Positions 1-35,647 of a stretch of DNA of 35,647 nucleotides are shown here, in pieces. The notes beneath the pieces were generated by a model that was not told the origin of the DNA, searched no databases, and saw only the letters and a program-made list of their open reading frames with translations. The position numbers and the translations under genes were made by a program. The stretch is taken from positions 1 through 35,647 of IMG/VR virus record IMGVR_UViG_3300005295_000044. The stretch is one strand, 5' to 3'. Position 1 is the first letter of the stretch. Each line of letters opens with the position of its first letter. Source of the stretch: a virus.

Positions 1-671
1 CTACCGGGAAGAAATGTCTCACGCGAGACGCCGAGAGGAGAAAGAGCCAATCGGCCAAGGCCCTCAACATCTCCCGGCATTCCCGGCACAGAGGACGCAA
101 GGCCAATGGGTACGCCCTTCGTTACATCCGCGAAAAACTGATCGTTTTGCGCTTTTTGCTCGGGCGTGAGCGTGAGCGGCGTTTTGCCCTCCATTGTGCG
201 GCCGACTTGCGCGGCAAATCCGCCACGCTGCACGCGGGACGGAACGGGCGCGGCAGAATTTGGGATCAGATCATCGAACATGCCGCCGCCAGCAGCAGGC
301 TGAGATTCCCCCTGCTGCATCTCGGCCTCAAGCTGAGTGGCAAAGCTCTGCGCCGATTCTGGTTTGTCGAAGATGCCGAAATGCTCGCCCGTATCGCGAA
401 AGCGTTGGAGAACCGCTGCATCATCAACCGAACGGTCAGGCTTGACGCGGCGTAAATTCTTGCCGCCCGCCATGGTCGGAAGCAGAACTTCCTTCCCATC
501 AATATTGTAGGAAGCGGTCTTGACGTTACTGAATGAGCCGTCTGGGTTTTTGACCTTCGGGAATTTCTGATAGTCCCAAGGGCTCGCGGTGTAGGGCGTC
601 AATAGCCCACCAGGAAGCCCGCCCTGGTCCTGTTGCTCCTTCTTGGGAATGAGATCGTCAAACATCCCCAT
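1..671 (-). CDS. Partial internal-virion-type protein with FDDLIP motifs (C-terminal part off the window)
   Basis: The reading frame opens at ATG 671, overlapping the previous stop as TAATG, and runs off the left edge, so only about 223 N-terminal residues are visible. Residues 30-110 hold a module often seen in phage virion proteins: GSFSNVKT, then NIDGKEVLLPT, then a segment ending TGEHFGIFDKPESA. The short motif MFDDLIP occurs twice, at the extreme N-terminus and again near residue 125 after a Gly-rich linker. No enzymatic domain is visible in the part present. Its place at the end of the tail gene block suggests an internal or ejected virion protein, or the start of a larger multidomain protein. 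The role is inferred from position. Confidence 0.75.
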   Translation of the reverse strand, partial: MGMFDDLIPKKEQQDQGGLPGGLLTPYTASPWDYQKFPKVKNPDGSFSNVKTASYNIDGKEVLLPTMAGGKNLRRVKPDRSVDDAAVLQRFRDTGEHFGIFDKPESAQSFATQLEAEMQQGESQPAAGGGMFDDLIPNSAAPVPSRVQRGGFAAQVGRTMEGKTPLTLTPEQKAQNDQFFADVTKGVPIGLASSVPGMPGDVEGLGRLALSPLGVSRETFLPG

Positions 672-2041
672 TAGAGGCCACCCGGATCAATGCCGTTTTT
701 GCGAAGGCGCTCAATCACCTTGTCTCGCGGAGCACCGGCAGCAATAGCAGCGCGGGCCTCATCGAGCACACTACCGCCACCTGCCGACTGTTGCGCCGGG
801 GCGGCATTCCTGCGCTTCACCGCACCGGAGCGGATGCCAGTGACAACAGCGCGCGGATCAAGCTGATATTCCTTGGCCAATGCCTCGTATTGCTGATCTC
901 TGGAGGCTTGAATATCGTCTGCGCCCTCGTAGATTTTATCGGCTGCGTTGAGGAAATCCTTCCTCATGCTTGGCGTCATGCGCTTGCCTTGCCATAGCGA
1001 GCTGACGGCATCCCAAGAGATGCCAAGCCTTTCGAGAAGTGGCCGAGCGGTTGCTGCTGTAGCAAATTCGCTTTCACGAACCACAGAACCCGGATCGAGC
1101 AGCTTCACATACGAATAGAGCATGGAGAGATCACCAGCCGGCGACTCTGGCACCGATGAGATGCGCTGATAGGCGTCCTGGATCGCCTTGAACTCTCCCG
1201 ACACCGCGCGGTAATCGTCGCGCAGGGAATTGCCCATCTGGAATTTCTGGCCCGGCGAATCCGTCTGGACCGATGTTGGGACCGTGCCAGGGGGCGTGGT
1301 CTTCCACTGTCCGTCATCGTCCATGAATTCATATTCGCCGTTCTTGAACCGGCTCTGCCGAACGCCCTTGCCAGGGATCAGGATTGCGCCGCCTTGCGAG
1401 CCTCGCGATTGCTCCGTCTCCGTCTGCGTGAGTTTGTTCAGACCGGCTTTGTATTCGTCATCGGTGATGCGCTTTGCCTGCCAATCGGCGCGGAGTTGAG
1501 CAATTGGCGTAAGTGGGCGTTCTGTCGTGGCAGCTTGCGGGAAGGGATCGAACTTCCCGGTCTGTGCATTCCGCTGCCCCTGAAGTCCGCCAACGGTTTC
1601 CTCGCGCCACTCAGGCTCCTTGGGCAAGCTCTCCTTGAGGAATTGCGCTGCCGTGCCGAACTGCCCCGCAGCCGCCATGGCTTGCACGGCTGCCGATTGC
1701 GGAGCCCTCAGGTAATCGACTGGCGAATTTGCCCCGACTTGTACCTGATCAAGTTTCTGGCGCGCTTGGTCATAGCCGGGGGAGCCTACTTGCGGCGTGA
1801 TCGGGATTTGATCCGGGGGCGGAGCACCGGGCTTGAATGCCGATTTTGCGGCCTCAATCTGACTCTGTTGTTGGTTCCATTCCTGTTGCCGGTGTGCCCA
1901 CTCTTGTTTCTGCATCTCCATTTGCTGCTGGCGATATTGGGCCATCTGCTGTTGCTCACGCGCAGCAAGAATCCCGCGCCCCATGGGTGTCCATGGGAGG
2001 GTATTGCCGACAAAATCCAAGATGCCGGAAAGGAGAGGCAT
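671..2041 (-). CDS. Probable virion protein with Gln-rich coiled-coil N-terminus
   Basis: A 456-residue protein I do not recognise by family. Residues 25-70 are very rich in Gln, Glu and Lys (repeats such as QQQMAQYRQQQMEMQ) and should form a coiled coil. The middle is polar. The C-terminal third (about 270-400) looks like a helical folded domain. There is no signal peptide or membrane segment. It abuts the upstream Gly-rich gene with no gap and its stop overlaps the next start. Lying between the tail genes and the FDDLIP protein, it is most likely an internal or ejection protein of a short-tailed phage, by position only. Confidence 0.7.
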   Translation of the reverse strand: MPLLSGILDFVGNTLPWTPMGRGILAAREQQQMAQYRQQQMEMQKQEWAHRQQEWNQQQSQIEAAKSAFKPGAPPPDQIPITPQVGSPGYDQARQKLDQVQVGANSPVDYLRAPQSAAVQAMAAAGQFGTAAQFLKESLPKEPEWREETVGGLQGQRNAQTGKFDPFPQAATTERPLTPIAQLRADWQAKRITDDEYKAGLNKLTQTETEQSRGSQGGAILIPGKGVRQSRFKNGEYEFMDDDGQWKTTPPGTVPTSVQTDSPGQKFQMGNSLRDDYRAVSGEFKAIQDAYQRISSVPESPAGDLSMLYSYVKLLDPGSVVRESEFATAATARPLLERLGISWDAVSSLWQGKRMTPSMRKDFLNAADKIYEGADDIQASRDQQYEALAKEYQLDPRAVVTGIRSGAVKRRNAAPAQQSAGGGSVLDEARAAIAAGAPRDKVIERLRKNGIDPGGL

Positions 2042-2428
2042 CTACTTGCCTCCACTCATGAGCATCGATCCAATCCCAGCGGGAAACCCACCGGCTCCCG
2101 GCGTCCAATTTCCGCTCGTGGGATCGAATGACGCTTGGTTGCCACCAAGGCCACTCAACGCACCCATCAGCATGGAGTTAGGGCCGCTACCGCTGCTGCC
2201 GTGCTGAATCACTCCCGGCCCCTGTGCCATCGGCGCGGGCGGTGCGCTTCCCAAGCCAAGTCCGCCGCCACCCATAGGCGTGCCGCCGCCCATCGCGCCA
2301 CCCGCGAGCAATCCATGCTGCATGGGCGAGCCCTGCAACAGCTGGCGCAGATCGCGCCCGTCCAATTGCCCGCCACCAAATGCGCGCTGCATATACGGAA
2401 CGCTGAGAGGATCGATTGCCATTGGCAT
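2042..2428 (-). CDS. Small Gly/Met-rich virion-associated protein
   Basis: About 128 residues, very rich in Gly, Met, Pro and Ser (for example GGAMGGGTPMGGGGLG), so probably extended or disordered. The chosen ATG at 2428 sits about 6 bases after a GGAAAG ribosome-binding stretch. GTG 2431 and ATG 2422 in the same frame are alternatives. It is packed between two virion-type genes without gaps. No function can be assigned. Similar low-complexity proteins occur among internal virion proteins of short-tailed phages. Confidence 0.6.
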   Translation of the reverse strand: MPMAIDPLSVPYMQRAFGGGQLDGRDLRQLLQGSPMQHGLLAGGAMGGGTPMGGGGLGLGSAPPAPMAQGPGVIQHGSSGSGPNSMLMGALSGLGGNQASFDPTSGNWTPGAGGFPAGIGSMLMSGGK

Positions 2429-2431
2429 CAC

Positions 2432-3175
2432 CTACTTTCCAAAGAGCCGGAAGCCCGATGTATCGGTATGAGCAATCGGGGCCTCCATGAACGAACTGGT
2501 CTGCGAACCAAACGGCGCGCCAACGATGCTCATAAACTGGTTGAGCTTCTGCGCCGGGTTGTCGGCCAATGCCTGATTGTGCTGGTCATAGATCGAGCCC
2601 GCGCCCAGCATTGCATTCGCCGGCCCATATCGGGATTGCTCAACGCCCGGAGCCAAGCTCGCCGCACTCATCATCCGGTCGCGTTCGGACTGATAGGAAT
2701 CGAACAGCCGCCCCATCTGATTTTCAGCAGAGCCGAACATGTAGGGCGCGAGGCCCGTTGCTATTCCCTGCCCGACTGCCGCTTGTGCAAGCGGCGAATC
2801 TCCCGCACGCCCCGCGAGCGCAAAGTTGGACATCACTTGCGGAACGACTTGGTTCCCGATGCTGCTGGAGAGTTGGTCGATATAATCGTTTTTCCCCACG
2901 CCCCCCAACCAACCGGCAGGATCGAGATAGTTGCCCGAGAGCGTGTTGCCGAGCGCGCCAGCCGCCTGCTGGGGGAGTTGCGAACTCTGCGCGGTCTGTT
3001 GCGTCATGCTCAGGCCTTGCTCTGTCTGTGGCGAGAGTGGCGCGACAGTCGGCGGGCCGGTGAGCTGGTTCTGCGCTTCCGTGAAGCCCTGCTGGATGAG
3101 CGGTTGCTGCGGTGTCCATGGCGCGGACGAGCCGGTGCCTGTGGTCGTGCCGTAGGACGTTGAACCCTTGCCCAT
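2432..3175 (-). CDS. Phage structural protein of the internal/ejection type
   Basis: A 247-residue protein. Its N-terminus is a Gly/Ser/Thr stretch followed by APWTPQQPLIQQGFTEAQNQ, a start typical of a family of hypothetical virion proteins found next to tail genes in short-tailed phages. The rest is Ala/Gly/Gln-rich and probably helical, with no membrane segment. The start overlaps the preceding TAA as TAATG. It comes directly after the GNAT-like gene and before the Gly-rich protein, as expected of genes for proteins packed inside the capsid. The role is inferred from family resemblance and position. Confidence 0.65.
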   Translation of the reverse strand: MGKGSTSYGTTTGTGSSAPWTPQQPLIQQGFTEAQNQLTGPPTVAPLSPQTEQGLSMTQQTAQSSQLPQQAAGALGNTLSGNYLDPAGWLGGVGKNDYIDQLSSSIGNQVVPQVMSNFALAGRAGDSPLAQAAVGQGIATGLAPYMFGSAENQMGRLFDSYQSERDRMMSAASLAPGVEQSRYGPANAMLGAGSIYDQHNQALADNPAQKLNQFMSIVGAPFGSQTSSFMEAPIAHTDTSGFRLFGK

Positions 3176-3594
3176 TAGAACATCCTTCTGTGAAGCGTGT
3201 AGACAGGCTCAAACCCGTATTCGATCATTGTCCGGGTCCATCCGCCGCGACCGCCAAACTCCATCCCCTCGCAGTCCAGCGTTCTTGCGAACTTCTCGAT
3301 TTCAGTGACAAAGTGAATCCAGTTCTGCATTCCATGCTCACGCCCTGCCACAACGAGAATGTGCAGGAGCCTCATGCGCGGATACGTCACCATCTGCGTC
3401 ACGCAGCACGCGTGCGGCGTGCCTTCGTCACTGACTGCAAGCCATAGCTTCATGTTTCTGTTCATGAGCCCGTCGTAGACATCGCGCGGAAAGATCGTGA
3501 CGCCGCCGCCATACATGATGGCCTTCTCGATCCAGCCCTCTATGCGAGGCCACCAGCCCGGCGTGTCAGTCCATTTGGGCGTGATGAGGTTCAT
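3175..3594 (-). CDS. GNAT-fold acetyltransferase-like virion protein
   Basis: I place the start at ATG 3594, overlapping the upstream TGA (TGATG), giving 139 residues. A longer frame exists upstream, but it is antisense-like and Arg/Cys-rich. The order of motifs follows the GNAT fold: a beta segment MKLWLAVSDE, the strand MRLLHILVVAG in the middle, a helix with EIEKFARTLDC, and the end GRGGWTRTMIEYGFEPVY, which resembles the GR.GW...L...GF signature of GNAT-like proteins in short-tailed phages. The usual acetyl-CoA loop (Q/RxxGxG/A) is not clear, so it may be structural rather than catalytic. It may act in the particle or modify a host protein on entry. Confidence 0.7.
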   Translation of the reverse strand: MNLITPKWTDTPGWWPRIEGWIEKAIMYGGGVTIFPRDVYDGLMNRNMKLWLAVSDEGTPHACCVTQMVTYPRMRLLHILVVAGREHGMQNWIHFVTEIEKFARTLDCEGMEFGGRGGWTRTMIEYGFEPVYTLHRRMF

Positions 3595-5210
3595 CAGCCG
3601 TACTCGATAACGCGGACTGCACCACGCGCACCGCCGCCGCCCGCACCTGACGTATTGGTGTTGCGGCACGATCCACCGCCGCCGCCACCACCGCCTGGAG
3701 CCGCGCCCGCTGCGCCATCCCCCGCATTTGTTGTCGCGCTGGACCCACCAGAAGGACCGCCATCCCCGAAGAACGGGAATGTTGCATCTGACGCAGCTAT
3801 TGCGGCAGTCGCGCTGCTCACTGGACCAACAGTGCCGCCGCCTTCGCCGCGATCTGTAGTCGTCTGCTGAAACATACCCTTACCGGCACTGCCAAAGGCT
3901 GCACCGCCGAGTTGTCCAGCAGTAACGCCGCCCGCGGTTGTGATGAGCGCGCCCTGCGCGCCGCCACCGGGGCCGCCGTAGCCAAATGGCGTTCCGCCTT
4001 TTCCTCCAGACCCCGCTGTACCTAATGGAGCGCCCGCGCTGCCAGTCCCGAACCCAGGACTGGCGAACGGCGTTGTATATGCTTGGCCGTTCATCGCGCC
4101 CCACAGAGGGGAGTTCCTTGCAAAAGCTGTTCCGGGGGCAGCGCCGCTTGATAAACCAGCGGCTCCAGCGTTGCCGCCAGCAGCGGCAAGATACGCCCCG
4201 AAGGAAGATGGATTCCCCGCTGTTCCGCCAGTCCCGTTGCTTGTCCCCGTAACGCCAGCGGGGCCGCTAACTGAGCCGCCGACCGTGACGCTGACGGGGC
4301 TCGTAATGTCCGACGCTCGAAACCATGCCGCCGCCACCGCCCCAGCCGACCCGCCGCCACCACCAGAGCGGTTTGTCGCGTTCGTTCCTGCTGCACCAGA
4401 GCCCGCCGAGCCGCCACCACCAATCACTTCTACATAAAGAAGAACAGTGCTGGCGTTGAGGCTATGAGTGCCGTTCCCTGTGTGCTCAGTGGACGCGATG
4501 ACTGACAGGCCGCTACCACTCCCCGCTGGGACCGAATATGCGCCAGTGCCATCCAGATATTTTGTCGCGTCGTTCGGGGCCTTCGGCGCAAAGCCGTGCA
4601 TGGATGTACTGACGTTGAACGCCGTCGTATCGGTGAGAGAAAGATGCGTCTCCATAATTGAGCCGAGCTTGACGATGCCCGAAATCTGCGGAGTCGCGTC
4701 GTCATAGGTGAAATCAATTGTCCCCGTATCCGCGAGAATAAGGCCGACTGAATCCTGCGCCTGCTCATCCGTATAGGCACCGCCGCCAACATCCGCCCGC
4801 TGCGCCACAGACCACCAATTGGTATTGTCCGACTTAACGGTCATGAAGCTGTACTGAGCGGTGAGCGTTTGGGTCAGTGCCCCGTCAATCGTCTCAGTGC
4901 CCTTGGCATCGATGACAACGACGTTAACGCCGCCATCGATCTTCTTGACCGTCAGCAGCCGCCCCTCACGCCCCGCCGCCGTGAGCAAATAAATCGTGAT
5001 CGGATTGTCGGCCTTGCAGAGCAAGAGCGAGTCCGAATCCACCATCGTATAGGTGGAGGAGATGGTTGTGGGCGTGTCCGTTGGATGCAACGCGCGGTGG
5101 CTGATGCTGCGGTTCACCGCCCGCGCAAGCTGGCGCAGATGATCCTTGGTGTCCTGATACTCGATAGGAACCGATTGTTCTTGCCTTGAGACATCGCGGA
5201 TGGTCGGCAT
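3594..5210 (-). CDS. Tail fibre / adhesin with glycine-rich C-terminal domain
   Basis: A 538-residue protein with two parts. Residues 1-240 form a beta-rich fibre shaft containing an attachment-like repeat (segments TISSTYTMVDSDSLLLCKA and GRLLTVKKIDGGVNVVVID) of the kind found in many tail fibres. Residues 250-538 are extremely Gly-rich, with runs such as GGGGSAGSGAAG and GGGGGGGGSC. This is the composition of Gly-rich receptor-binding tips that fold as polyglycine-II bundles in some phage adhesins. Both ends overlap neighbouring genes (TGATG). It follows the tail hub gene. The receptor cannot be told from sequence. The assignment as fibre is strong and the fold of the tip is inferred. Confidence 0.85.
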   Translation of the reverse strand: MPTIRDVSRQEQSVPIEYQDTKDHLRQLARAVNRSISHRALHPTDTPTTISSTYTMVDSDSLLLCKADNPITIYLLTAAGREGRLLTVKKIDGGVNVVVIDAKGTETIDGALTQTLTAQYSFMTVKSDNTNWWSVAQRADVGGGAYTDEQAQDSVGLILADTGTIDFTYDDATPQISGIVKLGSIMETHLSLTDTTAFNVSTSMHGFAPKAPNDATKYLDGTGAYSVPAGSGSGLSVIASTEHTGNGTHSLNASTVLLYVEVIGGGGSAGSGAAGTNATNRSGGGGGSAGAVAAAWFRASDITSPVSVTVGGSVSGPAGVTGTSNGTGGTAGNPSSFGAYLAAAGGNAGAAGLSSGAAPGTAFARNSPLWGAMNGQAYTTPFASPGFGTGSAGAPLGTAGSGGKGGTPFGYGGPGGGAQGALITTAGGVTAGQLGGAAFGSAGKGMFQQTTTDRGEGGGTVGPVSSATAAIAASDATFPFFGDGGPSGGSSATTNAGDGAAGAAPGGGGGGGGSCRNTNTSGAGGGGARGAVRVIEYG

Positions 5211-6718
5211 CAGCGTTCACCCAAGAGCGTGTAATCGATTTCCATCCCCACATAGCGGGCGTTATCCATGCCAGCCGCGCCAACATTCACCGACATGGAG
5301 AACTTCTGAAACCGCCCAGCCGTTCTCATGGCTGCGAAGTTTTCCGCGTTGAGATTGACCGCCGTCAGAGACGCTGGCGTGGATGATGGCAGCGGGCTAT
5401 CCATCACCTTCGCGCTTACGCTCCCCGTTGGCGTGACGCCAAGGCCTGCATTATCCATGAGGAGACGCACGCCATTGCATTGCCAACGCCGCCCAGGAAC
5501 GGGCTGCAATACGTTCGTGCTGAAGACTGCCGTAACGGGCGTGTTGGATGTAAACGTGCAGAGCTGGTGACTGGTATTGAACGCGATCAGCTTGTGCGAA
5601 GGCTGGCCCTTGCGAATCTCGCCTATAACCTCTGCGGTCTCATCCCAACGCACCCAGCGTTTCTCATCGAAGCGGAAGCACAGCATCTCCTTGGCATAAC
5701 CAGCCGTATCGAGCGGGAATGCCCAGATGATGAGCTTATGGAGCGGGAATGCCGCAACGCTGATGTCATGCAGCCGCGTTTGCTCAACGACGCGCCAAAA
5801 ATGATCGTCCACCGTATGCTGGCCGATGCGCTCAACGCCCATGCCGGCGGTGATCCGCATGAAGCCCTCATGCGAGATGTAATAAACCGCTCCACCATAG
5901 GCGATGACAGAACTTGGGATGGGCGTTCCGGGCGCATACGGGATGGGCGAGAAATCAAAGATCGTGGTCCCGCCGATGTAGCGCATAACCTGGACCTGCT
6001 CTTGCTGGAAGATCAGGCCATACTCATTCCCGCCGATGACTTTCTGAACGCCGCCGCCGCTCTGCAAATCCTCGAAATCGCATTGGGTGGCAGGAGATGG
6101 CGTAAACGATGTGGGATCGCCAAACGCGCTCCACCACACACGAGAGGGCGCGTAATCGACCGTTGAACTCGTTGCGGTATCGATATTTCCTAGAACCAAA
6201 AACTGGCTGATGATGCCGATGTGCCGCGCCTTCGGCTTCGTCCCCGATGGGATAAGATCGGAGAAGGTCATCGTGGTAGAGCCACGAATGGGAATCGATT
6301 GGATATGATCGCTGAAGTTCGTTGCGATGATGCGCTGTTGCAGCGTGCCGGATGGGCGCGTGAACTCCGCGAACTCCCACAACTCGCCAGAGGCCGTATT
6401 GTAGGCAGCCCCGCCGATGCTGGAGAATGTGAACGTCGCCGTTACGGTCGAGAACGCGCGATAAAGCTTGGTGGCATCGCCCGCAAACACCATGTCCGCG
6501 CCCGCCTGATTGCGGAACGAGGCAACGCCCAGACACTTGCCCGTCAGGGATGGTGTCGTGACGACAGAGAGGCTACGCCTTGCCCACGAATATCCGTTCG
6601 TGCCGGGCAGCACATCAATGCACTGGTCCACCACCGCTATATCGGACCAGCGTTCCGGGGGCGTATAGTGCGGCCCCGCCGGGTTATGCGTGTTGAACGG
6701 GACAAAGAACTTGCTCAT
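5210..6718 (-). CDS. Tail hub / packaged-DNA stabilisation protein, P22 gp10-like
   Basis: A 502-residue, beta-rich protein. Segments such as YGLIFQQEQVQVMRYIGG, then a PI-x-YAPGTPIP turn, then VIAYGGAVYYISHEGFMRI match the pattern of the P22 gp10 stabilisation family (Phage_stabilise), which forms the short tail tube closing the capsid after packaging. Repeated W-containing strands further on (KRWVRWDETAEVI) fit a propeller-like fold. The start is ATGA-coupled to the small coiled-coil gene, and the gene lies between adaptor and tail fibre, exactly where a hub protein is expected. The family call comes from remembered motif pattern, not alignment. Confidence 0.7.
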   Translation of the reverse strand: MSKFFVPFNTHNPAGPHYTPPERWSDIAVVDQCIDVLPGTNGYSWARRSLSVVTTPSLTGKCLGVASFRNQAGADMVFAGDATKLYRAFSTVTATFTFSSIGGAAYNTASGELWEFAEFTRPSGTLQQRIIATNFSDHIQSIPIRGSTTMTFSDLIPSGTKPKARHIGIISQFLVLGNIDTATSSTVDYAPSRVWWSAFGDPTSFTPSPATQCDFEDLQSGGGVQKVIGGNEYGLIFQQEQVQVMRYIGGTTIFDFSPIPYAPGTPIPSSVIAYGGAVYYISHEGFMRITAGMGVERIGQHTVDDHFWRVVEQTRLHDISVAAFPLHKLIIWAFPLDTAGYAKEMLCFRFDEKRWVRWDETAEVIGEIRKGQPSHKLIAFNTSHQLCTFTSNTPVTAVFSTNVLQPVPGRRWQCNGVRLLMDNAGLGVTPTGSVSAKVMDSPLPSSTPASLTAVNLNAENFAAMRTAGRFQKFSMSVNVGAAGMDNARYVGMEIDYTLLGER

Positions 6719-6906
6719 GCCCGAACAGCATCCTTGGCGGGAATGGGCTTGCCGATTGCCGACTCATAGGCCTGTTCGAGATCGGCCTTGTCCGCATCGA
6801 GGCGGGCCAGTTCCGCATCGATCTCCGCTCTGCGCTTCAGGAGATTGAAACGGTCCTGCTCAACCTGGGTATGAGCGTTGAGAAGTGCGACCTCTGCCCT
6901 GCTCAT
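6715..6906 (-). CDS. Small coiled-coil protein between adaptor and tail hub
   Basis: A 63-residue, highly charged protein predicted to be one continuous helix. Heptad-like spacing of Leu is visible in FNLLKRRAEIDAELARLDAD and the following LEQAYESA. It overlaps both neighbours by 4 bases (ATGA at each end), so translation is coupled to the adaptor and hub genes. No family is recognised. It may be an assembly factor or chaperone for the tail, by position only. Confidence 0.7.
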   Translation of the reverse strand: MSRAEVALLNAHTQVEQDRFNLLKRRAEIDAELARLDADKADLEQAYESAIGKPIPAKDAVRA

Positions 6907-7670
6907 AGGCCATAGCCCCGAATTTTCCCGATGGCGTAGGCGTCAAAGGTCTTGTCCGCGAGCGCCTTGTAGGCGAACGCCTCCATTGCGCAGAGGAACG
7001 ATTCTCCGCGTTGCGCGATAATCGCCATTTCCTGAATGGCGTCTCCGTCCTTTGAATAGTTGATGAGGATGGATGCCTTTGCTCTTGCCCGGATCAGTGC
7101 AGCGCCATCCGTGGTCCAACCATTCGTCCGGTTCTTGTGGCTGGTCGTGGTCGTGACCGTCATGGTGAGAGAGCCGGCGAACACATGCTTGGTGGTCGTG
7201 CTGTCGGTAATCGAGGTCGGGAGGTAACGCTTGGTATACGTCGCCGCGAGCGTGCGTGTTGCGGACGACGGCGGGGCCAAGAGAATAACATTTCCCTCGA
7301 TTGCGTACTTGCTGGGGAGCGCGGTGCTATAGGCGGTCATCGAGGGCGCGAAGTTGATCCGCGACACCTCGTTCAGCGTCACCTTCTCCAGCTCGTGATA
7401 GCGTCCGGTATAGATGATCTCCAGACGCCGCATTTCGATGAAGTCGGGAGGCAGCGAGACGGCGGGGACAAACGCCGTCGCCGTAGCCCATTCGCTGCGA
7501 TAGGCCATATTCCAGCGAAAGGGCTGCGACTCATAGTGGGCTATCGCGTTATTGATCTCGCGATTTACGGCGGTGGCGAACGTCTCGCCCGAATTGCCGA
7601 AAGCATCAGCCAGCGACCGATTTAATTCGGACGCAATCTGCGCTCGCAATGCGTTTGTGTCGTTCGCCAT
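6903..7670 (-). CDS. Head-to-tail adaptor, SU10-type
   Basis: A 255-residue protein. The N-terminal pattern ASELNRSLADAF followed by INNAIAHYESQPFRWN is the hallmark of the phage SU10 adaptor family, whose members sit under the portal ring and connect it to the tail. A beta-rich middle with PPDFIEMRRLEIIY and a helical C-terminus complete the expected layout and length. A GGAG ribosome-binding site stands 8 bases before ATG 7670. It is followed by the small coiled coil and the hub, matching short-tailed phage gene order. Confidence 0.75.
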   Translation of the reverse strand: MANDTNALRAQIASELNRSLADAFGNSGETFATAVNREINNAIAHYESQPFRWNMAYRSEWATATAFVPAVSLPPDFIEMRRLEIIYTGRYHELEKVTLNEVSRINFAPSMTAYSTALPSKYAIEGNVILLAPPSSATRTLAATYTKRYLPTSITDSTTTKHVFAGSLTMTVTTTTSHKNRTNGWTTDGAALIRARAKASILINYSKDGDAIQEMAIIAQRGESFLCAMEAFAYKALADKTFDAYAIGKIRGYGL

Positions 7671-7723
7671 TTACGCATCTCCAGCCCGCTTGCCTTTGAG
7701 CGAAAGAGTTGGACGCTTAGGCT

Positions 7724-7945
7724 TTAGTACTGGCCGAAGCCCTTTGAGGTCGGAGCCCTGCGCGTGGTGGACTTCCCCTTGCCCGCGCTCGTTCCGCGAC
7801 GGGCCTTGCTGAAGTCGCCCCCGCCCGATTCGACCGTCCCCTCGTACTTCGCTGCCGGGGCCGAGCTGTACTGGCTCTCCTTGCCCTTGTTGTCGTTCTG
7901 GCCTTCCCAGCCCGGCGCTCCGCGATATGACTTGCTCTTGCCCAT
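7724..7945 (-). CDS. Small basic Gly/Ser/Lys-rich protein
   Basis: A 73-residue protein from ATG 7945 (MGKSKSYRGAPGWEGQ...). An AAGGAG site lies about 10 bases before this ATG. An in-frame GTG 9 bases upstream is too close to that site to be the likely start. The protein is rich in Lys, Arg, Gly and Ser, has no hydrophobic core and is probably disordered, so it could bind DNA or capsid. A gap of 53 bases separates it from the adaptor start. A longer frame on the same strand (7671-8012) lacks protein-like composition over this stretch. Confidence 0.6.
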   Translation of the reverse strand: MGKSKSYRGAPGWEGQNDNKGKESQYSSAPAAKYEGTVESGGGDFSKARRGTSAGKGKSTTRRAPTSKGFGQY

Positions 7946-7987
7946 GATGCTCACTCTCCTTGCGTAAAACGTTGACTTGCCGTCGCC

Positions 7988-8764
7988 TCAAAACTGATTT
8001 CCCTGTTTCCACCGTGGCGCAGGCTCGCGCACAAGCTCGTTGATCGGGTTCTCCGTCTCATCGGGCTCCAGATATGTTGCCCATTCGTGGGCGTGCTCAT
8101 CCCTTGCCCGCGCCGCATAGTCGGGCGTCCCGAGGGTGAAGTGGACCAGCTTTGCGTCAGGATTCGGCTCGTCATAACCAACGAGGTGATTCCATTCTTT
8201 CGGCAGCGCGCCGATTTCCGCATCATTGGTCCAGAGCATCGCGTGGAGGTCGGAGCCCGGCTGATTGTTGACCTTATGGACCGTGAGCTTTTGCGTGCGG
8301 TCGGGATGCATGAGCATCACGCTCGACCAGTTCTTGCGGAAATATCGCGGCTGTTCCATGCCGTCGAATTTCGTCGCTTCTTTGGGCTGATGCTGATGCT
8401 GGACGCACATGACCGACTTGGTGTCATCCCAGGCGTCGAACAACTCGTTAATGTCGGCCCGTAGCAATATGTCGGGATCGGTGAATAGCACGGGATCGTG
8501 AATCCCCATTGCACGGGCCAACTCGGGAACGCAGAAGCGGGAGAACGAGAAATCGGTAGAGAACGGCTTGCCGTCCACTTCATCGATTTTCTGTCCATTG
8601 GGGCGAACCTGATACTGCCGCCAATAGAAGCCTGCCCTGCGAAGTTCATGATCTTTAAGCGGGATGACGAACACCTTGTTCTTCGCATGGCGCTCGTAGG
8701 ACCTGAGCGCGATCTTCAGCGCCAGCTCGTCGCGTGGATCGGCCCCGATAAACCAGTACCTCAT
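7988..8764 (-). CDS. Glycosyltransferase-like protein (GT-A / GT8-like)
   Basis: A 258-residue soluble protein. The N-terminal strand RYWFIGADPRDELALKI and the motif FTDPDILLRAD (residues 94-104) look like the nucleotide-sugar and metal-binding DxD region of GT-A-fold transferases such as family 8. Near residues 212-221, VHFTLGTPDY resembles the conserved C-terminal His-containing strand. It would transfer a sugar from a nucleotide donor, acceptor unknown. It is ATGA-coupled to a membrane peptide and lies in one block with a methyltransferase and a TPR glycosyltransferase, suggesting joint modification of virion or host glycans. Family-level confidence is moderate. Confidence 0.65.
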   Translation of the reverse strand: MRYWFIGADPRDELALKIALRSYERHAKNKVFVIPLKDHELRRAGFYWRQYQVRPNGQKIDEVDGKPFSTDFSFSRFCVPELARAMGIHDPVLFTDPDILLRADINELFDAWDDTKSVMCVQHQHQPKEATKFDGMEQPRYFRKNWSSVMLMHPDRTQKLTVHKVNNQPGSDLHAMLWTNDAEIGALPKEWNHLVGYDEPNPDAKLVHFTLGTPDYAARARDEHAHEWATYLEPDETENPINELVREPAPRWKQGNQF

Positions 8765-8916
8765 GCGCGGCTCTTTCGATTCTGCATGTCGTTGATAAAG
8801 CGCCGCTCATCTCGCCTTAGCTTCCAAAGGCGCAAATTCAGCAATAGCGGCAAGAGTCCGTATGTGACGGACGCACTCAGCGCGATAACGGTTAGAATCT
8901 GCGCGGTGTAACTCAT
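8761..8916 (-). CDS. Small single-span membrane protein
   Basis: A 51-residue protein starting at ATG 8916, overlapping the methyltransferase stop as ATGA. A longer upstream frame is an Arg/His/Gln-rich shadow of the methyltransferase gene. Residues 6-28 (ILTVIALSASVTYGLLPLLL) form one clear membrane span, followed by a strongly basic tail with WKLRRDERRF and RKSR, so the C-terminus should face the cytoplasm. Its stop overlaps the next glycosyltransferase start. It could anchor or localise the sugar-modifying enzymes, which is an inference from the tight coupling. Confidence 0.7.
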   Translation of the reverse strand: MSYTAQILTVIALSASVTYGLLPLLLNLRLWKLRRDERRFINDMQNRKSRA

Positions 8917-9461
8917 GCGCCGTTCTTCTTCTTGGTGTGCGGAATGCCGGTGAACACGAATTCGTCCACGCCCATCTGGCTCACGTTTATGAGCTGCCAC
9001 CGCTGCATCAGCCTGGGCAGCCACCATTCGATGGGTCTCTGGAGGATGTGAGCGTTGCGCCCATCGGCCAGAGTCTTCTCTGCCGGCAGCATGTTGATGG
9101 TCAGGAACACGCCCTTGCGGGCGCAGCGATGAATATCGTCCAGAACGTTCTCGATGCACTCGGGCTCGATGTGCTCAAGGACATCCAGGCTCACCACCAG
9201 ATCAGTCGGGTCCGGTGTCTCATTGAAATCCTCGACCGAGGGATCGTAATTCACCACCATGAGGTGCGAGAGCGCCTTACCCATCGCGCCCTTGCCCGAG
9301 CCGTAATCCAGCATCGCGTGAGCGCCGATCACATGAGCGAACTGCGTGACCGCCGGGTACCACTTCTTGGTGCTGACGCCAGCGCCGTAACTGTCGTTCG
9401 ATTCGTGTAGCGCCGAATTGAGATCGCGGTAGGACTCTGAGATGAGGCCATTAGCCTGCAT
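8913..9461 (-). CDS. Class I SAM-dependent methyltransferase
   Basis: A 182-residue protein with the Rossmann methyltransferase hallmarks: motif I LDYGSGKG (51-58), an acidic residue at the end of strand 2 in NYDP (D73), and motif IV/post-II region VSLDVLEHIEP (90-100). No DNA-base specificity motif (such as DPPY) is present, which argues against an adenine or cytosine DNA methylase. Small-molecule or sugar O-methylation is more likely. The gene starts 11 bases inside the upstream TPR glycosyltransferase and ends overlapping the membrane peptide. The context suggests methylation of a sugar added by the flanking enzymes, which is inferred. Confidence 0.85.
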   Translation of the reverse strand: MQANGLISESYRDLNSALHESNDSYGAGVSTKKWYPAVTQFAHVIGAHAMLDYGSGKGAMGKALSHLMVVNYDPSVEDFNETPDPTDLVVSLDVLEHIEPECIENVLDDIHRCARKGVFLTINMLPAEKTLADGRNAHILQRPIEWWLPRLMQRWQLINVSQMGVDEFVFTGIPHTKKKNGA

Positions 9462-10953
9462 GGGCCACGTCCTTGCTCGTCACGAGGGCATGGAGGAGGG
9501 AGCCCGCTTGCGCGATGACCGGAGTCCAGTCCCTGGAGTCCTTGGGCATCCGCAGCAGCTTGACGCTGGCGTACCAAGGCATTTCATCGCTTTCCACATT
9601 GCCGTAGCGCCATGAGGGTTCGTTGGGGACGAGGCAGATGGTCGGGATACCCAAGGCCCCCGCAATGTGGACCGCCGTCTGACAGACCGTCACAACGGCA
9701 TCCAGCCTGGAAATAAGCGCAACCAGTTCGTCTATGTCCGACAGCTTGCCGGTGTCGGGGTCTTTCTGCTCGACCGCCTTGGGCCAATGCGTGATCCTGA
9801 CGCCCACATGGGATTTCACCTCATCCACGCAATGTTGCGCGGTCGCGTCGTACTGAAGCGAAATCCAGTTCGCATCGATTTGCTTTAAGATGGGCTCGTA
9901 GAGGATCGGATGGAACGAGCGCGCGTCTCCACGCGTCTTGGGAACGCCGCCCTGCCATGCAATGCCGATATTGGGACGCCTGCCGAGGGCGCGTAGTTTC
10001 TCCCCCCACCACTGCCGCTTGGCCTTGCTGGGAACGAGATAGGGCGTTCCCGGAAATGCCTCGTTCGAGCGGCGGAAGAACTTCGGAAGCGAGCCGAGCC
10101 CGATCTTGTAATCCGGCTTCCCCCATTTCTCGATCCACTCAACCCCGTTCGTCTTATCCGTGCCGTGAACCTTCACAGCCGGAAGCGAACGCTCGAATAC
10201 GGTATGGAGCCTGGGTGAGGGCTCGAAGATGAACTCTGTCCCCGGAACCTTGAGAGCATCGGGAATGACAGTGGCGAACATGATCTCATCGCCAATCCCC
10301 TGCTCGCCATGAATGACGATCCGTCCGGGGGACTTGCCATCCCACCAGGGCGTCATGGCATCGGGGCCGTGATAGTTACGCTCCGCGATTTCCTCTTTCG
10401 GCGCGCCGCCGTGTAGGCGCATTTCGTGGTCATCCCATGCGGTATCCCAATTGCGCAGCTCCAAGTTCGCGAGCGCGCGATGCCACTTCGCCTTGGCGTG
10501 ATTGGGATCGAGGGTGAGCGCCATATCGACAAAGGGGAGAACATCCTTGGCCATCCCGCGCGACACTTTGAGCGCGGCCAAGTTGCAATAGATGTCTGCG
10601 AGGTAAGGCCCGGTGATGTATTTCGCGGCCTTCTTCATCGCGAATTCGGCTTTATCGAAGTCTGGGATTTCCTTGAAGGCGAGGCCGAGATTGTTCCACG
10701 CCTCGCCAAACTTCGGGACCATCTGCGTCACTTGTGAGAGCAATTGGATTGCCCTGCCGTAACGCCCGCGTGTGAGATCGATGCAGCCCAACGCAAAGAG
10801 ACATTGCGGATGGCCGATATTGCAGTTCAGCACTTCATGGAAGATGTGTTCGGCCTTCTCCATGTTGCGCTCATGGGGCTGGCCGTCATGCGTCTGCCCC
10901 TCAAGATAGGCAGAGCCCTTCCTGTAATGGTCGGCGGCATCGATATAGATCAT
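9451..10953 (-). CDS. TPR-repeat glycosyltransferase (GT9-like C-terminal domain)
   Basis: I start it at ATG 10953 (MIYIDAADHY), giving 500 residues. The frame is open further upstream, but there it runs antisense-like across the terminator and decoration gene. Residues 30-190 contain TPR-like helical repeats (ALGCIDLTRGRYGRAIQLL, EAWNNLGLAFKE, KAKWHRALANLEL). The second half is a heptosyltransferase-like domain: GEQGIGDEIMFA (216-227) resembles the first Rossmann loop, and AVHIAGALGIPTICLVP (around 427-443) resembles the conserved nucleotide-sugar site. TPR-GT proteins of this kind are usually protein or surface-glycan glycosyltransferases. It is the first gene after a terminator and heads the modification cassette. 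Confidence 0.8.
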   Translation of the reverse strand: MIYIDAADHYRKGSAYLEGQTHDGQPHERNMEKAEHIFHEVLNCNIGHPQCLFALGCIDLTRGRYGRAIQLLSQVTQMVPKFGEAWNNLGLAFKEIPDFDKAEFAMKKAAKYITGPYLADIYCNLAALKVSRGMAKDVLPFVDMALTLDPNHAKAKWHRALANLELRNWDTAWDDHEMRLHGGAPKEEIAERNYHGPDAMTPWWDGKSPGRIVIHGEQGIGDEIMFATVIPDALKVPGTEFIFEPSPRLHTVFERSLPAVKVHGTDKTNGVEWIEKWGKPDYKIGLGSLPKFFRRSNEAFPGTPYLVPSKAKRQWWGEKLRALGRRPNIGIAWQGGVPKTRGDARSFHPILYEPILKQIDANWISLQYDATAQHCVDEVKSHVGVRITHWPKAVEQKDPDTGKLSDIDELVALISRLDAVVTVCQTAVHIAGALGIPTICLVPNEPSWRYGNVESDEMPWYASVKLLRMPKDSRDWTPVIAQAGSLLHALVTSKDVAHAG

Positions 10954-10970
10954 GCGATGTCCTAGGAAGA

Positions 10971-10998
10971 AGCGGGGAGGCCCGAAGGCTTCCCCGCT
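10971..10998 (-). terminator. Hairpin terminator after the decoration-protein gene
   Basis: Read leftward, a 12-bp GC-rich stem (AGCGGGGAAGCC with GGCCTCCCCGCT, one A-C mismatch) closes on a TTCG tetraloop flanked by C and G and is followed by TTCTTCC. It starts 8 bases past the stop at 11006 and ends before the TPR glycosyltransferase start. It probably ends or attenuates the high-level head-gene transcript. The pyrimidine run is short on T, so it may be partial. Confidence 0.6.
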
Positions 10999-11005
10999 CT
11001 CAACA

Positions 11006-11539
11006 TCAACGGATCGTCGTGCGGCCGGCCATGCCGTCGCAGACGTAGAGGAACATGAAGGTGAAGAATGCCGAGGCCGAGCAGGCCACGCCCATCGTTG
11101 CCTGGATGGCAACGTTCGACGGGGACACATCGTCCGAAAGCGAAATCTTCGCCGGCATGAGATTGGTGACGCCGGTTGCAAGTCCGGTAGTGCCACCGCC
11201 GCCCCTGAAGACGCCTTGGTTGAAGATGCCGTAAGCGGTCGGCACTACGAGCTGCCCAGACAACGAGGTGGAATAGCTCTGTGACAACGTGGTCACGGAC
11301 ATGATGCCTGATCGGGTGAACGAGGTCCCCATCTGCATCGTCTGATCCGCGCCGCCGGTCTGCACGCGGCCCCAGAAATCGATGATGGTGCTTTTGTTGG
11401 GCACCTTCACGATTGAGAGGACCGTGGACGGGCAAACGGTCGTACAGACCGTGAGATGCCCGCCGTTGGCGGCGACTCCCGCGTGTAGATACTTCACACC
11501 CGGAGAGAACTGGCTGAAAGTCAGTGTTGCGCTTGCCAT
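11006..11539 (-). CDS. Probable capsid decoration / head structural protein
   Basis: A 177-residue, beta-rich, Thr/Ser/Gly-rich protein. The pattern VPNKSTIIDFWGRVQTGGADQTMQMG is shared by small structural proteins that follow the major capsid gene in many phages. No membrane segment or signal is seen, although the C-terminal region is rather hydrophobic (ASAFFTFMFLYVCDG). A GGAGAACTG site precedes ATG 11539. It lies 13 bases after the capsid gene and before a strong terminator, as expected of a protein made in large amounts with the capsid. Confidence 0.65.
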   Translation of the reverse strand: MASATLTFSQFSPGVKYLHAGVAANGGHLTVCTTVCPSTVLSIVKVPNKSTIIDFWGRVQTGGADQTMQMGTSFTRSGIMSVTTLSQSYSTSLSGQLVVPTAYGIFNQGVFRGGGGTTGLATGVTNLMPAKISLSDDVSPSNVAIQATMGVACSASAFFTFMFLYVCDGMAGRTTIR

Positions 11540-11552
11540 GGTTCAGTTCTCC

Positions 11553-12662
11553 TTAAGCCGGATTTGGCGAGTGTGAGAACGTGACGATGGTCCCGAAGTC
11601 TACGGTTGCGCCGGCAGGACCGGACGCGAACACCGTTTTCTTCAGTCCCCAGATCATCGCTGCCGCGATGCCGAGTTGGTTCTCGTAGTCGAAGAACTCC
11701 TCGGTCCATTTCATCTGCCGATCCGAGTCTCGCCGGCCTGTGGCGAAACATGCGGCCTGGGCACCGCAGAACAACGCTTTCTTTACGTTGCTATCGGTAC
11801 TCAAGCTCGGAACACGCGAGGATTCGTGCAGGATGACGCCGTTGTACTCGCCCAAGGCACCGGAATAGATTCCGTTCTCCTTGTAGCCGCCGCCTTCTGC
11901 GCGAGCGCGCATGATGTCAAACCAAGTGACCGTTCCCGCCGCTGCATTGGTGCGGAGTTGGCGGACTTGGTTCGGATGCAGGAAGCAGACGTATTTTGCC
12001 TTACCGTCGATCATCAGAGGCCTGATCAAGGGCGTGGCAATCTTCGCCTGGTTGACCATCTTATCGATGGCCGGCAGTTGGAAGTTCACCTGCCTGATCG
12101 AACCGGAGTTCGATGAGGTCGCGGTGAATGAGGCTGTGGTGGAGGTTGAGCCCGCGCCGTAGAGAACGCGAGTATTGCCTGCCGCCGAGGTCGGGGCCGT
12201 TACGGTATTCTGCCCGATATAGGGGGAGACTGCCGTATCGACGCCGCCCAACTGATTGAAGAACGCCGTATCGATGCGAGCGGCGTACCAATCCTTGAGG
12301 CCGTCCAAGCCTTCCTGACGAACGGAGAACGGAACGCGCTGTTCCGACATTTCACCGCCCGAGCGGACTGCATGGCGAAGCTGGTCGATAAGGATGGAGT
12401 CGCGATAGATCGCCAACTCCTCTTCGTTGCCTTCCAGCGTGTCGTCACCCGTGATGCCGTCGCCGCTAAGCTGCATCCGCAGGCCGTAGTAGATCGTGTC
12501 GCCCGCGCCCCGGGTGAGGTCTTCCTTGACGTAACAGAGTGAATTCTTCGATGTGCCCATGAAGCGCGAGACAAAAGTCTCTTTCAACGCTTCGCGCATG
12601 AGCTTGGTAGCCCATACCTTACGAGCCATCGGATGGTTGACTGCGAATGATGTATTGGCCAT
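11553..12662 (-). CDS. Major capsid protein, N4 gp56 family
   Basis: A 369-residue protein forming the head shell. The stretch GAGDTIYYGLRMQLSGDGI, then DDTLEGNEEELAIYRD, then ILIDQLRHAVRSGGEMSEQR and VPFSVR is the diagnostic N-terminal pattern of the N4-gp56 major capsid family (HK97 fold). Length fits the family. It sits downstream of the scaffold-like gene and upstream of the decoration-like gene. A TAGGGA ribosome site precedes ATG 12662, and a leader of about 200 bases with repeats and a candidate promoter lies in front, fitting strong late expression. No maturation cleavage site is evident. Confidence 0.92.
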   Translation of the reverse strand: MANTSFAVNHPMARKVWATKLMREALKETFVSRFMGTSKNSLCYVKEDLTRGAGDTIYYGLRMQLSGDGITGDDTLEGNEEELAIYRDSILIDQLRHAVRSGGEMSEQRVPFSVRQEGLDGLKDWYAARIDTAFFNQLGGVDTAVSPYIGQNTVTAPTSAAGNTRVLYGAGSTSTTASFTATSSNSGSIRQVNFQLPAIDKMVNQAKIATPLIRPLMIDGKAKYVCFLHPNQVRQLRTNAAAGTVTWFDIMRARAEGGGYKENGIYSGALGEYNGVILHESSRVPSLSTDSNVKKALFCGAQAACFATGRRDSDRQMKWTEEFFDYENQLGIAAAMIWGLKKTVFASGPAGATVDFGTIVTFSHSPNPA

Positions 12663-12704
12663 CTGTGGTCCCTAGCGTGAGAGGTTGATGTTCCGGTTTT
12701 GCTG

Positions 12705-12803
12705 CCGATCACGCTGGCAACTCTGCGAAACACACCGATCACGCTGGTGAGCCACGAGGCGAGCCGTTAACGCGGGCAAGCCGCGTCCGCCACTAACGCG
12801 GGC
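12705..12803. repeat. Paired short direct repeats in the capsid-gene leader
   Basis: Two identical 13-base copies of CCGATCACGCTGG lie at 12705-12717 and 12735-12747, 30 bases apart. Two copies of TAACGCGGGC lie at 12768-12777 and 12794-12803. They fall in the untranslated leader of the leftward capsid mRNA. They could be binding sites or RNA elements controlling late expression. No coding frame fits the stretch. Confidence 0.6.
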
Positions 12804-12843
12804 GGAAGGCGAAACTCAGACGCTACTTACCACAACGTTATGA

Positions 12844-12866
12844 GGTTCAGTGCATACACCGTAGCG
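12844..12866 (-). promoter_or_regulatory. Candidate phage late promoter, copy 1
   Basis: A 23-base element matches a second site at 24130-24152 at 19 of 23 positions. The invariant cores are GTGCATAC and CGTAGCG on the plus strand. Both copies lie in gaps that serve as leaders of leftward genes, here about 180 bases ahead of the capsid gene. It does not look like a sigma-70 promoter. A phage-specific promoter or activator site is inferred from position and conservation only. Confidence 0.45.
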
Positions 12867-12867
12867 T

Positions 12868-13116
12868 TTATGTGATGAGCAATTTCTTAGTCGGAGGTCC
12901 CACCGGCTTGCTGCCCCTCAGCTTGTCGCCCACCTTGTCCGCGTGCTGCTGATCCGTGTAGCGCCGCGCGGTTTTGATGAAGTGGGACCGGCACACATAA
13001 TCCACGGTTTCAGAAACCGTCACCGGAGCATTGCGCTGGCGCTGGAGGTTCTTTTGTACAGTCTCCAGCCAGTTGAATGTGTCGAGGTCGAGGAGAAGGG
13101 TAACGGCGTGCTTCAT
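12868..13116 (-). CDS. Small protein, possible ribbon-helix-helix regulator
   Basis: An 82-residue protein. The N-terminal beta strand HAVTLLLDLDTFNWLETV followed by VTVSETVDYVCRSHF resembles a ribbon-helix-helix DNA-binding layout, though the match is loose. The C-terminus is basic. It is ATGA-coupled to the 53-residue gene upstream and ends just before the capsid leader, so it could bind that leader and regulate late expression. Function not established. Confidence 0.6.
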   Translation of the reverse strand: MKHAVTLLLDLDTFNWLETVQKNLQRQRNAPVTVSETVDYVCRSHFIKTARRYTDQQHADKVGDKLRGSKPVGPPTKKLLIT

Positions 13117-13274
13117 CCCATTTGCCTCATTCGCTTATCATTCTCTATGGCGCGAAACATTGCGTGGTCATAAAACCAAGCGGCAAGATCATCGAGGCTC
13201 TCTGTCTTAACCGGCTCAATCGGAATGTTCTTGCGAGCTTCCCTACACAGTATTTTGACCCATTTATCATTCAT
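13113..13274 (-). CDS. Small hypothetical protein between scaffold and RHH-like gene
   Basis: A 53-residue frame, MNDKWVKILCREARKN to MRQMG, fills the gap between the scaffold-like gene and the 82-residue gene. Both its ends overlap neighbours by 4 bases (ATGA), which strongly supports translation. It is mixed-charge and probably helical, with no recognised domain. Confidence 0.65.
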   Translation of the reverse strand: MNDKWVKILCREARKNIPIEPVKTESLDDLAAWFYDHAMFRAIENDKRMRQMG

Positions 13275-14203
13275 CCCAGCAGCCCCTTACGCTCCATAAG
13301 CGCCCATGCTTTATCAAATTCATCCCCCTGTAGAGACGCCAGATATTCGAGCGTGAGGTTGTCCTGCCCGTTGGGGGCGTTCTTGCCGCCCGAGAGTGAC
13401 GACGCTGCTTTCTGTCCAGCCGCGAGGCGGGCGAGCTTGTTTTCCGGTGGCGCGGGAGGCTCTTTCTTGAACCCGCGCGCCTTGGCAAAATTGTAAATCG
13501 CCTCGGCTGGATTACGCCCCGTGCGGAACGCGTGAGAGACAATGCGCTCCTCTTCTGCGTTCACAACCTGCTGGACCTCTTGCGGGCTGATGCCGGGATA
13601 GCGGGCCTCGATTTCCTGTGTCGCGTTCTGGGCGAGCCAATTGTAGGCCTCCCCGAAATCCGGCTGTGTGCGCGAATACGCGACCGTTGCAGCCCGATAG
13701 TTGTCCACGAACTGATTGTATTCCGCCTGCTGTTTCTGGGCGGCCGTGGTCTGCTGCGTATGGCCTTGCAGCTCGTTGATCTTGCCCATGGCCTGGGCCA
13801 ATTGAGCCTGAAGGTTGCCGATGGGGTCCTGGTTGAAATCGGGAATAACCTTCGGCGGCTCCGCTGGCTTCTGCTGTTGGGCCGCTCCCGGCTGCGGTGC
13901 CTGCGGGACACGCTTCAGCACTTCTTGGAACGTGCGCTCCAGCCGTTCGGCGCGCTCATCCGAGGCGCGTCTGCGGTCGCGTTCCTCTTTCAGGGCCTTG
14001 CCGAGATCGCCGCCGTGTTCCTTCTCGGGCTGGGCTTCTTTGCCGGCGGGCTTTTCTTGCTCGGCAGCGGCTTCTTGCTCTGGCTGTTCCGTCGCAGCCT
14101 CTTCGGCAGCAGCTTCGGGCGCTTCATCCATTTTCGCGCGTTCGTCGGGCGTAAAACCCTCATCATCGGTCTCTGAGGCAAGGAAACTCGGCTTTGCTGC
14201 CAT
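13271..14203 (-). CDS. Probable scaffolding protein
   Basis: A 310-residue protein placed immediately before the capsid module. Residues 15-110 are extremely Glu/Ala/Lys/Gln-rich (EAAAEEAATEQPEQEAAAEQ) with a charged coiled-coil stretch ALKEERDRRRASDERAERLE. The middle has a Gln-rich coiled coil with INELQGHTQQTTAAQKQ, and the C-terminus is shorter, basic and helical. This composition and position are those of capsid scaffolds, which guide shell assembly and then leave. An AAGGA site precedes ATG 14203. No protease domain is visible. Confidence 0.75.
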   Translation of the reverse strand: MAAKPSFLASETDDEGFTPDERAKMDEAPEAAAEEAATEQPEQEAAAEQEKPAGKEAQPEKEHGGDLGKALKEERDRRRASDERAERLERTFQEVLKRVPQAPQPGAAQQQKPAEPPKVIPDFNQDPIGNLQAQLAQAMGKINELQGHTQQTTAAQKQQAEYNQFVDNYRAATVAYSRTQPDFGEAYNWLAQNATQEIEARYPGISPQEVQQVVNAEEERIVSHAFRTGRNPAEAIYNFAKARGFKKEPPAPPENKLARLAAGQKAASSLSGGKNAPNGQDNLTLEYLASLQGDEFDKAWALMERKGLLG

Positions 14204-14220
14204 GGTCGCGGGTCCTTAAA

Positions 14221-15810
14221 TTAGGGATGGACTTGGTTCATGTTGCCGTCTTCATCCGCGAGCCAAATGTGCAGGATGTCGGACGGCGGATAAAACTCGT
14301 TGCGGAACGTGATGCCCTCTTCGAGCACCGTTTCCACGTATGCCTTTGCATATTTTAATTTGGGGAACGCTTTGGATGGGCGAACTTCCGCGCCGTCCAG
14401 ATGCACGATGACCGCATATTGCTCCCATCTGCCAAGCGGCGGCATAAACATGGCGCTGGGAAATGGGCCTTTGTATTTGCCACCCGTGACCGATGGCGGT
14501 GGAGCCGGCTGCTCATCGAGCGAGAACATTGCCCAACCACCATCCCAGACTGGGCTTGTTGAGTAATAGTCATAGTTTCCCTGATAGATCACATAGAAGA
14601 TCAGCTTACGTTCGTCGCTGTCCCAGAACGATGCTATCTGCTCTGCATTACTGGTCAGCGGAGTCACAAAATAGCAATCATCAAAATAGGGCGAGAATGC
14701 AACATCGTAAGTCCCATCCGAGAGATCGAACGTCAGATACGCCGCTTCATTCGCCGGGTTGGACCATGGGAAGGTGTAGCCGACTTGAAAATTCTGGTTC
14801 GACGGCACCCATACCAGCGTTCCTTCGGATAAGTTGCTAATACAGCTTGCGAAGGTCAGTTGCGCCGGAGTGTTCGGGAGCCCTGTTTTCCAGACAATTG
14901 CCCCCGTTGATTTATTGACCTTCACGAGATAGGACGGCTCGGTCCCTTGCAGGGCTGCGGGCGCTAGCTTGCCCACCCAAAAGATAAGAGACGCATCACT
15001 CGTATCGTACATGAGTTGACCGGCCTGCCCTTGAGTGACAGGCCACCCTGCGTCGAAATCAGCCGATGTATAGGTATCGACTGTAACAAGCGCGATTGTT
15101 GCGGGTTCGGTGAATGTCAGCTTTATGATCGCGGGGTCTGCTGTTCCGCTTGTTTCGTTCCGAAGAAAGTACAGCGCTTGGCTCGTCCCCGATGGCTGTT
15201 CGCCCACCACCGGCCAGATATTGTATGTCACCGTCGAATAGTCATTCGTTGTGACTGATGTCATCGTATCGACGTTGATAATCTCGACGTTATTCGGGTT
15301 ATTGTTGACGAGGAAAATCGCGAGATAGTTCGTGCCGTTGAGTTCAAAGGCGACGAGCCGGAACGCGTCCGTGTCGGACGTATTGTAGTTGTTCGCGACC
15401 GCATACGGGACGAGCGTATCGACTTCGGTAAGGGTGGCTTGATCAATCTTCGACAGCTTCATGGCGGCGTTCCACCAAAAGCCGCCGACATCCGCTCCGG
15501 TTGTCGTGATAGCGTAAAGGTAGCCGTCAGTTCCAAGAACAAAGGCGGGCGAACATAGCAGCGAGTTCGCCGAGATCGCGCAGATGTCTCTGAGAAACGC
15601 GAACCCGAGCGATGATCCGTCCGCCGACGAATGGACGTTGATAATGTCGTCCCATGTCCCCGGGTTGGGGAATTCGTCAGCAAATTTGTAGTGCGAGAAA
15701 ATCTTGCCCGTCGCGAACGACGGAACAATAACGGCCGGCTCATTGGTGGCCGGGAAACCCGGGAAACCAGGATACTCTTCTACATCCAGACGGGCGAATG
15801 TTCCGACCAT
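14221..15810 (-). CDS. Large beta-rich virion-associated protein of unknown fold
   Basis: A 529-residue protein, rich in aromatic residues, Asp, Asn and Thr, with many short strands of similar length (LYAITTTGADVGGFWWN, NYLAIFLVNNNPNN, LIFWVGKLAPA, KLIFYVIYQGNYDYY). These suggest a WD/PQQ-like propeller, though no exact repeat signature can be read by eye. No signal peptide. It directly follows the 140-residue W-G-repeat gene without a gap. Position between portal and scaffold, among lectin- and fibre-like genes, suggests a head or tail accessory protein. No family recognised. Confidence 0.65.
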   Translation of the reverse strand: MVGTFARLDVEEYPGFPGFPATNEPAVIVPSFATGKIFSHYKFADEFPNPGTWDDIINVHSSADGSSLGFAFLRDICAISANSLLCSPAFVLGTDGYLYAITTTGADVGGFWWNAAMKLSKIDQATLTEVDTLVPYAVANNYNTSDTDAFRLVAFELNGTNYLAIFLVNNNPNNVEIINVDTMTSVTTNDYSTVTYNIWPVVGEQPSGTSQALYFLRNETSGTADPAIIKLTFTEPATIALVTVDTYTSADFDAGWPVTQGQAGQLMYDTSDASLIFWVGKLAPAALQGTEPSYLVKVNKSTGAIVWKTGLPNTPAQLTFASCISNLSEGTLVWVPSNQNFQVGYTFPWSNPANEAAYLTFDLSDGTYDVAFSPYFDDCYFVTPLTSNAEQIASFWDSDERKLIFYVIYQGNYDYYSTSPVWDGGWAMFSLDEQPAPPPSVTGGKYKGPFPSAMFMPPLGRWEQYAVIVHLDGAEVRPSKAFPKLKYAKAYVETVLEEGITFRNEFYPPSDILHIWLADEDGNMNQVHP

Positions 15811-16233
15811 CTAAAGGAGGTCCATCAGGAGCATTACGAACGCTTCCTCTTCCTGCCTGCGCTTTTTGCGCTGGGCTTCGAGGGCGGCGATGAGGACACG
15901 GATGGTGTCGAGCGATTGTGCAAGCGATTCAAAATCGATGGCACCCGGCAGCGGGAGATGCGCGGGGATATGTCCGCGAACAAAAACCTCTGGTACGAGC
16001 CCAACTTGAAGCTGCTTAGGGATTTCCCGGCGCGCTTCACGATAGAGCCTTTTAACCGCACTGATCGCTTCCTTTGTCCGCTTCTTGGTGTACTTCCCGG
16101 GCGGGAGATAGAGACGTTCTGTCGTGTGTGGCGCATGACGCCTAACGATAGTGGCGGCAACACTCGCGGCGGGGTTCTCGCCCCAACTGACGCCCCATGA
16201 CTCGCCCCAGCTAACGCCCCATGCGTTGGCCAT
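15811..16233 (-). CDS. W-G-S repeat protein carrying a duplicated basic C-terminal domain
   Basis: From ATG 16233, 140 residues. The N-terminus holds four tandem four-residue repeats of W-G-x-S/N type (12-base DNA period), a pattern seen in phage surface and fibre-associated proteins. Residues 30-140 are closely similar to the last 110 residues of the protein at 17587-18834: both have ERxYLPPGKYTKKR, then LYxEAR, then IDFExLxQSLxTIRVL and end EExxFxxLLMxLL. The domain is basic and helical and could be a docking or oligomerisation module. The alternative start at 16272 is less likely because it overlaps the upstream gene. Confidence 0.65.
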   Translation of the reverse strand: MANAWGVSWGESWGVSWGENPAASVAATIVRRHAPHTTERLYLPPGKYTKKRTKEAISAVKRLYREARREIPKQLQVGLVPEVFVRGHIPAHLPLPGAIDFESLAQSLDTIRVLIAALEAQRKKRRQEEEAFVMLLMDLL

Positions 16234-16234
16234 G

Positions 16235-17590
16235 TCATGGCCCCCACTGATTGCCCGGCACGCCAACACCATTCACGGCCACATCGTTGACGGATTGGAT
16301 GTTGCTATCCACTTGGCCCGCAGCCGTGAATGTGAGGCTATCGGTTTTTGTCTTCACCGCTGCCGTATCGGATTTCACAGCCGCCATATCAGCAGAGACG
16401 CTTGCGCCGGCAGGAGCGCCAAGCCGCGACATGATCGCATCGGTGGCCGCGATGATGAGCGATTCATCGGCTGGATCGCTTGGCAAATTGTCAGTGCTCA
16501 ACTTGATGGCGTCAACCGTCGTTTGCGCTGCCCGGCTGGAAATCGTGGTGTTGACGTTATCAACCAACAGCTTGCCGATACTGCCTACCGTTGTCAGCGC
16601 CGATGTGAGGCGATCCCACACCGCCGCCGCAATCTCTGTCCCCACATCTGCCGCGATCTTCGCGGCAGTAAGGAAATCGGCGGCGAACTTGGCAGCGGTG
16701 AATGCACCATCGTTGATTGATGCAGTCGTGATGACATTGGCTCCGATAGACGATACGGCACAGCCAGCAGCCGCCGTGATATTCGTTGTACTCGCGACAG
16801 TCGCATTAGTCGGGAACGTAATCGTTCCGCCGTTCACAACCGGATTGGTCTTGATCGTATCAACGTCAACTTTCTGCGTTGTCTTGATCGTGGTTCCGCT
16901 CAAATCCACGGCAGTAGTTGGGCTTCCGACATTGGCCCAATCGACGCCAGCTTCCCCGCCCGCGCTTACATCCAACTTCCGTCCCGCTGTCGTCGGGACA
17001 AGCGGCAGTTCCACTGTCGTTAGCGCATTCCACAGCTTCACGTTGACATCCGGCGTGCCTGCTGTGCCTGGGGTGAGCCATGCGGTCCCGAGCAATTGCG
17101 TGACGTTCACGCCGCCGCCTAGGCCCGTCGTCAGTGGACGCGGGTCCCAGACCTCGAACACGAAAGCGCCGAACGCGTCGTTGGTGGTTGTATTGTTGGG
17201 GCCGCCATATTTAATCGCCCCGTTCGCGGAGGCTACAATCTCCACGCCATAGGCGGCGTCCCAATTGACCGCGCCCGCGCTGAGACCGCCAATGGTGAAA
17301 TCGCAGCTTAGGCAAATCTGTGATGTGGCGATGGCGGTTTGCAGGAGGTTCACGTTGGGGGATACCCGCGCCCTAACAGTCGAGCCCTCCAAGATGCCCA
17401 ATAGAACCTGCGGGCTCGTGGTGCTGCCATGATGGACGCATGACATTTTAACCTTGACGAATCCGTGCGCGGGGACTGTGAAGGCAATCCGCAGATTGGT
17501 CGTGTCGAGAGCGGTCATCGCCAGCAACGACGTGGTTACTTTGCTAACCGCGCCTGCCGGATCGTAGAGTGCCGCTCCGAGGAGATTCAT
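16235..17590 (-). CDS. Fibre- or spike-like virion protein
   Basis: A 451-residue protein. The N-terminal half is beta-rich (LRIAFTVPAHGFVKVKMSC, then VLLGILEGSTVRAR, then AYGVEIVAS), like jelly-roll tail or capsid-fibre modules. The second half is Ala/Thr/Asp-rich with long runs of short polar repeats (ADMAAVKSDTAAVKTKTDSL) typical of trimeric fibre stalks or coiled coils. It is ATGA-coupled to the lectin-like gene upstream. Proteins with this composition are common between portal and capsid genes in phages of GC-rich hosts. A role in host contact or head decoration is inferred. Confidence 0.65.
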   Translation of the reverse strand: MNLLGAALYDPAGAVSKVTTSLLAMTALDTTNLRIAFTVPAHGFVKVKMSCVHHGSTTSPQVLLGILEGSTVRARVSPNVNLLQTAIATSQICLSCDFTIGGLSAGAVNWDAAYGVEIVASANGAIKYGGPNNTTTNDAFGAFVFEVWDPRPLTTGLGGGVNVTQLLGTAWLTPGTAGTPDVNVKLWNALTTVELPLVPTTAGRKLDVSAGGEAGVDWANVGSPTTAVDLSGTTIKTTQKVDVDTIKTNPVVNGGTITFPTNATVASTTNITAAAGCAVSSIGANVITTASINDGAFTAAKFAADFLTAAKIAADVGTEIAAAVWDRLTSALTTVGSIGKLLVDNVNTTISSRAAQTTVDAIKLSTDNLPSDPADESLIIAATDAIMSRLGAPAGASVSADMAAVKSDTAAVKTKTDSLTFTAAGQVDSNIQSVNDVAVNGVGVPGNQWGP

Positions 17591-18834
17591 AGCAGCTCCA
17601 TCAGCAATATGAGGAACTGCGCTTCTTCTTTCCGCCGCCTGCGTTTCGTCGCCTCAAGCGAGGCAAGCAGAACGCGAATCGTCTCTAACGACTGCGTGAG
17701 GGCCTCGAAATCGATCTCAGATGCAGGAGGTAGCACGCTGCGCGCACGCGAATCGCGGGTGATACCTTCGGAGATGAGACCAGCTTGCAAAGGCTTTGGA
17801 ATAGCCTTGCGGGCTTCTTGGTAGAGCTTCTTGACTTCACGGACAGCCTCCGCCTTGCGCTTCTTGGTGTATTTGCCGGGAGGCAGATAATAGCGTTCAG
17901 GCTGATGCCGTGGCGCGCGCCTGCGCGGAATCGCCGCCGCAACCGGCTCGTCTACAACGGGCGTGTCTGGAAGCGTGATCCCGTAATAGGTGGCGATGTT
18001 GCCGCGCAGCGTTGAGCGGTTCGGCGCAGACAAGACGACGGGGTAGACAATTTCTTCAGCGATATAACCATCCCACACTTGATTCGTGCTGTTGAGTTCG
18101 GGATCGCCGGTTCCAATGCAAGTCGGCTGGTCTATCTGGGCAACAAGCCCGCCCGAGTCCAATGCATTTGTATAAGTCTGTGGTGCACCGTTTAAGGTTG
18201 CGACGCCAGAGCCGAACTTCCAAGCGGACTCGAAGAGGTGCAGCCCAGAACTTACGTCTGTCGCGATGTCGTTAAACGTCCCGGCATTATTTGGTGTGGC
18301 CCATTGTTCAACGCGATAATTCCCCGAGGCCTCTCCGATATGCCAAGCCAAGCGGACTTCCCAATACGGGTCTTCATCATTTTCAAGGACGTTTGCCCCA
18401 ATCAGAAACCGGCTGTTCCCATCGCCAATGTGATTAAAAACGACGAAGACGCTCGTCTCACCAATCGGGAGGTCCATCCTGTCGGTAGGTAAAAGCTGCT
18501 GAGTTGCAGCTGATACGAATTGAAGCGCTGGCCTACTATTTTGTGCATTGGCTATCCACTTCGGCTGCTGCGAAGCGGTTGCGTTCGTAACGTCCAGGCC
18601 GCTCCCACTTTGGTCGTAGAGCGTGACGCAAAAGGAATTACCGCCCGCCCATGTCGCAACAGCCGCGACACTCACCGAACCATCCGCGCCCGCAACAAAA
18701 TCCAATTCTGCATCGTCACTGGCGCGGCGCAGCCTGATAACGGGTTGTCCAATCCATGCGGCGCTTAACGCTCGCGCTGGCGACATGGCAAGACACGCCC
18801 CAGGCACGAGATCGAGCGGGCCGACGAATGGCAT
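17587..18834 (-). CDS. Lectin-like (LamG/arabinofuranosidase-B-like) virion protein with duplicated C-terminal domain
   Basis: A 415-residue protein. Residues 20-100 contain VIRLRRASDDAELDF, then NSFCVTLYDQSGSGLDVTNA, the signature region of the arabinofuranosidase-B-like concanavalin fold, which phages often use as a carbohydrate-binding module. A jelly-roll region continues to about residue 290. Residues 305-415 form a basic helical domain nearly repeated in the gene at 15811-16233. The start overlaps the portal stop as TAATG. Likely a glycan-binding head or tail accessory. Whether it cleaves glycans cannot be seen. Confidence 0.7.
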   Translation of the reverse strand: MPFVGPLDLVPGACLAMSPARALSAAWIGQPVIRLRRASDDAELDFVAGADGSVSVAAVATWAGGNSFCVTLYDQSGSGLDVTNATASQQPKWIANAQNSRPALQFVSAATQQLLPTDRMDLPIGETSVFVVFNHIGDGNSRFLIGANVLENDEDPYWEVRLAWHIGEASGNYRVEQWATPNNAGTFNDIATDVSSGLHLFESAWKFGSGVATLNGAPQTYTNALDSGGLVAQIDQPTCIGTGDPELNSTNQVWDGYIAEEIVYPVVLSAPNRSTLRGNIATYYGITLPDTPVVDEPVAAAIPRRRAPRHQPERYYLPPGKYTKKRKAEAVREVKKLYQEARKAIPKPLQAGLISEGITRDSRARSVLPPASEIDFEALTQSLETIRVLLASLEATKRRRRKEEAQFLILLMELL

Positions 18835-21092
18835 TATTCATTGATCTCCGCGCCCGTCAGTTCGCCCTTGGCATCGCGGACAACTTTCACCGTGCGCTTA
18901 CGCGGTCTGTGTGCCTTCTCGAAATGATCGCTGAACACCTTCTCGATGACATCCTTGTGCCCAGCGATTTTCTCGTGAGCATCGGCCTCGGTCTTATGCG
19001 CTTCCGCTTCAGTCTTGCGCTTGGCCAATTCCATCTCGCCGGCCGTTTTCTGGCCTGCCATTTGCAACTCGGCCCGCGTCTTGTGCTGATTGAGCGCCAG
19101 ATCGTGCTCGGTCTTGCGCTGCTCGATCTGTAATTGCGCCTCGGCCTTCTCGCGCTCCAATTGCAGCTTCACTTTCTGGATTTCTATTTCCACCATCATC
19201 TTTTCGCGTTCGAGCTGCATCTTTTCGCGTTCGATGGCCATGTCTTGTTGCGCCTTCACCTGATCCATTTGCAGCTCGGTCATCTTCTCTTCTTTTTTCT
19301 GCTTGAGCTGCTGGTTCTCCTCGCCCATCTTTTGCATTTGCTGCTGCAATTGCTGAATTTGCTCGGGGGACATACCGGATTTGGCGATGTGCTCTTTCCA
19401 GACTTGCGTGAGCTTGGAGGGGAACGGCGCGTAATCGAGAATGTCGGGCGGAATCGGAACGCCCATCTTGGCGAGCGTGGGAAGCAATTCTCCCAACATG
19501 CCGAATACACGCTCTTTCATGTTGGGAGAGGTCGGGGCCTCATCCACGATCACATCATAGCGTGAGGTTTCGGGGAGCTTGGCCTTGCTCAGTTCAGCGT
19601 AGAACTCCCCCTGCTTGCCGGATTGCGGGTTTGTCCCATTGATACGAACGAGCCGGCCATCCGAGAGATATGTCTGGATGAAGTACAGGAGGACGCGGCC
19701 CTGCTCCTTGCGGTAGCGGCGTAGCCCGTCAAAGAGAGGGGCGATGATGGTAACGCCAGCCTGCTTACGTTGATGCTCCAACACACCCGCTTGTTCCCGG
19801 TTGGCCATTCCGAGAAGTTCAAGGTTGATTCCGGTGACTTCATGAACGCTGTCCAGAAAATAGGCCACCAGACGGTCCAATCCGGCCGGCAATTTGACTT
19901 CAGGCTTGGGCATGATCTTCTGCGATCCGCCCGGACGCAGGAAAATCAGCGCATCCGTGCGCGCCCATTTCTGCTCGACCTCGGCCGGATTATCGACTGC
20001 GTCTTTCTCCATCATCACGCCGCCCTTGGACGACTTGGTGAGGATGTCGAGAATCAGCGATAGGAATTTGTTGCCGTACTTTTGCGGGTCCATCATGGCG
20101 GCGACGATGCCGTACCATGTGTTCTTGTTCCTATCGCGCTTGTACGTGATGCAGCGATAGGTTGAGCCGTCTGGGAACGGGCTGTCGCTCTCTTCCAGAT
20201 TGGCACCGCCCGCAATAAACGCCTGACGCCAGCGGATGCCCGTCTGCTTGATGTACTGGACGCCCGACTGATCGAGCTTCTTCTTCAACTTCTTGAACGC
20301 CTGCGCCGTGATCCTCTCAGCCGCTTGCCCAACCCTGTACATGGGCACACGCTCGGCCCATTGGATTTGCATCACGCCGATGGTATTGCGGCCCCGGGAG
20401 GCTTGGGACGAGCCCTGCTCGTTGTTGTAGGCCTCGTTGGGATAGACGTGCTGGCGTTCTTCGAGATCGTCTGGGGCTTCCCACCACGGATCAACCTGGG
20501 CATTGGCTTGGGCGTCGGGCCAACGCGCGTAGAACTCGTCCATCGGCATTTGCCGAATGCGTGCGATCCACTTGGCATCGGCCAGATTGCGCTTCTTCGC
20601 ACCCGGGTCCCAATACATATCCAGCGGGTCAATGCGATCCATGAGAATGGAGAGTTCGGGATCGATCTCATCGTCCAGCCGGGTTTCGATCCAGCCCATG
20701 CCGCATATGGTCGTATCCTCGAAGGCGTCCGATTCCTCGTCCTCGGCATCGCAGCCGTCACGCACCCAATCGGCAGCGCCCGTCAGTAGCTCATTGACCT
20801 GAACGTCGCCCAACTCTCTCGGGATAAAGCGTGTCTCTTGGCGATTGTTGACCTGGGTTCCGAGAATGGCGTTGACGGCTCTTGCGGTGCGGTTGATGAC
20901 CACGGGAACGCGGTCCTCATCCTTCATCGCTGCTATATCTTCATCGTCCCATTGCTTGTTGGCGACGAGATCGTACCACTTCTTGGCTTCTTGCCGCCAA
21001 GTGGAGGAATGACGCTTGGATTCGCGATAGCAGCGAAAGGCCATCGTGACGGTTGAGTCGAGATCGTCTGAGGATGAGATTTCTTCAGCCAT
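18834..21092 (-). CDS. Portal protein, P22 gp1-like
   Basis: A 752-residue protein forming the DNA-entry ring at one capsid vertex. The N-terminal part matches the P22-type portal pattern: WYDLVANKQWDDEDIAAM, then VPVVINRTARAVNAILG, then the clip-region motif GMGWIETRLD and RIDPLDMYWDPGAKKRNLADA. Residues of about 560-715 form a very long charged coiled coil (REKMQLEREKMMVEIEIQK and similar), as in the barrel helix of the P22 portal but longer and richer in Gln/Glu/Lys. It follows the terminase block and is followed by the lectin-like gene. The high-confidence call rests on motif order, length and neighbours. Confidence 0.9.
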   Translation of the reverse strand: MAEEISSSDDLDSTVTMAFRCYRESKRHSSTWRQEAKKWYDLVANKQWDDEDIAAMKDEDRVPVVINRTARAVNAILGTQVNNRQETRFIPRELGDVQVNELLTGAADWVRDGCDAEDEESDAFEDTTICGMGWIETRLDDEIDPELSILMDRIDPLDMYWDPGAKKRNLADAKWIARIRQMPMDEFYARWPDAQANAQVDPWWEAPDDLEERQHVYPNEAYNNEQGSSQASRGRNTIGVMQIQWAERVPMYRVGQAAERITAQAFKKLKKKLDQSGVQYIKQTGIRWRQAFIAGGANLEESDSPFPDGSTYRCITYKRDRNKNTWYGIVAAMMDPQKYGNKFLSLILDILTKSSKGGVMMEKDAVDNPAEVEQKWARTDALIFLRPGGSQKIMPKPEVKLPAGLDRLVAYFLDSVHEVTGINLELLGMANREQAGVLEHQRKQAGVTIIAPLFDGLRRYRKEQGRVLLYFIQTYLSDGRLVRINGTNPQSGKQGEFYAELSKAKLPETSRYDVIVDEAPTSPNMKERVFGMLGELLPTLAKMGVPIPPDILDYAPFPSKLTQVWKEHIAKSGMSPEQIQQLQQQMQKMGEENQQLKQKKEEKMTELQMDQVKAQQDMAIEREKMQLEREKMMVEIEIQKVKLQLEREKAEAQLQIEQRKTEHDLALNQHKTRAELQMAGQKTAGEMELAKRKTEAEAHKTEADAHEKIAGHKDVIEKVFSDHFEKAHRPRKRTVKVVRDAKGELTGAEINE

Positions 21093-21095
21093 CGG

Positions 21096-21182
21096 TCATC
21101 GATCCCAATGGCTCATGGCGCTATCGATGAAGAACCAAATGGCGATGAGAGCGCAGATAGTTGCCAGCTCTAGGATTATCAT
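21096..21182 (-). CDS. 28-residue single-span membrane peptide
   Basis: The frame MIILELATICALIAIWFFID plus a short polar tail fills the space between the 124-residue gene and the portal. Its start overlaps the upstream stop as ATGA, and its stop lies 3 bases before the portal start. Almost the whole chain is one hydrophobic helix, so it should sit in the host membrane. Function unknown. It could be a lysis- or exclusion-related peptide. Confidence 0.55.
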   Translation of the reverse strand: MIILELATICALIAIWFFIDSAMSHWDR

Positions 21183-21553
21183 TCCGCCGCTTCCTCGCTG
21201 CCCAGTCCATGCCGGTCCTTGAACTTCGCGAACCCATCGCTGCCCTTTGCTTTCGGCAACGCGCGGGGCTTGGGTGCGAGCTTCTTGCGCAGCGCGTTGA
21301 TGGCCTCTTGCGCGGTATCGAACGGGCCGGCGCACACCTCGTCCTTCTGGCTCTCATCCCACTTGGGAACGCTCTCCGTGGCTGGCTGGCCATCGCGGAG
21401 CACCTTGCGGTCCTCGAACACGATATTGCAGTCCTTGTCCTTCACGACGCGGATAGGCCCCATGATCCATACGCCCTCGGAGTTGGCCTTGAGCGGATAG
21501 CGGGCGGTGCAGGTTGAGCCTTCGTAATGGTGATAGGATTTAGCGAGTGGCAT
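21179..21553 (-). CDS. Hypothetical protein upstream of portal
   Basis: A 124-residue protein with a beta-rich N-terminal half (GVWIMGPIRVVKDKDCNIVFED, split by turns) and a basic, helical C-terminal half containing INALRKKLAPKPRALPKAK. No known family recognised. A GGAGAACCC site precedes ATG 21553. It lies between two membrane peptides in the terminase-portal block. Confidence 0.65.
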   Translation of the reverse strand: MPLAKSYHHYEGSTCTARYPLKANSEGVWIMGPIRVVKDKDCNIVFEDRKVLRDGQPATESVPKWDESQKDEVCAGPFDTAQEAINALRKKLAPKPRALPKAKGSDGFAKFKDRHGLGSEEAAE

Positions 21554-21739
21554 TTAGGGTTCTCCACACATTTTCTGAGCGATTGCTCCGCTGGCCAACA
21601 TCCATACCATCCCGAAAAGCAGCCCAATCGGGAACGCCCCGTTTGAGATGTAGGGGCTCGCCAACACCCAAAAGGCAATGAGGCCTGCGAGGAAAATCAC
21701 CAACTGAGCTACGATTCTCAGTGAGACTAAGCTGCCCAT
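21554..21739 (-). CDS. Two-span small membrane protein, holin-like candidate
   Basis: A 61-residue protein with two hydrophobic segments, residues 9-28 (IVAQLVIFLAGLIAFWVL) and 35-54 (NGAFPIGLLFGMVWMLASG), and a short basic end. The start lies 13 bases inside the terminase gene. Size and hairpin topology fit small phage holins, but no endolysin gene is visible nearby, so this is only a suggestion. Confidence 0.6.
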   Translation of the reverse strand: MGSLVSLRIVAQLVIFLAGLIAFWVLASPYISNGAFPIGLLFGMVWMLASGAIAQKMCGEP

Positions 21740-23079
21740 GAAGACCGTCTCCGTTCGGATTTGGAGGAATAGGCGGAACGCTTCGGCGGTGCCGCGTGCT
21801 GTTCCTGATACGCTACAGCGCCGGTCCTGAACGCATCCGCATCATGCGAGGACCAATCGTGCTTGGGCGTGTTCGAGTACGATTTCGTCTTGTCGCTCCA
21901 TTCCTTGTGGTAGTTGCGGAGCGATTCCAAGCCGAGCGCACACTTCTCGCGGTCGAATATGCAGCGGTCGAGGATTTGGCGCGTTCTAACGATGCCGGAT
22001 TGAATCTCGTCTCTCGCCTGCACGATTACCGAATAGCCGAGATCGTAGAACATGGCCTCTAGCGACTTGCCACCCATGCCCTGCTTCACATATCCCGCAT
22101 CGTGCGGGACGATATGATCGCCGTAGACATAGCCGAGCTTCTCACGCTTGCCCGAGAGCATCTTGGCAATCTCGCCGGGCTCGCAATACGATTCGGACCA
22201 ATGATCGATAACGCGGATTTCAAGGCCGGATTTCTGTGTGAACCAAATTGATGTTGGATCGCGCCGGCCCAAATCCCACCACGTATCCACTTTCAGCGTC
22301 TTATCGTGGCGGACGGATGTTAGGCGTCCCTCGTCCTCTGCAATCGTCAACTCGCGTCCGTAATAGGAGCCGATCACCGCGACGTTGAAGTCGCAGAGAT
22401 ATTCCTGCCTGAAGCGTGACTCGCCGTCCGATCTACCGAATTCGCGGATGTATTCGCGCTGTTCGGTTTCGAGGGCTTGGGGCGTGAACACATCTGTATC
22501 GTTGGCCGTCAGTTTTTGGACGAACCAATCAGCCTCGTCTTTGTGGGATTCGTATGTTGTAGCACCATGATTCCGCCCACGCGGAGTGTAAATAAAAAGC
22601 GCCCATCCGCCGTTTTCTCGAAGAATTGGGCGCAAGTACGCCCACGAGGAAGGATCAGACAGAGCCCATTCTGAGAAAACGATGCCGACAGGCGGCGAGC
22701 CAACCAACGAGTTGTAGTTGTCTGATCCAACCACTTGCCACGTCGAGCCGTTCTTGAACCGGATGAACATCTCGTTCTCGCGCGTGGCTTCGCGGAGTTC
22801 GTGCGGGAAGGCTTCATCGATTCTCCGCTTTCCTGTGTGGGGATTGACCGCGTTCCAAATCGCCTTGCGCGCTTGCTCGGCTTGCGGGAGGAGATGCCAG
22901 TAAACGGCCGGCTTCTGCATCGCGGCACATGCGGTCCAGTGCAGCGTTACCTCGTCTTTACCGGCGCGACGATGCCAAACCGCAACCGCACGCTTGCCGC
23001 CACGTTCGAGATAGTTCCAGAGCGGTTGCTGATATCCGCGTGGCCTCCAACCATTATGGGGCAGAGTGATTTCAGGCAT
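21727..23079 (-). CDS. terL: Terminase large subunit
   Basis: A 450-residue packaging motor. The ATPase domain shows the Walker A-like loop HRRAGKD (36-42), Walker B VGIVFSEWA (131-139, acidic E137) and the coupling motif TPRGRNHG (165-172). The nuclease domain shows the acidic positions WWDLG (D269), VPHDAG (D327) and SHDADAFR (D413/D415). Length and order match terminases of podovirus-like and P22-like phages. It cuts concatemers and pumps DNA through the portal encoded downstream. It overlaps the small-subunit gene by 8 bases and the membrane protein by 13. Confidence 0.93.
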   Translation of the reverse strand: MPEITLPHNGWRPRGYQQPLWNYLERGGKRAVAVWHRRAGKDEVTLHWTACAAMQKPAVYWHLLPQAEQARKAIWNAVNPHTGKRRIDEAFPHELREATRENEMFIRFKNGSTWQVVGSDNYNSLVGSPPVGIVFSEWALSDPSSWAYLRPILRENGGWALFIYTPRGRNHGATTYESHKDEADWFVQKLTANDTDVFTPQALETEQREYIREFGRSDGESRFRQEYLCDFNVAVIGSYYGRELTIAEDEGRLTSVRHDKTLKVDTWWDLGRRDPTSIWFTQKSGLEIRVIDHWSESYCEPGEIAKMLSGKREKLGYVYGDHIVPHDAGYVKQGMGGKSLEAMFYDLGYSVIVQARDEIQSGIVRTRQILDRCIFDREKCALGLESLRNYHKEWSDKTKSYSNTPKHDWSSHDADAFRTGAVAYQEQHAAPPKRSAYSSKSERRRSSWAA

Positions 23080-23347
23080 CGTTGGTCGCGAGCTGGCGAA
23101 CTGTGACTTGCGGCAATTCCTGCTGAACGTCTTTGGCCAATTGCAGGATGTTGACGATCACTCGATTGTCTGCGCCGCCGCTCTCGCTCTCAGGAGCCCC
23201 CCAGCCGCGATTCAACATCTCACGAGCCGCCGCCACTTTTGCCGATGACATCGCCTTTGGATTGACCATCACACCTACGAGCGTGCCGATTGCTAATCTG
23301 GTATGCGAGCGCGCCAAAGATCGAATATCGGTAGGCGTCTTAGCCAT
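23072..23347 (-). CDS. Terminase small subunit-like DNA-binding protein
   Basis: A 91-residue protein. The N-terminal pattern TDIRSLARSHTRLAIGTLVG followed by AKVAAAREMLNRGWGAP occurs in small proteins encoded just ahead of large terminase genes and is helical and DNA-binding in character. It overlaps the large subunit start by 8 bases, so translation is coupled. It would recognise the phage DNA packaging site. Some relatives are annotated only as hypothetical. Confidence 0.7.
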   Translation of the reverse strand: MAKTPTDIRSLARSHTRLAIGTLVGVMVNPKAMSSAKVAAAREMLNRGWGAPESESGGADNRVIVNILQLAKDVQQELPQVTVRQLATNDA

Positions 23348-23608
23348 TTACTCAGCTTCCGTCCTAGCCGCGTCCAGTAGGTCCGCTATGGCGTGGCTCA
23401 GCCAATCGACTCGCTCCTCATGCCGCGCGATTAACGCCATCACCGCGCCTGTGCGTGGCTCTGGTGTGTCGGTAAGCGTTTTGATCTCGAAGAGCGATGC
23501 TTGGCGCAATTGTTGGAAGCCGGCCAGCAATGCGCGCCACTCTTCGCCGTCCGCTTCGTATTGGATCGGGAGTGGGCTCAGCTCGTCAAAGCCGTTTTCG
23601 CTAGTCAT
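23348..23608 (-). CDS. Hypothetical helical protein upstream of terminase
   Basis: An 86-residue acidic protein with helices (EEWRALLAGFQQLRQASLFE and later RVDWLSHAIADLLDAAR). No recognised family. It directly abuts the small-subunit gene (TAA then ATG) and overlaps the previous gene by 8 bases. Confidence 0.6.
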   Translation of the reverse strand: MTSENGFDELSPLPIQYEADGEEWRALLAGFQQLRQASLFEIKTLTDTPEPRTGAVMALIARHEERVDWLSHAIADLLDAARTEAE

Positions 23609-23765
23609 TCAGGCGCGCAACGTTGTTCTTGGCTGCCCGCCATTTCCGCATGTACTGGCGGTGATAGTCCTTGCGGATTGGGGTGAGCGTATTGTCGCCG
23701 TGGCGCTCGGCTAGAATGCGTTCCAAGCTGATTTTACGGATTGGCTGTGTGGGGGCTTCGCTCAT
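23601..23765 (-). CDS. Small basic hypothetical protein
   Basis: A 54-residue frame, MSEAPTQPIRKISLERIL to ARLND, very rich in Arg/Lys in its second half (DYHRQYMRKWRAAKNN), which suggests nucleic-acid binding. Its start overlaps the upstream stop as ATGA, and its stop lies 8 bases inside the next gene. No family recognised. Confidence 0.65.
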   Translation of the reverse strand: MSEAPTQPIRKISLERILAERHGDNTLTPIRKDYHRQYMRKWRAAKNNVARLND

Positions 23766-23995
23766 TCGGTGGGCCATGCGGTAATATCGCTGGGTGCGCT
23801 GATTTTCAGATTGCGGATTTCACGAGCCGTGAGCTTCAATCCCATGGTCTCAACGTGACGGGCAGCGGCTTCGATGCCATCGTTGAACGTGACGGGATTG
23901 GGCAGAAATGGCTCAGCGACGAATGCGGGCTGGGGGTCGCCCCATTGCCGGCCTTGGAAGTAGCGCCAATAATCTGGAAAATCGCCCGTGGCCAT
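23762..23995 (-). CDS. Hypothetical protein, first gene of the packaging block
   Basis: I start this at ATG 23995 (MATGDFPDYWRYFQG), giving 77 residues, because GAGGGTGAG lies just before it. In-frame GTG 24094 and ATG 24061 would add a Pro/Arg-rich, less protein-like extension. The protein has WGDPQPAF and a C-terminal helix LKLTAREIRNLKI. No family recognised. A gap of about 165 bases upstream contains the second copy of the 23-base motif, so this is probably the first gene of a transcription unit. Confidence 0.55.
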   Translation of the reverse strand: MATGDFPDYWRYFQGRQWGDPQPAFVAEPFLPNPVTFNDGIEAAARHVETMGLKLTAREIRNLKISAPSDITAWPTE

Positions 23996-24129
23996 GCTCA
24001 CCCTCGCAAAGCCCAACGGACGCTGCGAGGGAGCCGGGGGAGGAGGACCAGCAGCGTCCATTGGAGCCAATGCGCGTGCTCTTAGGCGCAGCACGCTTGC
24101 GTGAGTAGTTATTTACTACGGGTTGAGAT

Positions 24130-24152
24130 GGTCGAGTGCATACGGCGTAGCG
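24130..24152 (-). promoter_or_regulatory. Candidate phage promoter, copy 2
   Basis: Second copy of the 23-base element seen at 12844-12866, with the shared cores GTGCATAC and CGTAGCG. It lies in the untranslated gap (23996-24160) ahead of the leftward packaging genes. No other gene or strong hairpin is visible in this gap. Confidence 0.45.
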
Positions 24153-24160
24153 GAAATCTT

Positions 24161-24376
24161 CTAGCCCTTGCGGATGTAGCGTTCTTTCCAGAATCGCATG
24201 AAGGCTTCGCCAATTTGCTTGGGATCGTGGATTTCCTGGTCGGGAAGATAGCCGAGTTCGATCATGACCTCACCTATCGAGTGTGAGATTTCAACATGGG
24301 CGAAGGTGAGAGCTTGACGCATCCTCTGGCGATAACGCTTTGAGCGGAGGGTGATGGTGGGATCGGACGCGCTCAC
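24161..24376 (-). CDS. Small hypothetical basic protein
   Basis: From GTG 24376, 71 residues. This start is chosen because GGAGGAG lies 9 bases upstream and the GTG overlaps the preceding TGA (GTGA). An in-frame GTG 18 bases earlier is possible. The first third is basic (TLRSKRYRQRMRQALTF), then helical with MIELGYLPDQEIHDP and FMRFWKERYIRK. No family recognised. It ends before the candidate promoter gap. Confidence 0.55.
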   Translation of the reverse strand: MSASDPTITLRSKRYRQRMRQALTFAHVEISHSIGEVMIELGYLPDQEIHDPKQIGEAFMRFWKERYIRKG

Positions 24377-24477
24377 TGAGGCCAGCTCCTCCACGTTCCA
24401 ATGGCGATGCCAATTATGAAAAACGCTGCTCCCGATAGCAGGATGTACAGACCGAATTGTTTGGCAAGGCGCTTCAC
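24373..24477 (-). CDS. 34-residue membrane peptide, GTG start
   Basis: The frame begins at GTG 24477 overlapping the upstream TGA (GTGA) and ends overlapping the next start in the same way. It reads VKRLAKQFGLYILLSGAAFF then IIGIAIGTW and a polar end. A basic N-terminus followed by one membrane span suggests an inner-membrane peptide. Function unknown. Confidence 0.5.
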   Translation of the reverse strand: MKRLAKQFGLYILLSGAAFFIIGIAIGTWRSWPQ

Positions 24478-24653
24478 TTCAGAACCATCCCGAGGGTGTG
24501 AATATCCCTCCTCGATTGCGCCATGTCGTCATAGGTGTTCGCTACCCTTAGCAGCGATTCCTTGGTGCGAGGATCGGACATTGAGGAGGCGATAACCCGA
24601 ACCTCTTCGGCTCGGGCGAGGTAGCGTTCGGCTGAGTCTAGGTCGTCTTGCAT
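24474..24653 (-). CDS. Small helical protein of a type seen in Rhizobiales
   Basis: From ATG 24653 (MQDDLDSAERYLARAEE), 59 residues, with GGGGAG 8 bases upstream. In-frame GTG 24662 and ATG 24689 are alternatives. The pattern RYLARAEEVRVIASSM, then ESLLRVANTYDDMAQSR, is a helical-hairpin small protein that I associate with alphaproteobacterial chromosomes and their phages. Function unknown. Confidence 0.6.
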   Translation of the reverse strand: MQDDLDSAERYLARAEEVRVIASSMSDPRTKESLLRVANTYDDMAQSRRDIHTLGMVLK

Positions 24654-24658
24654 TTGGC

Positions 24659-25060
24659 TCACTCCCCGATTCGATTCCGCATCATCCAAGCGTCCATTTC
24701 AGCACGCTCAGCCGCCGCCTTGGCGTGTTCCTCCGGTGTGGCGCGGAACGTGTCGCGTTGCCTTGTCGAGGATGTCCTGAACGGGTCGCACGCTTCCCTC
24801 AGTTGGCCCGGCGTCGGGAATTTCGTGTTGTCGGGATTGTTCCGCCATGCTCGGCATCCGCTCCGCAATTGCTCCACGCTCAAGCCCTTCAGGTCCTCGT
24901 TGTACGTCTCGAACAGCATCGCCCATTTCCGAGGGTCCATGTCGGGACGCCAGAAGGCGGGGACTAGAGCCAATCTCTCCAGTTCCGTTACGATGTCCCG
25001 TGGCGTTGCCTCGCTCCACTTTTGCAAGGAAGATGGCGGCTCCTTCGGTGCCTTTGTCAT
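24659..25060 (-). CDS. P-like replication accessory / helicase-loader-like protein
   Basis: From ATG 25060, 133 residues, with GGAAAGG 8 bases upstream. The segment WAMLFETYNEDLKGL, then LRSGCRAWRNNPDNTKFPTPGQLREACDPF resembles the region of phage P-type replication proteins where a short domain ends in FPTPGQLR. The C-terminus is a charged helix with EEHAKAAAERAEMDAW. It lies directly downstream of an O-like gene, as in lambda. It overlaps that gene's open frame by 353 bases. The function as loader is an inference from pattern and order. Confidence 0.65.
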   Translation of the reverse strand: MTKAPKEPPSSLQKWSEATPRDIVTELERLALVPAFWRPDMDPRKWAMLFETYNEDLKGLSVEQLRSGCRAWRNNPDNTKFPTPGQLREACDPFRTSSTRQRDTFRATPEEHAKAAAERAEMDAWMMRNRIGE

Positions 25061-25763
25061 GGCTCGAAACCTTTCCAATTCTGCGTTTGCTATCGTCCAG
25101 CGCCCAATTGATCCATGTCCGGCGCCAGTCCATCCGCGCGGCATCGCGCGTTCTGGAGGACCAGTAATTCGCGAAGCGTGTCGCTTCCAAGCGGAGGTCT
25201 ATGTGCGGGAGATCGTGTTCGTGGCGCCGAACGTCCGCGTCTGCGATCCATTCTTCAGAAACCAATTGGTCAGGAGGCCAACGTGTACCCTTGGGGGCGG
25301 CGCGCACAGCGCGCTCTACTACTTTCTGTTCTGTATCTGGTTCTGTATCTGGTTCTGTATCTGGTTCTAGCACCGTCACAGAGCCGTCACGTGACGCGTC
25401 ACTCGGGCGTAACGTTACGCTTGGGTTACGCGTTGGGTTCTTGGCACGGTAACGCCTCATCCGTTCGGCTGATGTGGCGTCGTGACCGTCACTCGTGAAC
25501 TGATGTTGGTCCCAATCGTGGGGGGCGTAGCCCTCGCCTTCGCGCTCGATCAGCTTGGCGCTGATGAGGGCCTGTAGCGTGTCCCTGATCTTGCCGGCCG
25601 GCATCCGTAGCGAGAACGATAGCGAGTCAACGTCGCCCGTGATCCGGCCCCCATTGCGCTTGGCGAGGCACCAGAGGTTAATCAACATGCGGAACGCGCG
25701 ATCCGAGAGCATCTGTATCTTCGGGTCGTCCAAGATGTTGTCGTAGAGCCGCAGCCACGCCAT
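24708..25763 (-). CDS. O-like replication initiator (winged-helix), open frame overlapping next gene
   Basis: From ATG 25763 (TGATG overlap with the membrane protein), 351 residues as read. Residues 1-95 match the helix-turn-helix N-terminus of phage replication proteins: MAWLRLYDNILDDPKIQ, then RMLINLWCLAKRNGG. Residues 100-150 are a low-complexity linker with PDTE repeats. Residues 150-228 end in DLRLEATRFANYW then DWRRTWINWALDD, a conserved core in related proteins. After residue 228 the frame keeps running to 24708 across the next gene and looks unlike protein, so either the true end is hidden by a frameshift or the tail is overprinted. A candidate origin lies in the linker DNA. Confidence 0.65.
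   Translation of the reverse strand: MAWLRLYDNILDDPKIQMLSDRAFRMLINLWCLAKRNGGRITGDVDSLSFSLRMPAGKIRDTLQALISAKLIEREGEGYAPHDWDQHQFTSDGHDATSAERMRRYRAKNPTRNPSVTLRPSDASRDGSVTVLEPDTEPDTEPDTEQKVVERAVRAAPKGTRWPPDQLVSEEWIADADVRRHEHDLPHIDLRLEATRFANYWSSRTRDAARMDWRRTWINWALDDSKRRIGKVSSHDKGTEGAAIFLAKVERGNATGHRNGTGEIGSSPRLLASRHGPSEMGDAVRDVQRGPEGLERGAIAERMPSMAEQSRQHEIPDAGPTEGSVRPVQDILDKATRHVPRHTGGTRQGGG
25331..25367. repeat. Three 12-base tandem repeats in the O-like gene
   Basis: The unit CTGTATCTGGTT is repeated three times perfectly from 25331, encoding PDTE repeats on the leftward strand. The plus strand here is pyrimidine-rich and is the most AT-rich stretch near the iteron-like cluster at 25373-25495. 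Confidence 0.85.
25373..25495. other. Candidate replication origin inside the O-like gene
   Basis: Short related repeats cluster here: CCGTCAC (25373), GCCGTCAC (25383), GCGTCAC (25396), GCGTAAC (25407), GTTACGC (25414 and 25425), GGTAACGCC (25448) and CCGTCAC again near 25487. GCGTAACGTTACGC at 25407-25420 is a perfect palindrome. Next to it lies the pyrimidine-rich tandem repeat. Iterons plus an AT-richer strand-biased tract within the initiator gene is the layout of the lambda origin. Origin function is inferred. Confidence 0.45.
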
Positions 25764-25927
25764 CAATGTTTGTATCCAAACGTTACGGTTAGAGTGATCG
25801 CGAGAGCTGAGAGCCAATAGCAAACGTCTGCCCAGCTTCCATGAATGGCCCAGCGGGCAGCGTTGAGCGTGTACAGCGTCATGATGATGAAGCTGAACAG
25901 GCGCGGATCGAGGAGAATCTGTCTCAT
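25763..25927 (-). CDS. Two-span small membrane protein
   Basis: A 54-residue frame, MRQILLDPRLFSFIIMTLYT to FGYKH, with hydrophobic segments at about 11-24 and 34-50. Its start overlaps the previous stop (ATGA) and its stop overlaps the initiator start (TGATG), so it is translated as part of the replication operon. Function unknown. Confidence 0.6.
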   Translation of the reverse strand: MRQILLDPRLFSFIIMTLYTLNAARWAIHGSWADVCYWLSALAITLTVTFGYKH

Positions 25928-26055
25928 GCCGCCTTCTTCCCCCGGATGGATTTTGTTGGAAGACCCGCTTGCTTCGCGGCGCGGGGGAAAGAACCCAAGC
26001 CCACCACCCGCCCATTGGACGAGTCGTGACGAGTGGTGGTTGGGATGCGGGGCAT
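25924..26055 (-). CDS. Small basic peptide
   Basis: A 43-residue frame (MPRIPTTTRHDSSNG to IRGKKAA) filling the gap between the 136-residue gene and the membrane protein. The start lies 4 bases after the upstream TAG and the stop is an ATGA overlap. The last half is Lys/Arg-rich. The upstream extension to 26223 is a shadow of the neighbouring gene. No function known. Confidence 0.45.
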   Translation of the reverse strand: MPRIPTTTRHDSSNGRVVGLGSFPRAAKQAGLPTKSIRGKKAA

Positions 26056-26059
26056 GGGG

Positions 26060-26470
26060 CTACATCGGTCCCATGCGGACGTTGGTAACGACGTGCGGCT
26101 TGCGACGGCGCTTTGCATTCTTGCGGAGCCGATGCTGTCCGCCCGTGTGTTGGCCCAACCGGCGTGAGGGCCGTGGCGGCTTAAGCCGAAACTCTTGCGG
26201 TTCAAAGGCCCCACCGCGATCAAACGCTATAATTTCATCGCGCATGGCCTTGGGCGTCTCATAACGCTGCCACTGTCCATTGATGCGGAGGTAAAGGCGC
26301 GACAAGTGAACGCGCGCTTCCTCTGCAACGCGACCGCACGCCCGAGCTACCGCGCAACTCTTGGGCTTCTTGCGATTCGCGCGCCGGCAGTCATCCTCTG
26401 TGACGATGAGCCTGACCGGCTTCTTTGCGTCGAAAACCTTCAATCCATCTATTGTGATTAACTTGCTCAC
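26060..26470 (-). CDS. Conserved phage hypothetical protein with basic C-terminus
   Basis: A 136-residue protein. Residues 15-85 contain PVRLIVTEDDCRRANRK, then SCAVARACG, then a segment with LYLRINGQWQRYETP and IIAFDRGGAF. The arrangement CAVA...RY..P...I..FD.GG recurs in small phage and prophage proteins of unknown function in GC-rich bacteria. Residues 105-136 are strongly basic (LRKNAKRRRKPH), suggesting nucleic-acid binding. ATGA-coupled downstream of RusA. Confidence 0.65.
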   Translation of the reverse strand: MSKLITIDGLKVFDAKKPVRLIVTEDDCRRANRKKPKSCAVARACGRVAEEARVHLSRLYLRINGQWQRYETPKAMRDEIIAFDRGGAFEPQEFRLKPPRPSRRLGQHTGGQHRLRKNAKRRRKPHVVTNVRMGPM

Positions 26471-26895
26471 GTCGTTTCTCCTTCGGTTGATACCCGTGCG
26501 GGCGCACGGCTAGAGGGCCGGATTTCAACCCGAGCCCCGATTACACCGCCCCATTCAGCGGTGACTTTGCGGACGGTCTTATTGGTATCGCCGTCAATGA
26601 TTCCGTTCTGTACTAAGCAGTCGATGACGCACTTGATCCGGTTGTCTATGTCGCCGCGCGACTCCTGAACCGTGATGGTGATATCTACCGGCCCGACCGA
26701 TACGCGGGGACGCTGCGCCATAAGCATCAATGCAGCTTCTTTCTTCCACGCCCTGTACTCGGCAGAGGGAAACCGCCCGTGCGTCTTGGGATTGTTCACG
26801 AACAGATTGTTCACGCTCAGCGGCTTCGGCAAATCAACGCTGAACGTGCCGTTCGCAATCCGTCTGCGCTCTACTGTGGCGGGGTTGAGTTTCAT
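26467..26895 (-). CDS. rusA: RusA-family Holliday-junction resolvase
   Basis: A 142-residue endonuclease that would resolve branched DNA before packaging. The N-terminal LPKPLSVNNLFVNN matches the RusA start pattern. The catalytic acids appear as GDIDNRIK (D82, D84, with the Lys at 88) followed by IIDGDTN (D101, D103), the same spacing logic as the D70/D72/D91 cluster and Lys of E. coli RusA. It is ATGA-coupled to the DnaA-domain gene upstream and to the 136-residue gene downstream. Confidence 0.88.
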   Translation of the reverse strand: MKLNPATVERRRIANGTFSVDLPKPLSVNNLFVNNPKTHGRFPSAEYRAWKKEAALMLMAQRPRVSVGPVDITITVQESRGDIDNRIKCVIDCLVQNGIIDGDTNKTVRKVTAEWGGVIGARVEIRPSSRAPARVSTEGETT

Positions 26896-27254
26896 GCAGC
26901 GTCCCTAAACACGCTCGCCGCCCACTCGGTCGGCTGCATCCAACTGCACTCATCCGCGCTATAGGAGAGTGCCCACTTGATGTTGCAGTAATCTTCGTCA
27001 ATCAGCGGATCGGTTTTCCGAAGCTCATCTATGCGCCGGCAGGCGTGAAGCACCGTCGTATGATCTCGGTTGCCGTAGACCTTGCCGATATAGGGGAGGG
27101 ATCGGGTTGTCAGTTCACGACACAGAGCCATTGCGATCTGACGTGGCCGCGCGAGCCGACGGCATCGCCGCGAGCTTTCTATCTCCGACTTTGAAATCCC
27201 GAAGTGACGACACACAGCCCATTTGATGCCGTGCGTTGTCGTGTGCGTCCGCAT
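26892..27254 (-). CDS. Stand-alone DnaA domain IV (DnaA-box binding) protein
   Basis: A 120-residue protein consisting almost only of the DnaA C-terminal DNA-binding domain: SKSEIESSRRCRRLARPRQ (21-39), AMALCRELTTRSLP, and the DnaA signature GNRDHTTVLHACRRI (61-75), compared with GGRDHTTVLHACRKI in E. coli DnaA. There is no AAA+ ATPase. It could bind DnaA boxes on phage or host DNA, either to attract host DnaA functions or to block host initiation. Strong GGGGAG site 4 bases before ATG 27254. A long hairpin lies in the leader. Confidence 0.88.
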   Translation of the reverse strand: MRTHTTTHGIKWAVCRHFGISKSEIESSRRCRRLARPRQIAMALCRELTTRSLPYIGKVYGNRDHTTVLHACRRIDELRKTDPLIDEDYCNIKWALSYSADECSWMQPTEWAASVFRDAA

Positions 27255-27276
27255 TGTTCTCCCCTCGACATAAGGC

Positions 27277-27338
27277 GGAGAGAGCGGCAGGGCCGCTAAT
27301 CGGGGGGCCGTTGATCAACAGCGCCCGCCACTCTCTCC
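27277..27338. other. Long imperfect hairpin ahead of the DnaA-domain gene
   Basis: GGAGAGAGCGGCAGGGC at 27277 pairs with GCCCGCCACTCTCTCC ending at 27338, with two mismatches over about 16 bp and a loop of about 30 bases holding the palindrome GTTGATCAAC (27310-27319). It sits in the 148-base gap between the GIY-YIG-like gene and the DnaA-domain gene, about 22 bases before the start. It could be a regulatory RNA hairpin, attenuator or protein-binding site. The rest of the gap shows no gene. Confidence 0.6.
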
Positions 27339-27402
27339 AAGGAAACTCTTCAGGCTACGTCAGTGAGCTGCCGATTTGCCCTGCGGCAGTAGGCGAATTA
27401 CG

Positions 27403-28140
27403 TCAAAACACCCAGATTGATTTGTCGGCCAGTTCTATGGCCACTTCCTCGTTTACGAGGCGGTCATTCCAAATCTTTTGGAGCGCGAGGCCGAGCGCTT
27501 CCGACGATACGGTCCCGACCTTCCAAGCGAGCCTGACGCCATCAGGATCGCGGAGAGCTACCGCATAAGCCTCGTTCTCTGTCACGCCCACATCGCGCGC
27601 CATCCAACAAGCGACAGCGGCGGTGAGGAACCACGCTTTCATGCCCGTATTGTTTCGGCACAGGTTGATTACCTGGGACAAATGCGGATGGCGCGGCCCA
27701 TTCACCCACTGTCTCACGGCCACATCGCTCACACCGCTTTCACGCGCTGCTTGGCGAGCCCATCCGGGCTCTGTGCCGTAAACCGCCTTTATTGCCTCAC
27801 AGAATGACTCGGTGAGAAACTTCACCATCCGCTCATCAAGAAACTCATCTTTGGTGGTAGTGGGCGGAGGTAGTGTGGCGAGGGCGAATGCTCCCTGCTT
27901 TACGCTTTCGATAACGCGGAGCACTTCATCATGCGGAGAGAACCATTCACCGCTTAGGCGGTGGGCCGCGAGCTGCTTGTGCAAATGCCGCTCAACATCG
28001 CTGCCGCCATCATAAACCGCGAGAAGTTCAAGCCTCTCAGCAACGCCGGTCTGTAGGGCGTTAATACGATCCTGAACTCGGCGGCTTTTACCGATCTTAA
28101 TCGGGCCACCTTCGCCTCGCTGAAGGAAATAGATTTGCAT
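27403..28140 (-). CDS. GIY-YIG-like (T5orf172/Mug113) nuclease domain fused to an HTH region
   Basis: From ATG 28140, which overlaps the upstream stop (TGATG), 245 residues. Residues 1-70 show the T5orf172/Mug113 branch of the GIY-YIG fold: IYFLQRG (3-9), IKIGKS (14-19), RINALQTG (25-32), then HLHKQLAAHRLSGEWF (52-67). Residues 130-165 (ARQAARESGVSDVAVRQWVNG) look like a helix-turn-helix of Cro/YdaS type, so this may be a DNA-binding protein that also nicks DNA, or a regulator. The C-terminus is unassigned. It lies between an HTH gene and the DnaA-domain gene. Confidence 0.75.
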   Translation of the reverse strand: MQIYFLQRGEGGPIKIGKSRRVQDRINALQTGVAERLELLAVYDGGSDVERHLHKQLAAHRLSGEWFSPHDEVLRVIESVKQGAFALATLPPPTTTKDEFLDERMVKFLTESFCEAIKAVYGTEPGWARQAARESGVSDVAVRQWVNGPRHPHLSQVINLCRNNTGMKAWFLTAAVACWMARDVGVTENEAYAVALRDPDGVRLAWKVGTVSSEALGLALQKIWNDRLVNEEVAIELADKSIWVF

Positions 28141-28592
28141 CAGTGCCCCACGCCAATCTCGCGGAGCCACGCGCGGGCGTACTGTCCCTCTTGGTCCTCT
28201 TGCAGCGACTTGCGCCTAAGAACTTGCAATAGCCGCTCATCGCGATTGTAGAACCGCCCAAGGTCCGCTTCCTCAGCGAGGAGAAGCCCGACCTCATCAA
28301 ACACCTTGGCCATCGCGAGCGTGTAGGATGTATTTGCTGCGCGCCGACCAAGCTTCCAGCTCTGCGCCGTGTCCTTTGTGCATTCGACAGCGCGCGCAAT
28401 GTCGCCCTCGGAGTAACCCGAGAGAGCGTCAGCGATTTGATCCGCAACGTATTTCTGCGAGGGGCGAGCGAATTCTGTACGCGGTACGGATTGTGTACGC
28501 CTTACTCCGTTTGAAGCTGTAGCTTGAGCGCGGCTATCTCCCCGTCGTGAATTGGAACGATGCTGGAGAGCGCGAGATGCGTAGGCCATCAC
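28140..28592 (-). CDS. HTH regulator
   Basis: A 150-residue protein. Residues 1-47 are basic and disordered. A central helix-turn-helix follows (LSGYSEGDIARAVECTKDTA then QSWKLGRRAANTSYTL) and then an acidic helix with GLLLAEEADLGRF. It resembles phage repressor- or excision-type DNA-binding proteins. The gene overlaps the mini-protein upstream and the GIY-YIG gene downstream by one to four bases. Three GTAC sites fall within its own 5' coding DNA (28477-28498) and recur upstream of the rightward gene at 29312, making it a candidate binder of those sites. Confidence 0.7.
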   Translation of the reverse strand: MMAYASRALQHRSNSRRGDSRAQATASNGVRRTQSVPRTEFARPSQKYVADQIADALSGYSEGDIARAVECTKDTAQSWKLGRRAANTSYTLAMAKVFDEVGLLLAEEADLGRFYNRDERLLQVLRRKSLQEDQEGQYARAWLREIGVGH

Positions 28593-28777
28593 ACTTCCTC
28601 ACAATGCGGTATGTGATGGCGGCAATAGGCCCGACCGTCGAAGGCCTCTTGCTGTGCCCACATCTTGCAACGCTTCCGGGTGAGCATGACGTGGGAGCAC
28701 CGGCCAAGAAATGCTGCCGAGCGTCTGCCGACGTGCCGGTCCTCGAATTCGTCGTCAAAGTCGCCAAGCTCGCTCAT
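28589..28777 (-). CDS. Cys/His zinc-binding-like mini-protein
   Basis: A 62-residue protein. The second half has CSHVMLTRKRCKMWA then GRAYCRHHIPHC, a Cys/His spacing compatible with a small zinc site, while the N-terminal part is acidic (ELGDFDDEFED). TAG of the preceding gene abuts its ATG, and its stop overlaps the HTH start (TGATG). Function unknown. It could be an inhibitor or adaptor of a host enzyme. Confidence 0.65.
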   Translation of the reverse strand: MSELGDFDDEFEDRHVGRRSAAFLGRCSHVMLTRKRCKMWAQQEAFDGRAYCRHHIPHCEEV

Positions 28778-28903
28778 CTACTTTTCCCCCTTTGGCATGG
28801 GCGGTTCTTTCTGAACCGGGGGATACTTCTTGAAAGAGGATGCGAGAACTTCACGCATATGCGCGAGAGCATCGGCTGGGGTGATGGGCTTCTCGCGGAT
28901 CAT
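28778..28903 (-). CDS. Small hypothetical protein
   Basis: A 41-residue frame, MIREKPITPADALAHMRE to PKGEK, starting as ATGA overlap with the membrane peptide upstream and ending just before the mini-protein start. It has a helix followed by a Pro/Lys-rich tail. No recognised family. Confidence 0.55.
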   Translation of the reverse strand: MIREKPITPADALAHMREVLASSFKKYPPVQKEPPMPKGEK

Positions 28904-28980
28904 TGCGGGGCCATCATCGCGAGTAGGGCGAATACCCAAACGAGAATCGCTGCAATGGTCGCGAAGCGCATGTTGCTCAT
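28900..28980 (-). CDS. 26-residue membrane peptide
   Basis: MSNMRFATIAAILVWVFALL followed by AMMAPQ: one membrane span with a short basic start. GGGGGG precedes ATG 28980, and the stop overlaps the next start (ATGA). It begins, or nearly begins, the leftward block. Function unknown. Confidence 0.55.
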   Translation of the reverse strand: MSNMRFATIAAILVWVFALLAMMAPQ

Positions 28981-29057
28981 GGCAGCGCGCCCCCCATCAG
29001 AAACCCCAGAAGCCACATCGCAAGAAGCGCGAGAACCCGTATGAACGGATCGTCCAA
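28977..29057 (-). CDS. Possible 26-residue membrane peptide with TTG start
   Basis: The leftward frame (DDPFIRVLALLAMWLLGFLM then GGALP) is hydrophobic and ends in an ATGA overlap with the next peptide, which supports it. The only suitable start is TTG 29057, with a weak ribosome site. Further upstream the frame looks antisense-like. Treat as tentative. Confidence 0.3.
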   Translation of the reverse strand: MDDPFIRVLALLAMWLLGFLMGGALP

Positions 29058-29149
29058 TGTCCGCTGAATTCCAACTCGCGCTGAGCGTGGCGCTGTGCTC
29101 TGCCCTGCCTGTGCTGGCCTATCTATTGGCGAGAGGGGGAAGGAAATGA
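29057..29149 (+). CDS. Possible 30-residue membrane peptide, rightward
   Basis: The frame MSAEFQLALSVALCSALPVL then AYLLARGGRK* has one membrane span and a basic end, a convincing peptide layout. A GGAT sits 7 bases before ATG 29057. It starts back-to-back with the tentative leftward TTG frame at the same base, so at most one may be used. Function unknown. Confidence 0.4.
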   Translation: MSAEFQLALSVALCSALPVLAYLLARGGRK

Positions 29150-29311
29150 GCAGCGCGGTCATATCATTCCACCGCTGGCGAAATGTGGTTAACGGATGGA
29201 ACATGGGCGGAATCATGCACTTTTGCCGCACCAAGTCGTTCGGGACTCTTTCCGTACGCTTGCGTACTGTCGATGTACGAGCGCGGCCTTACACGGGTGG
29301 GGAGAGCCGCA
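29150..29311 (+). promoter_or_regulatory. Regulatory gap before rightward gene, with three phased GTAC sites
   Basis: About 160 bases with no convincing gene. GTAC occurs at 29254, 29264 and 29275, about one helical turn apart. The first two sit in the palindrome GTACGCTTGCGTAC (29254-29267). A GTAC triplet also occurs at 28477, 28484 and 28495. This suggests an operator for an HTH regulator, inferred from spacing. Confidence 0.4.
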
Positions 29312-29548
29312 ATGCAGCACGTTGCCTTGATAGTCTCTTTGTTGATCGAGGGTTCGCGCGCAAAGCGCGGCGTGAAATGGTGCAAGGAATACGGCGTGGG
29401 ATACGCCCGGCGAAAGCTGGGAACGCCTGTACAGGCGATGACTGCCGGATCGGAAGCACAAACCGCCTTCACGGAAGAACAGCGAGCCGCCGAAGAATTG
29501 CGGACGATCTGTCGGAAGTGCGGCGGTTGCCGCTGGAGCGAGGAATAG
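29312..29548 (+). CDS. Small hypothetical protein with C-terminal Cys cluster
   Basis: From ATG 29312, with GGGGAG 7 bases upstream, 78 residues. A hydrophobic N-terminus (VALIVSLLIEG) is followed by a basic region (SRAKRGVKWCKEYG) and an acidic helix ending TICRKCGGCRWSEE with three closely spaced Cys residues, a possible metal site. It is convergent with the HTH gene at 29550, 1 base apart. Function unknown. Confidence 0.6.
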   Translation: MQHVALIVSLLIEGSRAKRGVKWCKEYGVGYARRKLGTPVQAMTAGSEAQTAFTEEQRAAEELRTICRKCGGCRWSEE

Positions 29549-29549
29549 A

Positions 29550-29774
29550 TCACGAATCGCTCGCTTCCGTAACGAACTCATGCCACGGCCTGCCCGTGAG
29601 CTTCGCCATACGGCGTGCGACTTTCACGCCGACCGGACGCCTCCCATTGATGATGTCGGAAGCGTTGCCTTTGCTGGTCTCAAGCCGCGCGGCAAGCTCG
29701 GTCACTGTATGGATACCAGCATCCTTCATGTAACGCGCAATCGGATTATCGGGGAGGGTGGTGTGGTCAATCAT
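29550..29774 (-). CDS. HTH repressor-like protein (XRE/HigA type), leftward arm of the switch
   Basis: A 74-residue protein that is mostly an XRE-type helix-turn-helix: VTELAARLETSKGNASDIIN then GRRPVGVKVARRMAKLTG. The layout resembles HigA antitoxin-like and short phage repressors. It is divergent from the HTH gene at 29868, with two near-palindromic operators in between and an AGTCAA (leftward TTGACT, a -35-like box) at 29805-29810. It probably represses one or both divergent promoters. No toxin partner (HigB) is adjacent, so an immunity role is more likely than toxin-antitoxin. Confidence 0.8.
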   Translation of the reverse strand: MIDHTTLPDNPIARYMKDAGIHTVTELAARLETSKGNASDIINGRRPVGVKVARRMAKLTGRPWHEFVTEASDS

Positions 29775-29783
29775 GACGGCGAG

Positions 29784-29834
29784 GTTCGTACATTCGGAAC
29801 TCTAAGTCAAGGGGGTGTTCCGAACTTCGGGAAC
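29784..29834. promoter_or_regulatory. Two operators between the divergent HTH genes
   Basis: GTTCGTACATTCGGAAC (29784-29800) and GTTCCGAACTTCGGGAAC (29817-29834) are near-palindromes built on the half-site GTTCCGAA. The same site recurs at 30503-30519 and 30537-30553. In between lies AGTCAA, which is TTGACT on the leftward strand. They fit a two-operator phage switch. Confidence 0.7.
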
Positions 29835-29867
29835 GACAATCAGGCCTGCCGGTTCCATAATCCGGGC

Positions 29868-30188
29868 ATGGCCAAGAGACGCTCAGAAGCCCGCCCAGGC
29901 TGGTACGCCGCCGAATGGCTGGAATACCTCCACATGCAGCAAACCGACCTCATCGAGGCTACGGGGCGCTCCAAGGGGCGGATTTCAGAGCTGGTCTCTG
30001 GCCGGCAGCGGTTTAACGAGGATGACCTTGCCGCCTTCTCACGCGCTCTCGGGGTCACTCGGGGGTACTTGCTCGATGTGAACCCGCTGCTGGTTCGGAA
30101 CAAGGCGCTTCTGGATCGCGGCACTCTCCCGCCCCCACCGGTGCCCAGCAGGCCCGTAGGCACCAAAAAGCCACAGGACAGGGCCTGA
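29868..30188 (+). CDS. HTH repressor-like protein, rightward arm of the switch
   Basis: From ATG 29868, 106 residues. An upstream frame is open but overlaps the operators. Residues 12-63 form a helix-turn-helix of XRE type (LHMQQTDLIEATGRSKGRIS then ELVSGRQRFNEDDLAAFSRAL), with a Pro-rich tail (LPPPPVPSRPVG) that could mediate interaction. It is divergent from the other HTH gene and followed after 5 bases by a lipoprotein gene. It probably regulates the early operon through the GTTCCGAA operators. Which of the two proteins acts as repressor and which as Cro cannot be told. Confidence 0.78.
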   Translation: MAKRRSEARPGWYAAEWLEYLHMQQTDLIEATGRSKGRISELVSGRQRFNEDDLAAFSRALGVTRGYLLDVNPLLVRNKALLDRGTLPPPPVPSRPVGTKKPQDRA

Positions 30189-30193
30189 GAGCC

Positions 30194-30439
30194 ATGCGGG
30201 GGATCGCGGCTGTAGCGGCTTCCCTGTGGCTCCTGATGGGCTGCGCTTCCCCAACCTGGGTCAAGACCGTCGATTCGATGTATCCGGGCGATGCGAACGC
30301 AGCCCGATATGAGTGTGAGCGCGACGTGCGCCAGTCCGGCTACTACGGTCCCGGACTGATCGGGGTGTTTAACGCCCGATCCTTCTACGGCCAGTGTATG
30401 AGAGCCAAAGGCTTTTACGAGCAGGCTCCGACACCTTAA
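30194..30439 (+). CDS. Small lipoprotein
   Basis: An 81-residue protein with a signal sequence and lipobox LLMGC (residues 13-17, Cys17 lipidated and anchored). The mature part is polar and has two more Cys. It follows the HTH gene by 5 bases and precedes a hairpin. Phage lipoproteins next to repressor genes often act in lysogenic conversion or superinfection exclusion at the envelope. The role here is inferred. Confidence 0.75.
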   Translation: MRGIAAVAASLWLLMGCASPTWVKTVDSMYPGDANAARYECERDVRQSGYYGPGLIGVFNARSFYGQCMRAKGFYEQAPTP

Positions 30440-30456
30440 CCGGCCCGCAGGGCCGG
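30440..30456 (+). terminator. GC hairpin after the lipoprotein stop
   Basis: A perfect 7-bp stem CCGGCCC-GCA-GGGCCGG starts right after the TAA and is followed by ACTTCCC without a T-tract, so it may act as a pause or mRNA-end stabiliser rather than a full terminator. A similar hairpin with the same GGCCGGACTTCCC 3' side occurs at 34429-34444. Confidence 0.5.
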
Positions 30457-30502
30457 ACTTCCCAAACCAATAGACCCCCCCGGAACTCGTCCCCAGAAAA
30501 TA

Positions 30503-30553
30503 ATTCGCACATCTGGAACTTTGCTATGGACATATGGTTCCGAATGTGCGAAC
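30503..30553. promoter_or_regulatory. Inverted pair of operators ahead of the early operon
   Basis: ATTCGCACATCTGGAAC (30503-30519) and GTTCCGAATGTGCGAAC (30537-30553) lie in opposite orientation around TTTGCTATGGACATATG. The second, read on the other strand, matches the 29784 site at 16 of 17 positions. Binding here would cover a promoter and control the operon beginning at 30586. Confidence 0.65.
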
Positions 30554-30585
30554 CTCCCTATCACTTGAAGCAGGGAGCACGGGAA

Positions 30586-30936
30586 ATGGCGACGCTGAAA
30601 TTCTTCTACAACGGCATTAAGGGCTCGGACGGCAAGTTGCAGACGGCGCGCTACTCGGATGGCGAGCTGCTCAACCACCCGCGCGGCACGATCACGATCT
30701 ACGCGCGCCAAGGTTTCTCGGGCGATGTGGCGAAAGCCTTCGCAATCGAAAACGGCACCGACATCATGACCGACTATTTCGAGCGCGACCGCATCCGCGT
30801 TGCCCCGACGCACCCGCTCTATTCCGAAGTCAAGGCCGCGCTCGCGAAGGCCGAGGCGCGCAATGCCGCCAAGCGCGCTGATCTGCAAGCCAAGTTCTCG
30901 GCCCGCTACGACCTCGACAACGTGTGGCCGTCATGA
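30586..30936 (+). CDS. First gene of the early operon, hypothetical
   Basis: From ATG 30586, 116 residues, after a GGGAGCACGGGAA leader. The protein starts MATLKFFYNGIKGSDGKLQT, has a beta-rich middle (TITIYARQGFSGD, split) and a C-terminal charged helix with ALAKAEARNAAKRADLQAK. I do not recognise the family. Upstream frame to 30394 crosses the operators and is unlikely. As the first gene behind the operators it should be expressed early on induction or infection. Confidence 0.68.
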   Translation: MATLKFFYNGIKGSDGKLQTARYSDGELLNHPRGTITIYARQGFSGDVAKAFAIENGTDIMTDYFERDRIRVAPTHPLYSEVKAALAKAEARNAAKRADLQAKFSARYDLDNVWPS

Positions 30937-31145
30937 GCGTTTTTCGCGTCAGGTTCAAAGTCGGAGGCGGACACGTTCATTGCCGCGTGTTCGTGGCACG
31001 GTCGAAGAATACCACGTTCGCGAAGTCGGGCGACCTCTGCGTCACGAAGGGCGAAGAGTTTGAAAGCCTCGTGCGCTGTTTTAGCGGCGCGGACTTTCTG
31101 AGCGATGACGAAGATGTCGGGATGCTGGAGGCGTGTAGGTCATGA
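30933..31145 (+). CDS. Small hypothetical protein
   Basis: From ATG 30933, ATGA overlap, 70 residues. Beta-rich and basic at first (FRVRFKVGGGHVHCRVFVA), acidic at the end (SDDEDVGMLEACRS). No family recognised. Stop overlaps the next start (ATGA). Confidence 0.6.
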   Translation: MSVFRVRFKVGGGHVHCRVFVARSKNTTFAKSGDLCVTKGEEFESLVRCFSGADFLSDDEDVGMLEACRS

Positions 31146-31348
31146 ACCAGCAAGTAACCGTCTGCGGTTTCCCGGCCTGCACGTGCTCAACCCGCGTCAT
31201 GTGCCCGGTCGTGCTCGGCCATCGCACATTTGCTGATCGCGTTCGGACTTTCGCGCGCAAGTGGCGGTGGCAGAAATCGCAAGGGCTCGAACGCCTCTCG
31301 CTTCGCTTCTGGCTCTACTGGATCGTTACGGGAAGGTACCAAGGATGA
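31142..31348 (+). CDS. Small Cys-rich hypothetical protein
   Basis: A 68-residue protein with four Cys in the N-terminal third (VCGFPACTCSTRVMCPVV), a possible metal site, followed by a basic, Trp-rich second half. No family recognised. Coupled to both neighbours (TGATG/ATGA). Confidence 0.6.
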   Translation: MNQQVTVCGFPACTCSTRVMCPVVLGHRTFADRVRTFARKWRWQKSQGLERLSLRFWLYWIVTGRYQG

Positions 31349-31656
31349 ACCTCGAAGACGCATCGGCAATCGTGAACGATATGGGCTGCACCCAAACGCA
31401 GGCTCGCGCCATAAACTTCCTGATTGATAGCTCAAGGAAGAACGCTTGGGCCAACGGCATGGCGGAAACGAAGGCAGCACTTCTAGCATCGGCTCGCTAT
31501 TCGTTGGCCTTAAAGAACGCAGCGACGGAACTTGTGGACGCCGCTGATGCGTTTGTGGACGGCCACATGGGCTGCCGTGGCGCGTCGAATGTGACGCTGC
31601 TGAAAGCCATCGAAGCCGTGCGAGCCATCGTTCTGAAAGATGAACCTATCCCATGA
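31345..31656 (+). CDS. Hypothetical helical protein
   Basis: From ATG 31345 (ATGA overlap), 103 residues. Helical and Ala-rich, with AIVNDMGCTQTQARAINFL and later DAADAFVDGHMG. The upstream extension is a shadow of the previous gene. No recognised family. Confidence 0.58.
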   Translation: MNLEDASAIVNDMGCTQTQARAINFLIDSSRKNAWANGMAETKAALLASARYSLALKNAATELVDAADAFVDGHMGCRGASNVTLLKAIEAVRAIVLKDEPIP

Positions 31657-31901
31657 CCACAAGCGCGAGCGATCTGATTGCAGACGCGGAAGCCTTAGAG
31701 CACGCCGCTAGGCTTGCAGACGCCCTCATTCTCAACAGCGAGGAAGATCGTCGAGCCGTCGCCCAATATGCCGATCATTGCAGAAAGAGCGCGGCGATGT
31801 TGAGGGCGCAGATTGTTTACGACCATGCGTCTACGGATGCAGAAGCCCGTCGCGAAGAGGATGAAGCCGACACTTGGCACAAGGAAGCGAGCTGGTCATG
31901 A
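31653..31901 (+). CDS. Hypothetical acidic helical protein
   Basis: An 82-residue protein, mainly helices (LIADAEALEHAARLADALIL and later DAEARREEDEADTW), acidic. It overlaps both neighbours by 4 bases. No recognised family. Confidence 0.58.
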   Translation: MTTSASDLIADAEALEHAARLADALILNSEEDRRAVAQYADHCRKSAAMLRAQIVYDHASTDAEARREEDEADTWHKEASWS

Positions 31902-32275
31902 GTGAGACGAAGTTCACGCCGGGGCCGTGGCAGTGGGACACCTATAACGACGTGCTCGCGGAAGGCGGGATAATCGTTGCCCACACTTACGACCATCCGA
32001 CAAACGACCCTGAAGATTATCCGGCAGACCCAATCGAAAATGCGAAGGCGAGAAGCGTTTGGTACGCGCAAGCCAATGCCAACGCCCACCTGATAGCCGC
32101 CGCGCCTGATCTGTATGCGGCGTTGACCGATATGTTCGCGTTGATCGATGAGGGGTGGTTGGTCCGTCAGACGAATGAAGACCATAAGCCAGCGTTCGCG
32201 GTTCGGATGCTGCCTTTCGTCGCGCGAATGCAGAAGGCCCAAGCCGCCCTCTCTAAAGCCCGTAACGACCAATGA
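31898..32275 (+). CDS. Conserved phage early protein with NANAHLIAAAPDL motif
   Basis: From ATG 31898 (ATGA overlap), 125 residues. The beginning SETKFTPGPWQWDTYNDV and the later NANAHLIAAAPDLYAALTDM, then a helical C-terminus, are hallmarks of a very common phage early gene family of unknown function. The longer frame from 31874 is a shadow start. Role not established despite wide occurrence. Confidence 0.8.
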   Translation: MSETKFTPGPWQWDTYNDVLAEGGIIVAHTYDHPTNDPEDYPADPIENAKARSVWYAQANANAHLIAAAPDLYAALTDMFALIDEGWLVRQTNEDHKPAFAVRMLPFVARMQKAQAALSKARNDQ

Positions 32276-32349
32276 AACAGACATTCGCAGTAATTGGCTT
32301 TGTCGCTGTGATGGGATTGATTTTCTACGCTCCGCTTTGGATTCCGTAA
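32272..32349 (+). CDS. 25-residue membrane peptide
   Basis: MKQTFAVIGFVAVMGLIFYA then PLWIP*: a Lys residue and one hydrophobic span. The start overlaps the previous stop (ATGA). Function unknown. Confidence 0.5.
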   Translation: MKQTFAVIGFVAVMGLIFYAPLWIP

Positions 32350-32351
32350 GT

Positions 32352-32366
32352 CCGACCTTCGGTCGG
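32352..32366. other. Short hairpin between two membrane-peptide genes
   Basis: CCGACC-TTC-GGTCGG, a perfect 6-bp stem with a 3-base loop, lies 2 bases after the stop at 32349 and before the AAAGAAAGAAG leader of the next gene. No T-tract follows. It may pause RNA polymerase or protect mRNA. Confidence 0.5.
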
Positions 32367-32379
32367 GGAAAGAAAGAAG

Positions 32380-32475
32380 ATGGGCTGGCCTGAAGCAATC
32401 CAAAACATCGCCATGTATGGGATCGGCGCAGCGACCTTTGTGGCCACCATCTGGATCATGGCGAGGAACATATGA
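32380..32475 (+). CDS. 31-residue membrane peptide
   Basis: MGWPEAIQNIAMYGIGAATF then VATIWIMARNI*: a single hydrophobic span with a basic end. AAAGAAAGAAG precedes ATG 32380, and the stop overlaps the HNH start (ATGA). Function unknown. Confidence 0.5.
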   Translation: MGWPEAIQNIAMYGIGAATFVATIWIMARNI

Positions 32476-32795
32476 TCCATCGAACACCATTAAATCAGAG
32501 ACAGAAAGAACTTCTCTGGTCCAAGCAATCCGGCCTCTGCGCTGAATGTCGCGAGCCCTTAGAACCCGGACGCTTTGAAGACGACCATACTCTCGCCCTC
32601 ATAGATGGGGGAACGAACGAGCTTTCCAATCGAAGGCTCCTGCATCCGCGCTGTCATCGGGCGAAGTCGGCTGTGGAGCATCGTGCCAACTCGAAAGTCA
32701 AAAGGCTCAAATACGGCAAGACCAAATCGGGTCGGAAGATTGCGAAACGTGCTGACCCTTGGGGCACAGAATGGAAAGCGAGGCAATCGACATGA
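32472..32795 (+). CDS. HNH endonuclease
   Basis: A 107-residue single-domain HNH nuclease. A zinc pair CAEC (23-26), the first catalytic His in DDH (37-39), an Asn-containing stretch (TNELSNRR, 48-55) and LHPRCHRAK (57-65) with the second Cys and His form the beta-beta-alpha-metal site. The C-terminus is very basic (KVKRLKYGKTKSGRKIAKR). It could aid packaging or recombination, or be a homing-type mobile nuclease. It lies in an early operon far from the terminase, so a packaging role is less certain. Confidence 0.82.
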   Translation: MIHRTPLNQRQKELLWSKQSGLCAECREPLEPGRFEDDHTLALIDGGTNELSNRRLLHPRCHRAKSAVEHRANSKVKRLKYGKTKSGRKIAKRADPWGTEWKARQST

Positions 32796-32968
32796 TGACC
32801 GACATGGAACACAAGCGTCTGATACTCGCGCTTAAGACCGTCTCAGCCGCCTTACGTCTCGTCAAGCATGAGGCGGAGCTGGGACTGTCGAGAACGGCAA
32901 GCCAGCTCATCGACACGGCCCTGCAAGTGGCCGAAGAGGAACTAGAAGATGAGAAGTCCGACGCCTAA
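32792..32968 (+). CDS. Small helical protein
   Basis: From ATG 32792 (TGA overlap), 58 residues, almost all helix: KRLILALKTVSAALRLVKHE then a Leu/Ala-rich, Glu-rich C-terminus. No recognised family. It overlaps the next gene by 20 bases. Confidence 0.58.
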   Translation: MMTDMEHKRLILALKTVSAALRLVKHEAELGLSRTASQLIDTALQVAEEELEDEKSDA

Positions 32969-33266
32969 GGAGCAAGTCTGGGCTTGGCATCGGGCGGCGC
33001 TCGCGGGATTGCGTCCGCCCATCCATGACAGCACTCCACAAGCCGGGTTCTTCCTTACTCGGCTTGAGGCTCGTGGAAAGTTCGTTCCGGGATCAATCTG
33101 GCTTGAGCAGATCATATGCCCCGAGACGGGCGAACTGCTTGCCGATGAGCGTTACCGCGCTGAAATCCTGGGCGAAGAAATCGAAGTCAACGAGGCCTGG
33201 ATGTGGCTTTCCAAAAGGCCCATCTGCAAACTTTTCTACACCCAAAAACTAGGGGAGTTATTCTGA
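32949..33266 (+). CDS. Hypothetical protein upstream of ERF
   Basis: A 105-residue protein. WAWHRAALAGLRPPIHDSTP and a later acidic helix are visible (EILGEEIEVNEAWMWLSKR). No domain recognised. It starts 20 bases inside the previous gene and its stop overlaps the ERF start (TGATG), so it is coupled with the recombination gene. Confidence 0.58.
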   Translation: MRSPTPKEQVWAWHRAALAGLRPPIHDSTPQAGFFLTRLEARGKFVPGSIWLEQIICPETGELLADERYRAEILGEEIEVNEAWMWLSKRPICKLFYTQKLGELF

Positions 33267-33943
33267 TGCTGAAATACAGCCCACAATTGAACGAGCTGGC
33301 GAAGGCGCTGGCTATTGCCCAAGGCGCGATGGAAGCCGCCAAGAAGGACAAGAACAACCCCGCATTCGGCAAGGCGTCCAAATATGCGGACCTCGCGTCG
33401 ATCTGGGACTCGGTACGCGAGCCGCTGTCGAAGAACGGGCTTTCGGTCATCCAGTTGCCGTGCATGGATGAACAAGGCCGAGTGGCCGTGGCAACGCTTC
33501 TCATGCACTCTTCGGGGCAATGGATCGAGGCGACATACGCGCTCGCGCCGACTAAGAGCGACCCGCAAGGCTTCGGTTCCGCCATCACCTATATGAAGCG
33601 TTACGCGCTCACCGGCACGGGCGTTGCGCCGGAGGACGACGACGGCAACGCGGCCACCGCTCGCAATGGCGATGTTGCGCCACTCCCGCCGCTTGAGCGT
33701 CCCAAGCAAGCGAACGGCACGGGAACCCACGCGGACCCGAAAGCCGCTGCCGCGCAATGGTGCGAGACGGCCAAGCGGACGATTAACACCCTCGGCAAGA
33801 CCCGCGATCTGCGCCAGTGGGAAGATGCGCCGGTCAACGTCCAAGCGATGCTCCGTCTCAAGGCGGTGGATGCCGATTTGTGGCGCGAAGTCAGTCAGAC
33901 GATTGAAGAACGCTATAGCGTGTTGAGCCCGTTGAACGCATGA
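33266..33943 (+). CDS. erf: ERF-family single-strand annealing recombinase
   Basis: From ATG 33266, with AGGGGAG 8 bases upstream, 225 residues. The N-terminal pattern ELAKALAIAQGAMEAAKKDK, then YADLASIWDSVREPLSKNGL (residues 41-60) and VIQLP, followed by GFGSAITYMKRYALTGTGVAPEDDD, is diagnostic of the Erf/Rad52-like annealing family. The C-terminal part is a separate helical region. It anneals complementary DNA strands in recombination-dependent replication or circularisation. The C-terminal helices may bind a partner such as an SSB or nuclease. No partner exonuclease is seen nearby. Confidence 0.9.
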   Translation: MLKYSPQLNELAKALAIAQGAMEAAKKDKNNPAFGKASKYADLASIWDSVREPLSKNGLSVIQLPCMDEQGRVAVATLLMHSSGQWIEATYALAPTKSDPQGFGSAITYMKRYALTGTGVAPEDDDGNAATARNGDVAPLPPLERPKQANGTGTHADPKAAAAQWCETAKRTINTLGKTRDLRQWEDAPVNVQAMLRLKAVDADLWREVSQTIEERYSVLSPLNA

Positions 33944-34416
33944 GCGAATCCTTCGAGGCCATCAAGTACGCTCTACGCCAATCGAAAGACGGTGTTGTGG
34001 TCTCGTTCGTTGTGCATCCATCAGACGTGAGCCCTGCGCTCATGGCGTTGGCTGTAGGCGCGAGGGTTCAAGTCGAATGGGCCGAGATAGGCGACGATGA
34101 GAAGCCCGTTGTTAAGCCGCCGCAAGCGGCGGTTACGGAGAAGCCGAAGCGTAAATTTCATGAGATGTCGCTCGCCCAACAGTGCGCGACCCGTTGTAAG
34201 GACATTCGCTTCCACGAGTATTTACAAGAACGCTGGCCGTTCGTCTGGGAGCATGAAAACGGCAATGTCGCGAAGATCGTGCGGGAGGAGTTGCACGTCG
34301 AAAGCCGCTCTGAGTTGGGCAAGGGGAATCACGACGCCGACAACCTTTGGCGCGAACTCGAAGCCGACTACCAACAGTGGCAGACAGACCGGTTCTACGC
34401 AGAGAGCGTGCGATGA
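33940..34416 (+). CDS. Hypothetical protein, recombination-linked
   Basis: A 158-residue protein following ERF by ATGA overlap. The middle is Lys/Pro-rich (DDEKPVVKPPQAAVTEKPKR), and the C-terminal part SLAQQCATRCKDIRFHEYLQ, then ELHVESRSELGKG and LWRELEADYQQW resembles a conserved module of small proteins near ERF or RecT genes in alphaproteobacterial phages. A role alongside ERF is inferred from position. Confidence 0.62.
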   Translation: MSESFEAIKYALRQSKDGVVVSFVVHPSDVSPALMALAVGARVQVEWAEIGDDEKPVVKPPQAAVTEKPKRKFHEMSLAQQCATRCKDIRFHEYLQERWPFVWEHENGNVAKIVREELHVESRSELGKGNHDADNLWRELEADYQQWQTDRFYAESVR

Positions 34417-34853
34417 CCACTTCTTTACCCGGCCACTTGGCCGGACTTCCCCACACAAGCGAGGAAGAGGCGGTAGAGGTGATTGCTCGGGCGCTCGCTA
34501 TTGTTGATGGCCGCAATCCTGACGAGGAAACGGTACCGGCTTGGCACTCGTTAGACGACACGGCCTGCCATATGTGGCAGCGATATGAGAGTGAAGCGCG
34601 ACAACAGATGGCGCTGATAAATGCAAAGCGCGGCCAAGCGATACTATCGGCCCTCGGCTACGCAAAGCGAAGCGATGTGATTGAGGAGTGCGCGAAGCCA
34701 GTTGCCGACGCCATTGAACGGGCAAAGCTTCGTTACCGGAATTGCGACCCTGACGACACGGATACGCTTTGGGCAGTCAGCCAAACGCACAACGAGTTGC
34801 AGATTGTCGCGAAAGACATCCGCTCCCTCCCCTCCCAGAAGGATAAGATATGA
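34413..34853 (+). CDS. Hypothetical helical protein
   Basis: From ATG 34413 (ATGA overlap), 146 residues, mainly helices, with ALAIVDGRNPDEETVPAWHS and WQRYESEARQQMALINAKRG. No family recognised. The 5' coding DNA forms the hairpin CCGGCC-ACTT-GGCCGG (34429-34444), discussed among the repeats. The longer frame from 34347 is a shadow. Confidence 0.58.
   Translation: MTTSLPGHLAGLPHTSEEEAVEVIARALAIVDGRNPDEETVPAWHSLDDTACHMWQRYESEARQQMALINAKRGQAILSALGYAKRSDVIEECAKPVADAIERAKLRYRNCDPDDTDTLWAVSQTHNELQIVAKDIRSLPSQKDKI
34429..34444. repeat. Hairpin within the 5' end of the 34413 gene
   Basis: CCGGCC-ACTT-GGCCGG, followed by ACTTCCCC. The 3' side GGCCGGACTTCCC is identical to that of the hairpin at 30440-30456. 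It lies 16 bases after the ATG and may influence translation of this gene. Confidence 0.5.
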
Positions 34854-35011
34854 GCGAACTCGATTGGTTGCGCTTATTACCCGGCTATCCGTGGCTGCCG
34901 TGTCCGATCTGCAAGGGTGTTGAAGGCTGCGATCATTCATACGCGGAACGGGCTCGCGCAGCGCACCCCGGCCTACAAGCGATCCCCTCCCTGAAGGACA
35001 CAGAGAGATGA
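34850..35011 (+). CDS. Small Cys-containing hypothetical protein
   Basis: A 53-residue frame, MSELDWLRLLPGYPWLPCPI to KDTER, with CPICKGVEGCDH (C-x2-C-x6-C-x-H), a zinc-binding-like cluster. ATGA overlaps at both ends. Function unknown. Confidence 0.6.
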   Translation: MSELDWLRLLPGYPWLPCPICKGVEGCDHSYAERARAAHPGLQAIPSLKDTER

Positions 35012-35160
35012 GCGACATTGAAATCATTTGGAAATCACGGAGCGAGGAACTTGATAGGCGCGTCCAAGCCTGCGCTGACGGGACGATGGCGTTTTCAGTT
35101 CGCACGAGGCCGCAGCAGACAATCAAAGCGCATCGTAGGAACACAAAGGACACACAATGA
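35008..35160 (+). CDS. Small basic hypothetical protein
   Basis: A 50-residue frame, MSDIEIIWKSRSEELDRRVQ to KDTQ, mixed beta/helix, basic C-terminus (IKAHRRNTKD). ATGA overlaps at both ends. No recognised family. Confidence 0.58.
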   Translation: MSDIEIIWKSRSEELDRRVQACADGTMAFSVRTRPQQTIKAHRRNTKDTQ

Positions 35161-35647
35161 CAGAGACAACGGATATCTCTTTTAGACTTGAGCGCGAAGC
35201 TGTCGTCCTTGAGAGCTACAATTACCTTCAGTCAGCCGGTCTAATCCGCGAGGGACTTGCCGAACTCACCACCCTCCGCCTTTCCCTCGCGCAAGCAAAT
35301 GAACAGGTCCGCCTTGGCCGCAAGGCGCGTCTGCTCGAAGGGCAAGAGCGTTGCCCGGGTGCCTGTGAATATCGCGGACTAACGCTCGCCCTCGCGCAAG
35401 CAGAAGCGGGGATGGAACGGCTTAGAGAATTGCAACGGCAGCGCATCGTGGGCATGGCGACCGATTGCCTCCAGACAGTTCAGAAAGCCGAGGATCGCGC
35501 CGCGCAAGCAGAAGCGGGGAATAAGGGATTGAGCGCTGCGCTGAAGCGTCTGCTCGTAAAGTATGTCAATTGCGCTCGGGCTCATGGCAATGACGACGAG
35601 ACGATCAATGACTCCGCGCGCTTTGCGACAGACGCCCTCTCCGCTTC
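35157..35647 (+). CDS. Partial coiled-coil protein with internal repeats, C-terminus off the window
   Basis: The start at ATG 35157 overlaps the previous stop. The frame runs off the right edge, with 163 residues visible. It is nearly all helix with repeated LxLAQAEAG-type units: LSLAQANEQ, LALAQAEAG and AAQAEAGNKG. The repeat shows at DNA level too, as CGCGCAAGCA or CTCGCGCAAGCA near 35287, 35391 and 35501. A coiled-coil structural or regulatory protein. Function unknown. Confidence 0.6.
   Translation, partial: MTETTDISFRLEREAVVLESYNYLQSAGLIREGLAELTTLRLSLAQANEQVRLGRKARLLEGQERCPGACEYRGLTLALAQAEAGMERLRELQRQRIVGMATDCLQTVQKAEDRAAQAEAGNKGLSAALKRLLVKYVNCARAHGNDDETINDSARFATDALSA

Follow-up and report, generated by a model that had tools for sequence, protein, structure and literature searches.

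A glycosyltransferase cassette beside the capsid genes of uncultured short-tailed phages is a candidate module for glycosylating the virion surface

Introduction

Two predicted glycosyltransferases and a methyltransferase lie in the middle of the structural genes of a phage, which raises the question of what they modify: the virion itself, the surface of the host, or the phage DNA. The window analysed here, a whole viral record of 35,647 bases, comes from an uncultured short-tailed phage. Domain profiles identify in it a Phage_capsid_3 major capsid protein, a P22-type portal and an SU10-type adaptor, and the major capsid profile matches the solved capsids 8h89 (1.4e-76) and 7eel. A direct nucleotide search with the window against a phage collection returned 0 matches. 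We propose that the cassette is probably a late cytoplasmic O-glycosylation module for the phage's own capsid surface, with the cement protein as its most likely substrate.

Results

The cassette and its borders

All four cassette ORFs lie on the minus strand, where the order is major capsid gene, p177, a stem-loop, a glycosyltransferase with tetratricopeptide repeats (TPR-GT), a class I methyltransferase (MT), a 51-aa peptide, a GT8-like glycosyltransferase and the adaptor gene (Table 1). A preliminary description of this DNA had named these four ORFs and set them inside the structural block, and the ORFs, profiles and models bear out both their identities and their coordinates. It had also called them translationally coupled; each frame runs into the next, by 11, 4 and 4 bases in turn (ATGA type), and coupling is therefore plausible.

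Table 1. Positions of the cassette genes and of the flanking features in the window
Feature	Coordinates	Strand	Evidence
Major capsid protein, Phage_capsid_3, 369 aa	11553..12662	-	Pfam PF13252 5e-61; PHROG 334 3e-77
p177, putative capsid cement (decoration) protein, S/T-rich, proposed acceptor	11006..11539	-	7eel_H match
Stem-loop, attenuator/terminator-like, between cement gene and cassette	10971..10998	-	-29.6 kcal/mol, z -4.0
TPR-GT, 500 aa	9451..10953	-	AF2 model and fold matches
Class I SAM methyltransferase (MT), 182 aa	8913..9461	-	Pfam Methyltransf_23, PHROG 24759
51-aa peptide, single hydrophobic stretch	8761..8916	-	ORF with ATGA overlaps
GT8/GT24-like glycosyltransferase, 258 aa	7988..8764	-	AF2 model; PHROG 28018
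SU10-type tail adaptor, downstream border of the cassette	6903..7670	-	Pfam SU10_adaptor 3.4e-9

As the preliminary description had it, the cassette sits behind a terminator-like element: a strong stem-loop with a weak U tract separates p177 from the TPR-GT gene. Among 85 relatives, 63 have a similar stem-loop behind the cement gene; in control stretches taken after the adaptor gene the figure is 7 of 104. Because 18 of 26 cassette-less relatives carry one as well, the stem-loop goes with the cement gene rather than with the cassette, and we rejected it as a mark of the latter. The membrane peptide was likewise rejected as a conserved part of the cassette: although it had been listed as a member of the set, it is missing in three relatives (L008, L009 and L016), in which the MT and GT8 genes abut.

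Elsewhere on the minus strand of the window, positions 26895-27254 encode a 120-aa protein with a DnaA C-terminal DNA-binding domain (Pfam 3.7e-28), and genes for a RusA resolvase and a replisome-organiser-like protein lie close by; positions 27406-28170 encode a MUG113/T5orf172 domain fused to a helix-turn-helix.

Predicted activities of the three enzymes

Structure prediction of both transferases, a check proposed in advance, returned glycosyltransferase folds. In the AF2 model of TPR-GT (pLDDT 88), a predicted TPR superhelix (helices at about residues 6-172) is joined to a GT-B domain (about residues 205-499), and the protein carries the motif GEQGIGDE. Full-length SPINDLY and OGT take its top Foldseek ranks, and structural alignment points to a GT9 fold (Z 19.1 to 3tov, rmsd 3.1, 264 aligned), the GT-B domain giving Z 17.8 to 1psw and Z 16.7 to TibC. 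For the second transferase, the model (pLDDT 87) shows a GT-A fold like that of GT8/GT24 enzymes, aligning with 3tzt (rmsd 2.6, 187 aligned) and with LgtC (1g9r), both at Z 16.9. It has a DxD motif at D96/D98, both invariant among homologues, and a KNWSS motif, and it matches PHROG 28018 (3.6e-54); its Pfam GT8 match (E 0.0079) falls short of the cut-off of that family.

The MT matches Pfam Methyltransf_23 above cut-off (4.9e-7) and PHROG 24759 (7e-22), and contains the motifs LDYGSGKG (glycine-rich motif I), DVLEHIEP and DGRNAH. A search of the protein for DNA-methyltransferase motif IV, [DNS]PP[YFW], found none (no DPPY), in agreement with what had been noted before, and its profile gave 0 matches against the PDB. 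By its motifs, the MT is predicted to be a class I enzyme of the small-molecule type that does not act on DNA.

These features bear on whether the transferases could act on phage DNA and produce hypermodified bases. Many phage glycosyltransferases do modify DNA, according to a paper known through its citation in PMC12619734. Here, however, the scanned window ORFs contained no domain of a base hydroxylase, a thymidylate-synthase-like enzyme or a kinase; together with the MT motifs, the fusion of one glycosyltransferase to TPRs and the location of the cassette genes within the virion block, this makes a DNA target very improbable.

The cassette is a regular feature of this phage group

Relatives of TPR-GT occur on at least 564 viral contigs and relatives of the GT8-like enzyme on at least 590. 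In the TPR-GT set the dominant order, seen on scores of viral contigs, is capsid, p177, TPR-GT, MT, GT8 and adaptor. Of 107 informative loci in this phage group, 78 carry the cassette; when only the capsid protein was used to find loci, 33 of 62 did. GT8 lay downstream of the capsid gene in 62 and MT in 63 of the 78 cassette loci, and neither did so in any of the 29 others; the cassette-less slot holds the small post-capsid gene alone, sometimes with one more small gene. Contrary to the preliminary description, which had called the arrangement unusual, this position is the rule in the group and no oddity.

The GT8 family often occurs apart from TPR-GT: among 54 loci, an MT was nearby in 23 and a TPR-GT in 3. 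In Caulobacter giant phages (e.g. CcrColossus), GT8, MT and an annotated family 9 glycosyltransferase follow the tail genes. Pelagibacter phage Mosig (L005 5937-11771) carries a GT8 homologue by its nrd genes, not its capsid genes, in a cluster that also holds two methyltransferases, a further glycosyltransferase and an enzyme annotated as a sulfotransferase.

Comparable placements are seen in two further phages. In Tetraselmis viridis virus S20 (L347 4700-10300), glycosyltransferases, two of them with a sialyltransferase annotation, lie together with an MT homologue between the head genes and the head-closure gene; S20 also has a tail-terminator gene, and its head-protease and head-closure genes point to another phage lineage, so that its glycan block is a possible case of convergence in position. 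In Roseobacter phage CRP-9 (L348 4863-6528), an MT homologue comes right after the coat gene, with no annotated glycosyltransferases nearby. Given the similar placement in S20 and CRP-9, glycan blocks beside the capsid gene may have multiple independent origins.

The cement protein is the best acceptor candidate

When the p177 family profile was compared with the whole PDB sequence set, the sole match under E 1 was a weak one (E 0.0013) to 7eel_H, 'Cement (decoration) proteins', covering most of the length of p177. The same PDB entry, 7eel, holds the capsid protein that matches the one in the window. In phage GP4, the cement protein is found as trimers on the outside of the capsid (PMC9698820).

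A p177-type post-capsid protein is found in 76 of the 78 cassette loci, and nearly all cassette-less loci have another type. Out of sample, that is, in loci left out of the building of the p177 profile (L341 being read by its own ORF), the p177 type was present in 21 of 21 cassette loci versus 1 of 17 cassette-less ones; one cassette-less locus, L310, also matches the p177 type, though weakly. On the capsid tree, cassette and cement type show 7 changes, with just 2 supported independent pairs; the association is thus strong by count but confounded by ancestry. Co-evolution of TPR and p177 was not significant in a partial Mantel analysis (partial r 0.09-0.14, p 0.07-0.20).

Serine and threonine make up 21% of p177-type proteins versus 17% of the other post-capsid type, and profile comparison of the two cement types gives a homology probability of 5-10%. 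An N-terminal TxTx[ST] pattern is common to p177-type proteins and is suggestive of a conserved acceptor site. On the evidence of this section as a whole, p177 is the best candidate for the acceptor.

Another virion protein (major capsid, adaptor, nozzle or tail fibre) could be the target instead, as a sub-case of virion glycosylation. The adaptor gene also borders the cassette, the homologous GT8/MT pair of the Caulobacter giant phages follows tail genes, and mycobacteriophages modify both capsid and tail tube (PMC11600133). This is rather unlikely, however: the cassette tracks the type of post-capsid protein, and adaptor and capsid are common to the cassette-less relatives.

Bacterial homologues adjoin genes for filament subunits

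In a GT-domain tree, the phage rows cluster together with five rows from genome records. Four of the five appear to be prophages or phage contigs: L203 and L227, inside the phage clade, have a capsid gene and an adaptor gene, while L219 and L220 have terminase and adaptor or nozzle genes. Also in this half of the tree are bacterial clusters from Betaproteobacteria and Methylococcus with several TPR-GTs each. Of these 22 loci, 15 have GT8, 9 have MT and 14 have a type IV pilin gene; among 57 other bacterial TPR-GT loci, 2 have such a pilin gene. This contrast is descriptive, as the split of 22 and 57 is our own grouping from the tree and the record titles. Three of the genomes concerned have 1, 2 and 3 major pilin genes, of which 1, 2 and 2 adjoin TPR-GTs.

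Within these taxa, the records L193-L214 and L225 hold several TPR-GTs together with GT41, GT8 and MT next to genes for type IV pilins, in what by gene content looks like a cytoplasmic pilin glycosylation locus; our search of the open-licence literature found no description of one. Closest to the phage clade among the bacterial rows are L207 and L232, from two Caulobacteraceae genomes; these adjoin yidC, with no filament gene in their neighbourhoods.

A 596-aa TPR-GT next to flagellin genes in a Phenylobacterium genome (L272) sits on a different and more distant branch, grouping with other bacterial rows in the opposite half of the tree from the phage clade. Its length and domain architecture agree with those published for Caulobacter FlmG (PMC7591256), and we take it for an FlmG by its length and neighbours. 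TPR-GT aligns with it over 481 aa, across both domains (27% identity, E 2e-37). Flagellin glycosylation by FlmG takes place in the cytoplasm, and the TPR domain of the enzyme binds the flagellin (PMC7591256). In its AF2 model and fold matches, TPR-GT shows the FlmG-type order of a TPR domain followed by a GT-B domain; by sequence, it appears to be of the same broad family as the FlmG-type TPR O-glycosyltransferases, and is not FlmG itself.

Such neighbours also bear on the proposal that the cassette alters the host surface (LPS or capsule), which would block superinfection or the loss of progeny to receptors on debris. GT8 and GT9 folds do occur in LPS enzymes, among them LgtC and the heptosyltransferases WaaC/WaaF; cyanophage glycosyltransferase clusters have been interpreted as modifying capsular polysaccharide (PMC7824862); and GT8 with MT is found outside capsid blocks, as by the nrd genes of Mosig and after the tail genes of CcrColossus. 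Yet the cassette is fixed in position by the capsid and cement genes, a TPR fusion is typical of protein-targeting transferases, the bacterial homologues adjoin pilin and flagellin genes, and no glycan-lipid partner (flippase or lipid-linked glycosyltransferase) was found in the cassette. The preliminary description had left virion and host surface side by side as targets, with evasion of host receptors or defence as a possible purpose. Two predicted glycosyltransferases and a non-DNA methyltransferase are indeed there, and we favour glycosylation of the virion because of the fixed place by the capsid and cement genes, the link to one cement type and the filament-subunit neighbours of the homologues; a host-surface role is unlikely.

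Discussion

In the scheme that we infer for virion glycosylation, from late expression, acceptor and sugar donors to the order of steps and the benefit, the late genes would be switched on and the stem-loop might limit transcription into the cassette, keeping the enzymes below the levels of capsid and cement protein. The TPR superhelix would then dock a freshly made head protein, for which the product of the cement gene immediately upstream is the likeliest candidate, and the GT9-type GT-B domain would place the first sugar on a serine or threonine. The GT8-type enzyme would extend the glycan by a further sugar, which the MT would cap through O-methylation.

As for origin, a tentative possibility is that phages took up a bacterial operon for the glycosylation of filament subunits, made up of TPR-GT, GT8 and MT as in the pilin-linked clusters, fixed it by the cement gene and retargeted the TPR domain to the capsid, away from pilin or flagellin; the family would then glycosylate a polymer subunit encoded by a neighbouring gene. 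Our search of open-licence papers turned up neither a description of a TPR-GT cassette with a set place by a capsid cement gene nor a report of kinship between such a cassette and pilin-linked bacterial clusters.

If the proposal is true, glycosylated, methyl-capped capsids occur in a large uncultured group of short-tailed phages (TPR-GT relatives are encoded on at least 564 viral contigs), virion glycosylation reaches well past the mycobacteriophages, and PHROG families now of unknown function gain one. The proposal names an enzyme, a likely acceptor and a likely bacterial source.

Virion glycosylation as such is already known from mycobacteriophages, and the TPR-GT cassette is a new enzyme version of it; we know of no TPR-GT in the mycobacteriophage systems. 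Those systems, with a linked O-methyltransferase gene, were described by Freeman et al. 2023, as relayed in PMC11600133 and PMC10877033. By these accounts they resemble the cassette in their phage-encoded glycosyltransferases and O-methyltransferase gene, with virion proteins as the reported targets. Their hosts are actinobacteria, and the comparison with them is one of gene descriptions.

Among protein-modifying enzymes, OGT and SPINDLY join TPRs to a GT-B domain and act on proteins, as TPR-GT is predicted to do, and TibC is a protein O-heptosyltransferase of the GT9 fold, the type to which the TPR-GT domain is assigned; full-length or domain matches of TPR-GT to these three give Z 16-18. Identity with them is 11-16%, however, and OGT belongs to family GT41, whereas the TPR-GT domain is nearer GT9. 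FlmG shares the N-terminal TPR and C-terminal GT-B domains, and the 596-aa flagellin-adjacent relative shares the GEQGxGDE motif with TPR-GT; the phage clade, in contrast, lies elsewhere in the tree and adjoins capsid genes, with GT8 and MT as partners and an activity that is predicted. The bacterial pilin clusters differ in their several TPR-GT copies, their frequent GT41 and a pilin in the place of the capsid, and their function is putative, but they bring together homologues of the three cassette enzymes beside the gene for a polymerising surface subunit.
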